Below, piece by piece: positions 1-49,976 of a DNA stretch of 49,976 nucleotides; positions within the stretch are counted from its first letter, which is position 1; each line of letters begins with the position of its first letter. The position numbers and the translations under genes are program-made. The notes under the pieces were generated by a model. The model was not told where the DNA came from and did no database searches. It was given only the letters and a program-made list of their open reading frames with translations. This DNA is from a virus, in IMG/VR virus record IMGVR_UViG_3300024265_000070, positions 1-49,976 of that record; one strand, 5' to 3'.

Positions 1-143
1 TTTACTTTAGCTGGCGCGATGGGCGAGGCTTTAATGGTCTCGTCTACTTGGTTCGGACGACAAGCCGCACCAGGAGCATTTACGGGTGCTTTATCGTTGC
101 TGGCAGTAGAGGACATCTTGACTCAAAAGGGGACGCTATTTAT
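1..143. repeat. Terminal overlap of circular contig, left copy
   Basis: These bases reappear at the right end of the window, with two extra A residues here (CAAAAGGGG against CAAGGGG). The tail-tube reading frame stays open in this copy and shifts in the right copy, so this copy is probably correct. The overlap is best read as an assembly artefact of a circular or terminally redundant genome, not a biological direct terminal repeat. Confidence 0.9.
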
Positions 144-588
144 AGACAATGCCGGATCGTTGGGAAATACGCAAATAACTAATGTGATCTCTCAATTCGA
201 CCTTTCTGTAAAAACAGGATGGCAACCAAGATTTACGGCAGACGGTGAATTGTTTTACTCCAAGGCTACCTATACTCACCCCGAGATATTACTCAATATC
301 GTATTTGAGCATGAAGCTCAGGCAATTGCAGAAAAGGTTTTGATGAGGGCACAAACCGCCCGTTCTATTCGGTTAACTTTCGATGGATCTGCGTTAGCAT
401 CGGCTGGAACCACATACACCTTTAAAACTCTCCAAATAGACTTGGCCGGAAAATGGGAAACATTCGACACCATTAGCGAAAGCGACGGCGTTTCCGAAGT
501 GGCCGCTACATTCAGGGCACGCGACAATGATACCGAAAATATGTTCGCCAAGTTCATCGTTGTAAACGAGAACGCTGGTTATCCGTAA
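1..588 (+). CDS. Tail tube (major tail) protein, C-terminal part
   Basis: This is the 3' part of the gene that starts at 49416. Position 1 is a codon boundary in frame with that start; the joined protein is about 335 residues. The assignment to the siphovirus tail tube rests on context: it follows the connector and tail-completion genes and immediately precedes the tail chaperone pair and the tape measure. The protein is rich in small and beta-forming residues, has no membrane segment, and includes GSLGNTQITNV and FDTISESDGVSEVAATF. In such phages it polymerises into the tube around the tape measure. An internal ATG at 19 is not a likely start. Family membership was not verified by search. 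Confidence 0.72.
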   Translation, partial: FTLAGAMGEALMVSSTWFGRQAAPGAFTGALSLLAVEDILTQKGTLFIDNAGSLGNTQITNVISQFDLSVKTGWQPRFTADGELFYSKATYTHPEILLNIVFEHEAQAIAEKVLMRAQTARSIRLTFDGSALASAGTTYTFKTLQIDLAGKWETFDTISESDGVSEVAATFRARDNDTENMFAKFIVVNENAGYP

Positions 589-606
589 CGATACGAGGTT
601 AAATAA

Positions 607-996
607 ATGGCAAAAAAAACAGACGAAAAGGAATTGAAAAAGCAAGAGGATTTGGTCGAAGAGGCTGGAGACATTCCGATCGAGATAGTTGACGAAGAAT
701 CCGCCTCCGATTCTGGTAATGTCTTACAACTACTTATCACCTATGACCAAATATTGAACGATATAACGGTCGATGAATATCTCGCTATTCAGCATTATCA
801 TATCGAGGAAAGCAAGAAAGTGTTGTCTCGGTTTATTGGCAATGGAAGCGGCCGGTTGTTGGATCCAAAAGATGGACTCGCAATGATCGGGAAAATCTCA
901 TTGACTAATTTGGTCAAGTTGATCGGTGAGTTCTTTGAAACAATGAGAACGGTAGCCGTCCCAAAAGAGAACGGGAGCGACTCAGAGACTACTTAA
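607..996 (+). CDS. Tail assembly chaperone, short (G-like) form
   Basis: Acidic 129-residue protein lying between tail tube and tape measure, the standard place of the tail assembly chaperone G. The N-terminus is highly charged (MAKKTDEKELKKQEDLVEEA) and the middle (about 45-110) is predicted helical. G-type chaperones bind the tape measure and are absent from the virion. Translation ends at TAA 994-996 unless ribosomes slip at 960-966, which gives the longer product annotated separately. The sequence itself shows no family motif; position and the overlapping -1 frame are the evidence. Confidence 0.7.
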   Translation: MAKKTDEKELKKQEDLVEEAGDIPIEIVDEESASDSGNVLQLLITYDQILNDITVDEYLAIQHYHIEESKKVLSRFIGNGSGRLLDPKDGLAMIGKISLTNLVKLIGEFFETMRTVAVPKENGSDSETT

Positions 997-1223
997 AGAA
1001 GCGCAAGGGAGCTCCCCCCTCTTGGTATGCGGTTCTGGTATATGGCAATGGATGGGGTCCTCCCTGGGATTGGGCGGGGGCTTCTCCGATAATATGGTTC
1101 ATTCGGAGACACATTGCCGAGAACATAGAAAATGAAGCAATCAAACGCCAGCGTGCAATCACTAAGGCGCTTGGTAAAGCTGGTAAAGCTTTCAAGAGTT
1201 TCAGACGCGGAAAAGGCCGCTGA
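607..1223 (+). CDS. Tail assembly chaperone, frameshifted (GT-like) form
   Basis: The -1 frame from base 966 to the TGA at 1221-1223 is open for 85 codons and has no usable start codon. It reads RLRDYLKKRKGAPPSWYAV and continues with GNGWGPPWDWAG, ending in a strongly basic tail (KAFKSFRRGKGR). A heptamer CCCAAAA in the correct phase joins it to the upstream frame, giving a fusion of about 205 residues. In lambda-like tails the G and GT products cooperate as tape-measure chaperones, with the T part contacting tail tube. The hydrophobic/aromatic then basic layout fits a T domain. The next gene starts three bases after this stop. Confidence 0.75.
960..966 (+). other. Programmed -1 frameshift slippery site CCCAAAA
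   Basis: In the zero frame the heptamer reads C CCA AAA, the X XXY YYZ form that allows both tRNAs to re-pair after slipping back one base. Slipping here links the 607 frame to the otherwise orphan open frame that ends at 1223. No close downstream hairpin is obvious; a GGGAGCTCCC palindrome lies about 41 bases downstream, further than usual for a stimulator. Confidence 0.75.
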
Positions 1224-1226
1224 TAA

Positions 1227-3263
1227 ATGGCAATTGAAAAGATCGAGATCGTTGTAATAGGTAAAGATAAAGGGGGAGCCAAAACGATCGACAAACAAAA
1301 GGCCGCATTGCAAAAATTAGATAAGGAGGGCGAGAAATTAGGCAAAACGCTATTAAAGGCGACGGCGATTGCCGCCGCGTTTGGTATTGCTTTAAAAAAG
1401 GCGTTCGATCTTGGTAGGGCGGGCGCGGTTGTTAGACAAACAACGATTGCTTTTGAGACGTTGATGGGTGGTGTTATTCAAGCGGACGCCGCGATGAGGG
1501 AATTTCAAGATGTATCTGACGGAACTGTATCTAAAATGGAGATCATGGCCTCCGTTACGACTGCTCTCGCTGGTACGCAGGGTCAACTCAAGGTAGCTCT
1601 CCAAGGCGCTGCCCCAGAACTGTTAAGGATCGCCAAAGCCGCAAGCGCATTGAATCCGGCGCTAGGCGATACATCCTTTGTGTTCCAGAGTCTTGTACGG
1701 GGCATCAAGAGATCAAGTCCTTTAATTATTGATAACGCCAACATTGTACTAAAGCTTGGGGACGCATACTCAGCTTACGCCGATGATCTGGGTGTAACCG
1801 TTGAAGAGTTGTCGGCTGTTGATAAACAAATGGCTTTACTGCAAGAAACATTGAAGGGAGGTAATGTTTTAATAGACCAGGCCGGGGACGCGGCGGAGTC
1901 TGCCATTGACCCATTTGACCGTTTATCTGCTAGTGCAAAAGACCTTGGCGATGCACTCAAAGCGGATATCGATGCGAGTGGGTTTGTAGAAGAAACTGCC
2001 AAAGGGGTTGACGCACTTTCGAAGCTGGTCGACGAGTTCGATATTGGGCAAGTAACAGTAGCGTTTTTTGCAACCGCCATAGGGAAGCTGCCCGGGGAAT
2101 TTGCGAAGTCCGTCGACGCCGCTTTAGGGCTTGATGCCATGATAGAACAATACAACGAGACAGTAGCCGAGGCGGTAAGAAGGGCAGAAAACTTAGCGGC
2201 CTCTCAAAAACTAATCGAGGGTGGCTTTATTGACGGGACGCGTGCCCAGAGACTAATGTGGGTTGAACAACAAAAAGCCATTGCTATAATGGAGCGAGAG
2301 GCGGCCGCGCTGGGGGAGGCAGAATTAGCCTTGATAGCACAAGCGGAGGCGTTGGAAGTATCTACTTTAGCCGCTGAAAACTGGATAGATACCTTCGAGC
2401 GTTCCGAGCAAGTCGTCGAGGCAGTTGATTCTGTCAAAGAGAGCTTGGGCGAACTGGAAGCCAGGGAAAAAGCGCTCACAACCGAAATACAAAACTTTGA
2501 GAGAGCAATCGGTCAAACCGGCGCGGAAGCAGCGGCAGAGGTTGGGCTTATGCAGATAGAATTATTTGCTCTTCAGGGCGAGATCAGATCCGTAACCGCC
2601 GCATGGGACGAACAAACAAAATCCATGCTCTTTAATATGGTACAACAAAGACTCGCCATTGACGGATTCACAGTCGAGGAGTTATCCGCATTAACAAAGC
2701 TCGCCGGTCCCGAAGGATTCGGATTGATCGATCAAGCCGCGGTTGATTTCATCGGCAAGGTAGACGAAAGCGCCGCACAACTAGACGCCGCCGGAGACCA
2801 GTCTGATCTATTTGTGAAAGATTTGCAAGACTTGCAAACTGAATTTTTACAGGCCGGTACTGATGTCGAGGCGTTGGGCGAGAGTATCGAGGCTTTACCG
2901 GAAACGATCAGTATAGAAGTCAAATTCAACGTCGGAAACTTCCCGAATATCCCAGGTAGTAATTTTGGAACGGGTGGGCAGTCGACAGTAGGGTTTCACC
3001 TTGGCGGCCACTTTATTGTACCGACCGGATTTCCAAACGATTCATTTCCGATTGGTGTATCGAGCGGAGAAGAGGTCGACGTTAGGCGCCCGGGCGCGGA
3101 TGATAACAGGCGTGGAGCGGGAAGAGGCGGGGGCGGAGCGCCATCGATCACCTTTGTATATAACCCGACCATTTCGACAGTAAGCGGCGAGGAAGTACAG
3201 CGAGCAATCGCGCCATTTATTGAATCTGGGTTCCGCCAATTAGATGAACAGAGGCGGCTCTAA
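1227..3263 (+). CDS. Tail tape measure protein
   Basis: A 678-residue, alanine-rich, largely helical protein directly after the chaperone pair. It has a hydrophobic stretch near residues 41-60 (TAIAAAFGIALKKAF), a long coiled-coil-like middle (about 300-480), and a C-terminal glycine-rich part with GVSSGEEVDVRRPG then GGGGAPSITF, a tail typical of small tape measures. This protein sets tail length and is ejected with DNA. By the usual 0.15 nm per residue rule the tail would be about 100 nm. It overlaps the next gene by one base (TAATGG), suggesting coupling. Confidence 0.9.
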   Translation: MAIEKIEIVVIGKDKGGAKTIDKQKAALQKLDKEGEKLGKTLLKATAIAAAFGIALKKAFDLGRAGAVVRQTTIAFETLMGGVIQADAAMREFQDVSDGTVSKMEIMASVTTALAGTQGQLKVALQGAAPELLRIAKAASALNPALGDTSFVFQSLVRGIKRSSPLIIDNANIVLKLGDAYSAYADDLGVTVEELSAVDKQMALLQETLKGGNVLIDQAGDAAESAIDPFDRLSASAKDLGDALKADIDASGFVEETAKGVDALSKLVDEFDIGQVTVAFFATAIGKLPGEFAKSVDAALGLDAMIEQYNETVAEAVRRAENLAASQKLIEGGFIDGTRAQRLMWVEQQKAIAIMEREAAALGEAELALIAQAEALEVSTLAAENWIDTFERSEQVVEAVDSVKESLGELEAREKALTTEIQNFERAIGQTGAEAAAEVGLMQIELFALQGEIRSVTAAWDEQTKSMLFNMVQQRLAIDGFTVEELSALTKLAGPEGFGLIDQAAVDFIGKVDESAAQLDAAGDQSDLFVKDLQDLQTEFLQAGTDVEALGESIEALPETISIEVKFNVGNFPNIPGSNFGTGGQSTVGFHLGGHFIVPTGFPNDSFPIGVSSGEEVDVRRPGADDNRRGAGRGGGGAPSITFVYNPTISTVSGEEVQRAIAPFIESGFRQLDEQRRL

Positions 3264-4783
3264 TGGCTGGTAAACGATATGGCGATTTCGGTTGGGGTGA
3301 TGGTACGTTATGGGGGGCGTCCGGGAATGAAAATTTATTATATGGTCTCGAGATAGATTGGGATGGAGATTCCTTATTCGATGGATCAAACGAAGCGGAT
3401 CGAATGGTTCAGTATTCGGTTGAAAGAGGGCGAAACTTTTTGGTGCGTAACGACGGAATGGGATTTGAGAGATTTAGACCTGGGACATTAACGTTCAAGC
3501 TTGAAAACACCGATGGAAAATACGACGCGTTTCTGGACTCCTCCCCACTGTTTCCCAATGTAGTCCCCGGTAAGTTTGTAAAGTTCGCCGTCACAGATGG
3601 ATCGACAAGTACAAAATATGATCTGATGCGCGGGAGAATCGAGAACATACAACCGAGCAGGAATAACAACGCGCGATTTGTAGATATTACAGTTAAGGAC
3701 GGTTGGCGCTGGTTGCTTGATGAAAATGCCTCGATCGCTCTACAGCAAGATATCTCGACCGACGCCGCGATCGGGTTGGTGCTGGACGATATCTCATGGC
3801 CAACGATTTGGGGCCGGTCGCTTGGTGCCGGAGACGATACGATCCCGTTCTATTGGGAGGATGCGAGGAGCGGATCGGCGTCTATAAACGAACTTGTGGA
3901 GTCAGAGATTGGATTCTTTTATATCGCCGCAAATGGACAGGCTGTATTTATATCACGCAATACAGTTATATCAAGCGAGCTAACGGTATCAGAAGATGAA
4001 TTACTAAAAGATATCGGAGTCCCCCAACCTTGGGAAGTGAACCGGAATCGAATAAAGGTCGTTACAAATCCGAGGATATTGCAATCGGCTAAAGTTCTTT
4101 GGACGCTTGGCGACAGACCTAAAATAGAAGCTGGACAATCTCTTGAGTTATTTGCAGATTTCACCTTTGAAGATAGAACGGTCGCCGCGACCGAATTAAC
4201 GACTCCGGTCGAGTCTACTGATTGGACCGCCAATGACGAACGGGGCGGGGGCGGATCTGATCTATCCTCGGACTTCACGATGGTCATAACTACCGCGTTC
4301 GCAGAGACCGCCAAGATAAGGATTTCGAATAACGGCTCGGTTGCTGGATTTGTGACCTTGGCACAGTTGAGAGGCGACGCAATAGACTCCCCTTATTCAT
4401 CCTCGTTTATCCAGGATAACTCGGGGAGCGACCAACCGAGGACGTTTACATTCAATACAAGATATCAGCAAAGCACACAGCAAGGGGCGGACGTCGCCAA
4501 CTTTTTAGGGACGATCCTGAATGAGATCAAGGAGTTTCCTGAGATAAGAGTCGAGGGAAGGCCGTCTATCCAGTTTGCTCTCGATCTTGGATCACGAGTA
4601 ACCATCGAGATTCCCACCCTTGGGATAGATGACGATTACAGGATCGGAGCTATCAGACACGAATCACTTAATCCAACCTGTCAGGCAGTTAGAACGACTT
4701 GGAAAACAGAGCCGTTTAGTGACCTTTCAGCTTTTTGGATCCATCCTTCAGAAATAGGTATTGAAACAATACAGGGATATTAG
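3263..4783 (+). CDS. Distal tail / baseplate hub-like protein
   Basis: A 506-residue protein right after the tape measure, where distal tail and hub proteins lie. The N-terminus carries YGDFGWGDGTLWG and then LLYGLEIDWDGDSLFD, followed by FRPGTLTFKLENTDGKYD, a beta-rich pattern that I associate with distal tail proteins of environmental siphoviruses. The remainder (about 130-500) alternates beta-rich segments that could form hub and immunoglobulin-like domains. It probably caps the tail tube and anchors the fibres encoded downstream. The style resembles Chloroflexi phage and prophage proteins from memory; this is not checked. Confidence 0.65.
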   Translation: MAGKRYGDFGWGDGTLWGASGNENLLYGLEIDWDGDSLFDGSNEADRMVQYSVERGRNFLVRNDGMGFERFRPGTLTFKLENTDGKYDAFLDSSPLFPNVVPGKFVKFAVTDGSTSTKYDLMRGRIENIQPSRNNNARFVDITVKDGWRWLLDENASIALQQDISTDAAIGLVLDDISWPTIWGRSLGAGDDTIPFYWEDARSGSASINELVESEIGFFYIAANGQAVFISRNTVISSELTVSEDELLKDIGVPQPWEVNRNRIKVVTNPRILQSAKVLWTLGDRPKIEAGQSLELFADFTFEDRTVAATELTTPVESTDWTANDERGGGGSDLSSDFTMVITTAFAETAKIRISNNGSVAGFVTLAQLRGDAIDSPYSSSFIQDNSGSDQPRTFTFNTRYQQSTQQGADVANFLGTILNEIKEFPEIRVEGRPSIQFALDLGSRVTIEIPTLGIDDDYRIGAIRHESLNPTCQAVRTTWKTEPFSDLSAFWIHPSEIGIETIQGY

Positions 4784-4798
4784 GTTAGGAGTATTTAT

Positions 4799-5332
4799 AT
4801 GGAAGAAACAACTATAACCAAAGGGATTTGCTCGGGGCTAGATTTGGCAGAGAGGGATTCGACCCCAAGGATTCCATTGCTGACTCATGAGGCATGGATA
4901 AAACAAAAACTATTTGCTATGTGGAGAAAAAAGCGATCTCCGGTTGTATTGAATCCTTTGGTAAAGGGTGACCCGGTTGTAGCATTTATAGATTTTGGTA
5001 GATGGTCGGCGAAGTGTGGGTGCAATCCAGGAGCGCAAGAATACGTCACTCCAGGCGAAAACATATTCTTTTGTTTCCATTGTTTTAATCATGCCAACGG
5101 AGGACACCCCCGCCCCGTCAAGTTCCCATCTGATAAAAAGAGATTAGAGATCGAGAAGCTTTTAATGGATAGGCCGGTCGACGATTCTGTCGGTGGTACA
5201 AAGTTGTCAAAGGCGCTTAATGCAAAACCATTAATCAAAACTGCCCGCGGTGATCTGGGGAGAGCGTGGACACCAGACGAAACCCCTGCGGTCTTAAGGC
5301 GACAAAACAAAGTAATTGAGGCGGTGAAATAA
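4799..5332 (+). CDS. Tail-module protein with putative zinc ribbon
   Basis: 177 residues, function not recognised. The middle contains KCGCNPG and, about 20 residues later, FFCFHCF, giving four cysteines spaced like a structural zinc site, in a small beta-rich domain around residues 60-105. The N-terminus has the segment HEAWIKQKLFAMWRKK. It starts after a weak ribosome site (TAGGAG, 4786-4791) and overlaps the next gene by one base. Position between hub and fibre genes suggests a tail component or assembly factor, but nothing in the sequence proves this. Confidence 0.65.
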   Translation: MEETTITKGICSGLDLAERDSTPRIPLLTHEAWIKQKLFAMWRKKRSPVVLNPLVKGDPVVAFIDFGRWSAKCGCNPGAQEYVTPGENIFFCFHCFNHANGGHPRPVKFPSDKKRLEIEKLLMDRPVDDSVGGTKLSKALNAKPLIKTARGDLGRAWTPDETPAVLRRQNKVIEAVK

Positions 5333-5952
5333 TGGGTTACACAACTATACCGACTCAAAACACTGGCGACCTTTGGACTGCCTCTGATTCAAATACTTTT
5401 TGGAAAGCTAACTTTGAGCATATTGCGGACAACAGATATTTGCCCCTAGCTCTCGCGGCTGGAGCGGTGCCGGAATCAATTACTGCTATGCCGTTGGATG
5501 TTATCGAATCGAGTGGCGCATCACCACAGGTTAGGCGCTACGCTAATAGGGGAGACGATTCCGCAGATGAGGCGCGAGAACTTAGAAACTATATTTGCCC
5601 TCCCGATTATGTTGGAACGCCGACCTTAAGGATTCATTATCACATGGACGGGGCGAACACAAGCAAACAAGTAACGCTAGTCGTAAAGATTGCGGCGATA
5701 TCAGCTGGTGACACGAATGTCGAAGCCAAGGATTACGGCTCCGCAAATGTAGAAGTCGTAAATGTTCCGGACGCGGCAGATACTCATGCCGTTGTCGAGA
5801 TAACTTTGACGAACGCCGACTCCTTGGCCGCGGGCGATTCATTCAACATACTGTTATATAGAGACGGTGACGCCTCAGAAGCCGGAGCGGACGACGACGC
5901 GGCTGGAGATATTATCATCACCGGATTGGAGTTTGGATATGCGTTTACGTAA
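5332..5952 (+). CDS. Tail fibre-like structural protein
   Basis: 206 residues, threonine- and aspartate-rich with beta-strand periodicity, ending in GDIIITGLEFGYAFT. The N-terminal MGYTTIPTQNTGDLWTASDS and FWKANFEHIADN pattern is common for proteins that dock on the tail tip. The C-terminal half (about 100-206) looks like a single jelly-roll-type domain. It is one of four consecutive beta-rich proteins (5332, 6268, 7023, 8012) that probably build receptor-binding appendages. Family not recognised. Confidence 0.65.
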   Translation: MGYTTIPTQNTGDLWTASDSNTFWKANFEHIADNRYLPLALAAGAVPESITAMPLDVIESSGASPQVRRYANRGDDSADEARELRNYICPPDYVGTPTLRIHYHMDGANTSKQVTLVVKIAAISAGDTNVEAKDYGSANVEVVNVPDAADTHAVVEITLTNADSLAAGDSFNILLYRDGDASEAGADDDAAGDIIITGLEFGYAFT

Positions 5953-6268
5953 CGCTTTGCTTATTCTTTCTATTTATGTTACTTGGCTCAATGGCGGCGC
6001 GCTGGGGATGCACTTTGAGATTCCTAGCGGTCATGTGATTTTTGCTACGTCCGAGGAGTCCGCCTTGCATGAAGTCGGTCATTTGGTTTATGAATTCTCA
6101 TTTGAATTTATTGAAACGGTTGAATTGTATCTTGAAGATGAACACAGTGGAGAATTGTACGATTATATGATTGATAACTACCCAGACAATATAGAAGAAA
6201 TTTACGCCGAGCTTTATATGTGGGATAAGCTGTATTCTATCCCACAAGAGTTTGAGGAGTTCTTTTAA
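5939..6268 (+). CDS. Putative exported HEXXH metallopeptidase-like protein
   Basis: Starting at the ATG at 5939 (GGAG 14-17 bases upstream inside the previous gene) gives 109 residues. The N-terminus MRLRNALLILSIYVTWLNGG looks like a signal peptide or membrane anchor. Residues 44-48 are HEVGH, a zincin HEXXH motif, and a downstream EEIYAELY (86-93) could supply the third zinc ligand, as in anthrax-lethal-factor-like zincins. The protein is short for a complete protease. It overlaps the fibre gene upstream by 14 bases and shares one base with the next gene. A longer start at 5867 would run deep inside the upstream gene and is less likely. Possible roles are degrading surface or wall-associated protein. 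Confidence 0.6.
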   Translation: MRLRNALLILSIYVTWLNGGALGMHFEIPSGHVIFATSEESALHEVGHLVYEFSFEFIETVELYLEDEHSGELYDYMIDNYPDNIEEIYAELYMWDKLYSIPQEFEEFF

Positions 6269-7008
6269 TGCCTGTTGATTTTGACGGAATTGCCGATTTC
6301 ATAGCGTTCGCCGCCAACTCTGTTTATGATGGGCTTGTCCAAAAGTCTATATTTTTAAGGACGGAGTCGGATGGTGTCGGGGGCGCAAATGTTGGCCGTC
6401 TGTTATGGAAAACGTCTGCTGGAGACGCGGCGGGTTGGTCAATTGTAAGAAACGATTCTGGTAATCCAAGAGCGAATCGTTTGGCCTATGTTCATTCTGC
6501 ATCGGGAGACGATGGAGTATGGGAAACAGACAACGCGACATTTCCAGTAAGCACGGAGATTTCGATTGGAATCTCTATGGACGCGTCAGATATAAACAAT
6601 GCTCCAATTTTATATTTAGATGGAGTTCCAGTAAACGTAACCGAATTTAGCACTCCAACCGGATCGTTTGATTTAGGTGATACTGAAGGTTTGCAAGTTG
6701 GTAAGGCGGGAGGATCGATAGATGCTTTATTTTACAACGGCAAAATCTGGAACATCAATCTATTCAACACAATCTTAACCCCCGCCGATTTCGCTACTCT
6801 ACACGACTCCAAGATCGGCGGCCTTGGTATGCCCGGTCATATCTTCTGGACTCCATTCTTGGGCTCGGATGGCAAACTCGCGTTTACCGGCGCATTGGCT
6901 GGCACGAATTTTGTATACGATCACATTAGCGGAATCAAAGGGACACCGACTTCTTCACCGGTTGCGATCCAAGATATCGAGATCGCCCTCCCCTTTGCTT
7001 ACGGATAA
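6268..7008 (+). CDS. LamG/concanavalin-like tail appendage protein
   Basis: 246 residues. The order of elements (MPVDFDGIADFIAFA, then SIFLRTESDG, then WSIVRNDSG, APILYLDGVPV, and FYNGKIWNINLFNTILTPAD) is that of a laminin-G/concanavalin-A-like lectin sandwich, in which the final 'NGKIWNINLFN' strand is characteristic. Such domains in phage tails bind carbohydrate. It lies in the fibre cluster and is probably part of the receptor-binding complex. Start is an ATG overlapping the upstream stop by one base. Confidence 0.7.
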   Translation: MPVDFDGIADFIAFAANSVYDGLVQKSIFLRTESDGVGGANVGRLLWKTSAGDAAGWSIVRNDSGNPRANRLAYVHSASGDDGVWETDNATFPVSTEISIGISMDASDINNAPILYLDGVPVNVTEFSTPTGSFDLGDTEGLQVGKAGGSIDALFYNGKIWNINLFNTILTPADFATLHDSKIGGLGMPGHIFWTPFLGSDGKLAFTGALAGTNFVYDHISGIKGTPTSSPVAIQDIEIALPFAYG

Positions 7009-7022
7009 TATAGGAGTTATTT

Positions 7023-8012
7023 ATGACAGACTACCCAGGTGCAATAAAGAGTTTTGACCAACAAACAGACGGTGTATCGGATGCAGACGCCACAGATGTA
7101 AATGAGGCTTACGACGAGATCGAGGCTATTGAAACCGAACTCGGAACCGATGTCGCCGGAGCGCACACAGATGTTAAGTCTAGGCTGAATCAAGGACTCC
7201 CAGATGCGAACGACGCAGACACCGCGACACTATCAGCGACAAGGACTCTAACCGATGCCGACGGGGTGATCCTGAATTTGGATCCAGACGGTACAAGCAG
7301 GGACGTAGAACTCCCCGCCGAAGCCGCTACAAATCACCCATTCTTGATTACCAATACGGCGGACGGTGACGGCGAGAACTTAGTTGTAAAGTCTGATGCA
7401 CCGGCGACGATCGTAACTGTGAGACGCGGTCAAACCGCATACCTTCACTCAGATGGCACGACATGGCGGGGGTATATTGTTAACGGGACACAAGCAAAAC
7501 AGACTGTTTATATTCCGGCCTCTTTCATGTTTGCTCAAACGACGAACGGGTGTGAACCGCTTACGCGAATAGAATTAACCGCAGATCAACCCGAGCTACT
7601 TGTCTTGGCGTTTGACGGTGGAACCGCGGAGTTTGCTCAATTCGAGTTTGGCTTTCCTAAGAAATGGAATAAAGGCACGATCACATTTAGGGTTAGGTGG
7701 ACATCTACCGCGGCAGATGCGGACGGTGTCGCCTGGACATTGCAAGCCGTAGGAATGGCGAACAGCAACCCGATCGATGTGGCGTTTGGTTCCGCTGTTA
7801 CCGTGGTCGACAATGCAGACTCAGCAAGTAGAGATCAGTATATCTCCGCCGAAAGTGGAGCGGTAACAATAGCCGGATCACCTGGAGACGATGAACAAAT
7901 TAAGTTTAGGCTCGGTAGAGATCCATCCCACGGAAGCGACGACATGGCCGAAGATGCCGAACTGATTGGGATTGACATCTTTTATTCATTAGAAGCCGAG
8001 AGTGATGATTAA
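7023..8012 (+). CDS. Tail fibre protein
   Basis: 329 residues. The N-terminal third (MTDYPGAIKSFDQQTDGVSD followed by DVNEAYDEIEAIETELG) is a pattern often found where fibres attach to tails: a short beta segment, then a helical trimer-forming stretch. The middle, with TLTDADGVILNLDPDGTSRD, resembles a shaft repeat, and the C-terminal domain (about 165-329) is beta-rich with FQFGFPKKW-like strands. Preceded by AGGAG at 7012-7016. Likely receptor-binding or capsid-distal appendage; exact function inferred from context. Confidence 0.7.
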   Translation: MTDYPGAIKSFDQQTDGVSDADATDVNEAYDEIEAIETELGTDVAGAHTDVKSRLNQGLPDANDADTATLSATRTLTDADGVILNLDPDGTSRDVELPAEAATNHPFLITNTADGDGENLVVKSDAPATIVTVRRGQTAYLHSDGTTWRGYIVNGTQAKQTVYIPASFMFAQTTNGCEPLTRIELTADQPELLVLAFDGGTAEFAQFEFGFPKKWNKGTITFRVRWTSTAADADGVAWTLQAVGMANSNPIDVAFGSAVTVVDNADSASRDQYISAESGAVTIAGSPGDDEQIKFRLGRDPSHGSDDMAEDAELIGIDIFYSLEAESDD

Positions 8013-8683
8013 TGGCAATAACAGAGTTCGGAGTATCAGTAACCAATAGCGCTGAAGATACGGACAGGGTGGCCGTTAATCATACACTTGGCGCTGGAAA
8101 CGGGAATAGGATTGTTGTAATTTCTATTATGATGAGGGACGGAACACAAGACCCAGATGTGTCAGCGTTGACTTATGGGGGAGTGGCCGCTACTGAGGCG
8201 ATAGACATAAACAATTTAGGAGATAACGCTTACGCCGGTGTGTGGTATGTTCTTGAGACTGATCTTCCGGGGGACGGCGTAAACGAGGCATTATTGATAA
8301 GTACAGTCCCGTCCACAAATACGCTGTTGATTTGGGTAACTTCTATCCAGGACGCTAACCAAGCCTCTCCAGAAGATACAGGTTCGCAAGAGCGCTCTGC
8401 AGCTTCGGCCACATTCGACTTAACAACCTCGGACGGGTCTTATCAACAAGACGCGGCTTACAGCGACGTTCATTTAACTGCTCTTACTTGGGGTGTAGAC
8501 CAAGTGGAACAATTAGACCTAAACCTGGACAATTCGAGATGGGGTGTTTCCAATAAAGAACAGCCATCGGGAGGAACCGATACGTGGGTTGTCAACGGAG
8601 GGAATGACGAATGGGCATACGCGGGTGCTTCTTTTGCTGGTATACCCGATGTTGTTGTTGGGGGCGCCCCTATATTTTTCTAA
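8012..8683 (+). CDS. Tail appendage / fibre-tip-like protein
   Basis: 223 residues, beta-rich, low in charged residues, ending in VVVGGAPIFF. Contains GNGNRIVVISIMMRDG and an ALTYGGVAATEA stretch that resembles virion-associated domains seen beside fibres in environmental phages. One-base overlap with the fibre gene upstream indicates co-translation. Proposed as the last gene of the tail-tip set. Specific function not recognised. Confidence 0.62.
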   Translation: MAITEFGVSVTNSAEDTDRVAVNHTLGAGNGNRIVVISIMMRDGTQDPDVSALTYGGVAATEAIDINNLGDNAYAGVWYVLETDLPGDGVNEALLISTVPSTNTLLIWVTSIQDANQASPEDTGSQERSAASATFDLTTSDGSYQQDAAYSDVHLTALTWGVDQVEQLDLNLDNSRWGVSNKEQPSGGTDTWVVNGGNDEWAYAGASFAGIPDVVVGGAPIFF

Positions 8684-8696
8684 GGAGTTGAAAAAG

Positions 8697-8723
8697 ATGA
8701 AGTCGCAAGGATTTTTAACATGA
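8697..8723 (+). CDS. Eight-codon micro-ORF coupled to the endolysin
   Basis: AAGGAG at 8682-8687 precedes an ATG by 9 bases; the frame encodes MKSQGFLT and its TGA overlaps the endolysin start as ATGA. This could be a translational coupling device that sets endolysin synthesis. The endolysin also has its own AAGGA inside this frame, so the micro-ORF may be accidental. Confidence 0.3.
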   Translation: MKSQGFLT

Positions 8724-9580
8724 CAATTGATTTGAAGCTATGGGAAGATTTGGACACTGATGAACGCAGGGCGTTCGGCTATGACATATCGGCTTGGGGT
8801 GATGATATAACCGAACCGCAGATTCCTATCGATTTTGCGTTTCATAGAACATCCTGGGGGTTGCATGTAGATTCTAAATACGATAATCACAGCGGGAAGA
8901 TTTCAGAGATAACCGATATCCTTGGTGGTTATCATTACTACTCAACTGCTGTACCATGGAAGAAACAGGTCGATCATTTCTTAGAGCTTGTTACCAATAA
9001 CCCCAACGGATCCAAGTACGAAATGATTGCCTGGGACTTTGAAGCAAAAAACAACATACTATCGCGCAGGGCGGCAAAGGAAGCGGCTGAAGCTATCCGA
9101 TATTTGCGAATAGGTTTTGATGGGATGGTTTTGGTTTATGGAAATAATAACGACTACTCGGTATTTTTAGAGACCTTTGTAGACGTGGCGTTTTTGAACG
9201 ATACACCATTTTGGCTTCCTTGGCCCGGGTCAAGAATAAAGAATCCTTTTAGTGTTGAGATAAACGAACAACCTGAAATGGGTAACTGGCGCGGCAATTG
9301 GCCCAACAGGCGGTTTGTCCCATTAAAGCGACTAAAGGGTACCTGGGACTTCTGGCAATATTCATGGAATGGAGACCCTGAAAAATTAGGTATAGTCGGC
9401 AAGAAGCAAGTAGACGTGAATGTTTATAACGGTACGAGGGCAGACTTACGCGAAAGATTAAATATGGATGGTGACACACCAACTCCAGACCCACCCACCC
9501 CACCGGATGATACAGAAGTCCGTAATAATACGCTCGACGAAGTTAACGCAATGGTTGAAGGGATGAAGTCAATAATATGA
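8720..9580 (+). CDS. Endolysin, GH25 muramidase
   Basis: 286 residues. The GH25 fold is recognisable by FGYDISAW (Asp22), GGYHYYS (69-75), IAWDFEAK with Asp106 and Glu108 as the catalytic DXE pair, the VYGNNNDY strand, the WLPWPG segment, and TWDFWQYSWNG followed by VDVNVYNG. It would cleave the beta-1,4 bond between N-acetylmuramic acid and N-acetylglucosamine. A proline-rich linker (about 253-265, TPTPDPPTPPDD) leads to a short C-terminal helix with no recognisable wall-binding domain. There is no signal peptide, so export needs a holin. It overlaps the next gene by four bases. Confidence 0.93.
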   Translation: MTIDLKLWEDLDTDERRAFGYDISAWGDDITEPQIPIDFAFHRTSWGLHVDSKYDNHSGKISEITDILGGYHYYSTAVPWKKQVDHFLELVTNNPNGSKYEMIAWDFEAKNNILSRRAAKEAAEAIRYLRIGFDGMVLVYGNNNDYSVFLETFVDVAFLNDTPFWLPWPGSRIKNPFSVEINEQPEMGNWRGNWPNRRFVPLKRLKGTWDFWQYSWNGDPEKLGIVGKKQVDVNVYNGTRADLRERLNMDGDTPTPDPPTPPDDTEVRNNTLDEVNAMVEGMKSII

Positions 9581-9909
9581 CAGACGAAAACGGGATATTA
9601 AAAGATATAGAGGAGTTTTTAAAGGGAACGTCTGACGACGTCGAAACGACCAAAACGGGCAAGGTCTTATTATTGGCAATGAGACTTGACCGAAAGGAAA
9701 GACGAGGAGAGTATCGAGAAATAACTAACGCTCTAAGCAAATTATCTCTTATCGTCTTTGGAACTGATGAGGACCACACAAAAGGACTTGAACATAAAGT
9801 AGATGTATTAGATCGGTTTAGGAAAAACATATTGAGGATATTGGCTGTCCCTGCCGTCGCCTTTTTGGGTGCTGTTGGTGCGTGGTTTTGGGATTTGTTA
9901 GCTAAGTAA
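9577..9909 (+). CDS. Small membrane protein, possible holin or spanin-like lysis factor
   Basis: 110 residues: a charged, probably helical N-terminal region (1-80), and one C-terminal transmembrane segment (about 86-106, ILAVPAVAFLGAVGAWFW) followed by DLLAK. ATGA overlap with the endolysin implies joint translation. Proteins with cytoplasmic helix plus a C-terminal anchor beside an endolysin are often annotated as holins or haemolysin-XhlA-like; the layout here fits XhlA-type proteins. A second, more typical holin lies at 11201. Confidence 0.6.
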   Translation: MTDENGILKDIEEFLKGTSDDVETTKTGKVLLLAMRLDRKERRGEYREITNALSKLSLIVFGTDEDHTKGLEHKVDVLDRFRKNILRILAVPAVAFLGAVGAWFWDLLAK

Positions 9910-9921
9910 TTAAAGAGTTTA

Positions 9922-9982
9922 GGCGCTTGTTTATAATACAGTTCTCCGCGGGATCGGGTAATATTCAAGCGCCATTCTTTTT
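9922..9982 (+). terminator. Terminator-like inverted repeat after lysis genes
   Basis: GGCGCTTG (9922-9929) is repeated in reverse complement as CAAGCGCC (9966-9973), followed by ATTCTTTTT. The 36-base loop is long for an intrinsic terminator and contains a TATAAT-like box, so it may instead be a structured leader for the gene at 10031. Confidence 0.45.
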
Positions 9983-10030
9983 AATTGTATGGACAATGTT
10001 ATATTATGTCAAGTAGTGAAGCGAGGTTAG

Positions 10031-10909
10031 ATGGCATATAAACGAGAGGTCGGAGTCTTTATTTCAGATACACATGCGGGGTCAAAGTCAGGGTTAATAA
10101 ATCCAAACATGTTGTTTACAGAACATGACCTAAAGACGGGGAAGGAGGTTTTCGTCGAGCCGCTGCTGACTCCTAAGAATAAATATCTATGGAAACAATA
10201 TGACAAGCACGTTGACATAGCCTTTGACATTATTGGAAAGGATCCGTTTCATATATTTCATATGGGCGATATTACTCAAGGGAACAAATATGGAAGCGGT
10301 GATTTGTATAGCGACGTAGGGAATCAGGTCTTAGTTGCGAAGGCCAATAAGGAGCCGTGGTTGTCGCGAAAGAATAAACCGAAATCGATGCGTTTTATCT
10401 GGGGTACTGATTCCCACGAGTTTGAGAACGGATCCGCCCCAAGACTTTTGAGAGAGTTGATCCTGTCAGATCACAAGGAAATAGATGTAAAGTCATATGC
10501 TCATGGATTCATCACCGTGGCCGGTGTAAAAATTGACCTTGCCCATCACGGAGCGGGGGCAGGAATCAGAGAATGGACGCGGGGCAATGTGTTCAGGTTA
10601 TATACAAGGTCTATAGTAAAAGAATACATGAACGCAAAATTACCGATCCCTGACCTTGTGGTGAGAGCACATTTCCACGAACCACTAGAAACACCGATCA
10701 CAGAATTTCCAGAATACAAGCCAGTTAGGACCACTGGATTATTGATCCCCTCATATCAATTGATTAATGGTTACGCGAGAAAAGTAACTCGCAGTAGATT
10801 TGTGACAATAATCGGTATGTGTGTTGTGGAGTTTGTAAATGGAAAACCGCTTACCCCTCACTGGCTGTTAGAGCCAAGAGAGGACTTAACAAGAGAGGTC
10901 ATAAAATGA
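10031..10909 (+). CDS. Calcineurin-like metallophosphoesterase
   Basis: 292 residues with the metal-binding series of the superfamily: ISDTHAG (Asp13, His15), HMGDITQG (Asp80), GTDSHE in place of GNHD/E (Asp127, His129), LAHHGAG (His172-173) and RAHFHEP (His214, His216). It would hydrolyse a phosphomono- or phosphodiester; the substrate is unknown. The Asn of the usual GNHE motif is replaced by Asp (GTDSHE), which may alter activity. Located within the lysis block and followed, with ATGA overlap, by a winged-helix gene. Related proteins are frequent in phages, often close to DNA-handling genes. Confidence 0.85.
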   Translation: MAYKREVGVFISDTHAGSKSGLINPNMLFTEHDLKTGKEVFVEPLLTPKNKYLWKQYDKHVDIAFDIIGKDPFHIFHMGDITQGNKYGSGDLYSDVGNQVLVAKANKEPWLSRKNKPKSMRFIWGTDSHEFENGSAPRLLRELILSDHKEIDVKSYAHGFITVAGVKIDLAHHGAGAGIREWTRGNVFRLYTRSIVKEYMNAKLPIPDLVVRAHFHEPLETPITEFPEYKPVRTTGLLIPSYQLINGYARKVTRSRFVTIIGMCVVEFVNGKPLTPHWLLEPREDLTREVIK

Positions 10910-11145
10910 CTGGTGTGAAACCGTTACCTGAAGATGTAATGAAACAAATAATTGAAGAAGGAAAAGCGGCCAAGTTACAGCCGGGGGATATTACTTCGGA
11001 GATTGCTATGGATGAGTGGGACATATCAAGAAATACCGCATTAGAAAGATTGAACAAACTTGTAGACGAGGGGGTCTTAGAAAAAATAATGTATAGAACT
11101 GAAACAAAAAGACGCGGATGGTTATTCCGCCCAATAATTAAATAG
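10906..11145 (+). CDS. Winged-helix DNA-binding protein
   Basis: 79 residues from an ATG overlapping the previous TGA. The region 20-65 reads as a winged helix: GDITSEIAMDEWDISRNTAL for helices 2 and 3, ERLNKLVDEGVLEKI as a MarR/GntR-like helix before the wing, and RRGWLFRP in the wing. It is probably a transcriptional regulator or an accessory to the phosphoesterase. Translational coupling indicates a joint function. Confidence 0.7.
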   Translation: MTGVKPLPEDVMKQIIEEGKAAKLQPGDITSEIAMDEWDISRNTALERLNKLVDEGVLEKIMYRTETKRRGWLFRPIIK

Positions 11146-11200
11146 ATGTTATACTGTGTATACCTATTCATCCACTATTTGATATCGGAGGTAGTAAAAC

Positions 11201-11539
11201 ATGCAATTAGATTTTAGTGTAGTAGAACTCTTAAAGGCTCTTGTCGGAGTCCCCGCGTTGATCGCATTGGTGGTAAATGTCCTGAAATGGTTTACCGTAA
11301 TCAAGCCAGGTAAAGCGACCCAATGGGCGAAAATCCTTAACGTGGTTGTGTTCGCTTTATTGTATGTCTTGGCGACGTTCTATCCAGACATTGACATTTT
11401 GTACTTCGACGAGATCGCCCGGACAGTTGCAGGCTTCGGACTCGCTATGATCGGCTTTATGCCCGCGGGTGCCGTTATCTCTGGGAAAGTCCACGATGGG
11501 ATTAGAGGAGTCCCGATCTTAGGAAAGTCGAACTCCTAA
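11201..11539 (+). CDS. Holin
   Basis: 112 residues with three predicted membrane segments: about 9-32 (ELLKALVGVPALIALVVN), 44-63 (KILNVVVFALLYVLATFY) and 75-96 (VAGFGLAMIGFMPAGAVI), and a charged C-terminus. Size, topology and position two genes after the endolysin fit a class I-type holin that makes membrane lesions and releases the muramidase. Start ATG follows GGAGGTAGTAAAAC. It is the last gene before a strong terminator, closing the late operon. Confidence 0.75.
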   Translation: MQLDFSVVELLKALVGVPALIALVVNVLKWFTVIKPGKATQWAKILNVVVFALLYVLATFYPDIDILYFDEIARTVAGFGLAMIGFMPAGAVISGKVHDGIRGVPILGKSNS

Positions 11540-11569
11540 AGAGAATTAATTAGGTCAAGTAAAGAGAAG

Positions 11570-11594
11570 TCCCGTAGCGATACGGGGCTTTTTT
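11570..11594 (+). terminator. Rho-independent terminator after holin
   Basis: CCCGTA-GCGA-TACGGG forms a 6-bp stem with a tetraloop, extended on the flanks, followed by a six-T run. It ends the late transcription unit; a promoter for the next block follows about 95 bases later. Confidence 0.88.
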
Positions 11595-11687
11595 CTTTGA
11601 CGTATAAATATCTTTTTAAAGGTATTATCTTTCCTCAAAAAGAACTGTCAGTATGGGTTTTCTTATTCACACTTTACGATAATTCGC

Positions 11688-11716
11688 TTGCAAACCTTGT
11701 ATATCTATGCTATAAT
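11688..11716 (+). promoter_or_regulatory. Promoter of the early block (20-mer class)
   Basis: TTGCAA (11688-11693), 17-base spacer, TATAAT (11711-11716). The segment TTGTATATCTATGCTATAAT recurs almost exactly at two other promoters (14967 and 27053), so the upstream half of the -10 region seems to be bound by a factor or to form an extended -10. Downstream is GGAGGTAG before the 11742 ATG. Confidence 0.82.
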
Positions 11717-11741
11717 TTAGGAAAATAAACGGAGGTAGAAA

Positions 11742-12530
11742 ATGTCAAAAACAAGACCTACATTATTCAAGTCTGAAATGGTGAACGCGATCAAAAATAC
11801 GGCAGTCGGTGTGTGGCCGCCGGAGCCGATTGACTCAGGTAAGCCATTCAAGAGTCACACGCGGAGGCTAGGGGGGTTGGAGGAGGTCAACAAAAATCCG
11901 GACGGTTGGGGTTGTATAGTAAACGTAAACGAATCGATCAATAACAGCAGGGCGACATTTTCAAGAGGACACGATATTTTATATGTTGGCCCACCCCTCG
12001 GAATCCCTGGAGACCTTTTATACGTCCGTGAGGGTTGGAGATATGCCTACAATTTGGTCAAGGGTTTTTCCTCGGATGCTGAAAACCATATTCAGTTTAG
12101 GGCGGACGGGTTAGTATATGAAATTAAATACGATAAAGAGGATGGCTCTTTTTATACTTCTCTATTTCCCAACCAAGACAAACAAGGCGGATCATTTTCA
12201 ACCCATAAAGATTTTGGTCGTTGGCGTTCATCTATCCATATGTTTAAGTGGATGTCTCGTTTCTGGTTAGAGATCAAATCGGTTAGGGTTGAGAGGTTGC
12301 AAGATATAACAGACAACGACATTATCGCTGAGGGGGCGATTAGAAGCGGGTTTGGTGCAAAGTTTTTAGGGATCGATATCGGGAGTCTTTCTAATGCTTT
12401 GGTTCCAGACTGTTTACAGATTGCTTTCTCTCTTGGTTGGGACTCCATCAACAAAAAATCCGGCTACACCTGGGACTATAACCCTTATGTGTTTGTTTAC
12501 GAGTTCGGAGTAAAAGAGGCAATAATCTAA
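11742..12530 (+). CDS. ASCH-like domain phage protein
   Basis: 262 residues. The N-terminal FKSEMVNAIKNTAVG with HTRRL, then GDLLYVREGWRYA, FKWMSRFWLEIKSVRVERLQ, DITDNDIIAEGAI and finally WDSIN...YTWDYNPYVFVYEF are the ordered signature of a phage family with an ASCH/PUA-like fold, which binds RNA or modified bases. Substrate unknown. First gene of the early transcription unit, directly downstream of a good promoter and terminator pair, so it is probably expressed early. Confidence 0.72.
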   Translation: MSKTRPTLFKSEMVNAIKNTAVGVWPPEPIDSGKPFKSHTRRLGGLEEVNKNPDGWGCIVNVNESINNSRATFSRGHDILYVGPPLGIPGDLLYVREGWRYAYNLVKGFSSDAENHIQFRADGLVYEIKYDKEDGSFYTSLFPNQDKQGGSFSTHKDFGRWRSSIHMFKWMSRFWLEIKSVRVERLQDITDNDIIAEGAIRSGFGAKFLGIDIGSLSNALVPDCLQIAFSLGWDSINKKSGYTWDYNPYVFVYEFGVKEAII

Positions 12531-12609
12531 TTTCCCCAAAAAACACCCCTCTAATCGATTTTACAAATTAGGCATATAAAGAGACCCACCCACAGACCAA
12601 AACGAAAAA

Positions 12610-12631
12610 ACACTACTAAGACACTACTAAG
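12610..12631 (+). repeat. Tandem 11-base direct repeat
   Basis: ACACTACTAAG occurs twice in direct succession just upstream of the ribosome site of the 12644 gene. The core ACTACTAAG returns at 28772-28780, again shortly before a ribosome site. It may be a binding site for a regulator or initiator; it is too short to decide. Confidence 0.6.
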
Positions 12632-12643
12632 AGGAGCGAGTAA

Positions 12644-13078
12644 ATGGATCAATCAGTCACAGAATCAATTCAAATGATCGCAGAGGAGCTAGAGATTGAT
12701 ATAGGCAGTTGGAGCGGTAAACGAGAATTAGCTTTTCAGTTGTGGAAGATGGCAGGCGTAAACGCCCCCGCTAGACCTTGGTCTCCGGAATATTTACACG
12801 GTGTTTTGAAAGGGTCGACTGCCCCCTCTGAAATTATGAAAAGAGCGATCCAATCTTTAGGCGCCGCGATAGACGGAATGGATTCGGATATCGCCAAGGC
12901 GCGAGCGGTTGAGGTATTTGTCCTGGGTGATGTTCGGCCGGGGACACTGATAAAGGGGGCGTCGATAAAATGTATTTATCCCCCTTGCAAGATAAACTTT
13001 ATACCCCGCGATTCTCGCCAACGGTACCACGACAAAAAATGTCGGGCGAAAGACTATAAGAGGATCAAGACGCAATGA
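12644..13078 (+). CDS. Putative regulator with C-terminal zinc finger
   Basis: 144 residues. The first 100 residues look helical with a helix-turn-helix-like pattern (GKRELAFQLWKMAGV, WSPEYLHGVLKG). The C-terminus has CIYPPCKINFIPRDSRQRYH followed by DKKCRAKDYKR, matching the small zinc finger of phage regulators in which CxxxxC is paired with a later H-x3-C. It likely binds DNA. ATGA overlap links it to the methyltransferase downstream. Confidence 0.62.
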   Translation: MDQSVTESIQMIAEELEIDIGSWSGKRELAFQLWKMAGVNAPARPWSPEYLHGVLKGSTAPSEIMKRAIQSLGAAIDGMDSDIAKARAVEVFVLGDVRPGTLIKGASIKCIYPPCKINFIPRDSRQRYHDKKCRAKDYKRIKTQ

Positions 13079-13761
13079 CAAATAACTCACCTCGATCAAT
13101 AGTTGAAAGAATCAATAAGAAATATCCAAAATACCCACCAACGATATACTCACACAAATGGATTTATGGTACGTGGTACTGTGGCACATCGTGGCAAAAG
13201 GCAATATACTATGGGCAATTTCCTAGCACATTCGTCAAAAGAATACTGGCGGGCTTTCCAACAAAAGAAAATAGGTTTTTGCATTCTTGTTGTGGGCGGT
13301 GCCGTATTGACGGAGCCATTAATTTAGATATTCACAATTTACCTGAAGTGGATCAAATCGCAGATGTTGAAAATTTGCCTTTTTCTGACAATTCATTTGA
13401 TGTCATATTGATAGACCCCCCTTATTCAGAAGAGGATGCAAGCAGATACAAGGTTAAACGTTTAATAAACTCCAGAAAAACAATGACGGAATCAAAAAGG
13501 GTTTTGGTTCCGGGTGGATGGTTGCTGTGGCTTGATGAAAAATACCCATCGTTCAGACGAAAGGATTGGGAATTAAAAGGGCTGATTGGCATTGTCACAG
13601 GATTCGAACGCAGAACTCGTTTGTTGAGCATGTGGAGAAAGCCCATGCACGCACAGCAAGAAATGAGATTTAACGAATCGGAATCTAACATAAAAACACA
13701 AATTGCGTACCCACAGCCTAAAAATGAGACACCCGTCTTCGATGGGGGAGGGGTTGACTAA
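13075..13761 (+). CDS. Class I SAM-dependent methyltransferase (DPPY type)
   Basis: 228 residues. The N-terminal 60 residues are unassigned. LHSCCGRCRIDGAINLDI (69-86) stands in the position of motif I, ADVENLPFSDNSFDVI leads to IDPPYSEED (113-121), motif IV of amino-methyltransferases. SKRVLVPGGWLLWL matches the following strand. Together these indicate transfer of a methyl group from SAM to an amino group, presumably on DNA; no target-recognition domain is visible. Overlaps both neighbours by ATGA-type junctions. Could protect phage DNA from host restriction. Confidence 0.75.
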   Translation: MTNNSPRSIVERINKKYPKYPPTIYSHKWIYGTWYCGTSWQKAIYYGQFPSTFVKRILAGFPTKENRFLHSCCGRCRIDGAINLDIHNLPEVDQIADVENLPFSDNSFDVILIDPPYSEEDASRYKVKRLINSRKTMTESKRVLVPGGWLLWLDEKYPSFRRKDWELKGLIGIVTGFERRTRLLSMWRKPMHAQQEMRFNESESNIKTQIAYPQPKNETPVFDGGGVD

Positions 13762-14345
13762 TGGCTTTTTACGCCTTTGTGTTGTTGATCGCATCAGTCC
13801 TCGGAGCCGCCTATTGGGTCTTGGACAAAAACATATACGCGTTGTCGGTCGCGGTCCCCTCTTTGGTCTTGGGCATATATCTATTGTGGAAAGACGCGCG
13901 GAATCATTTGGCAGAGACCGCGGAGAGAATTTCGATTACCGGCGATCTATTGTTTTTGCAAGAGCTAAGAGGATCGACGATTGACGAGCGTGAGTTTTTC
14001 AAAGAGATCCGGATAACAGCAAAGGTAACCCCTGCCCCAGGTGGTGCGCTGTTCGATATCGAAGGAGTCCCGGCTTGGTTCGTCCGTCAGTTTTTCGCCG
14101 ACTCACATGCAGAACACGAGGGCAAGTATTTTAAAGCGATCCGCAATTATCGAAATACATCCTCCGCCCCGTTGCAAGATTGGGCGGGGATATTGACTCG
14201 GAAGTTGTGGGACATTGGTGAGGTCGAGTGGAGCCAAGGAAATCGACCGGCTCGTATTGTTACGAGTTGGGATAGTTGTTGGGAATCATTGATTCCAGTG
14301 ATGCCGAAAAAACCGCATAATATTATATTTAATAAAGGAGAGTGA
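13761..14345 (+). CDS. Membrane-anchored protein of unknown function
   Basis: 194 residues with two N-terminal membrane segments (about 2-20 FYAFVLLIASVLGAAYWVL and 25-43 YALSVAVPSLVLGIYLLW) followed by a soluble, probably cytoplasmic domain with WAGILTRKLWDIGEVEWSQG. Not recognised. One-base overlap with the methyltransferase gene. A membrane-bound effector or exclusion factor is possible but unproven. Confidence 0.65.
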   Translation: MAFYAFVLLIASVLGAAYWVLDKNIYALSVAVPSLVLGIYLLWKDARNHLAETAERISITGDLLFLQELRGSTIDEREFFKEIRITAKVTPAPGGALFDIEGVPAWFVRQFFADSHAEHEGKYFKAIRNYRNTSSAPLQDWAGILTRKLWDIGEVEWSQGNRPARIVTSWDSCWESLIPVMPKKPHNIIFNKGE

Positions 14346-14346
14346 C

Positions 14347-14604
14347 ATGCCACACAAAAAAGTAAAATCAAATCTCAATAATTATGTGTATGTGAAGCTA
14401 AAAGAAAGCGGAAGGATTGTCTTTTTGAAATATTGGGGCGGTGATTTTGCACAAAAGAAGCTGATAGATGATACCGATAAAGACGGATATACAAAATTTC
14501 AAATGCACGGCTTTATAGATATGTTTGGACAACACATTCTCCTTGGAAGTAATCCGCCTGTTGAAATGAATGTATTTATCGAGGTTGAGACTGAAACAAC
14601 TTGA
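14347..14604 (+). CDS. Hypothetical small protein
   Basis: 85 residues, starting after AAAGGAGAGTGAC. Basic N-terminus (MPHKKVKSNLNNYVYVKLK) and a hydrophobic, beta-rich remainder. No motif recognised. Its TGA overlaps a TTG start of the next small frame. Confidence 0.65.
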   Translation: MPHKKVKSNLNNYVYVKLKESGRIVFLKYWGGDFAQKKLIDDTDKDGYTKFQMHGFIDMFGQHILLGSNPPVEMNVFIEVETETT

Positions 14605-14777
14605 CCAAACAAATCATTTACATCGAGAGAAAGTACACTCGAGTAGTCCGGATAAAAAAGAAAGCATGGGGAGGGTTTATCAAACCGCCCCCAGGATATC
14701 CCCCGCTCAAATGGAAAACGACAAAAATACAGAGCGACGGAGAGGATATTATTTTGAGACAAAGGAGATTGAAATGA
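14601..14777 (+). CDS. Small basic protein with TTG start
   Basis: A 58-residue frame starting at TTG that overlaps the upstream stop (TTGA) and ends in TGA overlapping the downstream ATG (ATGA). It reads MTKQIIYIERKYTRVVRIKK, then a proline-rich part (GGFIKPPPGYPPLKW) and ILRQRRLK. The two-sided overlap and the exact filling of the gap support a gene; the weak ribosome site and non-ATG start lower confidence. Strongly basic, so it may bind nucleic acid. Confidence 0.5.
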   Translation: MTKQIIYIERKYTRVVRIKKKAWGGFIKPPPGYPPLKWKTTKIQSDGEDIILRQRRLK

Positions 14778-14962
14778 AGAAAACATTTACAATTAATTTT
14801 GAGCTAACAATTGATGATAGCGACGGCGTTGATTGGTTCTCGTTTTGGGAAATGCTTGGTAGATCAATGGCTTTGTTTTTTGGGTTCGATATTACTACGT
14901 CGTCGTTTACAGTATCCGAAATTGAAAAAAATGTCGACCTTGAAAATGATGATAGTCCTTAA
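14774..14962 (+). CDS. Hypothetical small acidic protein
   Basis: 62 residues from the ATG preceded by AAAGGAGATTGAA; an earlier in-frame ATG at 14570 lies inside another gene and is rejected. Acidic, with MKKTFTINFELTIDDSDGVD and a hydrophobic stretch WFSFWEMLGRSMALFFGF. Function unknown. Confidence 0.62.
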   Translation: MKKTFTINFELTIDDSDGVDWFSFWEMLGRSMALFFGFDITTSSFTVSEIEKNVDLENDDSP

Positions 14963-14986
14963 CCACTTGTATATCTATGATATAAT
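14959..14986 (+). promoter_or_regulatory. Promoter of the 15011 RHH gene (20-mer class)
   Basis: TATAAT at 14981-14986 within TTGTATATCTATGATATAAT, the same 20-mer as at 11697. The -35 (TTAACC, 16-base spacer) is poor, so the conserved segment may compensate. Confidence 0.72.
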
Positions 14987-15010
14987 TAACTAAAACTTCG
15001 GAGGTAGTAA

Positions 15011-15307
15011 ATGGCAAAACAAATACCAGTAACAAAAAAGGAAACAAAGATATTTAATACCCGGTTGGCGAAAGTGGATCGCGAGGCATTGGAGAGCAAG
15101 GTTGAATTGTTCGGGCTTGAATCGCAATCAGATTCGGTAAGGATGGCTATTCGGGTTGTCGATAATCTTTTTGGGAACGAATTAATGATGGATGATTATT
15201 CCGGAATGTCTGTTTATGGTTTTATCAAAGCAGAATGCGAGGCATTACTCGACGACAACAACCGCCTCATCAACCGCTACGAAGGCGGCCGGACCTTATC
15301 CGGTTAA
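15011..15307 (+). CDS. Ribbon-helix-helix-type regulator
   Basis: 98 residues. FNTRLAKVDREALESKVELF followed by GLESQSDSVRMAIRVV matches a short beta strand plus two helices, the pattern of Arc/MetJ/CopG proteins, in residues 15-50. The C-terminus is charged. Expressed from its own promoter after CGGAGGTAGTAA. It probably controls phage promoters, perhaps its own. Confidence 0.68.
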   Translation: MAKQIPVTKKETKIFNTRLAKVDREALESKVELFGLESQSDSVRMAIRVVDNLFGNELMMDDYSGMSVYGFIKAECEALLDDNNRLINRYEGGRTLSG

Positions 15308-15311
15308 AATC

Positions 15312-15345
15312 ACCGACCGCTGGGGAGGAGGTCCCAACGGTCGGT
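15312..15345 (+). promoter_or_regulatory. Hairpin with ribosome-site-like loop
   Basis: ACCGACCG (15312-15319) pairs with CGGTCGGT (15338-15345); inside, TGGG pairs with CCCA around the loop GAGGAGGT. No T-run follows, so it is not an intrinsic terminator. A loop exposing GGAGG can bind the anti-Shine-Dalgarno or a protein. It precedes a micro-ORF and the 15403 gene. Confidence 0.6.
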
Positions 15346-15360
15346 AACAAGGAAAATAAA

Positions 15361-15402
15361 ATGAACCATAAAAAGTATACCACAAAAAAACGGAGGCGCT
15401 AA
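15361..15402 (+). CDS. 13-residue basic leader peptide, possible
   Basis: ATG follows AAGGAAAATAAA; the frame encodes MNHKKYTTKKRRR and its TAA is directly followed by the ATG of the next gene. The ribosome site of the next gene (CGGAGG) lies within this frame. Adjacent stop and start suggest coupling or attenuation control. It could be accidental. Confidence 0.4.
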   Translation: MNHKKYTTKKRRR

Positions 15403-16236
15403 ATGCAAGCAACTAAAATACAGTACGCCCATTTTTCAAGCAACCCGATCCGCCCATTTATCAAAGGTCGTGCGAAAGGTTGGTTTTGCACAAAAGTAAA
15501 TCGGGGTTGTAAATATTGTTATTCTGAGACAATGAATCGCCGCCTCGGAAACGGACTCCCCTACTCCAAGCTAAACGAAAAAGCCATAGAGTTTAGGATC
15601 AATAAAAAAGAGATCGTGTCGTTGTTGGCCGTCAAACCTGGAAAGGTTGTATTCGTTTGTGATATGACCGACCTTTTCCACGAGCTCATAACCGATGAAC
15701 AGATTGACGAAGTCTTAATGACCTGTGCATCAAATCCTGAAGCGATCTTTTTAGTCCTCACAAAGCGTCCGCGGCGGATGGCCTCCTTTGTAGCCAGTAA
15801 AGCCGCCTCATTCGATAACATTTGGTTCGGCGTTTCGGCTTGTGATACTGAGACGCTGGAAAAAGCCGCGGCGGAATTGACTCCGAGACCAATCAATACG
15901 TGGTTATCGCTAGAGCCGTTTGTCAAAGATATAAAAGGCACAGTCCTAATAGACGCTTTGGGGTTTGGCGGGTTCCGTGTGTTCGATTGGGTCGTCGTTG
16001 GGGGTGAGTCCGGCCGGTCAAAGAATATCGCTATGTGTATCCCCGCGTGGATGCAGGGAGTCGTAGGCGATTGTAAGTCCCAAAATGTCCCGGTGTTTGT
16101 AAAACAGATGGGATCAGCTTGGGCAAAGTTTAGGAGAGTACACGTAACCGATTCCAAAGGAGGCGATTTTAATCACTGGCCGCAGGATATACGAGTCCAG
16201 CAAACACCGATCAAGTGGGGAGAGGTGAGGTTGTGA
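15403..16236 (+). CDS. Phage Gp37/Gp68 (DUF5131) family protein, radical-SAM-like
   Basis: 277 residues. The N-terminal region contains WFCTKVNRGCKYCYSETMNR (Cys29, Cys36, Cys39), the three-cysteine cluster of the phage Gp37/Gp68 family, with CDMTDLFHE, LTKRPRRM, WFGVSACD and WVVVGGESGRS in the order expected. The cluster resembles an iron-sulphur site of radical-SAM enzymes. The reaction is unknown; proposed roles are nucleic-acid modification. Start fixed by CGGAGG 7 bases upstream. GTGA overlap to the next gene. Confidence 0.85.
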   Translation: MQATKIQYAHFSSNPIRPFIKGRAKGWFCTKVNRGCKYCYSETMNRRLGNGLPYSKLNEKAIEFRINKKEIVSLLAVKPGKVVFVCDMTDLFHELITDEQIDEVLMTCASNPEAIFLVLTKRPRRMASFVASKAASFDNIWFGVSACDTETLEKAAAELTPRPINTWLSLEPFVKDIKGTVLIDALGFGGFRVFDWVVVGGESGRSKNIAMCIPAWMQGVVGDCKSQNVPVFVKQMGSAWAKFRRVHVTDSKGGDFNHWPQDIRVQQTPIKWGEVRL

Positions 16237-16556
16237 CTAACATCGTTTATAAATCCTCTATCTATATCAGACCCGTCACCTACCCTCAAGCGCAGAGGAA
16301 AACATTTGATTTTGTTTGCTCAAGCTGTTGGCGCAATCTAGTGATCTGGGCACAAGAGGATCGAGACGAGTATCTTGTATTATGTGTTTCATGCGACGAG
16401 GATACCCGCGGGTTTGTGCATGAGTCGACAGTTGAAAGAAAAAAGACAGAGGATCATTTCAATTCACAGGAAGTAAAAAAAGCATACCCGGCGCTGGATC
16501 CAAATCCACGAGAAAAGAAAAGCGCTGAAGATAATATTAACGACTTAGGATTCTAA
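16233..16556 (+). CDS. Zinc-ribbon protein, GTG start
   Basis: 107 residues if started at the GTG that overlaps the upstream TGA, with AGAGGTGAGG before it. Contains CSSCWRNL and, after a beta stretch, LCVSCDED, a four-cysteine zinc ribbon (about residues 29-57). The C-terminus is charged. Translated together with the Gp37/Gp68-like protein and may bind it or nucleic acid. Confidence 0.68.
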   Translation: MTNIVYKSSIYIRPVTYPQAQRKTFDFVCSSCWRNLVIWAQEDRDEYLVLCVSCDEDTRGFVHESTVERKKTEDHFNSQEVKKAYPALDPNPREKKSAEDNINDLGF

Positions 16557-16568
16557 AGGAGAATCAAA

Positions 16569-16880
16569 ATGATGAGCAATTTGTTTGAAAGTGTACTAGG
16601 GTTATGGGGCGCCAGCGACGACAGTGAACGCGTGGCGTTCGATATGGTAGCTGAAGCCGATGGACACGGATTGATGTTACGAGTAACAGACATTGAGGCA
16701 CTATTGGACGCAATCAAAAACGAAGCCCCTGATTTGATCGAGATATATCTCAATCAAGAAGAAATTTTAGAAACCCTCGACTTGTTATGGGATTCAAAAA
16801 CCATCAAAGCCAAGCCAAAGATTGTATGGCCGTTTAGTTTTAGATTCCGAAAGCCTGAAATCAAACTTGAGATAAAATAG
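16569..16880 (+). CDS. Hypothetical protein
   Basis: 103 residues, after AAAGGAGAATCAAA. Acidic N-terminal two thirds (ESVLGLWGASDDSERVAFDM) and a basic end (FRFRKPEIKLEIK). Not recognised. Belongs to the transcription unit leading to 16891. Confidence 0.62.
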   Translation: MMSNLFESVLGLWGASDDSERVAFDMVAEADGHGLMLRVTDIEALLDAIKNEAPDLIEIYLNQEEILETLDLLWDSKTIKAKPKIVWPFSFRFRKPEIKLEIK

Positions 16881-16890
16881 GAGAATTTAA

Positions 16891-18108
16891 ATGTCACCAA
16901 TCAAAGGATTAACAGATCGAAACATGGCTTTCCCCAAGATAGGGAACATCCGCAAGGGAGAGCCAAAAGGGGAGAGCAAGTTCCCGAAAGACCTGGATTA
17001 TTTCAGGGTTGAGTTTGACGAGCTAGAGGTTGAGGCCGCGGAGATATTCAATAACCACTACGGACCCGAACCAAAAGAGATATTGATCTGGTTGCCGTAT
17101 AAAGAAATCTCGCAATGTTGGGACGCGTGGCTCGAAGCCTACACCGCGGGGGCAATGGTTGCGAGATCGGACGGCGAGATTTATTTATATCTGAGGGAGC
17201 CGGATACTGGACGGGTTATTATCAAAGATGGACTCGACGCTGTAACTGACACACCGAGGCCTTATATCGCGGATGAACCCGCTACACATTACGAGGACAC
17301 CAAGGGAAAAAAACAGCCAGTATTTTTAAAGCACGTTGGGCGGCTTGAGGTAATAATTCCGATCTTGGGTGAGTTGGCGTCTTTGACATTACACACGAGT
17401 TCACAGTACGATATAGGACAAATCTCAGAGAACTTGGCGGCGTTGTATCACATGGGCGGGGGATCACTTCAGAACATAGATATATTATTACATCGAAAAC
17501 CCAAGATGATCTCGACCCCAGGAGAGGGAGGCAAGAGAGTCCGCCGCGAGAAAAGCCTTATATTTTTGAAGGCCAGTAAATCATGGGTCCAAGCACAGCT
17601 AACGGAGAAAAGGGAACTAGCAGAAATAGAACCTATTGAAACCGCCGGAGAACTCGGATCTGGAATTACCGCGGATAAAATCACCGGAGAGGTTATTGAG
17701 GGGACGGCAAAAGAAACGACTCCCCCCGTCCCGCATGTCAGACCCTACGACCCCAAAACATTGAAAAAGGGACTAGAGGCCAAGGTCGCATCGGATAAAT
17801 ATTCTGTCAAGAAGCAATCTAGCAAAGAACAGCGAGGACTATTGAGAATGTCCCTGGAGTTGGCCTGGATCGGGGAGGGCGCCAAGACGGTCGAGCAAAA
17901 GAGGAAAGATGTCTCGAAGTATTTGACAGATGAACATTCAACGTTGAAGATTCCCGCGCCGTGGGTGTGGGTGATGTTGAACGAGTGGCTGAAGCCTTCG
18001 CAGGATTCCGGTGATGCTTGGCAAATAGACAAGATCGCCGCGTCTGAGGCTCGTATGGTTTGGACGGTTGCGACTCAAGAAGCCGGACAAAAAGAGATAC
18101 CGTTTTAG
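16891..18108 (+). CDS. gp3-like recombination directionality factor family protein
   Basis: 405 residues. The first 115 residues (MAFPKIGNIRKGE, then FPKDLDYFRVEFDE, FNNHYGPEPKEILIWLPY, CWDAWLEAYTAGAMVARSDG) follow the signature of the actinophage gp3-like recombination directionality factor family. The middle (about 140-230) and the C-terminal half are predicted helical with a highly charged linker (about 230-300). In phiC31 the factor makes a serine integrase excise the prophage. No integrase is visible here, so its role in this phage may be in replication or recombination. Not searched. Confidence 0.6.
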   Translation: MSPIKGLTDRNMAFPKIGNIRKGEPKGESKFPKDLDYFRVEFDELEVEAAEIFNNHYGPEPKEILIWLPYKEISQCWDAWLEAYTAGAMVARSDGEIYLYLREPDTGRVIIKDGLDAVTDTPRPYIADEPATHYEDTKGKKQPVFLKHVGRLEVIIPILGELASLTLHTSSQYDIGQISENLAALYHMGGGSLQNIDILLHRKPKMISTPGEGGKRVRREKSLIFLKASKSWVQAQLTEKRELAEIEPIETAGELGSGITADKITGEVIEGTAKETTPPVPHVRPYDPKTLKKGLEAKVASDKYSVKKQSSKEQRGLLRMSLELAWIGEGAKTVEQKRKDVSKYLTDEHSTLKIPAPWVWVMLNEWLKPSQDSGDAWQIDKIAASEARMVWTVATQEAGQKEIPF

Positions 18109-18121
18109 GAGAGTATTAATA

Positions 18122-18322
18122 ATGGATGAGAAAATCGAAGTTAGAATAGCAAAGGCAAGAATTGTACCGCCGTTCGGTTTTAGCAATAGCGAAAGAATAA
18201 TCGTGGATGAGTGTCCGTATTGTGGAAATAAACATACCCATGGCGCCGGAGGTTTTCACGATAACAGACAACGCATGGCTGACTGTTTCCAAGGTGAGTA
18301 TAAGTTAGACCTTGAAGAATAA
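18122..18322 (+). CDS. Small zinc-binding protein
   Basis: 66 residues, ATG preceded by TTAGGAGAGTATTAATA. Contains CPYCGNKHTHGAGGFH and a later Cys (ADCF), which together could hold one zinc. Function unknown. An earlier ATG at 18068 lies in the preceding gene and lacks a ribosome site. Confidence 0.65.
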   Translation: MDEKIEVRIAKARIVPPFGFSNSERIIVDECPYCGNKHTHGAGGFHDNRQRMADCFQGEYKLDLEE

Positions 18323-18331
18323 CGATTCTGG

Positions 18332-18360
18332 TTGACGGTAAACGATAAATCGTATATAAT
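18332..18360 (+). promoter_or_regulatory. Promoter with operator palindrome (class I, copy A)
   Basis: TTGACG (18332-18337), 17-base spacer, TATAAT (18355-18360). The spacer has ACGATAAATCGT (18342-18353), a near-palindrome that recurs in three other promoters. Binding there would block polymerase. It controls the RHH gene at 18408. Confidence 0.85.
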
Positions 18361-18362
18361 AT

Positions 18363-18386
18363 AGGGGTAGTCGTTTGGCTACCCCT
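18363..18386 (+). promoter_or_regulatory. Leader hairpin
   Basis: AGGGGTAG and CTACCCCT form an 8-bp perfect stem with an 8-base loop at the expected 5' end of the transcript from copy A. A 5'-terminal hairpin usually stabilises the mRNA; regulation is possible. Confidence 0.6.
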
Positions 18387-18407
18387 ACTTGTGAACGGAG
18401 TAATGGA

Positions 18408-18578
18408 ATGCCAAAGAAAAATAAAAAAACAAGACGCTTTAACCTCATGGTAACCAAAACAACATTTGCCAGACTTGAGCATATTTCAGAGCATTATCTT
18501 AGAAGCAAATCAAACATGGTTGAGTTTTTGATAGAGAAGGAATTTAAAGCAGTGGCAGAAAAACAACAAGATAAATAA
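18408..18578 (+). CDS. Ribbon-helix-helix DNA-binding protein
   Basis: 56 residues, basic. RRFNLMVTKTTFARLEHISE then SKSNMVEFLIEKEFK follows the CopG/Arc pattern: one strand for the DNA groove, then helices A and B (about 9-45). CGGAG lies 7 bases upstream of the chosen ATG; another ATG five bases earlier is in another frame and stops early. It is transcribed from the promoter carrying the CGATaTATCG element and is the best candidate for the repressor binding it. Confidence 0.72.
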   Translation: MPKKNKKTRRFNLMVTKTTFARLEHISEHYLRSKSNMVEFLIEKEFKAVAEKQQDK

Positions 18579-18623
18579 AATATGGTATACTTATCCTACG
18601 CGAGTAATCAACTGTATAATTGG

Positions 18624-18677
18624 AATATTCAAGCCTGTGGTTGGCGTCTCGCGTCGCTGACAACAGGCTTGAATATT
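18624..18677 (+). promoter_or_regulatory. 15-bp perfect inverted repeat, structured RNA or operator
   Basis: AATATTCAAGCCTGT (18624-18638) and ACAGGCTTGAATATT (18663-18677) are exact reverse complements with a 24-base GC-rich loop. A TATAAT box lies at 18615-18620. No T-run follows. The second arm ends about 14 bases before the ATG at 18691, so the stem would cover its ribosome site. It may be a translational control hairpin, an operator or a small RNA. Confidence 0.75.
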
Positions 18678-18690
18678 ATTAGGTGAAAAA

Positions 18691-19068
18691 ATGGAATTAA
18701 ACTCAAGAGAAATTAATGCAACAAAAACAGGGATTATGTATTTAGGATTATTAATTCAAGGAGTAAGAATAGAGGGACTAAAAGAATTAATGGGGAAAGC
18801 AAACGAAACGTCGTGGTTTATGGATCCAACTTGGTATATGGATAACGCGGATCATTTAGATGATTATTTGACGCTACTCAAGTCATTGCTAGAATTTCAA
18901 AAAGCATCAAGGGTTTGGATTGAAAAATTCGGAGAAAAAAGCGGGCTAGAGTTAACGGTCAACAAACTAGATGATTTCAGAAAATGGTTGGTAATGGAAT
19001 TTATGATAAACGCTGATGCTGAAATGAAAGCTTTTATGGGGCTAGACGAAGAGGACGAATCAGAATGA
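18691..19068 (+). CDS. Hypothetical protein of the replication operon
   Basis: 125 residues, acidic, largely helical, with MELNSREINATKTGIMYLGL and a Trp-rich middle (WFMDPTWYMDNADHLDDYL). Not recognised. ATGA overlap with the replisome organiser gene suggests a related role. Its initiation region is sequestered by the long inverted repeat upstream. Confidence 0.65.
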   Translation: MELNSREINATKTGIMYLGLLIQGVRIEGLKELMGKANETSWFMDPTWYMDNADHLDDYLTLLKSLLEFQKASRVWIEKFGEKSGLELTVNKLDDFRKWLVMEFMINADAEMKAFMGLDEEDESE

Positions 19069-19844
19069 GCGTTAAACAAATGGCCTTAGTTTGGGAACAC
19101 GAATTCCCCCACAATAAACAATCAGTAATGCTTGCCTTGACAGACCACGCCAACGATCTAGGCGAAAAGATGTTTCCCTCTGTTGCTCGTTTAGCATGGA
19201 AAACGGGCTATAGCTCAAAACAGGTAAGCAGGATTATTAAATTCCTGATTGATGATAAGGTTTTGGTAAAAGTTAGACTTCACTCAAGATATAGACCCAA
19301 CGAATACAAGGTTGATTGGTCAAGGGCAGTCAAGAAAGAGGACTTTATTAGTGACAAAGACAGAGAGGACAAAATGTCCACCCTGTCCGACCCCAGAGTA
19401 GACATTTCAAATCCCAGAGTGGACACAACTGAGTCCACCGAACCATCATTAGAACCATCATTTAATAATAATGATATAGGATTTTCAAAAGTAATAAAAG
19501 CCTATCAATCGTTAAGTGGACTTCCAATCTCAGAATTTATATATGCCGAGCTTGGTGCTTTATATGATGAGATATCTCATTCTATAAACGACGCCCCGTT
19601 AGCTCATCCAAACAAGGGGATCGGTTCCGAGGAGTTTTTAGTCAGAGCGATTCAACGAATGGGGCGAAACATAGAAAAACCAAATATCAATTATCTCGAT
19701 AAGATTGTGCAAAGTTGGTTACAAGATGGCGTCGGTGCCCCACCCCCAGGAAAGCGAAAGAGAACAGCCAAGAAAAAACAACCTAACCAACTATCCGAAG
19801 CAATGACCACAGAAGAACTAGAAGAGGCGATGAGGAGTGAGTAG
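19065..19844 (+). CDS. Replisome organiser-like protein (wHTH)
   Basis: 259 residues. The N-terminal winged helix (about 1-95) has KQSVMLALTDHANDLGE, MFPSVARLAWKTGYSSKQVS and IIKFLIDDKVLVKV, the layout of phage replication initiators and DnaD/O-type proteins. A polar linker with two PRVD elements (about 108-128) precedes a helical C-terminal domain and a basic tail (KRKRTAKKKQ). It is two genes upstream of the DnaC-like loader, so it likely binds the origin and delivers the loader and host helicase. Confidence 0.75.
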   Translation: MSVKQMALVWEHEFPHNKQSVMLALTDHANDLGEKMFPSVARLAWKTGYSSKQVSRIIKFLIDDKVLVKVRLHSRYRPNEYKVDWSRAVKKEDFISDKDREDKMSTLSDPRVDISNPRVDTTESTEPSLEPSFNNNDIGFSKVIKAYQSLSGLPISEFIYAELGALYDEISHSINDAPLAHPNKGIGSEEFLVRAIQRMGRNIEKPNINYLDKIVQSWLQDGVGAPPPGKRKRTAKKKQPNQLSEAMTTEELEEAMRSE

Positions 19845-20219
19845 ATGAGTGAAAAGAAGTATACCGATCTATCCAAAGCTGAGATCGAGCGAGTGTTTGC
19901 GGAGGATGTGTTGAATTTGAGATCGGGCGATTTATACCTCGGTGACCCTGTGTGGTTTGAAGATGATGGGCATTTTGTTATGACTCAAGATGAACTCTCC
20001 CCCCTCGCAGACCTCAATCATGCGATGCTTGGATTAAAAAAGGTATCTTGTGGGTGGAAGATGGTTGGCTTAACCAGCACTTGTTTTGTGGAGTTGTGGG
20101 ACGGTGGGGCAAGGGCAAGGGGTTCAGCCCCCACCCCCCAAGAAGCCATAGTCGAAGCGTGCATTAGAATCAAGAGACCTGATTTGTTTGAGGAGGACTC
20201 CCCCAATGACAAAACCTAA
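19845..20219 (+). CDS. Phage ABA-sandwich (BC1872-like) protein
   Basis: 124 residues. DLNHAMLGLKKVSCGWKMVG, then CFVELWDGGARARGSAP and PTPQEAIVEACIRIK is the signature order of the small alpha/beta/alpha sandwich protein found in many phages next to replication genes. Function unknown. Starts after GAGGAGTGAGTAG and overlaps the loader gene by 14 bases. Confidence 0.65.
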   Translation: MSEKKYTDLSKAEIERVFAEDVLNLRSGDLYLGDPVWFEDDGHFVMTQDELSPLADLNHAMLGLKKVSCGWKMVGLTSTCFVELWDGGARARGSAPTPQEAIVEACIRIKRPDLFEEDSPNDKT

Positions 20220-21021
20220 ACCGATCAGCGAAGTAACCGTAACCACCACCCACACACTAAAGCCAGGGAAGGGACGAGTCGTTATTGACTCAAGCAAAAC
20301 CCCGCCTGAAGTCTTAAAGATAGACCATGGTTTATGTATTCCGAGTTGCGAATTTTGCGGAGGTCTTGGCTTGCTTCGATACGATGTACCAGTAGGTCAT
20401 CCCAACTTCGGACAATTACACGACTGCCCCAACCTCCCCCCCTCCCCGATTAACTACAGCTTGTTCGGTCTAACCGAACAATTTACACATATGGGCTGGG
20501 GCGATATCCTCCCCATAAACGACGGACACCAAACCAGAGACATCCTAAAAGACTTACTCTCTACCGGTTACGGTTGGCTTTACTTACACGGCGCCAACGG
20601 ACTTGGTAAAACCTTTTCGGCATCTATCGCAGTCGCCGAGGCTTTACGACAGGGGATGTCCGCTGAGATCATGGTGGTCGCCGATCTGTTAGATTATTTG
20701 AGGGACGCATACTCAGCCGAATCACCAATCGCCGATCGGGTAAATAAGATCATCGACCTTGACCTATTGGTTCTGGATGAGTTCGGGGCGCAGTATTCGA
20801 CGCCATGGGCAGAGGAGAAGATCCAAACGATCTTACAAAAGAGATACCGGAACGCGTCTGAGGAAGGTCGCGGGATTACTATCTTTACAAGTGAATTTGC
20901 TCCGGAGGATTCGTTAGCGCCATACATCCAAGACCGATTAAGGGATTCTCGTTTCGGCAAAAATACAATTATAAAGCTAACCGGTAAGAGCGTGCGGCCG
21001 GTAGCTGGACAAACTAAATAG
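20206..21021 (+). CDS. DnaC-like helicase loader (AAA+ ATPase)
   Basis: 271 residues; the ATG is set by AGGAGG 10 bases upstream. An N-terminal zinc-binding part (C44IPSCEFC51, later Cys74) precedes the ATPase with Walker A GANGLGKT (129-136), Walker B LLVLDE (187-192), and a sensor-like ITIFTSEF. AERLRD-like arginine region near IQDRLRDSRFG. It would place the host replicative helicase on the phage origin. Followed by two genes with replication context. Confidence 0.88.
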   Translation: MTKPKPISEVTVTTTHTLKPGKGRVVIDSSKTPPEVLKIDHGLCIPSCEFCGGLGLLRYDVPVGHPNFGQLHDCPNLPPSPINYSLFGLTEQFTHMGWGDILPINDGHQTRDILKDLLSTGYGWLYLHGANGLGKTFSASIAVAEALRQGMSAEIMVVADLLDYLRDAYSAESPIADRVNKIIDLDLLVLDEFGAQYSTPWAEEKIQTILQKRYRNASEEGRGITIFTSEFAPEDSLAPYIQDRLRDSRFGKNTIIKLTGKSVRPVAGQTK

Positions 21022-21039
21022 AAAAGGAGTCAAACGAAA

Positions 21040-21423
21040 ATGACAAAAACTAAACCACACACCGATCTAATGATCGATCGGGCCGTCAAAGCCTTGATCT
21101 TTATCGAGGCATATAAATCCGAATGGGGCGGGAACACGCCTGCCAATCAAGAGATCGCGGATCACCTTGGTCTCAAAACCGAAAGACAGGCCCGGCTAGT
21201 AGTGGATATCCTAGAGGAGTCCGGACTTATTGAAGTTGTCAAGGGTCCGAAAGGCAACCGGCGCTGGATCGTGGTGAAGGGGGCGAGGTATACACCGAGT
21301 AATTTAATGACGACTATTCCGGGCAATATGATTCTCGGGGACAGTACAGGGTTTAATGAAAAGGCGGCCGAGGTAATTGTCGCTGACCAAGTCCGAAAGG
21401 AGCTCCTCAGTGGACTCGAATAA
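21040..21423 (+). CDS. Winged-helix DNA-binding protein
   Basis: 127 residues. NQEIADHLGLKTERQARLVV gives helix-turn-helix and ILEESGLIEVVKGPKGNRRW the wing, in the manner of small phage regulators or DNA-binding accessory proteins. Follows the loader gene after AAAAGGAGTC and overlaps the next gene's start. Confidence 0.7.
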   Translation: MTKTKPHTDLMIDRAVKALIFIEAYKSEWGGNTPANQEIADHLGLKTERQARLVVDILEESGLIEVVKGPKGNRRWIVVKGARYTPSNLMTTIPGNMILGDSTGFNEKAAEVIVADQVRKELLSGLE

Positions 21424-22027
21424 ATTATCCGTAACAGTACGGGAAACGATAGCCGATCCGTTACAAGAGAAGATCATCCAAGCCGGGGAAACATTGTCGT
21501 CTAATCTTTGGGTCCTTGGTGATCTAGCGGAGGAGGCGGTAGCAGAAAAACCGCCCAAAGCGTCAACCGAGGCGATCTTGGTAAACGTTGGGATATTGTC
21601 CGGGAAGTCCGGCGCCCGGGTGGGTGATCTCCGATCGACGGCGAATTTTTATCCTAAAGAAACCAGGGAACAATACCCGTCTTTGACCCACTCACATTTT
21701 TTTGTCGCCAAGGCCGCGGGGGATTTGGAGAAAGCAACCGAATATTTACAAAAGGCAGAGGAGAGCGCTGATCTATACGGCGGGATTCGTATGCCGGTCG
21801 GTAAGTTGGCCGCCCAGATCGCGGAAGATAACCGGGACGAGGATACTCGGCCGGTCTGGTACAAGTGGATGAGAGGGGCGTATGCGAACGCGAAAAGGAT
21901 TGATCTCAATCGGGGGAAAGAAGAGATACCGCAGGGGATAGCGTTCTTGGTGATGGATTTTATCGATGCGGTAGAGGCTCAATACGACGGTGAGGAGTTT
22001 CTCAACGGAGAAAAGAATCAAGAATGA
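21410..22027 (+). CDS. Hypothetical protein, GTG start
   Basis: 205 residues from the GTG with AAGGAGCTCCTCA upstream (a weaker ATG start exists at 21377). It has KASTEAILVNVGILSGKSGA and a helical middle (AAGDLEKATEYLQKAEESADLY) that suggests helix-turn-helix or tetratricopeptide-like packing. Not recognised. The last stop overlaps the methyltransferase gene start by four bases. A role in replication control or partition is conceivable only from context. Confidence 0.65.
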   Translation: MDSNKLSVTVRETIADPLQEKIIQAGETLSSNLWVLGDLAEEAVAEKPPKASTEAILVNVGILSGKSGARVGDLRSTANFYPKETREQYPSLTHSHFFVAKAAGDLEKATEYLQKAEESADLYGGIRMPVGKLAAQIAEDNRDEDTRPVWYKWMRGAYANAKRIDLNRGKEEIPQGIAFLVMDFIDAVEAQYDGEEFLNGEKNQE

Positions 22028-23391
22028 TAATTAACGCTGACGCTATCCAATGGGCGAAGGAATACAAGGGAAAGTTGTATCATGCAATTATTTGTGACCC
22101 CCCATACCATTTGACCACAATTACAAAGCGATTTGGCAAAGAGGACTCAGCCCCAGCACAGGAAGGAACAGACGGGGCGTTCAAAAGATTATCAACTGGT
22201 TTTATGGGTAAGATCTGGGATGGGGGCGATATAGCCTTTCAAAAAGAAACCTGGGAAGCCTTTTATAATATCCTACACCCGGGAGCATTCGGGATGGCTT
22301 TCGGGGGAAGTAGAACGGCGCACAGGATGGCAACAGCCATTGAGTCCGCTGGATTTTGGATACACCCGCAAATGTCCTGGAATTTTGGTTCAGGATTCCC
22401 AAAAGCTACCAGGATAAAAGACAACGAAATATTTGAAGGACACCGCTACGGACTCCAAGCCCTCAAGCCAGCATCAGAACCTATCATAGTATTCCAAAAG
22501 CCATACGAAGGTAGACCGATAGACTCCATCACAGAAACAGGGGCAGGGGCATTGAATATTGACGGGGGGAGGATTGGGGGAGATATAAACCAACAGCCAG
22601 GGGGGTGGCATCACGAACACACTATCAATGATGATGGATGGGAAGGTGGAAAGCAAAACGCCAACCTTCCACAAGGTCGCTGGCCCGCCAACGCCCTCTA
22701 TACCCATTCCCCCCAATGCGAAATGATCGGCTATCGAGAATCGGACTCCTATCAAATAAACCGTTTCACAGACGGAGCAAAACCATTCGGTGATGCTGTT
22801 GGCGAAAAGTTTGAATCTGAGGAAGTGGAAGGTGGGCGTGTCTCAATATGGGAATGCGTTGATGGGTGTCCGGTGTTGGCGTTGGATAGGCAATCGGGAC
22901 ATTTGACAAGCGGGACAGGTGCAGTAAAAAAAGCTACATCTGCAGGACATCAGGGAAACGTATATGGGGCAGACAGTAGAGAATTTGGAACGCCAAACGT
23001 AGAATACGGCGACTCCGGTGGTGCCAGTAGATTCTTTCATCAATCCCATTGGGCAATCGAAAACGCTGATCCGTTTGTTTATCAGGCGAAGGTTAGCGTG
23101 AGTGAAAGGAATGCGGGGTTAGGTGGTGAACGATGCGGGCATCCAACTTTAAAACCAATCGCCCTAATAGAACACCTTGCGACTCTCCTCCTCCCGCCAA
23201 AAGAATACGCCCCCCGCAGAATCTTTGTTCCCTTCGCTGGTGTGGCTTCTGAAGTGATTGGTTGCTGGCGTGCGGGCTGGGAAGAAATCGCAGGGATCGA
23301 ATTAGAGTCAGAATATGCCGAGATCGGAAAAGCAAGATTTGAATATTGGAAAAAGCAAGGGGTACAACTAAACTTATTTGAGGAGAAATAA
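22024..23391 (+). CDS. DNA amino-methyltransferase, beta-like order
   Basis: 455 residues. CDPPYHL (24-30) is motif IV at the N-terminus and FVPFAGVASEVIGCW (401-415) with IAGIELESEYAEIGKARF is motif I at the C-terminus, the permuted order of beta-class DNA methyltransferases. Between them lies a large insert (about 150-370) with cysteines and glycine-rich segments that may recognise the target. It would form N6-methyladenine or N4-methylcytosine. No cognate nuclease is nearby, so an orphan protective methylase is likely. Confidence 0.87.
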   Translation: MIINADAIQWAKEYKGKLYHAIICDPPYHLTTITKRFGKEDSAPAQEGTDGAFKRLSTGFMGKIWDGGDIAFQKETWEAFYNILHPGAFGMAFGGSRTAHRMATAIESAGFWIHPQMSWNFGSGFPKATRIKDNEIFEGHRYGLQALKPASEPIIVFQKPYEGRPIDSITETGAGALNIDGGRIGGDINQQPGGWHHEHTINDDGWEGGKQNANLPQGRWPANALYTHSPQCEMIGYRESDSYQINRFTDGAKPFGDAVGEKFESEEVEGGRVSIWECVDGCPVLALDRQSGHLTSGTGAVKKATSAGHQGNVYGADSREFGTPNVEYGDSGGASRFFHQSHWAIENADPFVYQAKVSVSERNAGLGGERCGHPTLKPIALIEHLATLLLPPKEYAPRRIFVPFAGVASEVIGCWRAGWEEIAGIELESEYAEIGKARFEYWKKQGVQLNLFEEK

Positions 23392-23392
23392 A

Positions 23393-23794
23393 ATGTCTTT
23401 TAACTTTGATTGGGATTCCCTGCAATGTTCATCAAAGACCGTAATAAAAAAAGCCGAGGTCCTTGGCTGCAAAAAAGCCAACTTGCAATTTAACCCAAGC
23501 GGAAGAACAAGAGATCAAGTATTGAGAGCGCGTAAAATGTGTTCGTTAGCCTGGGGTGGTTGTGGGAAATTAAAATACACGACCCAATTCCTGACAGCCT
23601 CAAAGGTTTGTAAGGTGTGCGCCAAAACAAAAGGAGAGTTTCTCCAAACATTCAAAAAGGGAAATTGCAAATTATGTGGGTCAGAGTTCAAGAGGACGAG
23701 TCCCGCGGTTGCTTACTGTAGCCAAGATTGTAATGATAACGCCAGGAGAGGGAGAGAACGGGCGCGGTATGTGCGAAAAAAAGCCTTGACATAA
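23393..23794 (+). CDS. Zinc-finger protein
   Basis: 133 residues, ATG after GAGGAGAAATAAA. Several cysteine pairs: VCKVCAKT near 72, then NCKLCGSEFKRTSPAVAYCS and QDCNDNARRGRERARY, the same C-terminal finger type as in the protein at 12644 (CxxC, then Cys/Cys with a basic tail). Basic tail suggests nucleic acid binding. The final codons contain the -35 box of the next promoter. Confidence 0.62.
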   Translation: MSFNFDWDSLQCSSKTVIKKAEVLGCKKANLQFNPSGRTRDQVLRARKMCSLAWGGCGKLKYTTQFLTASKVCKVCAKTKGEFLQTFKKGNCKLCGSEFKRTSPAVAYCSQDCNDNARRGRERARYVRKKALT

Positions 23795-23815
23795 AGACGA
23801 TATATCGTATATAAT
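23786..23815 (+). promoter_or_regulatory. Promoter with operator palindrome (class I, copy B)
   Basis: TTGACA (23786-23791), 18-base spacer, TATAAT (23810-23815). The spacer carries the perfect palindrome ACGATATATCGT (23797-23808). The -35 overlaps the end of the preceding gene. Confidence 0.87.
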
Positions 23816-23852
23816 ATAGGTAGTGTTATCAACTAACAAACGGAGTAGAAAA

Positions 23853-24164
23853 ATGAAAGTTATTTGTAAAACCTGTAAAAGAGAATATACCAAGAGGGGT
23901 ATAAAAAGACATAGACGTTTTTGTCTGGCTCCTCTGGTTAGGGAAAGACTGGAGTCGTTTTCGTCACTGAAAAATCACCAAACGCCTATCGAAAAAGTTA
24001 TGGAAGATTCAAGACTTGATAGCAAAGTTTTTGAATCAATATTACAAACCACAGAGGGCGAGATTTGGGCTTGGATGTTCGGGAATAGATATTTACCGCA
24101 AGATATAAAACCCCCATGGAAAACACTCGGAGACGATGGTTTTTTGGAGGAGGTTACTAAATGA
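23853..24164 (+). CDS. Small zinc-finger protein (C2HC-like)
   Basis: 103 residues from the ATG after CGGAGTAGAAAA. The N-terminus has CKTCKREYTKRGIKRHRRFC: two cysteines, a histidine and a fourth cysteine, a single finger with a basic surface. The rest is helical and acidic. First gene behind operator copy B and overlapping the Toprim gene by four bases. Confidence 0.68.
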   Translation: MKVICKTCKREYTKRGIKRHRRFCLAPLVRERLESFSSLKNHQTPIEKVMEDSRLDSKVFESILQTTEGEIWAWMFGNRYLPQDIKPPWKTLGDDGFLEEVTK

Positions 24165-25051
24165 CCAAAAGAAAATTCATAGACTGGAAGCCAAAAAAGA
24201 AAGAGCGGATCCAAAAGCTACGACATGCGATCGATATAATTGAGGAGTACGCAGACCAAGGATATGATCTATCTGTTAGGCAGTTATATTATCAGATGGT
24301 CGCTCGAAATCTAATCCCAAATAATAAAGATGAATACCGAAAGATTGTCGACATAGTCAAGATGGGTCGCCGCGCTGGTTACATCGATTGGGATATGATC
24401 GTCGACCGTGGGCGGTCATTAGATCGAAGCGCTCATTTTAACTCAGCGTCGGATATCATCACAATGGCGTCAAAGATATTTAAGCTCGATCGGTGGGAAG
24501 ATCAAGAGAATCGAGTATATGTAATGGTTGAAAAAGACGCATTAAGCGGAGTGCTTGGTCCGGTCTGTGAAAAGCTTGACGTCCCATTTACTGCAATGAA
24601 AGGGTATTCGTCGGAGTCACATCTATACAAGATCGCTCGTGAGATTAGGGCATATGTCGAAGGTGGTCAACGGGTTTATATGTTGTATCTTGGAGACCAC
24701 GACCCAAGCGGGTTAGACATGGATAGAGATATCGGAGACCGGATCCGTTTGCTTGGAGGCCTGAATGACGGCGAAGTCAATCGATTGGCGCTGACCTTCG
24801 AGCAGATCGAGGAGTTAAAGCCACCGCCCAATTATGCCAAGGTGACCGACTCAAGGGCGAAAGACTATATATCTCAATACGGCGAGTCGTCCTGGGAGTT
24901 GGACGCGATTGATCCTCCCTACTTGGCTGCGCTGGTAGAGACACATATTAGAAAGCATTTAGACGAGGATTTGTACGACGCTCGGGTAGAGCTAGAGAAA
25001 CAAATCTCAGAAGAGTTGGAATTGATTGCCTATGAAGTAGGCGAGGAGTAG
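24161..25051 (+). CDS. Stand-alone Spo11 / Topo VI-A-like Toprim protein
   Basis: 296 residues. The N-terminal winged-helix part contains LSVRQLYYQMVARN (37-50), which matches the motif around the catalytic tyrosine of Spo11/Topo VI-A (Tyr43 or Tyr44). A Toprim domain follows with VMVEKDALSG (Glu124) and YLGDHDPSGLD (Asp179, Asp181), the metal-binding triad, and an extended C-terminal helical part. No Topo VI-B partner is encoded. Functions could be cleavage of DNA in recombination or topological control. Stand-alone Topo VI-A-like proteins are known from mobile elements. Overlaps the previous gene by ATGA. Confidence 0.78.
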   Translation: MTKRKFIDWKPKKKERIQKLRHAIDIIEEYADQGYDLSVRQLYYQMVARNLIPNNKDEYRKIVDIVKMGRRAGYIDWDMIVDRGRSLDRSAHFNSASDIITMASKIFKLDRWEDQENRVYVMVEKDALSGVLGPVCEKLDVPFTAMKGYSSESHLYKIAREIRAYVEGGQRVYMLYLGDHDPSGLDMDRDIGDRIRLLGGLNDGEVNRLALTFEQIEELKPPPNYAKVTDSRAKDYISQYGESSWELDAIDPPYLAALVETHIRKHLDEDLYDARVELEKQISEELELIAYEVGEE

Positions 25052-25056
25052 AAACA

Positions 25057-25485
25057 ATGTTTCAATTAATTATAGATGATAACTTGTATTCGGTAGATTT
25101 TGAGCATTACAATCCAAAAGGTACCGACAAACGAATCCCAGAGCAATTAAAAAAACGTCCAGAAAAAAACGGCACCGCTGGATATTTTGGTGGTACAGTA
25201 TGCGAGATAATCCCTTTGGACGATAAGGGTGAAATTTACAGGGGCGCGGTAATAAAATTGGGGTTTGCTTATCTTTGTAGATTGGATTCTCAAAAATATG
25301 ATTCTGAACGTGGCCGTAAAATTTCGTTTACTCGCGCCCTTGACACCCCGGAGTTCTCTAAAAGAGATAGGACAGAATTTTGGGCTAAATACTTTGAGAC
25401 TCAACACCATTCCAGAATGAAAGCTCATGTCGAAAATATTAAACGAATGACCTCGGAGGCGGTAGGCCGTGGAAAAGTTCCCTAA
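25057..25485 (+). CDS. Hypothetical protein
   Basis: 142 residues after GGAGTAGAAACA. DKRIPEQLKKRPEKNGTAGY, RLDSQKYDSERGRKISFTRA and FWAKYFETQHHSRMKAHVEN are prominent. Not recognised; basic-to-neutral and mixed alpha/beta. Positioned right after the Toprim gene. Confidence 0.65.
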   Translation: MFQLIIDDNLYSVDFEHYNPKGTDKRIPEQLKKRPEKNGTAGYFGGTVCEIIPLDDKGEIYRGAVIKLGFAYLCRLDSQKYDSERGRKISFTRALDTPEFSKRDRTEFWAKYFETQHHSRMKAHVENIKRMTSEAVGRGKVP

Positions 25486-25642
25486 ATTCTCCTGGTGTTG
25501 TGACGGTTGTAACCATGGCGGAGTCGCGATTGGCAAAACTCCCTTGTCGGCGATTGTAGCTCATACCGCAGTTGCCCCGAAATGCTTGGCTTTTATATTT
25601 ATCGTTTTGATTGTAGGATCAAACGGAAAGGATATGACATGA
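25469..25642 (+). CDS. Small cysteine-containing membrane-like protein, GTG start
   Basis: 57 residues (M)EKFPKFSWCCDGCNHGG followed by a hydrophobic segment CLAFIFIVLIVGS. CGGAGG lies about 9 bases upstream of the GTG, and TGA overlaps the next ATG (ATGA), which supports translation. The CCxxC group could bind metal. Fills a gap that would otherwise be 150 bases. Confidence 0.5.
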   Translation: MEKFPKFSWCCDGCNHGGVAIGKTPLSAIVAHTAVAPKCLAFIFIVLIVGSNGKDMT

Positions 25643-25803
25643 AGGACTCTTGGAGATACTCAAATCAAAGACCGCCAGACCCGCCGGATGGAAAAGAATG
25701 TAGTTTTTGCAGGCGTGTTTACTCAAAGAAAATAAGGATAAAAGGCAAGATGGTTTGTCCGTTTTGCTACGATAAAGGCGGAAGGGGTAAAAATGCCAAC
25801 TAA
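25639..25803 (+). CDS. Small zinc-ribbon protein
   Basis: 54 residues, ATG after AAACGGAAAGGATATGAC. CSFCRRVYSKKIRIKGKMVC and then PFCYDKGG give a CxxC/CxxC ribbon (about residues 20-41). Basic. Function unknown, perhaps an RNA- or DNA-binding or host-takeover peptide. A longer start at 25582 has no ribosome site. Confidence 0.68.
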   Translation: MKDSWRYSNQRPPDPPDGKECSFCRRVYSKKIRIKGKMVCPFCYDKGGRGKNAN

Positions 25804-25918
25804 AGATCAAAGATCATTTGTCCATTATTTTTTCATCGGTTTGTTTATCGTAGCATGGGGGTTTATAATGGCCTCCGCGATCGGTTTTGTCTTGGTGCAT
25901 ACTGTATTTGTTCCTTGA
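25793..25918 (+). CDS. 41-residue membrane peptide
   Basis: Starts at an ATG preceded by GGAAGGGGTAAAA, overlapping the end of the zinc-ribbon gene, and stops in TGA that is part of the next promoter's -35. The protein is a single membrane helix with two halves (FFIGLFIVAWGFIMASAIGF). Such peptides are common in phage early regions. Not recognised. Confidence 0.5.
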   Translation: MPTKDQRSFVHYFFIGLFIVAWGFIMASAIGFVLVHTVFVP

Positions 25919-25943
25919 CGGTATACGATATATCGTCTATAAT
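25915..25943 (+). promoter_or_regulatory. Promoter with operator palindrome (class I, copy C)
   Basis: TTGACG (25915-25920), 17-base spacer, TATAAT (25938-25943). Perfect palindrome ACGATATATCGT at 25925-25936. Drives the 25976 gene after CGGAGTAAGAAA. Confidence 0.87.
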
Positions 25944-25975
25944 AAGGTAACTATCAAAACAAACGGAGTAAGAAA

Positions 25976-26170
25976 ATGCTAACATATCAAAGACACGAAG
26001 TAAAAATAATTAGATGGATCGGACGCAACGCAACGATAACCCGCAAGGATGGCGGCAAACTCAAAGTTGTATCCGGCCTGCGCCATCATTATGGGAAGCC
26101 AGCCGTTGAGGTTGACACCGTAACAACCAGCCCTCAGAATATCGAGGGCTGTGTCGAGCTGGTTGTATGA
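25976..26170 (+). CDS. Small basic protein, class I regulated
   Basis: 64 residues, basic, beta-rich (YQRHEVKIIRWIGRNATITR, GGKLKVVSGLRHHYG). Could be a small SH3- or OB-like domain. Its 3' end forms a strong nested hairpin. ATGA overlap to the next gene. Function unknown. Confidence 0.65.
   Translation: MLTYQRHEVKIIRWIGRNATITRKDGGKLKVVSGLRHHYGKPAVEVDTVTTSPQNIEGCVELVV
26123..26166 (+). promoter_or_regulatory. Nested hairpin at a gene junction
   Basis: ACAACCAG (26123-26130) pairs with CTGGTTGT (26159-26166), enclosing AGCCCTC/GAGGGCT (26129-26135/26144-26150). The two stems share two bases, so they may be alternative. The structure ends immediately before the ATGA junction and would sequester the initiation region of the 26167 gene, so it may make its translation dependent on ribosomes coming from the upstream gene. 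Confidence 0.6.
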
Positions 26171-26553
26171 AACCAAAATACTATCTCCAGATCACAACCC
26201 GAAAATTCAGAGAGGGCGGCCGAGTAATGCAATCGAAACCTATCGGTCGGATATTGACAGTCAAGATATTAAAGACTCCGGACGATTTCGAGTTGCCGGT
26301 CACGAAACAATGGGTCGTCGAGGTCTTTCCGAACGATGGCGATAAGAAGCGATTTACTAAGGATAAGTTGTCACCCCTGATTTGTAGGGCGCCGGATTGT
26401 ACTGACGGATATGATATCCAGACAGGTCGACAATGGGTTAACGCCGCATCTAACGCGCATATTCACCCGATGATCGTAATGAAAGGGAATATTTTTGAAA
26501 CACTAGAAGCCGCAAAAGAGACGGCGAAAAAAAGGAGAGTTTATTATGTCTGA
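26167..26553 (+). CDS. Hypothetical protein
   Basis: 128 residues starting at ATGA overlap. Contains KQWVVEVFPNDGDKKRFTKD and CRAPDCTDGYDIQTGRQW, and a C-terminal helix with KETAKKRRVYYV. No function recognised. Coupled to the next gene by an overlap of eight bases. Confidence 0.62.
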   Translation: MKPKYYLQITTRKFREGGRVMQSKPIGRILTVKILKTPDDFELPVTKQWVVEVFPNDGDKKRFTKDKLSPLICRAPDCTDGYDIQTGRQWVNAASNAHIHPMIVMKGNIFETLEAAKETAKKRRVYYV

Positions 26554-26803
26554 AGAAATTAGAGTAGTTGAAAACGAATCGGGCGATGAGTTTGTGGAAT
26601 TTGGCGCGCATCTAAGAGGGTTGGCACAAATAAAAATCGCTATTGAATCTCTAAAAAGGAAACTAGAAAAAGAGAACAAAGAAAAAACGGGGGGGATAAT
26701 GGACGCGGACTCTCGGGCTTTTTTAGATGGGATTCTCTCGGCTAACGAAAATGTAATTATTGAACTGGATGATATACTCAAATTATTTCTATCTAAAAAT
26801 TGA
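26546..26803 (+). CDS. Small coiled-coil protein
   Basis: 85 residues after AAAGGAGAGTTTATT. ESLKRKLEKENKEKTGG suggests a coiled coil, flanked by acidic helices. Not recognised. The stop overlaps a promoter -35 (TTGACG at 26800). Confidence 0.62.
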   Translation: MSEEIRVVENESGDEFVEFGAHLRGLAQIKIAIESLKRKLEKENKEKTGGIMDADSRAFLDGILSANENVIIELDDILKLFLSKN

Positions 26804-26828
26804 CGGAGCTCCCCAAACCTGATATACT
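26800..26828 (+). promoter_or_regulatory. Promoter of a structured RNA (CCCCAAACCTG class)
   Basis: TTGACG (26800-26805), 17-base spacer containing CCCCAAACCTG, TATACT (26823-26828). The spacer motif recurs in the promoter before the terminase gene at 29745. Confidence 0.8.
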
Positions 26829-26834
26829 GAAAGT

Positions 26835-27035
26835 GCTTAGTCACTCTACTACTTTTACGGGATGCTCGAGCCAAACTTAACCGAGCTCGAGCTCTCCCGA
26901 GAGATTGAGATCACAGGATCAAAAATATTATGCGCGTCCAGTTGATACGATCTCTCGGGAGGGGTGGTTCCCTCTAGTAGAGGATATAATCCTCATACTC
27001 CGTTAGCTCCCCGGTCGGTGATCGGGGAGTTTTTT
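26835..27035 (+). ncRNA. Roughly 200-nt structured non-coding RNA
   Basis: It lies between a good promoter (26800-26828) and a good terminator (27007-27035) with no convincing ORF. Structure visible by eye: a perfect 12-bp stem CTCCCGAGAGAT (26894-26905) / ATCTCTCGGGAG (26950-26961), extendable by G-U pairs; a 12-base palindrome GAGCTCGAGCTC at 26883-26894; GCTCGAGC (26864-26871) that can pair with the copy at 26885-26892; a small CCTCT-AGT-AGAGG hairpin; and the terminator stem. The GCTCGAGC pairing and the long stem share bases 26892-26894, so they may be alternatives. Not a tRNA, tmRNA or a family I can name. A regulatory RNA for host or phage is likely. It might mimic 6S RNA in size only. 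Confidence 0.78.
27007..27035 (+). terminator. Rho-independent terminator of the structured RNA
   Basis: CTCCCCG (27007-27013) and CGGGGAG (27023-27029) with a 9-base loop, followed by six T residues. Confidence 0.9.
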
Positions 27036-27043
27036 CTTTAAGA

Positions 27044-27072
27044 TTGATTCGGTTGTATATCTATGATATACT
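27044..27072 (+). promoter_or_regulatory. Promoter of the small-gene operon (20-mer class)
   Basis: TTGATT (27044-27049), 17-base spacer, TATACT (27067-27072), containing TTGTATATCTATGATATACT, the third copy of the 20-mer. It transcribes the small genes from 27101. Confidence 0.82.
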
Positions 27073-27100
27073 AAGTGGGAACAATTAACGGAGGCTGTAA

Positions 27101-27283
27101 ATGATAAACGCAATTCTTGCCTTAGTGATATCTATAGTCGGTGGGTTTTTTTGTGGGGTAGGATATATTTTATCGACGGTTAAAAACATGTTGGTTGAAA
27201 GTCAGGTTTACAGGGCTGTTGCCTTGATTTCTTTTGTGGTCTTTTCGTTTGTTGTATTTTGGGTAAGAATGAATTATGGATAA
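27101..27283 (+). CDS. Small two-helix membrane protein
   Basis: 60 residues with hydrophobic segments at about 4-25 (AILALVISIVGGFFCGVGYI) and 38-55 (AVALISFVVFSFVVFW). ATG after CGGAGGCTGTAA. Might be a holin-like or exclusion peptide; unknown. Confidence 0.65.
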   Translation: MINAILALVISIVGGFFCGVGYILSTVKNMLVESQVYRAVALISFVVFSFVVFWVRMNYG

Positions 27284-27485
27284 TTGCCAGACCTGTGAGA
27301 TCGCCGCGATTTCTTTGCTGACATTGGTTAGCGATCTCAAGAAACTGGATGAGGCGAGGTTTTTATATAGAGCTCATTTATGGCAGGACCATCATAACCC
27401 GCCTGGGATATTGATGAGGAGAAAGGCAAAGAAGCCGAGTATATTATCGAGAATAAAAAACCGTATTGTTACGGGAAGGATATAG
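27276..27485 (+). CDS. Hypothetical small protein
   Basis: 69 residues, MDNCQTCEIAAISLLTLVSD then a basic tail (RRKAKKPSILSRIKNRIVTG). One CxxC at the N-terminus. Overlaps the membrane protein gene by eight bases. Function not recognised. Confidence 0.6.
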   Translation: MDNCQTCEIAAISLLTLVSDLKKLDEARFLYRAHLWQDHHNPPGILMRRKAKKPSILSRIKNRIVTGRI

Positions 27486-27490
27486 GATAA

Positions 27491-27742
27491 ATGAGCATAC
27501 TAGATAAAATCGGAATCGAGGTGTCTCTTTCGGATATTCCAGCATATCATGTGCTGTGTATATTGAGGGAATCACCTTGGTACAAAGAAAGAAACACATT
27601 TTTTCGTAAATATATATATCCGTGGCTTTTGTTCTCGGATCACAGGTTTATGAAAAGGTTGTACCAACAGGCAATAACAGACACACAAGCGGGCTTAATG
27701 GGTGCAGTAATAGAAAAGGCAGAAAAGAAAATAAATGCCTAA
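27491..27742 (+). CDS. Hypothetical small protein
   Basis: 83 residues, MSILDKIGIEVSLSDIPAYH and an aromatic middle (WYKERNTFFRKYIYPWLLF). No motif recognised. Overlap of eight bases with the next gene. Confidence 0.6.
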   Translation: MSILDKIGIEVSLSDIPAYHVLCILRESPWYKERNTFFRKYIYPWLLFSDHRFMKRLYQQAITDTQAGLMGAVIEKAEKKINA

Positions 27743-28076
27743 ACTCAAAACTTCCATCCAAGATGAAATATCAGGCATAGAGCGGGATCCGGATTCTCCC
27801 TCTTGTGGAAAGCAGGTATTGTTTAGGATCAAATTCCCTGGAGACAAATCGGGGGATATGGTCTTTTTATGGGAAGAGGCGGAGAAAAAGAAAATGTCCG
27901 GACAGGTAACAGTCGGGGATTCCATTGAATGTATCGAGGATAAGGTTGTCAAGGGTAGGCGGATGATTTATGTAATTTGCAAAGAATACCCTACAGTTCA
28001 AGAGGGTTGGATATGGGAGAGTCAGTTAACCAATTATGGAAAGGAGTTTGAGGATGAGCGTAAAAAAGATCGCTAG
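27735..28076 (+). CDS. Hypothetical protein
   Basis: 113 residues. IKFPGDKSGDMVFLWEEAEK and QVTVGDSIECIED point to a beta-rich fold with a charged C-terminal tail. Not recognised. Overlaps the next gene by 23 bases. Confidence 0.6.
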   Translation: MPKLKTSIQDEISGIERDPDSPSCGKQVLFRIKFPGDKSGDMVFLWEEAEKKKMSGQVTVGDSIECIEDKVVKGRRMIYVICKEYPTVQEGWIWESQLTNYGKEFEDERKKDR

Positions 28077-28350
28077 TAAATTCGAGGAGTATTTGGTCGC
28101 CGATAAAGATTACGAAATGGCGATTACAGAAAAACAAAAGGCGGAAGCGGAACAATCGAGAACGAAAATCGTCCGAGAGAAGATTGAGGATGATATTATA
28201 AAACTGATTGAGGGAGTGGAGGAGGAAGAGTTATATTTTCAGGTCGACGAAAAGGCGTATAGATTAGAGGTTAAGTATCCGGCTAGCGAGGACGCTTGGC
28301 TTGATATCGATACGGTAGATATCTATCTCGTCAGAGAGGCTTACAAATGA
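28054..28350 (+). CDS. Coiled-coil protein
   Basis: 98 residues from the ATG preceded by AAAGGAGTTTGAGG. First 60 residues predicted as a long helix (KQKAEAEQSRTKIVREKIED), then a beta hairpin (ELYFQVDEKAYRLEVKY). Resembles the protein encoded next in layout, so both may come from one ancestor. Function unknown. Confidence 0.63.
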   Translation: MSVKKIASKFEEYLVADKDYEMAITEKQKAEAEQSRTKIVREKIEDDIIKLIEGVEEEELYFQVDEKAYRLEVKYPASEDAWLDIDTVDIYLVREAYK

Positions 28351-28703
28351 CTAAACCAGTTATCGAGAATATTGGCGATAAGAGCTTGGACGAACATCCG
28401 TTTTTTATTGCGTTGCGAAAATATATCGCAAACAAAATAGTTAGGGAGCTATACCAAAAGGAATATACGGATGTCGAAGAAAAATGGAACCAAGCAAAAG
28501 AGGACACGAACAATGCATTTAAAGTATTATTGATTGAGACCGATGATTTGTTTCCAGGGAGCGAATACGGAGAGGACATTATTAGTCGAGCGTTCTTTTT
28601 AAATGGCAAGAGGTATTATTTTAAATATAATCCTGGGCGAGAATTTGACCACAACAAAGTAAATGTGATTGAGTTTGACATGTTTGAAAAACCAACCTCC
28701 TAA
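28347..28703 (+). CDS. Hypothetical protein, layout similar to its neighbour
   Basis: 118 residues. Helical N-terminal half (REL..KEYTDVEEKWNQAKED), then a strand pair (RAFFLNGKRYYFKYN) similar in position to that of the 28054 product. Coupled by an ATGA overlap. Not recognised. Confidence 0.62.
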   Translation: MTKPVIENIGDKSLDEHPFFIALRKYIANKIVRELYQKEYTDVEEKWNQAKEDTNNAFKVLLIETDDLFPGSEYGEDIISRAFFLNGKRYYFKYNPGREFDHNKVNVIEFDMFEKPTS

Positions 28704-28705
28704 CC

Positions 28706-28743
28706 GACTAAATACCTTAGTCATATAGAATGACCATTTAGTC
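28706..28743 (+). repeat. Short inverted and direct repeats in an intergenic gap
   Basis: GACTAAAT (28706-28713) and ATTTAGTC (28736-28743) are perfect reverse complements. TTAGTCA occurs twice as a direct repeat (28718-28724 and 28738-28744), and ACTACTAAG follows at 28772. No promoter consensus is obvious. Might be a protein-binding site. Confidence 0.45.
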
Positions 28744-28796
28744 AGATAAAACGAAATTTGAACGCTAAGAAACTACTAAGATAAGGAGTGTAATGT

Positions 28797-28901
28797 ATGG
28801 GCAAACTGATTATTAAGCTGGTTGGATTGATTTTCTTATTTATTTGTTGTGCCGGATGTGTAGGGGCGTTGTGGGCGCTTAGACAATATGGAGTATTGTA
28901 A
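28797..28901 (+). CDS. 34-residue membrane peptide
   Basis: ATG after AAGGAGTGTAATGT. MGKLIIKLVGLIFLFICCAG then CVGALWALRQYGVL, one membrane segment with cysteines near the end (possible lipidation site). TAATG overlap with the next gene supports translation. Confidence 0.55.
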   Translation: MGKLIIKLVGLIFLFICCAGCVGALWALRQYGVL

Positions 28902-29209
28902 TGAGTGATTGTAAGCATGAGAAACTACAAATTAGGGCACTGAATCCCTATGGTTTTAATATATATTGTGTAAATTGTGATAATTCTATTTTACATGGGG
29001 ACTATGTTATCCTCACTAAAACCCACAAAGAGCTAATGGATGCTGTGATAGAGGCTGGTAGGGAGTATATGGAATTCTTTAGCCCTGTCCATGAGAGCTT
29101 TGACCTTCCTCCGTCAATGGAAAATGGACTTGATGTTATGAAAGAGCGTGCAAGGAATTTTTACGCTTCCCTAAAAGTTCTAGGAGATACTGTTGAGGGT
29201 GGATTGTAG
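28901..29209 (+). CDS. Zinc-ribbon protein, paralogue of the 30453 product
   Basis: 102 residues. DCKHEKLQ at the N-terminus, IYCVNCDN about 20 residues on, then VILTKTHKELMDAVIEAGRE and a C-terminal LKVLGDT. The same order (DCKHE, CSDC, VILTK, DVIEAGKE, LKALGD) is found in the protein at 30453. Four metal ligands are likely (Cys, His, two Cys). Function unknown. Confidence 0.66.
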   Translation: MSDCKHEKLQIRALNPYGFNIYCVNCDNSILHGDYVILTKTHKELMDAVIEAGREYMEFFSPVHESFDLPPSMENGLDVMKERARNFYASLKVLGDTVEGGL

Positions 29210-29210
29210 G

Positions 29211-29279
29211 ATGAACGTGGATTACAAATCTACCGTAAATAAAAGAAGAGTTTACCAAATAAAAGGAGTGTACCGATGA
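29211..29279 (+). CDS. 22-residue basic micro-ORF
   Basis: MNVDYKSTVNKRRVYQIKGV plus YR, starting two bases after the upstream stop and ending in ATGA with the next gene. GAGGG upstream is a moderate ribosome site. May serve only to couple translation. Confidence 0.35.
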   Translation: MNVDYKSTVNKRRVYQIKGVYR

Positions 29280-29422
29280 GTGAATACACAATTGTAAAAT
29301 GTATAGGATGTGGAAGGTTGTTTAGAATAGCCTCAATGCAGGTTTATAAGGGTGATACAAGATATTGTTCTAAATGTAACAAGGATTCTGGTGAGGGTTC
29401 CGGTGAGTGGCAAAGCAAATAG
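29276..29422 (+). CDS. 48-residue zinc-ribbon protein
   Basis: ATG after AAAAGGAGTGTACCG, an excellent ribosome site. KCIGCGRLFRIAS and YCSKCNKD give a CxxC/CxxC zinc ribbon, followed by a Gly/Ser-rich tail. Not recognised but clearly gene-like. Confidence 0.68.
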   Translation: MSEYTIVKCIGCGRLFRIASMQVYKGDTRYCSKCNKDSGEGSGEWQSK

Positions 29423-29447
29423 CCCACACATTTAGGAGAATCTAATT

Positions 29448-29495
29448 ATGATGGAACCAACTAATATCCACGCCCAAGAAAAAGGAGATAAGTGA
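29448..29495 (+). CDS. 15-residue micro-ORF
   Basis: TTAGGAGA precedes the ATG; the frame reads MMEPTNIHAQEKGDK and its TGA overlaps the next start (TGATG). The ribosome site AAAGGAG for the next gene lies in this frame, so it probably acts as a leader. Confidence 0.35.
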   Translation: MMEPTNIHAQEKGDK

Positions 29496-29743
29496 TGGGT
29501 GAAAAGAAAGGCGAATACAATACAGGAAATAAGGCTACAAAAGAACAGATCAAAGAATATTATCGCCCCCCTGAAGATATGGACGAAATGAATATTGGAC
29601 TTCGGCAAGTAATCCGCCGCGAGGGACTCAAATATATTTTAGCAACGACTCTATTTTATGAGGTAGAGGATATTGTTTCGGGCGTGGTACAAAGGGGAGA
29701 CGAGGCTATCGATATGTTTTTTGGAATTTTAGATATTACATAA
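29495..29743 (+). CDS. Hypothetical protein
   Basis: 82 residues from ATG (an in-frame GTG lies three bases before). Charged N-terminus, then MNIGLRQVIRREGLKYIL and GVVQRGDEAIDMFF, helical. Not recognised. Last gene before the terminase promoter. Confidence 0.62.
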   Translation: MGEKKGEYNTGNKATKEQIKEYYRPPEDMDEMNIGLRQVIRREGLKYILATTLFYEVEDIVSGVVQRGDEAIDMFFGILDIT

Positions 29744-29744
29744 C

Positions 29745-29772
29745 TTGAACAATTCCCCCAAACCTGTATAAT
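29745..29772 (+). promoter_or_regulatory. Promoter of the packaging operon (CCCCAAACCTG class)
   Basis: TTGAAC (29745-29750), 16-base spacer, TATAAT (29767-29772). The spacer contains CCCCAAACCTG, shared with the promoter at 26800. The start of the terminase small subunit is only 7 bases past the -10, so the transcript may be leaderless or nearly so. Confidence 0.78.
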
Positions 29773-29778
29773 GTAAAC

Positions 29779-30441
29779 ATGGCAAGAAAAAAGAAAGCTC
29801 CCAAAAAACCCAAGACAAAGAGACCAACAAAAGCGCAAAAGGCATTAATGGACAAATGGGGACTGACCATCATGCAATTACTTTTCGCTGATGCTTATAT
29901 CGAGTCGTTAAATGCGACATGGTCGGCGGGCGCGGCGGGATATTCGGGGTCTGAGACGACGCTCGCGGCACAAGGGAGTCGAAATACAAGAATCCCCAAG
30001 ATTAAAGAATACATCGCCGCGAGACTGTCCGACGAGGCCATGAGCGCCGGAGAGGTTTTGACAAGACTCGCCCAACAAGCCAAATCGAATCCGTTGGAGT
30101 TTATAACAGATATCCGAGAGGTAGAGGACGACGGTGATTTTTATATGATTGTCGATTGGGACTTGGATGCGCTAAAGAAGAACGGACACATGGTTAAAGC
30201 GTTTCGACAAGGTAAACACGGAATCCATATCACCTTTGTCGATCCTCAAAAAGCACTAGAACTCTTGGGCAAATTCCATGTATTGTTTACTGATAAGGTC
30301 CAGATTGATACAGCCGAATTAGAGATCGTCGCGTTAATCAGAGAGGGTAAGGTAGAATACGAATGGATGGTAGAAAAGAGCGGGGAGAGTTTGGCAGAGA
30401 GATTATTCAAACAGGCGAACGTGCCGATTAGTAAAGAATAA
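29779..30441 (+). CDS. terS: Terminase small subunit
   Basis: 220 residues. A basic N-terminus (MARKKKAPKKPKTKRPTKAQ) precedes a helix-turn-helix region (MQLLFADAYIESLNATWSAG, AAGYSGSETTLAAQGSRNTR, IPKIKEYIAARLS), the hallmark of phage small terminases ('NATEAAIRAGYS' type), followed by an alpha/beta C-terminal part that forms the ring. It recognises phage DNA and directs the large subunit, encoded at 30722. A promoter lies immediately upstream, with almost no leader. Confidence 0.85.
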   Translation: MARKKKAPKKPKTKRPTKAQKALMDKWGLTIMQLLFADAYIESLNATWSAGAAGYSGSETTLAAQGSRNTRIPKIKEYIAARLSDEAMSAGEVLTRLAQQAKSNPLEFITDIREVEDDGDFYMIVDWDLDALKKNGHMVKAFRQGKHGIHITFVDPQKALELLGKFHVLFTDKVQIDTAELEIVALIREGKVEYEWMVEKSGESLAERLFKQANVPISKE

Positions 30442-30452
30442 GGAGAAATGTG

Positions 30453-30779
30453 ATGGGCGATTCAACTAATGGCAAGGATTGTAAGCATGAGAATGAGGCG
30501 GGGGTGAGCATAAGAGATACTGTAGACGAGGATGGATTTTATGGAGAAGAGTTTTTTTATACGTGTTCTGATTGTCGAGAAGAAATTGAAGTAGTAATCC
30601 TCACTAAATTACGGCATAAACTAACCGAGGATGTGATAGAGGCTGGCAAGGAACAGGGACACGAAGGGGGCTGTTTATGCCTATCTCTAGTTGGCGGAGT
30701 AAAGGGAGTAGTAGAGAAAGAATGCGATTGCAATTTTGGTGTGCTAGAAAAAGCCCTCAAAGCCCTAGGAGACAAATAG
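30453..30779 (+). CDS. Zinc-ribbon protein, paralogue of the 28901 product
   Basis: 108 residues from the ATG 7 bases after AGGAG. KDCKHENEAG, FYTCSDCREE, VVILTKLRHKLTEDVIEAGK and LEKALKALGD mirror the 28901 protein. Additional cysteines (GGCLCLS, KECDCN) near the C-terminus. It is inserted between the two terminase genes, a known spot for moron-like genes. Its 3' end overlaps the large subunit frame. Confidence 0.66.
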   Translation: MGDSTNGKDCKHENEAGVSIRDTVDEDGFYGEEFFYTCSDCREEIEVVILTKLRHKLTEDVIEAGKEQGHEGGCLCLSLVGGVKGVVEKECDCNFGVLEKALKALGDK

Positions 30780-32209
30780 CCCTGACCCTCAAACTCTCCC
30801 CCCGCGCAGAACGCAAACTCGCAATAGCCAAACTAAAAGGCGAGATAGATAAAAAACTCATGCTTGGCGATAAGCCAGAGTTTAGGGGCGCGGCTAAAGA
30901 GTTGATGAAGAACGAAGATGAGGAGGTCTTTATTGTAGGTGCCGCGGGGACAGGTAAATCGTTTGTATGTCTTTGGAAAATCCACGAATTACTATCTACT
31001 TATCCGGGTGCGAGAGCGTTGATCGTGAGAAAGACGCGGGAATCGCTCAACGAATCTGGGTTGAGGACCTACGAGGATTTCGTATTAGGTAAAGATCACC
31101 CGGTATTGCAACGGGGGGGACTCCGGCGAGTACGGCAAAAATACACCTATCCCAATGGATCTGAATTTATAATAACCGGGCTTGATCGCCCCGACAAACA
31201 ATTAAAGATCATGTCAACCGAATATGATCTTATCTTTTGCCAAGAGGCCGTCGAGTTGGCAAGGGGCACGATCGAGGACTTAAACTCTCGACTCCGTAAC
31301 TTTGTTGTACCTTATCAACAAATGATAATGGACTCAAACCCATCGGCGCCGAGGCATTGGCTAAAACAACGGAGCGATCTTGGGCTTACTACAATGCTCA
31401 ACTCTGTCCACGAGGACAACCCGAGGTTGTTCAATAATGGCGAATGGACAGAGCAGGGAAAGGTATATCTCAAACGTTTGGATAAGCTCTCAGGACATAG
31501 ACGTCTCCGCTTATTCTTGGGCAAGTGGGCGAGGGCGGAGGGGTTGGTCTACGAATCGTTTGACGATAACGTCCATTCAATAAAGCCTTTCGATATCCCG
31601 GGTGACTGGCGCCGGATTCTCTTTATCGACTTCGGGTATAAGAATCCATTTGTAGCGCAGGATTGGGCGTTAGACCATGATGATAATATGTACCTGGTCA
31701 ATGAGTTTTATATGACCGGCCGGACAGTTGACGAAATGGTCAAGGGCGATAACAATAAAGGGTGGGAGGGTATGCTCGAATGGATGCCTCCTAAGAGGTT
31801 CGAGATCGTAGGTTGTGACCACGACTCCGAGGACCGGGCGACGTTGGAGCGGTTAGGGTATCCAAACGTGGGGGCTTACAAGGCGGTCGAGGTAGGTATC
31901 CAGGCCGTAGTAGGTGGGCTGAAGTTTAAAGACAATGGCAAGCCGTCGATATTCTTTTTCAAGGACGCGTTGATCGAGCGAGACGAAAGCCTTGTCGAAG
32001 CCGGTAAGCCATTCACGACGGTCCAGGAGTTCGACTCGTATATGTGGGCGAAGGATGTCGAAGGTAAAGAGATAAAGGAAAAGCCGGTAAAGCTGGACGA
32101 TCATGGATTGGATACTTTGAGGTATGCGAAAGCATATGTAAACGGATTGGATGAGTCTCGGGCTGGGCAGGTTGGGGTCGGGGAACATCCACTAAAGGAT
32201 TTTAGATAA
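30722..32209 (+). CDS. terL: Terminase large subunit
   Basis: About 495 residues. ATPase: Walker A GAAGTGKS (73-80), arginine-rich VRKTRESLNE, Walker B region YDLIFCQEAVE (168-178) and the coupling motif MDSNPSAP. Nuclease: FIDFGYKNPF (Asp303), VGCDHDSEDRAT and DDHGLDTLRYA, a RNase-H-like metal triad. It packs DNA into the prohead and cuts it. The start is uncertain: the ATG at 30722 has a weak ribosome site and lies in the previous gene; a CTG at 30782 (AGGAG 10 bases upstream) or the ATG at 30677 are alternatives. The conserved part begins well after these. Confidence 0.93.
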   Translation: MRLQFWCARKSPQSPRRQIALTLKLSPRAERKLAIAKLKGEIDKKLMLGDKPEFRGAAKELMKNEDEEVFIVGAAGTGKSFVCLWKIHELLSTYPGARALIVRKTRESLNESGLRTYEDFVLGKDHPVLQRGGLRRVRQKYTYPNGSEFIITGLDRPDKQLKIMSTEYDLIFCQEAVELARGTIEDLNSRLRNFVVPYQQMIMDSNPSAPRHWLKQRSDLGLTTMLNSVHEDNPRLFNNGEWTEQGKVYLKRLDKLSGHRRLRLFLGKWARAEGLVYESFDDNVHSIKPFDIPGDWRRILFIDFGYKNPFVAQDWALDHDDNMYLVNEFYMTGRTVDEMVKGDNNKGWEGMLEWMPPKRFEIVGCDHDSEDRATLERLGYPNVGAYKAVEVGIQAVVGGLKFKDNGKPSIFFFKDALIERDESLVEAGKPFTTVQEFDSYMWAKDVEGKEIKEKPVKLDDHGLDTLRYAKAYVNGLDESRAGQVGVGEHPLKDFR

Positions 32210-32475
32210 TGGAAGATTTATATGATAGGCTTTATGAAAAATTGGCAGCGATTGAGCACGAACGCTGGTCTGATTGGATGCGATATCAATTTACTCTTTG
32301 CAAAGAAAATAAAAACGGCTCTCTAACAATACCTTTGAAACTAGTTGAAAGATGGAAAGCCCAAATAGACACTAATTACACAGATTTGTCTGAAAGAGAA
32401 AAGGATTCAGATAGAGAGCAGGTTGATAGATACTGGAATTTAATTTGTGCTTATGTTGAGGGTTTGGATGTCTGA
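32209..32475 (+). CDS. RyR-domain protein, copy 1
   Basis: 88 residues. IEHERWSDWMRYQF, then a variable middle (ENKNGSLTIPLK), WKAQIDTNYTDLSEREKDSD and REQVDRYWN follow the ryanodine-receptor (RyR) domain signature, a helical module found in phage and bacterial proteins. Nearly identical to the 36858 product. Ends with ICAYVEGLDV, missing in copy 2. Function unknown. Overlaps terL by one base and the nuclease-like gene by eight. Confidence 0.75.
   Translation: MEDLYDRLYEKLAAIEHERWSDWMRYQFTLCKENKNGSLTIPLKLVERWKAQIDTNYTDLSEREKDSDREQVDRYWNLICAYVEGLDV
32233..32442 (+). repeat. Duplicated 210-bp segment, copy 1
   Basis: Hand alignment with 36870-37079 shows about nine differences in 210 bases, all of them transitions. 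The homology covers almost the whole RyR gene and stops near its 3' end, so a recent duplication or gene conversion is likely. Confidence 0.9.
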
Positions 32476-32899
32476 CTCACAAACAACCCGCTTAATCATC
32501 GACGCCCTAGCCTACACATACGGTCGCGGTAATTGCCTATTCTTTGAGGAGCTCTTGGTATCTGCCGGTCAAGTTGAGCAACGACTCGACGCGTGGTCTA
32601 TTGATCTCTCACCTGAAGCGATGTATATGTCGATCGCATTTGAGGTAAAGGCGAGCCGGAGTGACCTGTTAGCTGAGTTGAAAGTACCCACCAAAAGGCT
32701 CCAGGGAATCCAGTTGTGCAATCAATTCTATTATGTGACCCCGCCCGAGTTGTTCAAGAGTGTCGACGAGGTACCGGGTGAGTGTGGCTGGATGGTTGTG
32801 GAAAATGGTATAATCAGTATAATAAAGAGTGCCCCATACTTCACGAACCCGCCGCCGACCTGGGGATTTGTAGCAAGTTTATTAAAGAGGTTGCGATAA
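32468..32899 (+). CDS. PD-(D/E)XK nuclease-like (MmcB-like) protein
   Basis: 143 residues. IAFEVKASRSDLLAELK (57-73) holds the E-x-K core (Glu59, Lys61) and the adjacent SRSD that is typical for MmcB-like phage nucleases; LCNQFYYVTPPEL and ECGWMVVENG match the following strands. The upstream Asp probably is in DAWSIDL (41-47). It could be a DNA repair or restriction-type nuclease. Close coupling to its neighbours. Confidence 0.68.
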   Translation: MSDSQTTRLIIDALAYTYGRGNCLFFEELLVSAGQVEQRLDAWSIDLSPEAMYMSIAFEVKASRSDLLAELKVPTKRLQGIQLCNQFYYVTPPELFKSVDEVPGECGWMVVENGIISIIKSAPYFTNPPPTWGFVASLLKRLR

Positions 32900-33180
32900 T
32901 GGACATAGAAAGAACTGAAAAAAAGACAACTGAATTAGTCGAAAGAATAAAAACAACACTGGAAAGTGGTAGCTCGCTGGAGATAAACAGGAGGACAAAT
33001 AACGGAGTACCAAGCAAGATACATATTATTTACAATTCTGGACCTGATTGGCAAAGGGATTCAAAGACATTATACATCTCAAAAGAAGATGCGGAAGAGC
33101 TTAGAGTGTTGCTTTCAAATTTCCTAGACGCAATCAACAAACCTAAAATTGAAACCATCCCTCAAGGTAACAATGCCTAA
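32899..33180 (+). CDS. Hypothetical protein
   Basis: 93 residues from a TAATG junction. MDIERTEKKTTELVERIKTT then a beta region with IHIIYNSGPDW. Charged, partially coiled coil. Not recognised. An in-frame start inside the previous gene is rejected. Confidence 0.6.
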   Translation: MDIERTEKKTTELVERIKTTLESGSSLEINRRTNNGVPSKIHIIYNSGPDWQRDSKTLYISKEDAEELRVLLSNFLDAINKPKIETIPQGNNA

Positions 33181-33337
33181 TCAAATCATCCTCTCCCTGC
33201 TAGTAGGCGCCCTACTTGGATTCGTTGTCCGAGCGTTAGAGCTACCAAAAGAGATCAGAGCGTTTATCGCTTTATCTCTGGTCGCCGCGGTTGCTGTGTT
33301 TTTGCTCAAAGAATTTGGAATAAATATTTTTATATGA
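33173..33337 (+). CDS. Small two-helix membrane protein
   Basis: 54 residues, segments 5-23 (IILSLLVGALLGFVVRAL) and 31-48 (AFIALSLVAAVAVFLLK). CAAGG in front of ATG. Position among accessory genes; may modify the host envelope or exclude other phages. Not recognised. Confidence 0.6.
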   Translation: MPNQIILSLLVGALLGFVVRALELPKEIRAFIALSLVAAVAVFLLKEFGINIFI

Positions 33338-33359
33338 TATAGTGAGTTGGAGGTTGTCG

Positions 33360-33587
33360 ATGATAGAATGGATAAAGGCAGAGGACGAATTACCTAAACC
33401 GTCCGAGGAAAAAGAGATATGGGAATTGCTCTTTAGTAACCCAGAAATATTAATGTGCAATGGCGACAACGAGGTACAGTGTGGTTGGTATCATGTTGAC
33501 GAAGGATTTATTTATAATGACGATGCAAGGCCGTTAAATTGGGACGCTATCCATTGGGCGCCAATCAACTTACCACAGGAGTCATAA
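33360..33587 (+). CDS. DUF551-like protein
   Basis: 75 residues; ATG after TTGGAGGTTGTCG. MIEWIKAEDELPKPSEE at the N-terminus and WDAIHWAPINLP at the C-terminus frame a short domain as in DUF551, with EVQCGWYHVDEGFIYNDDA between. DUF551 proteins are frequent and of unknown function in phages. Another possible member is the 43383 product. Confidence 0.7.
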   Translation: MIEWIKAEDELPKPSEEKEIWELLFSNPEILMCNGDNEVQCGWYHVDEGFIYNDDARPLNWDAIHWAPINLPQES

Positions 33588-35183
33588 ATGGCTAATAAAA
33601 TAAAAGGCAAAGGATTTTTATCAAGAGTAGGGGCTGGCTTCAAAGCATTTCAAGAAGCGATTATGACTACCAAGGACGCTGCGGATCCATTCGATGATTA
33701 CACCGATTACGACGCGAGACGTTTGCGATATGCGATCCTTTGGTCGTTTTATCAAAACACAGCCTATCGAAACATCAATACGTGGTCAACCACTTACCGA
33801 ACCGATTACTCGCTTTACAAATACACCCGCCCGATCTATAACCCAACAAGGCGGCTTGCGAACTTCTGGAAAAATCATTTACAGGGCGGGGTATTGACCC
33901 TCGACCCAAAGGTGAAAAGCTTCAGATTCTTACCTATTGAGTTTGGAGAAAACGCGATCGCAAAGGATTTATTCCCGTCGATACAAGCTCTTTGGGATTG
34001 GTCGAATTGGTTGCGCCAAAGGCCGCTCTATTATTTATACGGCGTAGTAATGGGGGACGTAGGACTAAAGATCGTCGACGACATTGACAGGAAAAAGGTA
34101 TATATCGAGATCGTACATCCTGGAACGGTTAAGAATGTGGACTTAGACCCGTTCGGGAATGTCAAGGGGTACACAATTGCCGAGCAAAGACTAGACCCGG
34201 ACGACGAAAGCAAAACGGTTTGGTACAAAGAAATCGCAAAGCGCGACGGTGATAAAAATGTAGTCTACATGACCTTCAAAGATAAGGAGCCTTTCGACTG
34301 GTCGGGTGACGCAGGGCGGGGCGAGGAGTGGAGGATTGAGTATGGATTTGTCCCCTTCGTATGGGTCAATCATATTAATAACGGGTTACCATATGGTGAG
34401 TCAGAGATCCATTCTAACCGGGTATTATTCCACGAGCTCGACGATATGGCCTCGGCACTGAACGATCATGTTAGAAAGTCTGTAAACTCTCCCAAGCTGT
34501 TTACGGGTATCCGGGGAATAGAGGAAATAAACGCCGCTCATACTGACGCCTTTACAGACCGGCCAGATCCAGGGAGAGAAGAAATTGTCGCTCTTTATAC
34601 AACCAAGGAAAACGCAAAGGCGCACAGCTTGATCGAGCCTTTGAATTACGACGGCGTATCGGGGAATCTAAAAATGATGTTAGATAACATCGAAAAGGAA
34701 TATCCAGAGTTAAGGTTAGACGCCCTTGAAGCTGAAGGACAAAGCCTGTCGGGTAGGGCTCTGAGGATCGCGAGGGAGCCGACCCAAACAAAGGGAGACG
34801 AATACAGAATACCTTACGACGCTGGACTAGTGGCCGCTCACATGATGGGTATCGCGATAGGTGGGTTTAGAGAATACGAACAATTTAGTGGATTTGGCCT
34901 TGATTCTTTCGAGGAGGGAACAATAAAGCATATGATCGGGTCTCGCCCGATGTTCAACAGCGACCCCATGGACGAGCTAGAAGAGGAGTTGTTATTTTAC
35001 AAAACTGCCGCAGCCGCGCAGAGTGTTGGTGTTGGGTTGCTTTTATTCTTAGAAAAGAAAGGGTGGTCTGATAAGGATATCCAAGAGATACAAGAATCAG
35101 AGAGATTCCAGGCGATCCAGGCCGGACTCGCTATGGCGCTGGACGACGACGATGATTTGGGCGATGAAATAGAGGAGGGGTAA
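33588..35183 (+). CDS. Portal protein
   Basis: 531 residues. Typical SPP1-gp6-like order: N-terminal YRNINTWSTTYRTDYSLY, NPTRRLANFWKNHLQGG, WSNWLRQRPLYYLYGVVMGD (wing), VVWVNHINNGLPYGESEIHS-like block before the stem helices, LRLDALEAEGQSLSGRALRI and an acidic C-terminus (DDDDDLGDEIEEG). The portal ring sits at one vertex, docks terminase and serves as DNA gate. Located after the terminase and before the MuF-like gene, as expected. Starts after CCACAGGAGTCATAA. Confidence 0.88.
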   Translation: MANKIKGKGFLSRVGAGFKAFQEAIMTTKDAADPFDDYTDYDARRLRYAILWSFYQNTAYRNINTWSTTYRTDYSLYKYTRPIYNPTRRLANFWKNHLQGGVLTLDPKVKSFRFLPIEFGENAIAKDLFPSIQALWDWSNWLRQRPLYYLYGVVMGDVGLKIVDDIDRKKVYIEIVHPGTVKNVDLDPFGNVKGYTIAEQRLDPDDESKTVWYKEIAKRDGDKNVVYMTFKDKEPFDWSGDAGRGEEWRIEYGFVPFVWVNHINNGLPYGESEIHSNRVLFHELDDMASALNDHVRKSVNSPKLFTGIRGIEEINAAHTDAFTDRPDPGREEIVALYTTKENAKAHSLIEPLNYDGVSGNLKMMLDNIEKEYPELRLDALEAEGQSLSGRALRIAREPTQTKGDEYRIPYDAGLVAAHMMGIAIGGFREYEQFSGFGLDSFEEGTIKHMIGSRPMFNSDPMDELEEELLFYKTAAAAQSVGVGLLLFLEKKGWSDKDIQEIQESERFQAIQAGLAMALDDDDDLGDEIEEG

Positions 35184-35185
35184 AA

Positions 35186-35419
35186 GTGAATAACCCCCAA
35201 GTCTTTATCGCCATAAAGTGCGCCTGTGGAAAGATAGGCGATTTTGTAATTGCAGACTTTGACGACTGCGGACTCCCTCGGAGTGTCGGCGGGTTTTGTG
35301 TAAGCTGTGCTTGTATTTTCGGTATCCACGCCGGAAGATGTCAGACAACTAACCACAATTTGAGTGTTAGAATGGTAAGACGATTTTATAATCATTTAGT
35401 AATCGGAGGTTTAAACTGA
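35186..35419 (+). CDS. Cysteine-rich small protein, GTG start
   Basis: 77 residues from GTG, with GAGGAGGGGTAAAA upstream. KCACGKIGDFVIADFDDCG then GFCVSCACIFG gives up to five cysteines likely holding zinc. Lies right behind the portal gene. Function not recognised. Confidence 0.62.
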   Translation: MNNPQVFIAIKCACGKIGDFVIADFDDCGLPRSVGGFCVSCACIFGIHAGRCQTTNHNLSVRMVRRFYNHLVIGGLN

Positions 35420-35802
35420 TGGCAGACGAAAGAACAGATCGAGAAATATTATTATCAATCGAGGCACTGTTAAAGGGTGGGGGAGTTGTTGTACCCGGAG
35501 GCGATCCCACATTACAGCCTGCGTTTTCGACAGGGGCGAAAGGGACTCGTAGGGTCCAATTAAAGTTCACGACTCGCTTGAGTCTCCCAAAGACAAGCCT
35601 GTCCGGGAAGCCGCTTTACAATGTAAAGAACGGCGTACAGACTACCCTGAAACATTACAAGCCAACTAGTACAAAGAAATACTGGATCGGTGATGTTGTT
35701 GAAGTGTGGCGCCCCTATGTTCCAGGTGACGGTACAAGACTGTGGGAGGTCGTGGGGCGACCTGGACAGTTCTTGAGAGAGAATACGATAAACTTTTTGT
35801 AA
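35419..35802 (+). CDS. Hypothetical virion-linked protein
   Basis: 127 residues; one-base overlap with the previous gene and GGAGG upstream. N-terminal helix (MADERTDREILLSIEALLKG), then a glycine-rich hinge and a basic beta-rich part (LKFTTRLSLPKTSL, DVVEVWRPYVPG). Might be a capsid-associated protein. Not recognised. Confidence 0.58.
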   Translation: MADERTDREILLSIEALLKGGGVVVPGGDPTLQPAFSTGAKGTRRVQLKFTTRLSLPKTSLSGKPLYNVKNGVQTTLKHYKPTSTKKYWIGDVVEVWRPYVPGDGTRLWEVVGRPGQFLRENTINFL

Positions 35803-35858
35803 ATGGCAAAAGGCAATTAGGCAAAATAAGGCTTTGGCATTAGAAAGGAAAATATATA

Positions 35859-36056
35859 ATGGTTACCTTTAAAGTAAAAATGCCCGATATTTTATTCGGC
35901 AAACTTCAAAAAGAAGCATTGGTAAAAAACATAAAACTTGTAGAATTAATCAAGGAGTATTTTAGACTAGGTTTGGTTATTTCGCAGATTATAAGAGACG
36001 GCGATAAAATAATAATCAGGGAAAACGACGGAGAGGAGAGGGAATTACGACTATGA
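35859..36056 (+). CDS. Ribbon-helix-helix-like protein
   Basis: 65 residues, ATG after AAAGGAAAATATATA. MVTFKVKMPDILFGKLQKEA with VKNIKLVELIKEYFRLGLVI forms strand-helix-helix as in CopG/Arc; the C-terminus is a strand pair. Possibly the antidote-like or regulatory partner of the HAD gene next to it (ATGA overlap). Confidence 0.62.
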   Translation: MVTFKVKMPDILFGKLQKEALVKNIKLVELIKEYFRLGLVISQIIRDGDKIIIRENDGEERELRL

Positions 36057-36490
36057 AAATCATATTCCTAGACTTCGACGGCGTTCTAAATAACACCAAA
36101 TATTTAGAGGCTCAAAGTGAGATCGTGTTCGCTCCGTTTGATTTTGTGAATGTGGAGAATCTAAATACTATAACCGACATAGGGGATATCGGAATTGTAA
36201 TAACAAGCGATTGGCGTCGCTTTGGGCTGGACTTGAAACAATTTGTCAAGCGGTATGGGGTAATTGGAAATGTCGTCGGGGAAACAAGGGTAACAGATCA
36301 TATGCCGCGCGGTATGGAGATACAGGCATGGTTATTAAAATATCGAGTTGATAAAGAATTTATACAAAAATTCGTTATCCTAGACGACCGTGACGACATG
36401 GGTTATATCTCAGACAGATTGATCCAAACCGACCCCGCGGTAGGCTTGACTAAAGAGGACGCCTTGAGAGCGATTGAGATGTTGAGATGA
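36053..36490 (+). CDS. HAD-superfamily hydrolase
   Basis: 145 residues. IFLDFDGVLN (Asp7, Asp9), IVITSDWRR (Ser52, Asp53) and FVILDDRDDM (Asp111, Asp112) are HAD motifs I, II and IV. This compact type is similar to the HAD domains of RNA-repair (SAK) proteins and phage phosphatases. Substrate unknown: nucleotide, nucleic acid ends or a protein. Follows the RHH-like gene by four-base overlap. Confidence 0.83.
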   Translation: MKIIFLDFDGVLNNTKYLEAQSEIVFAPFDFVNVENLNTITDIGDIGIVITSDWRRFGLDLKQFVKRYGVIGNVVGETRVTDHMPRGMEIQAWLLKYRVDKEFIQKFVILDDRDDMGYISDRLIQTDPAVGLTKEDALRAIEMLR

Positions 36491-36510
36491 GAAGAAAGGA
36501 AAGGTAAGTG

Positions 36511-36828
36511 ATGGAATTGAATCCAAATGCATATTCCGTATATTTGAAGCAATCATTGGAATCAGTTGACCAAGTTTTATTTATTGGGGTCATTCTGCTA
36601 AATGCGATAATGGAAGATGGTTACTTTGATAATTACGAGGATAGGTTTGAGCGTATTGCTGTAAGAGCAAATAATTTAATTGAAGCAACTGAAAAAATTC
36701 ATAAAATCGGTGGAATAAAATACGACCACCTAAAAATGAATTGGACAGTTATTAAAGTTGAACAGACAGGGGCTGAATTTTGCGAGCTAGGTTTTTGGGA
36801 AGCACTTGATAAGGAAAGGTTTCGCTAA
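36511..36828 (+). CDS. Hypothetical protein
   Basis: 105 residues from ATG (GTG three bases earlier is an alternative). Helical, AYSVYLKQSLESVDQVLFIG and ERIAVRANNLIEATEKIHK. GAAAGGAAAGG upstream. Not recognised. Confidence 0.62.
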   Translation: MELNPNAYSVYLKQSLESVDQVLFIGVILLNAIMEDGYFDNYEDRFERIAVRANNLIEATEKIHKIGGIKYDHLKMNWTVIKVEQTGAEFCELGFWEALDKERFR

Positions 36829-36857
36829 TTACTCTTATCGAAACCATGAGGTAAATT

Positions 36858-37097
36858 ATGAATGAGTTATATGAAAAACTGGCAGCGATTGAACACGAAC
36901 GCTGGTCTGATTGGATGCGATATCAATTTACTCTTTGCAAAGAAAATAAAGACGGCTCTCTAACAATACCTTTGAAGCTAGTTGAAAGATGGAAAGCCCA
37001 AATAGACACTAATTACACAGATTTGTCTGAAAGAGAAAAGGATTCAGATAGAGAACAAGTTGATAGGTATTGGGATTTACTTGACCCCCCCCCGTGA
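36858..37097 (+). CDS. RyR-domain protein, copy 2
   Basis: 79 residues, near-identical to the 32209 product over about 70 residues. It differs in the first residues (MNELYEKLA) and ends early (YWDLLDPPP) after a run of nine C. The tail of copy 1 (ICAYVEGLDV) is missing; a homopolymer error or slippage may have changed its end. Function unknown; a helical RyR module. Confidence 0.72.
   Translation: MNELYEKLAAIEHERWSDWMRYQFTLCKENKDGSLTIPLKLVERWKAQIDTNYTDLSEREKDSDREQVDRYWDLLDPPP
36870..37079 (+). repeat. Duplicated 210-bp segment, copy 2
   Basis: Second copy of the segment at 32233-32442; the two share about 96% of bases with transitions only. The end of homology is followed within about 5 bases by a tract of nine C residues. 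Confidence 0.9.
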
Positions 37098-37108
37098 AAG
37101 GATAGAAG

Positions 37109-37426
37109 ATGCAAGACACCTTAGACACATTTGACGATAAGACAAAACGCAGATGGAAATATCACGGCATGGCCTCAAGGGTTGCAGGTTGTTGGGATTG
37201 TGGCCTATCTTATGACTCACATCAGTGGGTTGAGTGCGTGTTGCCGCATGACATCTGGGAGTTGGTAAACCCAAGTAGCGATATTGGCGGCGGGATATTG
37301 TGCATCACTTGTATAGTTAGGAGATTGGCGTTCCTTGGATTAGAGAACGTTCCTGTTCAGATATTTAATTCAACCATACTGGTTGAGGAAAGCATAGCAG
37401 ACAAAAGGATAAGAGACAATGCCTAA
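37109..37426 (+). CDS. Zinc-binding phage protein
   Basis: 105 residues. CWDCGLSYDSHQW, VECVLPHDIWELVNP and GGILCITCIVRRLAFLGLEN VPV-type strand follow a pattern I recall for a common small phage protein with two cysteine pairs. Metal binding is likely; function unknown. Overlaps the next gene by eight bases. Confidence 0.7.
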   Translation: MQDTLDTFDDKTKRRWKYHGMASRVAGCWDCGLSYDSHQWVECVLPHDIWELVNPSSDIGGGILCITCIVRRLAFLGLENVPVQIFNSTILVEESIADKRIRDNA

Positions 37427-37664
37427 AATCCCTACACAACACCCCCTCCGCTCTGTGGTCGAGCAACCATGCAACGTCAAAAAGTGTGACAACTTAGCAG
37501 ACTATGAATGTCACGTTTGCCAAAAGACGGTATGCAAAGATCACGGCGTTGATAGAGAACACGAACCGGACGCGTTCGATCAGTTGTGTATCCCGTGTTT
37601 TGAGGAAATTTATCCAGAGTTAATAGAAGAAACGGAGGACGAATCAAATGAGCAGAATCGGTAA
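37419..37664 (+). CDS. B-box/AN1-like zinc protein
   Basis: 81 residues. CNVKKCDNLADYECHVCQKT, VCKDHG and LCIPCFEE give eight metal ligands spaced like a cross-brace (B-box or AN1) finger, about residues 18-60. The C-terminus is acidic. Cross-brace fingers mediate protein binding. Overlaps the next gene by 17 bases. Confidence 0.66.
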   Translation: MPKIPTQHPLRSVVEQPCNVKKCDNLADYECHVCQKTVCKDHGVDREHEPDAFDQLCIPCFEEIYPELIEETEDESNEQNR

Positions 37665-38001
37665 ACTAACCATGCAAGGCGAAGCGAGTAGGAGGCTGGC
37701 ACGAAGGCGGGAGGGAACCTGGAAGCCATGGGATTTATACAAGTGGTTTGAGATTACGATCAATGCGCCGCCAGGAATGAGGGGACTATTTAAGCGCCGT
37801 AAAAAATCATCTACGTGGTGGTCCCGCTTTTGGGCGGTTGTTAAACAGCGATTTTCACTTAGTTACTTCAGGGAAAAAAGGGCTACCATCAAAAGAGAAA
37901 AGCAATTATCAAAAATGAGGCGAGATAATATGGTTCGCTCTGCTCATCTAAATTACCTGAATAAAAGTAAAACCCGGAGACACACCCAACACAAGGGTTA
38001 A
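37648..38001 (+). CDS. Highly basic protein
   Basis: 117 residues with many Arg/Lys (SRRLARRREGTWKPW, LFKRRKKSSTWW, RHTQHKG). Could bind nucleic acid or be a head-interior protein. Not recognised. It precedes the MuF-like gene by three bases. Confidence 0.6.
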   Translation: MSRIGKLTMQGEASRRLARRREGTWKPWDLYKWFEITINAPPGMRGLFKRRKKSSTWWSRFWAVVKQRFSLSYFREKRATIKREKQLSKMRRDNMVRSAHLNYLNKSKTRRHTQHKG

Positions 38002-38004
38002 TAA

Positions 38005-39060
38005 ATGGTCTCTCGCAATGTCCACCTAAGAGTCGTTAACGACGCTATTCGAACCAACAAAGAGATCGCCCGTTTTGCTGGCCGTCTAGGTACCAAGAAA
38101 AACCCACGCGGGAAGGTTTTGGTTATCTACAGACAACTACGTCGAGACCTCAATCGGATACTATCCACGGACAGATCGAATGCAGAAAAGACGAGAGAGA
38201 CAAACAGGATATTATCTGTCGGGTCGTTGGCTTTGCGGGGTGCGATCTCTGATGTGTTGGGAGACGCCGGGGGATTGGGAATCGATTCGGCGTCGAGGCA
38301 GTTGTCATTTTACGATATCGCGGCGACCCGATCGGTTACTCAATTTACAAGTGTAAACGCCGGCATAGACGCGGCCATGGCTACCGTTACTTCACAGTTC
38401 GATAACATCTTGGCTCAAACTGCAATCTCAGCGGACCCCGCAATTATTATCGGAGACGCGGGCAGGCAAGGAATCCTCCGCCCTTCCCCGATTGTTAGAA
38501 ATTCGTTTGATATCTCGGCGACTTTGACCGGTGCGCTGTGGGTAGATCAAGTACAGCAAAGTGTTGATACAGAAACATTATTAGAGATAGAAGAGTCGGA
38601 GGAAGCGTTCATAGAAAGACTCATTGCGGCAGGGCTTATAGATGAGGCTATTGACACTGAAGAAAAGAGCCTTACGGAATTGCTTAGAGATATTCTGGGT
38701 GAGGGTGACATTGGGGACCAAGTCACGGAGCGGAGATTTTTCAAACAAGCAATAGCGACAATGGATGATAACGTTACCGAAACATGCCTGGAGGTCCACG
38801 GACAGATCCAGCCGTTTTCTAAACCGTTTCATTTGATCGGGACTCCCAGGTTTGCCAATTTTATCGACGCTCCCCCGTTTCATAATCATTGCAGGACATC
38901 GTCTGCGCTGTACGACCCGGGGTTTGAATTAGGGATAACGTCATTATTAGAGAAGTCGGCACAACAAATATTAGATTTGCGAGCAGTTGGTATCAATCCT
39001 GTGATATCTCCGGCGAATGCGTTTACTCCGATTGTGCGAGGAGAGGTAAAGAAGCTGTGA
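38005..39060 (+). CDS. Minor head protein, MuF/SPP1 gp7-like
   Basis: 351 residues. The first 200 residues are helical. The C-terminal FFKQAIATMDDNVTETCLEV, HGQIQPFSKPFHLIGTPRFA and PPFHNHCRTSSALYDPGF is the MuF signature (D-x5-C then H-x-x-C-R). Such proteins sit inside the head near the portal and support assembly or DNA ejection. Four genes lie between portal and it. GTGA overlap to the next gene. Confidence 0.83.
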   Translation: MVSRNVHLRVVNDAIRTNKEIARFAGRLGTKKNPRGKVLVIYRQLRRDLNRILSTDRSNAEKTRETNRILSVGSLALRGAISDVLGDAGGLGIDSASRQLSFYDIAATRSVTQFTSVNAGIDAAMATVTSQFDNILAQTAISADPAIIIGDAGRQGILRPSPIVRNSFDISATLTGALWVDQVQQSVDTETLLEIEESEEAFIERLIAAGLIDEAIDTEEKSLTELLRDILGEGDIGDQVTERRFFKQAIATMDDNVTETCLEVHGQIQPFSKPFHLIGTPRFANFIDAPPFHNHCRTSSALYDPGFELGITSLLEKSAQQILDLRAVGINPVISPANAFTPIVRGEVKKL

Positions 39061-39410
39061 GTGTGACTCTAATTGCGGCTGAAAATATTCCAGAGGGTTC
39101 TCCGGTTATGATTGAAAAATGGCCGTTTGCCAAATTGGTGACGGGTGACAATTTTGTAGATTTTATCGCAAACAAAGAATATAAAAAGGACGATGAGATC
39201 GAGTTGGTTTTTGTGGATGGAAACTATATCGATCTTGTTGGTGATTTAACTACAGACAATCCTAAAACGTGGCCCATATTCTCGCCAATGAATAAACGGT
39301 TCTGGGTCTGGTTTCGCTCGTTGATGTATGGGTTTATTCGTAAGTTAGAGGACGCGTACAACTTGGAACCACCACACGAAAAGAGCCACTGGAAGAAAAG
39401 AGAGTATTAA
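39057..39410 (+). CDS. Hypothetical protein, GTG start
   Basis: 117 residues; GTG overlaps the MuF stop. MSVTLIAAENIPEGSPVMIE resembles a SAF-like or capsid decoration start, followed by IELVFVDGNYIDLVG and a basic end. Possibly virion-associated. One-base overlap with the next gene. Confidence 0.58.
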   Translation: MSVTLIAAENIPEGSPVMIEKWPFAKLVTGDNFVDFIANKEYKKDDEIELVFVDGNYIDLVGDLTTDNPKTWPIFSPMNKRFWVWFRSLMYGFIRKLEDAYNLEPPHEKSHWKKREY

Positions 39411-39652
39411 TGTCTGATAACAAAACGATTGTAATAGAATTTGAGGGGAGAAAGTATACCCACTTTAAGGGTAAGTTCACTGTCTTTCTGGATAACTACA
39501 AGGGAATTTATCCGACACCTGTTATCAAAAACACCGGAATATTTCAACTAGAGGACGACCAAGTAATATTTGAAGGTGATTTCGACATAGAGGTAATCGA
39601 AAATAACGAGTTTGATTTATGGATAATCACGGTAGAATCTCATAGAAAGTAG
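39410..39652 (+). CDS. Hypothetical beta-rich protein
   Basis: 80 residues, TIVIEFEGRKYTHFKGKFTV, DDQVIFEGDFDIEVIENNEF, mostly strands. Unknown function. Last gene before promoter D. Confidence 0.6.
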   Translation: MSDNKTIVIEFEGRKYTHFKGKFTVFLDNYKGIYPTPVIKNTGIFQLEDDQVIFEGDFDIEVIENNEFDLWIITVESHRK

Positions 39653-39664
39653 TATACCAAATCC

Positions 39665-39693
39665 TTGACATTATACGACATTTCGACTATAAT
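39665..39693 (+). promoter_or_regulatory. Promoter with degenerate operator palindrome (class I, copy D)
   Basis: TTGACA (39665-39670), 17-base spacer, TATAAT (39688-39693). The spacer reads ACGACATTTCGA where other copies have ACGATATATCGT, a weakened operator. It drives the 39732 gene and the RNA region downstream. Confidence 0.84.
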
Positions 39694-39731
39694 ATAGGTA
39701 GATAAATAAACCAAACAAACGGAGTAAGAAG

Positions 39732-39893
39732 ATGCAAATGATATCAAACGAAAAAAATAAAAAATGCCCTGTTTGCGGGAAGGTCTATATAAAAAAACTA
39801 CTTGACCCGGTTAATGGGGATCATTATTATCATAACAAAGAAAAATTACTTGGAATCAATCATTGGCCCAATCCTTGTGTAGATAAAAAATAA
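39732..39893 (+). CDS. 53-residue zinc-ribbon-like protein
   Basis: ATG after CGGAGTAAGAAG. Contains KCPVCGKVYIKK near residue 11 and a later H-N-H-W-P-N-P-C stretch (GINHWPNPCVD), possibly a CxxC/HxxC metal site. Under promoter D. Not recognised. Confidence 0.62.
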   Translation: MQMISNEKNKKCPVCGKVYIKKLLDPVNGDHYYHNKEKLLGINHWPNPCVDKK

Positions 39894-39897
39894 ATCC

Positions 39898-39954
39898 CGC
39901 TCACCCGTCAGTCGGTTCCTTACATGGCAAGCCATGAGAGCCGCAGAAAGAGCG
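39898..39954 (+). ncRNA. Structured 3' UTR element
   Basis: Nested pairing CGCTC (39898-39902) / GAGCG (39950-39954), CGGTTC (39913-39918) / GAGCCG (39938-39943, one G-U), and CATGG-CAAG-CCATG (39923-39936). It lies between the 39732 stop and a terminator, so it could be processed into a small RNA or protect the message. Only structure supports it. Confidence 0.55.
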
Positions 39955-39960
39955 AGACCG

Positions 39961-39986
39961 CCCCCGAGAGATCGGGGGCTTTTTTT
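39961..39986 (+). terminator. Rho-independent terminator before the tRNA array
   Basis: CCCCCGA-GAGA-TCGGGGG then C and seven T residues. The tRNA array starts 30 bases later and has no clear promoter of its own, so tRNAs may rely on readthrough or on an AT-rich weak promoter near 39990. Confidence 0.9.
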
Positions 39987-40015
39987 GTGGTAAAATAATC
40001 ACCTGGTAGTCGCGA

Positions 40016-40088
40016 TGCCGAGTGGAGCAGTGGAGTGCTCGTTGGCCTCATAAGCCAAAGGTCGTGGGTTCGAACCCCACCTCGGCTA
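40016..40088 (+). tRNA. tRNA-Met (CAT), initiator-like
   Basis: Cloverleaf: acceptor TGCCGAG/CTCGGCT with an unpaired U1-U72, D-stem GAGC/GCTC with A11-U24, anticodon arm TTGGC-CTCATAA-GCCAA, variable AGGTC, T-arm GTGGG-TTCGAAC-CCCAC, discriminator A. The absence of a 1-72 pair and the A11-U24 pair are initiator marks, and the body (GTGGAGCAG, GCTCGT, AAGGTCGT, CTCATAA) reads as tRNA-fMet. The three G-C pairs of the anticodon stem are G-C, G-C, C-G instead of GGG/CCC. CCA is not encoded. Confidence 0.93.
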
Positions 40089-40092
40089 CTAA

Positions 40093-40165
40093 TGCTCTGT
40101 AACTCAATTGGTAGAGTGCCTGACTGTTAATCAGGTTGTTATAGGTTCGACTCCTATCGGGGCAG
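40093..40165 (+). tRNA. tRNA-Asn (GTT)
   Basis: Acceptor TGCTCTG/CGGGGCA (two G-U pairs), anticodon arm CCTGA-CTGTTAA-TCAGG with anticodon at 40126-40128, T-arm ATAGG-TTCGACT-CCTAT, discriminator G. CCA is not encoded. Starts four bases after tRNA-Met. Confidence 0.93.
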
Positions 40166-40168
40166 CAA

Positions 40169-40242
40169 GGCCTTGTAGCTCAACTGGACTGAGCGTCTCC
40201 CTGTCGAGGAGAAGGATGCGGGTTCGAGTCCCGTCGAGGTCG
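40169..40242 (+). tRNA. tRNA-Asp (GTC)
   Basis: Acceptor GGCCTTG/CGAGGTC, anticodon arm TCTCC-CTGTCGA-GGAGA (GTC), T-arm GCGGG-TTCGAGT-CCCGT, discriminator G as required for aspartate. CCA is not encoded. The tmRNA-like RNA begins only four bases later, so both probably come from one precursor. Confidence 0.93.
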
Positions 40243-40246
40243 CTAC

Positions 40247-40346
40247 GGGGATGAACAGATTCGACATCAGGCTAGATTACGGTGAAAACGCCCAAGACGA
40301 AACACCAAAGCCTTATGGACGCGGGAGCATTGCCCGCCATCTCCAC
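40247..40346 (+). ncRNA. Miniature tmRNA-like RNA
   Basis: 100 nt. GGGGATG (40247-40253) pairs with CATCTCC (40338-40344), G3:U70 being the alanine identity pair; A follows as discriminator. The 5' region GATTCGAC has the tmRNA D-loop-like segment. A P2-like stem AGGCT/AGCCT (40269-40273/40309-40313) plus GGTG/CACC closes an 18-base loop. The loop ACGCCCAAGACGAAA resembles the tmRNA resume region (A-Q-D-E when read GCC-CAA-GAC-GAA). GGACGCGGG leads into the T-arm GCGGG-AGCATTG-CCCGC, with a loop unlike the usual TTCGATT. No pseudoknots, no stop codon and no encoded CCA. A T7 run follows. Alternatives are a decayed ssrA or an attachment-site remnant. Confidence 0.8.
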
Positions 40347-40372
40347 TTTTTTTCTTTACCCCCCTACCCTAC

Positions 40373-40401
40373 TTGATATAATCCTCAAAATAATATATAA
40401 T
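40373..40401 (+). promoter_or_regulatory. Promoter of the 40.5-kb structural operon
   Basis: TTGATA (40373-40378), 17-base spacer, TATAAT (40396-40401). It sits 20 bases after the tmRNA-like RNA and its T-run, so it starts a new unit with an attenuator in the leader. Confidence 0.83.
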
Positions 40402-40443
40402 GAAACCAATCAAATAAATGGCTAGGCTCTCAAAGAGAGTTAA

Positions 40444-40484
40444 CCCGTAACGATACGACGTCTGTATTTGTTGCGGGATTTTTT
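40444..40484 (+). terminator. Leader terminator/attenuator 1
   Basis: CCCGTAAC (40444-40451) pairs with GTTGCGGG (40470-40477), one G-U, with ATAC/GTAT inside, then A and six T residues. It is located between promoter and first gene. A related leader is at 43779. Confidence 0.78.
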
Positions 40485-40501
40485 ATTTAGGAGTTTAATA
40501 A

Positions 40502-41104
40502 ATGGGTAGAACCTCAAAGGCTATAAGGCTTACCGACGACGACGGGAATATTTTAGATATTGAGAACGATCACATACCTACAATCGCAACCGCACACCAG
40601 AAGATACACGACGGAAAACATTTTAACGTTATATTTACCAATGAATGCACAAACACGGATGAGCAAACTGTAATCGCTTTCAAAACCCCGGTGAGCGGAG
40701 AAATTCATTTGATATTTGCCGCGTCATCGACCGCGTTAGCAACAGCGTTTATATACAAAGATACTTCTATTGATGTTGGCGAAGGAACCGAGAAAACGCC
40801 TCAGAATCGGAACCAACAAAGCGCAACCGTCCCAACTGTTTTATCAATAGAATCAACTCCAAGCGTCGGTGAGGTTACTACATACAACGAAACCCAGGCG
40901 GCGGGTGCAAACATAACAACTACTACAGAGGTTACCTCAAGGCCACTCGGAGCGGCGGCGGTACCTAGATCGATCGGCGGGGAATCGAGAGGGACTCAGG
41001 AGTGGATACTTGAGGCAGATACAGAATACGCATTTGTAGTAAATTCCGACGACAATAACGATAATATCCACTGGATAGAACTCGATTGGTACGAGGAAGA
41101 TTAA
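40502..41104 (+). CDS. Virion protein with MGRTSKA N-terminal module
   Basis: 200 residues. The N-terminus MGRTSKAIRLTDDDGNI recurs in the next gene, while the C-terminal domains differ. The body is beta-rich and Thr/Asn-rich (EVTTYNETQAAGANITTTTE) with EWILEADTEYAFVVNSDDN, resembling a fibre or head decoration jelly-roll. ATG after TTAGGAGTTTAATAA. Probably capsid- or neck-associated. Confidence 0.62.
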   Translation: MGRTSKAIRLTDDDGNILDIENDHIPTIATAHQKIHDGKHFNVIFTNECTNTDEQTVIAFKTPVSGEIHLIFAASSTALATAFIYKDTSIDVGEGTEKTPQNRNQQSATVPTVLSIESTPSVGEVTTYNETQAAGANITTTTEVTSRPLGAAAVPRSIGGESRGTQEWILEADTEYAFVVNSDDNNDNIHWIELDWYEED

Positions 41105-41125
41105 ATAAGTAAGGAGTAAATTATT

Positions 41126-41674
41126 ATGGGTAGAACTTCAAAAGCAGTTCGAATCACTGACGACGACGGAGATATTATAGAAGTTGCCGAAGGCGGTCTC
41201 GAAACCAAACCTTTTGACGCATTGATCGAGGGAGGCTTGCTTTCCCTGGTCGCTGACGACGAGGAGGTTAATACGAATGATTATGGTGCGTCTGTCGAGG
41301 GAGCATTAGGCGCAACCCACTCAGGCGAGATATTGCAATTTGTGTTTTATGCAACCGAGACCGGGTCCGGAGCGATTCAGGACTCGGCGGGTAAGTTGAT
41401 TATATTAGACGCCGATCCAGAGATAAACGACGGCGATACAGCTATGACGGCCGCTGAACGGATAACCGTTTTAGGTCAAGTCGAGGTCTCCCCCTCTGAT
41501 TGGCAAATAGACGCCAACGGCGGGAGCGCTATCATACTTAATCAACCTGTCGCTTTTCATGCTCTCGCGTCTCTGTTCTTTGTGTGGTTCCATACCGACG
41601 CTGTTGATCTAAACGATGGCGCCGGAGATGATGAAGTTTTACAAATGAACTTTTGGTATCGCAGAGACTCTTAA
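41126..41674 (+). CDS. Virion protein with MGRTSKA module, second
   Basis: 182 residues, MGRTSKAVRITDDDGDI at the start, then a beta-rich domain (LQFVFYATETGSGAIQDS, AFHALASLFFVWFHTD). The shared start with its upstream neighbour suggests that both attach to the same virion site. AAGGAG upstream. Function inferred from context. Confidence 0.62.
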   Translation: MGRTSKAVRITDDDGDIIEVAEGGLETKPFDALIEGGLLSLVADDEEVNTNDYGASVEGALGATHSGEILQFVFYATETGSGAIQDSAGKLIILDADPEINDGDTAMTAAERITVLGQVEVSPSDWQIDANGGSAIILNQPVAFHALASLFFVWFHTDAVDLNDGAGDDEVLQMNFWYRRDS

Positions 41675-42811
41675 ATGCAAATAAGAAAACGAAATAAATC
41701 CCACGAGAGACGAATAGACCTAAAGCCATTGGTTCGGTTTTTATTTCGTGACGACTTCATAACAGATGAGGCCGCAGACATGACAACCCCAAGGGCGGCG
41801 GAGCAAGGGCCGGGTACAGCAACGATAAAGGATACTGGAAGCATCGCAAGTATTGATTCGTCTGGCCTCGTTTATGCTGGCTTTACTGATGGAAGCGACC
41901 CCTCTTATTCGTCCTTGGGATTCGCTCGCGTTGCCGGGTTAACTCTATACGGAAAATTAGATGCTGGCAACTTGGGAGTTACTGCCCCTGTGTTTGGTTG
42001 GGCACGTGGAGCAAATGGGGTGTCGTTGGAAGAGGAATCGTTATTTCTTACTGCCGCAATCAATTTGTTTTCAACAGGTCCGGCGCTAAACTTTACCATT
42101 GGTGGTTATTCAGCAAATGAAATTTATGAAGTCGCACTTATACTTAGGGCTACCGGAGCTTTTTTTGTAGTAAGAAACCCAATAGATTTTCCAGACTGGA
42201 CTCTGTTGTGGGTTACTTTTGCTAAAAACACCACTCCTTTATTTGCTAATCATAGAAGCGGTGGAACTGTTGTCCCCGGGATTCAATCGATGAGAGTCTC
42301 TCAATTATCTACCCCATGGGATTCGGATTATGGAATAGCAACCGATCGCTTGGTAGGCGCCAGAAGCGCAGGCGAGACATTTTCACACGACGCAGATTCT
42401 ATTATTGAATTTGAGGTAACGACCGTTCCTTCTGGAGACCAGATCGAGGTTAGATTTAGAATAAGCGACGACACGCCCGCCAGTGAGGACTTATGGCAAG
42501 TTACGATTGATTCAAACGGGGATATTGATCTCGACGAGGTTGTTGGGGGCGCGGTTACGCAGAGAGGTACCGCCGCGGGTGTTATAGCGAACGGCGACAG
42601 GATCATAATAATTTGCGAGGATGAAACAATAAAGGTCTTTGAAGCTAACGTGTTGAGAATCACCTATTCGTCAGCGGCCACATACAAAACAGAATCGCGG
42701 GGAGAATTAGAAACAGAGGGTACCGGAGGATCGGTATCCGATATTGTCTCTTGGCCTCGGAGGTTTTCAAAGAGAGCAAAAAGAGCTCTTGATAATTTGG
42801 TAAACGCATGA
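41675..42811 (+). CDS. Large virion/fibre-like protein
   Basis: 378 residues: a basic N-terminus (MQIRKRNKSHERRIDLKPL) and a beta-rich body with FRDDFITDEAADM, WDSDYGIATDRLVG, EFEVTTVPSGDQIEVRFRIS and DGDRIIIICEDETIKVFEA, which read like concanavalin/LamG-type sandwich sheets. It may be an adsorption protein on the head or neck. Begins immediately after the previous stop. Confidence 0.6.
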   Translation: MQIRKRNKSHERRIDLKPLVRFLFRDDFITDEAADMTTPRAAEQGPGTATIKDTGSIASIDSSGLVYAGFTDGSDPSYSSLGFARVAGLTLYGKLDAGNLGVTAPVFGWARGANGVSLEEESLFLTAAINLFSTGPALNFTIGGYSANEIYEVALILRATGAFFVVRNPIDFPDWTLLWVTFAKNTTPLFANHRSGGTVVPGIQSMRVSQLSTPWDSDYGIATDRLVGARSAGETFSHDADSIIEFEVTTVPSGDQIEVRFRISDDTPASEDLWQVTIDSNGDIDLDEVVGGAVTQRGTAAGVIANGDRIIIICEDETIKVFEANVLRITYSSAATYKTESRGELETEGTGGSVSDIVSWPRRFSKRAKRALDNLVNA

Positions 42812-43236
42812 ATAAAAATGAGGTATTTGTACTTGTAGCTTGGTCATCAGATAACGGGGGCTATTGTCCAGATGTGCCAGACCGGAGAATGGGCGACGCT
42901 TGGGAAGATGTGACAGGCAATTATTCGAACGCCCCGGCCTATATCATTAAAAAGATACTTTGCGACGATACCTTGGTAGATATGGAGGCGCACGATCACG
43001 CGGTTGTTTTGGGTCGGAGAACATACGACAGTATGGATGTAGAAACAGATATCTATAACGATTTAGACATGGATCCACCCGCTCAATACTTGGTCGACAT
43101 TGTCCAATTGATTCTCGCAAGGTTCCCGGGGTTGAATCCTGGGATACTCAGGAAAGGCGGTCAAGATATATTTAGAGCAGGGCTTACGCGGCGGGATATT
43201 ATAGGAGAGTTGGTTGAGCGTTTGGCGGGGCTGTAG
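42808..43236 (+). CDS. Hypothetical protein
   Basis: 142 residues after ATGA overlap. Mixed alpha/beta, DVTGNYSNAPAYIIKKILCD and VLGRRTYDSMD, C-terminal helices. Not recognised. Confidence 0.6.
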   Translation: MNKNEVFVLVAWSSDNGGYCPDVPDRRMGDAWEDVTGNYSNAPAYIIKKILCDDTLVDMEAHDHAVVLGRRTYDSMDVETDIYNDLDMDPPAQYLVDIVQLILARFPGLNPGILRKGGQDIFRAGLTRRDIIGELVERLAGL

Positions 43237-43250
43237 ACTGGCGTGATCTT

Positions 43251-43281
43251 TTGTTATTATATCTGTCATATGTGATATAAT
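43251..43281 (+). promoter_or_regulatory. Promoter-like site in a symmetric repeat
   Basis: TATAAT (43276-43281) lies in GATATAAT, which is mirrored by ATTATATC (43256-43263) with a 10-base spacer (TGTCATATGT). TTGTTA at 43251 would be a -35 with a long 19-base spacer. The symmetry suggests an operator or a second promoter on the opposite strand. Confidence 0.5.
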
Positions 43282-43285
43282 CGAT

Positions 43286-43373
43286 AACACGTGCGAAGGT
43301 GTTGCTAAGCCCAGGCTCATAATGATTGCGAGGACTGGGTCACGAAGCCAGCAAACATGAGACTAAGCTGGCT
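43286..43373 (+). promoter_or_regulatory. Structured 5' leader with possible kissing loops
   Basis: Hairpins AACAC/GTGTT, CCCAG (43310-43314)/CTGGG (43335-43339) and AGCCAGC (43346-43352)/GCTGGCT (43367-43373). The loop of the second contains CTCAT (43316-43320) and that of the third ATGAG (43357-43361), able to form a 5-bp tertiary contact. The third hairpin ends next to the weak ribosome site (GGA) of the 43383 gene. Riboswitch-like or protein-controlled. Confidence 0.55.
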
Positions 43374-43382
43374 GGAATTATT

Positions 43383-43607
43383 ATGTTTATAAAAGTATCA
43401 AGTAAATTGCCAGAAGATTATATATACGTATTGGGGAAAATTGATTTGGGGAATGGGTGTTTTATGACTACATCCGTATTTCATGAAACCAATGGGGAGT
43501 TTTATGGTATTGATGTCAGGAAACACAAGGACGAAAGAGTGTTTTTAGTTGTAAAAACCAGTATTGGAAAATTAGATGTTACTGAATGGATGGAATATCC
43601 AAAATGA
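43383..43607 (+). CDS. DUF551-like small protein
   Basis: 74 residues from the ATG. MFIKVSSKLPEDYIYVLGKI at the start, GEFYGIDVRKHKDERVF, and VTEWMEYP at the end fit the outer parts of DUF551. Weak ribosome site next to a leader hairpin, so expression is likely controlled at translation. A TTG start 57 bases earlier lies inside the structured leader and is disfavoured. Confidence 0.62.
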   Translation: MFIKVSSKLPEDYIYVLGKIDLGNGCFMTTSVFHETNGEFYGIDVRKHKDERVFLVVKTSIGKLDVTEWMEYPK

Positions 43608-43676
43608 TTAACTTGCAAGATTTCCGATGGCACAAATATATGTGCGTCCTAATACGATAACCCCCCCCTCCCCCAC

Positions 43677-43705
43677 TTGCAATTTTAGGCTTTATCATAT
43701 ACAAT
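43677..43705 (+). promoter_or_regulatory. Promoter of the capsid operon
   Basis: TTGCAA (43677-43682), 17-base spacer, TACAAT (43700-43705). It follows a run of eight C. The leader of nearly 180 bases includes the attenuator at 43779 and leads to the scaffold gene. Confidence 0.76.
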
Positions 43706-43778
43706 AGAATCAATTAAATATTTGGATTAGATTCTCGATCAACTGGCGAGCCAAACGGAAAGCCTAACAAAGAGAATT

Positions 43779-43850
43779 AACCCGTAACAATACGATAAAT
43801 TGAATTGGTTTACACCAATTGATTTATCAACTGTTGCGGGTTTTGTTGTT
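43779..43850 (+). terminator. Leader terminator/attenuator 2
   Basis: AACCCGTAACA (43779-43789) pairs with TGTTGCGGGTT (43832-43842), and inside GATAAAT/ATTTATC (43794-43800/43822-43828) plus AATTGGT/ACCAATT make an almost continuous hairpin, followed by TTTTGTTGTTT. The basal part matches attenuator 1. A second small hairpin (CCCCGT/ACGGGG, 43862-43878) adjoins the GGAG of the scaffold gene. Confidence 0.75.
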
Positions 43851-43891
43851 TAAGTGGGTTCCCCCGTCCCTAACGGGGAGGAGATACAAAA

Positions 43892-44629
43892 ATGTTGATT
43901 TTTTCTCATTTGTTTTCCCCCCATTTTTCTCCCGATAAAGGCGGAGGTTCTGGTGGAGACGACGACGATAAAGATACAAAAGGGGCGAAGGACGACTCAG
44001 GGGAGAGCGACGACGATAAAGATTCAACCGACGAGAAAGACAAGAAAGAAGGGGAGGGGCAGAAAGACGACAAGCCCAAAATGACCCATACTAAAAAAGA
44101 GGTAGACGCCGCGGCCGGTTCAGCCCGCAAAGGTGCTGAGTCCAAACTACTTAAAGACCTTGGCGTCGATTCAATTGACGACGCGAAGGTGAAACTCAAA
44201 AAGCAAGATGACGCCGAAGCCGCAAACAACACCGAACTCGAGAACGCTCAAAAAGACCTTGAGAAACTTACCAAGGTAAAAGGAGAACAGGACGGAAAGA
44301 TCGAAACCCTATTATCCAGAGTTGTATCAAGCTCGGTCAAAAAGGAAGCGCTGGACTCAAAGTATGGGCTGAAACCAGAGGCAGTAAATGACCTCTGGAA
44401 ACTCATCAAGAACGATGAGAAATTGGTCGAAATGTTAGAAATCGACGAGGACACATTCGAGGTTACTGGAATCGAAAAGGCAATAAAATCCGCGATCAAA
44501 GGCCGCGATTATATGCTCGCCGAGGAGGAAGATCCAAAAAAGAAACCCGGATCGCCTCCGAAAAATCCACGTTCACGGGATAACTCTAAAAACAAGGACG
44601 ACAAACCGAAACGTGTTTTCACTTTATAA
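43892..44629 (+). CDS. Scaffolding protein
   Basis: 245 residues, very charged. A low-complexity D/K/G/S region (about 14-65), then a coiled coil (DAEAANNTELENAQKDLEKL, KVKGEQDGKIETLLSR) and a helical end with a basic tail. Located directly before decoration and major capsid genes, this is the typical scaffold layout. It guides procapsid assembly and is then lost. ATG after GGGGAGGAGATACAAAA. Confidence 0.83.
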   Translation: MLIFSHLFSPHFSPDKGGGSGGDDDDKDTKGAKDDSGESDDDKDSTDEKDKKEGEGQKDDKPKMTHTKKEVDAAAGSARKGAESKLLKDLGVDSIDDAKVKLKKQDDAEAANNTELENAQKDLEKLTKVKGEQDGKIETLLSRVVSSSVKKEALDSKYGLKPEAVNDLWKLIKNDEKLVEMLEIDEDTFEVTGIEKAIKSAIKGRDYMLAEEEDPKKKPGSPPKNPRSRDNSKNKDDKPKRVFTL

Positions 44630-44649
44630 ATTAGTTTGGAGGTTTTACA

Positions 44650-45075
44650 ATGACTGACATAGCATTAACCGCCGCTCAAATTGCGGCCGTACACCCGGAA
44701 GAAGCGGAGATTTATTCGTTTATAGCTGGTGAAGCAATTACCAAAGGACAGCTCGTTTACATGGATTCCGCTGGAAAGGTCCAGGTTGCCGACGCGAACG
44801 ATTCAGGGCACCAGCAAGCAATCGGAATCGCAATGGACGCCGCCCCCGCCGCCCTTGAGACCCTTAGTGTCTTGAAGCGTGGGGCAGTTGCCGGGTTTAC
44901 TTTGACAAATCAAGCGTTCGACGACGGTATCTATTTATCTGATACTGCTGGCGTTGCCGCTGATTCCAATGGGACTCTGACTGTCCCGATTGGCCGGATC
45001 ACTTCGATCCCCGAAGTTGGCGGGATTACGAAAGTTATTTATTTTGACTTCCGTTGGCGTGCAGATCACGCTTAA
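44650..45075 (+). CDS. Capsid decoration protein (DUF2190-like)
   Basis: 141 residues. AGEAITKGQLVYMDSAGKVQ, HQQAIGIAMDAA, LSVLKRGAVAGFTLTNQAFD DG and GTLTVPIGRITSI are the recurrent strands of the DUF2190-type capsid cement proteins. Trimers or monomers stabilise mature HK97-like capsids. Lies between scaffold and major capsid. Confidence 0.78.
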   Translation: MTDIALTAAQIAAVHPEEAEIYSFIAGEAITKGQLVYMDSAGKVQVADANDSGHQQAIGIAMDAAPAALETLSVLKRGAVAGFTLTNQAFDDGIYLSDTAGVAADSNGTLTVPIGRITSIPEVGGITKVIYFDFRWRADHA

Positions 45076-45123
45076 ATTGATCGGCACAATCAACAACTTT
45101 AATCAATGATGAGGTAAAAAATC

Positions 45124-46209
45124 ATGAGTGGAATTTACGGATTACTCGGAAAAGACGACAGAGATCGGGCGTTCCGGGTGCAAAACTTAGGGGCGGAGGT
45201 CATTTACGACGCGGTCTCCGAGCTCTTAGACTCTTGGAATGAAGGACTCCAAAAGGCGCTAGGAGTGTTTGTAGAGGCGGAAACTGAAACTTTTAAGAAA
45301 CGGTACAAGTTACCGGGAGGCGGAAAGCTTCAGGAAATGGGTCAGAACACACAGGCTCAAGCCGCCGCAAGAAAACGGACAGGTCAATACGATGTTGCGT
45401 TTCCTTTGAAAGAATACTCCGCCGCGTTTGGCGGAAACAGGGTCGACATGGCTTACATGACCCTGGAAGAGCTTGACAATCATTTGAAAACGATCTTCAC
45501 AGAAGATGCCGCAACTCTTCGTTTCCTAATGTTGGACCGGTTGTTTAACAACGTCCAAGGTTCGTTTGGGGATAACGATCACGGCACTTTGTTAATCGAA
45601 GGTTTGGCGAATGGGGACGCTGTGGTTTATCCTCCTGTTATCGGGAGCGCAACCGAAGCGACTGAAGATCATTATCTCGAAGCCGGTTATCTAGCGACTG
45701 CGATCTCTGACAGTGACAACCCTTATACAACCATTAGGGACGAATTGACCCATCACACCAAGAGGATCCAGGGCGGGCAAAATATAGTCGTTTTCATCAA
45801 TAACGCCGAAGTCGCAGAGACCGAAGCGTTGACCGACTTTGATCCCCTGTCTGACAATTTCGTCCGCGATGGCGAGGATACCGCTGTACCGTTTGGTCTC
45901 CCGACTGCCCTTCCCGGGCGAATCATAGGCCGATCAAATGGCGTATGGATCGTTGAGTGGGACTTCATCCCCGCGACCTATATGTACGGTCAAGACATCG
46001 ATCAACCCGCTCCTCTGTTCATGCGAACAGATCCGGCAAGCACAGGACTCCCAGGTGGACTCGCTTTGATATCCGAAGGAAAAGGCAAGGGGCCGCTGGA
46101 GGGTTCAGTGTGGTCACGCCGGACAGGGTTTGGAGTTGGCAATCGACTCAACGGTGTTTGTATGGAACTCGCCGCTGGCGGTTCATATACAAAACCGACA
46201 ATCGTTTAG
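45124..46209 (+). CDS. Major capsid protein (HK97 fold)
   Basis: 361 residues. N-terminal AEVIYDAVSELLDSWNEGLQ, then FVEAETETFKKRYKLPGGGK LQ (E-loop area), FPLKEYSAAFGGNRVDMAYM (spine region), and late GRIIGRSNGVWIVEWDFIPA, YGQDIDQPAPLFMRTDP of the P/A domain. No protease domain or delta region is apparent, consistent with the separate scaffold. Context (scaffold, decoration, then this gene) is decisive. Ribosome site GAGGTAAAAAATC. Confidence 0.88.
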   Translation: MSGIYGLLGKDDRDRAFRVQNLGAEVIYDAVSELLDSWNEGLQKALGVFVEAETETFKKRYKLPGGGKLQEMGQNTQAQAAARKRTGQYDVAFPLKEYSAAFGGNRVDMAYMTLEELDNHLKTIFTEDAATLRFLMLDRLFNNVQGSFGDNDHGTLLIEGLANGDAVVYPPVIGSATEATEDHYLEAGYLATAISDSDNPYTTIRDELTHHTKRIQGGQNIVVFINNAEVAETEALTDFDPLSDNFVRDGEDTAVPFGLPTALPGRIIGRSNGVWIVEWDFIPATYMYGQDIDQPAPLFMRTDPASTGLPGGLALISEGKGKGPLEGSVWSRRTGFGVGNRLNGVCMELAAGGSYTKPTIV

Positions 46210-46223
46210 TAGAGAGGTGTATA

Positions 46224-46508
46224 ATGACCGCTCCAAATAGAGTAGCACAAAAAACGCTCAAAACTCTTTTGTCCCTGGAAGCCAAGGTAGACGTTATCTT
46301 GAAAAACATGGGTATTCCCGAAAAGGAATTGAAAGAGCTTAATGAGAGGTTGGGTAAGGTCGCGGTATATCGCTCTCCTCCACCCAACAAAAAAGAAAGC
46401 CTCTCCAGAGAGGAAGTCGCCGCGCAGGTAGCCGGATCTCCTGAACCCGCAAAGGGAAAGGCCAAGAAAGCCAAACCAGCGCAGGCCAAGGACGAATCTG
46501 AGGATTAG
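46224..46508 (+). CDS. Small coiled-coil/basic-tailed protein
   Basis: 94 residues from the ATG after AGAGAGGTGTATA. A helical first half (AQKTLKTLLSLEAKVDVILK), then a Lys/Pro/Ala-rich tail (KGKAKKAKPAQAKDESED). It may be a head-associated factor. A longer frame into the capsid gene is unlikely. Last gene before a terminator. Confidence 0.66.
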   Translation: MTAPNRVAQKTLKTLLSLEAKVDVILKNMGIPEKELKELNERLGKVAVYRSPPPNKKESLSREEVAAQVAGSPEPAKGKAKKAKPAQAKDESED

Positions 46509-46534
46509 TCCTCAATCGCCCAAACAACTATCAA

Positions 46535-46564
46535 GGGGCGGGCAATAATCCGCCCGCCCCTTTT
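46535..46564 (+). terminator. Strong rho-independent terminator after the capsid gene
   Basis: GGGGCGGGC (46535-46543) and GCCCGCCCC (46552-46560) form a 9-bp perfect stem with an 8-base loop followed by TTTT. It reduces readthrough into the connector/tail genes, which explains high capsid expression. Confidence 0.94.
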
Positions 46565-46585
46565 ATTTTTATGAGGTAAAAAACT

Positions 46586-47422
46586 ATGGGTAAAGAAAGA
46601 TTTAATCACTTAGTAGGTGAAAAGATCACCATGACGGGCATGATGAACATGGATGTCGGTTCTATCTACGTCTCTCCTAACGGAAACGACGCATACTTGG
46701 GCGGCATTATATCCCCTGTCAAAACAATTACAAAGGCGTTGTCACTTGTTTCATCCACCCGGAAAACGATTTATGTCGCCGCGGGTGAGTATGCCGAAGT
46801 GACCGGCTTGACATGGCCGACCATTTCAGGCGTAAAACTCATCGGAGTTGGGAACCGATGGGAGACCGTTATCTCAGCGGCCGCGGGGGATCAGGTTATC
46901 GAAATCGCTCCAGGAGCGCAATCAAGCACGTTTGAAGTCACGATCCAGAATATCCAGATTGACCACGATACCAGCGGTCAAGACGGGTTATTACTGACTC
47001 ATACTTCTGTTGGCAAGAAAATGAATGTCTATCTTGGTAACTTTGGCTTGGCTGGCGATAGCTCAGACCTTGGCATCTTGGTCGCTCACGGCGGTTCTGG
47101 AAACGCAGTCCGCATTTATTGGGACGGCGGAAATGGAAGCATTGAAAGCGCGATCGATCTTGACTCCGAGGACGGCGGCGATAGGTTCTTTGTTGAAAAT
47201 GTGATGTTCGAGGCAAATATCGACGCAGGCGCGTCTAACACAACCCAAACGATCCGCCTGTTCAATTGTCAGATTTTACATGAGGGCTTTTCCGGTGGTG
47301 GGACATCCGGCGTTGTTGTATTGGGTGGTTGCCGGAGCAAAACAGGTACAACGTTTGCAAAGGCCGACGACACCGACGTTACAGCTAATGCGTCGCTGAC
47401 CGGCCCGACTACATTTCCGTAA
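46586..47422 (+). CDS. Pectate-lyase-like beta-helix protein
   Basis: 278 residues. IYVSPNGNDAYLGGIISPVK TITKAL- is the start of DUF1565/beta-helix type, followed by KTIYVAAGEYAEVTGLTWPT and repeated beta turns with NIQIDHDTSGQDGLLL, ending in a Gly/Thr region. In phages such proteins bind or cut polysaccharide. Placement between capsid and connector genes is unusual and suggests a head or neck appendage. GAGGTAAAAAACT precedes the ATG. Confidence 0.72.
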   Translation: MGKERFNHLVGEKITMTGMMNMDVGSIYVSPNGNDAYLGGIISPVKTITKALSLVSSTRKTIYVAAGEYAEVTGLTWPTISGVKLIGVGNRWETVISAAAGDQVIEIAPGAQSSTFEVTIQNIQIDHDTSGQDGLLLTHTSVGKKMNVYLGNFGLAGDSSDLGILVAHGGSGNAVRIYWDGGNGSIESAIDLDSEDGGDRFFVENVMFEANIDAGASNTTQTIRLFNCQILHEGFSGGGTSGVVVLGGCRSKTGTTFAKADDTDVTANASLTGPTTFP

Positions 47423-47481
47423 AGCTTTTATTAGAGAGGGGTGTATTATGCCTCTCTCTAATCTTGTAACTGGAGCGAATA

Positions 47482-47952
47482 ATGGCTGTAATTGAAAGAG
47501 CAAAATTCGAGGTTATTTTAGTCGCCAGGTCCGGTAAGCTTATGGTCGCCGCTGATTTAGATGGCACGACTGTAGACGGGTCTAATACAGACCTAAATGA
47601 CCCCTTGGGTGTTGCGATCAGAGAAGTCGGGGGCTCTGTTGGTGATATTTCGTCTGTTGACGACGATGATATCGCTACAGTCGATTCGACAAAAACAGAT
47701 CAATTTATCGATACCGCCGAGCTCCGGATCCTCCAATCTATCGAGGGGAATCTGGATGACGTTGATACGACCGCTGGATCACACTCCCGCCGGTTCTCTC
47801 AGTTAGCGACTCAGGTAGAAAAGAAACTACAACGCCTGGAGAAAAAGCTTGAAGATAAGTACGGCGTTGGGGTTCCAGTAATGACGGCTGGCGTTATTTT
47901 GCTAGATATCGCAGATCATAACGACGATTTACCCACCACAGAATCGAGTTAA
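47482..47952 (+). CDS. Putative head-tail adaptor/connector protein
   Basis: 156 residues. N-terminal beta part (ERAKFEVILVARSGKLMV), an acidic linker, then a helix pair (FSQLATQVEKKLQRLEKKLE) and a short C-terminus. Position after the head genes and before the stopper fits a connector. Not recognised by motif. Confidence 0.5.
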   Translation: MAVIERAKFEVILVARSGKLMVAADLDGTTVDGSNTDLNDPLGVAIREVGGSVGDISSVDDDDIATVDSTKTDQFIDTAELRILQSIEGNLDDVDTTAGSHSRRFSQLATQVEKKLQRLEKKLEDKYGVGVPVMTAGVILLDIADHNDDLPTTESS

Positions 47953-47954
47953 TA

Positions 47955-48293
47955 ATGGCATTGGATATTATCGCGGGCGACAACTTAATAATCGCAGGGG
48001 GGACCTTCCCGATCTTTTCGGTTGGGGAGCAAACCGTCGATAATTTCAACGACCCTAGTTACTTGAAAATGGCGACCGTCAGTTGCTCAACAGAAAGGGA
48101 CGGCGATAACGCATCCGGAGACACGACCGGCAAGGTTGAGAATCTAACTAGTCTATTGTGTATGCCGTTTCAAGCGCTAACACCCGAACAGCTTATCGGG
48201 CTTGGACTAAATGATCCGCACGAAAAGAAAACAACCTTTATCGCAGACGGTACCAGTTTTGTCGAGATTGTTGTAACAGTAGGTAAAAGATAA
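47955..48293 (+). CDS. Putative head-tail stopper protein
   Basis: 112 residues, beta-rich (GDNLIIAGGTFPIFSVGEQT, ERDGDNASGDTTGKVENLTS). Small beta-barrel stoppers lie here in SPP1-like gene orders. One-base overlap with the gp10-like gene. Confidence 0.5.
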   Translation: MALDIIAGDNLIIAGGTFPIFSVGEQTVDNFNDPSYLKMATVSCSTERDGDNASGDTTGKVENLTSLLCMPFQALTPEQLIGLGLNDPHEKKTTFIADGTSFVEIVVTVGKR

Positions 48294-48685
48294 TGGGTTT
48301 AGGAATATCTATCAATGGAATCCAGGAAGCGCAAAAGCAGAATAATGCAATGATCGCCGCGCTCCGTCCGACAAATCTGTTTGGTACTGTTATCCAAGGC
48401 GTGACGATTGCCGTACAAAGATACGCGGTATCGATTACTCATGTAGTCACCGGATCGCTTCGAGCCTCTCACCGGATGGCTGTAAAAAAGCTGGAAGGAA
48501 AGGTCTTTATTGACCCCGGGGCGACGAATCCATTAACCCAACAAAGACCGGCTGATTATGGCGTGACAGAACAAAGGCGCGGGGGCGACCATGCTTTTTA
48601 TACGAGGACTGAAAGAGAAGCCGGACAACGCCTTGCAAGACAAGGCGCCGACATAATTCGAGCCAAGATACGGAGACCGATTTAA
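48293..48685 (+). CDS. HK97 gp10-like tail completion/neck protein
   Basis: 130 residues. VQRYAVSITHVVTGSLRASH RMAV matches the 'TGxLRxS' core of gp10-like proteins, followed by strands and a C-terminal basic helix (ARQGADIIRAKIRRPI). It helps join head and tail. One-base overlaps on both sides. Confidence 0.75.
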   Translation: MGLGISINGIQEAQKQNNAMIAALRPTNLFGTVIQGVTIAVQRYAVSITHVVTGSLRASHRMAVKKLEGKVFIDPGATNPLTQQRPADYGVTEQRRGGDHAFYTRTEREAGQRLARQGADIIRAKIRRPI

Positions 48686-49164
48686 TGACACTCACGCTAA
48701 CCGGGCGAGAACAGATTCGGGATGCTCTAAAGGTGCTTGTAGATGCAAACTTACAGGCAAGTCCGACCACTAGCTCAAAGCCAGTTTTTGTAACGTTTTC
48801 TCATCAACCAGACACCGAGGAGCTCGATGGCAAAAGTCCTTATATGTTCATAGCCTCCGGTCCGGCAAAAAGAGAATCTCGGGCTATTGCTGAAAAGGTC
48901 AGAGGCGAGATAATGTTGCTGGTCGGAGTAGGTATTCGGGTAGGCTCAACAGCGGCTAACGCATTGAGCGATCCGGCGATCGAGGACAAGTTAGACAAGA
49001 TCGAACAAAGATTTTTTGAAATGTTATTCAATCAAACAAATCATTCGACGGACGATTGGCAATGGGTCGAACTCGAAGGGACAAGCTTCGTCGGGTACGA
49101 AAGAAAAGGTAATGACATATATCGAGTCGAGGCATGGAACCTCTTGTTTCGAACGAACGATTAA
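48685..49164 (+). CDS. Tail terminator/completion protein
   Basis: 159 residues. The pattern REQIRDALKVLVDANL then PYMFIASGPAKRESRAIAEK, GEIMLLVGVGIRVGS and RVEAWNLLFRTND fits tail terminator proteins of the minor tail U/gp11-type fold. The gene order (gp10-like, terminator, tail tube) supports this. ATG overlaps the preceding stop by one base. Confidence 0.7.
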   Translation: MTLTLTGREQIRDALKVLVDANLQASPTTSSKPVFVTFSHQPDTEELDGKSPYMFIASGPAKRESRAIAEKVRGEIMLLVGVGIRVGSTAANALSDPAIEDKLDKIEQRFFEMLFNQTNHSTDDWQWVELEGTSFVGYERKGNDIYRVEAWNLLFRTND

Positions 49165-49177
49165 AGGAGTTGTTTAG

Positions 49178-49423
49178 ATGGCAAAGAATAAAGATAAAAA
49201 AATCGTGGCGGTTTATATTGGCGGTTTGGGCGGCGCGGATACATTTACTGATATCCCCGCGCGGGACTTAACCGAGGAGGATGTCAAAGGGATTGATAAA
49301 TATACCCTTGATGAAATTTTGGATCTCCCTGCCCACAGCGAGTATAAGCTTTACGAAAAACCAAGTAAGTCAAATCAATCAGACAAACCCAAAACAGAAG
49401 ATTTGGAGGTAGACGATGGGTAA
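49178..49423 (+). CDS. Small tail-operon protein
   Basis: 81 residues after AAAGGAGTTGTTTAG. Strand-rich N-terminus (DKKIVAVYIGGLGGADTFTD), then acidic helices and a charged tail (KSNQSDKPKTEDLEVDDG). Overlaps the tail-tube start by eight bases. Not recognised. Confidence 0.58.
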   Translation: MAKNKDKKIVAVYIGGLGGADTFTDIPARDLTEEDVKGIDKYTLDEILDLPAHSEYKLYEKPSKSNQSDKPKTEDLEVDDG

Positions 49424-49976
49424 CATATTTACATCAGAGGTACAATTAGGCAGGGAGGGGACAGCGGGAAATGAGGTAAACGCAACACAGAAATGGCGCG
49501 GCCCCGCTGGATTCCTGGATGAACAGCAAACGCTTGTTTTTGTCGATGAGCATATCGGGAGCATCCCTGGAAAAGATCGGACGTATATCCCGCAGGTATT
49601 AACTGGGATCGCTTTTCCAGATACTCCGGCGACGTTTGAGCAACTAACGACACTATTCGCCGCTGGGATTCAGGACGATACTCCGGCGGCAGATGGGGGC
49701 GGGTCAGGTAAGATATATTTTTATCAACCGCCTGTTGACAATGTTCAGCCGGACGAAACATTTATTAAAACTTATACGATTGAGTCCGGAGACAGTGAGG
49801 CCGCGGAAGTAGCGACGTATTGTGTCCCCGCTGAGTTTACTTTAGCTGGCGCGATGGGCGAGGCTTTAATGGTCTCGTCTACTTGGTTCGGACGACAAGC
49901 CGCACCAGGAGCATTTACGGGTGCTTTATCGTTGCTGGCAGTAGAGGACATCTTGACTCAAGGGGACGCTATTTAT
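49416..49976 (+). CDS. Tail tube (major tail) protein, N-terminal part, open at the window end
   Basis: Starts at ATG after TTTGGAGGTAGACG. The frame runs through the right terminal overlap and joins the segment starting at base 1, giving about 335 residues. N-terminal MGNIFTSEVQLGREGTAGNE, a middle strand YIPQVLTGIAFPDTPATFE, PVDNVQPDETFIKTYTIESG then EVATYCVPAEFTLAGAM. In this end copy two bases are missing after 49954, which shifts the last codons; the left copy is intact. Tail tube identity from position and size. Confidence 0.72.
   Translation, partial: MGNIFTSEVQLGREGTAGNEVNATQKWRGPAGFLDEQQTLVFVDEHIGSIPGKDRTYIPQVLTGIAFPDTPATFEQLTTLFAAGIQDDTPAADGGGSGKIYFYQPPVDNVQPDETFIKTYTIESGDSEAAEVATYCVPAEFTLAGAMGEALMVSSTWFGRQAAPGAFTGALSLLAVEDILTQGDAIY
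49836..49976. repeat. Terminal overlap of circular contig, right copy
   Basis: Matches bases 1-143 except for two missing A residues in CAAGGGG. The deletion shifts the tail-tube frame, so it is probably an assembly or sequencing error near the contig end. Confidence 0.9.

Follow-up and report, generated by a model that had tools for sequence, protein, structure and literature searches.

Trans-translation is near-universal in bacteria, and the G3·U70 pair is a known identity element of AlaRS. Mycobacteriophage DS6A carries a "TLD only" tmRNA (PMC4131195; PMC11915505). According to the passage of PMC4131195 that cites Mao et al. 2009, a molecule similar to the DS6A element inhibits tmRNA strongly, perhaps via SmpB titration, and does so independently of charging, a statement that recurs in PMC11915505. 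The tmRNA database of 2025 rejects truncated forms, names DS6A as the phage case, and reports that certain organelles with SmpB have retained tmRNAs lacking a CDS; the message-less mitochondrial ones are thought to aid rescue, not to block it (PMC11915505). No description of a wider family of mini-tmRNAs was found in the literature searched, which mostly lay outside subscription papers and preprints.

The element analyzed here resembles the DS6A tmRNA in being phage-borne, in having little beyond a tRNA-like domain, and in the absence of a tag reading frame; compared with the description of DS6A, it differs by a long P2 into which 51 nt are inserted and by its noncanonical T-loop. With bacterial tmRNA (ssrA, RF00023) it shares the acceptor G3–U70, TTCGAC, P2, GGAC, and the T-arm, but it has neither message domain nor pseudoknots and is ~100 nt long versus roughly 350. 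Its T-loop resembles the alphaproteobacterial GGCGGTA of the model for permuted two-piece tmRNA (RF01849, RF01850, RF01851, RF04321), whereas its order is not permuted (5′ GGGGATG lies ahead of 3′ CATCTCC) and both acceptor strands belong to one ~100-nt RNA. The CDS-less tmRNAs of plastids and mitochondria also have no tag reading frame; they are organellar and not viral. Judged by its sequence, the element adds a new and divergent member to the DS6A kind, as that kind is set by the description of DS6A, and it was not classified as a canonical tmRNA because no message domain was found.

Architecture and detection of the element

The window, i.e., the whole stretch of DNA analyzed, is a 49,976-base virus record that encodes terminase, capsid, replication, and methylase proteins; the head, packaging, and replication genes indicate a phage context. 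A phage tRNA array (Met, Asn, Asp) occupies positions 40016–40243, and the miniature tmRNA starts 3 nt 3′ of tRNA-Asp (Table 1).

Table 1. Coordinates of the tRNA array and of the parts of the miniature tmRNA in the window
Feature	Position	Strand	Evidence and remarks
tRNA-Met (CAT)	40016..40089	+	ARAGORN, Rfam; same array as mini-tmRNA
tRNA-Asn (GTT)	40093..40166	+	ARAGORN, Rfam
tRNA-Asp (GTC)	40169..40243	+	ARAGORN, Rfam; ends 3 nt upstream of mini-tmRNA
Miniature (TLD-only) tmRNA, 99 nt incl. A73	40247..40345	+	Covariance model (42.8 bits, E 4.6e-9); fold
Acceptor stem, 5′ strand GGGGATG	40247..40253	+	Sequence; 7/7 pairs with 40338–40344
GATTCGAC, tmRNA D-loop signature	40258..40265	+	Sequence; TTCGAC within it is a family-scan anchor
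P2, 5′ strand ATCAGGCT	40266..40273	+	Pairs 7/8 with 40309–40316
Inner hairpin GGTG/CACC, 18-nt loop with "resume-like" ACGCCCAAGACGAAA (40288–40302)	40281..40306	+	Sequence, fold
P2, 3′ strand AGCCTTAT	40309..40316	+	Sequence, fold, P2 covariation
GGAC linker before T-arm	40317..40320	+	Sequence; family-scan anchor
T-arm GCGGG-AGCATTG-CCCGC	40321..40337	+	Sequence, fold
Acceptor stem, 3′ strand CATCTCC with U70, then A73	40338..40345	+	Sequence, fold

The earlier note had described a tmRNA-like RNA of 100 nt at this locus; such an RNA was recovered, although its length is 99 nt. The tmRNA-like parts listed there (GGGGATG start, G3–U70, A73, GATTCGAC, P2, GGAC) were all found in place, and CCA is indeed not encoded, CTT coming after A73. 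The acceptor stem has 7/7 pairs including G3–U70, with A73 at 40345. P2 comprises 8 bp with C–U as the sole mismatch, and the T-stem comprises 5 bp; the noncanonical T-loop AGCATTG (40326–40332) retains a C at loop position 3. The inner GGTG/CACC hairpin takes the place that a short apical hairpin has in the common form of 79 nt, and the distance between TTCGAC and GGAC is 51 nt. The minimum-energy fold forms the named helices (−28 kcal/mol, z −2.4), with 3 of 200 shuffles equally good, while the complete architecture occurred once in the window and in 0 of 200 shuffles.

Thus, the alanine-type tRNA-like domain of a canonical tmRNA (G3–U70, A73, TTCGAC, GGAC, T-arm) was present in the element. 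The message domain (resume codon, tag, stop codon) was absent from it, and there was no room for standard pseudoknots, whose absence had been noticed previously. It had also been claimed that no tag stop exists in any frame; this holds after the resume-like stretch inside the element, whereas TGA (40252), TAG (40273), and TGA (40283) lie upstream of the stretch. A tRNA D-arm and anticodon arm were not found, and neither ARAGORN nor RF00005 made a call at the element, though the three neighboring tRNAs were called. A small ORF (ATG at 40251, MNRFDIRLDYGENAQDE...) was rejected as a reading of this region, the RNA being part of a structured family that shows covariation.

A covariance search, proposed in the earlier note, gave a match with a family model built from 68 members from other viruses, the window sequence being left out: 42.8 bits and E 4.6e-9, with a tRNA region as the runner-up in the window (18.2 bits). 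The same model gives full-length tmRNAs ~23–48 bits; therefore, the score of 42.8 bits demonstrates homology to the tRNA-like domain of tmRNA and not membership in the "mini" class, for which the criterion is that both acceptor strands pair within 100 nt. The element was called neither by ARAGORN nor by Rfam at gathering scores. The gathering threshold of RF00023 was not reached in the window, the best tmRNA-type scores being ~12 bits; models of permuted tmRNA gave only ~12 bits, on the 3′ half of the element. RF00023 scores many short family members at 50–81 bits, as tmRNA with the entire message domain deleted, so they are visible to Rfam; ARAGORN misses them.

Several further features surround the array. 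A perfect sigma-70 promoter (39665–39693) lies ahead of it, a very small ORF starts from 39732 between the promoter and the array, and a strongly structured segment (fold z −4.1) ends in a terminator (39960–39979) directly before the array. A promoter-like site (11/12) lies directly 3′ of the mini-tmRNA, and beyond it come a long hairpin (40444–40477) and a T-run, ahead of the structural genes; this region (40373–40484) resembles an attenuator or a leader for antitermination. Pfam matches in the window included a HAD domain of the RNA-repair type (HAD_SAK_2) and a protein similar to recombination directionality factors (PF18897). A host search with the major capsid protein (tblastn) returned distant matches only, to Mycobacterium and Microbacterium phages (22–25% identity). 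No tRNA call and no mini-tmRNA match were obtained in the searched loci of homologues of the adjacent structural gene (L002–L006).

A viral family of mini-tmRNAs and its conservation

Viral contigs were scanned with a pattern of TTCGAC, a short gap, GGAC, a T-arm, and YTCCA, and matches were filtered for 7/7 acceptor pairs, 5/5 T-stem pairs, and at least 4/6 P2 pairs. After the filter, at least 150 distinct mini-tmRNAs remained at no fewer than 208 loci, nearly all of them viral. Neither this family nor the published DS6A precedent had figured in the earlier note. The first strict pattern had yielded mainly chance matches, among which the pairing filters kept three distinct sequences (L014/L053, L031, L051) besides that of the window. 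Many 3′-half matches in named phages proved to be full-length or permuted tmRNAs or attachment sites and were rejected as minis.

Most members are ~79 nt long, with 25–33 nt between TTCGAC and GGAC. This common short form consists of P2, an A-rich bulge, and an apical hairpin of 3–4 bp; only ~20 nt separate the P2 strands, which leaves no room for a tag. The resume codon suggested previously therefore gained no support, nor did a role of the window element as a "nonstop tag". CCA is encoded in about half of the members (62/133). Longer inserts, that of the window included, occur in a minority. T-loops vary among members, including alphaproteobacterial-like GGCAGTA and the AGC/ATC types. The window element is divergent in its T-loop, P2 mismatch, and 51-nt insert. 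Two relatives, L031 and L051, likewise combine an A[GT]C T-loop with a long insert. AGCATTG is noncanonical, as had been noted, but by comparison with these relatives it is a subgroup trait and not a defect.

In intermediate forms of ~135 nt (L355, L366, L374, L375, L379), a short stretch, GCA AAT ACG ... TAG/TAA, may be a tag frame. Its putative products, ANTAGLTE* and ANTVGMFK*, are without the usual LAA ending, and such a tag could possibly be non-degrading.

Covariation of P2 was analyzed in 89 dereplicated members, with positions anchored only by TTCGAC and GGAC and without fitting to pairing. Pairs 1–5 were paired in 98, 93, 90, 92, and 87% of members, respectively, versus 41–56% in shuffles (highest single shuffle, 67%), and all six pair types were used; compensatory changes, which the earlier note had proposed to look for in relatives, are thus present. 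G3 was found in 150/150 distinct members. Since U70 was fixed by the family scan, a second scan was made for a position 70 other than U, with a TTCNA T-loop. It gave no matches in the whole viral collection within the scope of TTCNA T-loops, versus at least 120 viral matches for U70 with a similar T-loop, in a pattern that also demands GG before TTTCGAC. In the sequences compared, the alanine identity is essentially invariant though they are otherwise diverse. Because P2 covaries and G3–U70 is invariant, the family is under selection, in line with the earlier view that the element is not a product of random decay; for the window element, the interpretation supported is that of an alanine-type RNA that derives from tmRNA, has no message domain, and is kept by selection.

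Distribution and genomic neighbors

The same pattern gave 10 matches in genome contigs of 84,980 species versus at least 120 matching viral contigs. Seven of these 10 belonged to full-length or permuted tmRNAs; the other three (L258, L259, L262) were minis in MAG contigs. Unannotated minis were found within the tRNA arrays of Streptomyces phages LuckySocke, pSt2308, Shaeky, and BRock, and were matched by BLAST in Streptomyces phages GiJojo and Alone3. The kind of RNA known from DS6A alone in the literature found thus appears widespread.

It is very improbable that the element is an ssrA truncated by integration at an attachment site or a decaying tmRNA; the first of these had been named in the earlier note as a case that would speak against its reading. 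Some phages do carry ssrA 3′ ends beside integrases: tmRNA 3′ halves adjoin integrase genes in Gordonia phage Yeezy (L349) and Moorella phage MCACPph1 (L353), and these are typical ssrA attachment sites, in contrast to the minis. In the window element both ends are present, and the acceptor strands pair 7/7 versus 2–5/7 in the non-mini control matches of genome contigs; the compensatory changes in P2 also argue against truncation. No integrase family occurred among the Pfam matches of the whole window. Integrase was absent from the 25 commonest families (PHROGs or Pfam) of 115 proteins neighboring minis, with at most one integrase among these proteins; minis have few or no integrase neighbors.

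In a tally of mini loci alone, genes for terminase, portal, head protease, and major capsid protein recurred as neighbors, and they almost always shared the strand of the mini; tRNAs lay within 1.5 kb in 33/150 members. At ~10 loci, a mini precedes the major capsid gene by ~120 nt, with both on one strand. Together with the 3-nt spacing from a tRNA in the window, this arrangement could reflect a processing signal acting in cis, at which cleavage by RNase P/Z would free the downstream capsid mRNA or neighboring tRNAs, with no role for the free RNA. We consider this unlikely: G3–U70, TTCGAC, and GGAC are unnecessary for processing, yet they are kept, and the remaining members are located within tRNA arrays or at different sites.

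A gene for SmpB was found neither in the window record nor in any of 49 whole viral records with minis, so host SmpB would be used. Full-length tmRNA (RF00023) had no match in 48 of these 49 records. The record of one large virus (G006, locus L094) contained a mini-tmRNA (46486–46567) and a 392-nt candidate for a full-length tmRNA (77588–77979).

Proposed role in host ribosome rescue

Given the homology, architecture, conservation, and viral distribution observed for the element or its family, its lack of a message domain, and the lack of SmpB in the viruses tested, we regard the element as probably (at roughly 0.6) a phage tmRNA reduced to its tRNA-like domain, which would act as a competing decoy for host trans-translation. 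The decoy was one of the roles offered in the earlier note, and it seems to us the likeliest. Judging from the 3-nt spacing, the RNA would be transcribed with the tRNA array and cut from the array transcript, and CCA would be added to the trimmed product. Host AlaRS would charge it with alanine, as the invariant G3–U70 and also A73 suggest; that tmRNA motifs are retained and that the phage has no SmpB of its own points to binding by host SmpB, and EF-Tu of the host would presumably bind it as well. The mini-tmRNA and host tmRNA may then compete both for SmpB and for ribosomes that have stalled on broken mRNA. A nascent chain could pass onto its alanine, where there is neither resume codon nor tag. 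By analogy with what PMC4131195 states on DS6A and on Mao et al. 2009, the host would be hindered in tagging and degrading nascent proteins, or this process would be diverted.

The alanine identity is invariant although the reported inhibition needed no charging; plain SmpB titration therefore fails to explain this conservation. It suggests that the mini-tmRNA must be charged and hence may act on the ribosome, not only by SmpB titration. This action of a charged decoy beyond titration is the least secure step of the mechanism. Being divergent, the window member could have drifted from the family role.

The invariant alanine identity, which implies an active, charged role, would also fit rescue without tagging, in which the mini-tmRNA with host SmpB takes the nascent chain and release or rescue factors free the ribosomes, so that these are recycled for the phage while its proteins stay unmarked for destruction. 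The location of many members among head and packaging genes and the CDS-less organellar tmRNAs that persist with SmpB (PMC11915505) agree with this. We nevertheless find it rather improbable, as the stop and resume codons are absent and release would need another factor, and the sole activity of a similar molecule reported in the cited passage of PMC4131195 is inhibition.

Returning to the decoy and extending it to the family, we tentatively suggest, at slightly less than even odds, that message-less, alanine-chargeable tmRNAs are a common, previously unrecognized class of phage anti-ribosome-rescue RNAs across many lineages, acting as charged decoys in stalled ribosomes and stopping the host from tagging and degrading phage proteins. 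Phage RNAs countering trans-translation were known from a single phage in the papers found. That the alanine identity is so strict raises a sharp question, as the reported inhibition did not need charging, and cultured Streptomyces phages (LuckySocke, GiJojo, pSt2308, Shaeky, BRock, Alone3) make the family open to direct test. Annotation tools that discard "truncated" tmRNAs would need changing. Should the proposed action hold for the family, phages would have a widespread RNA-based means of controlling host ribosome rescue.
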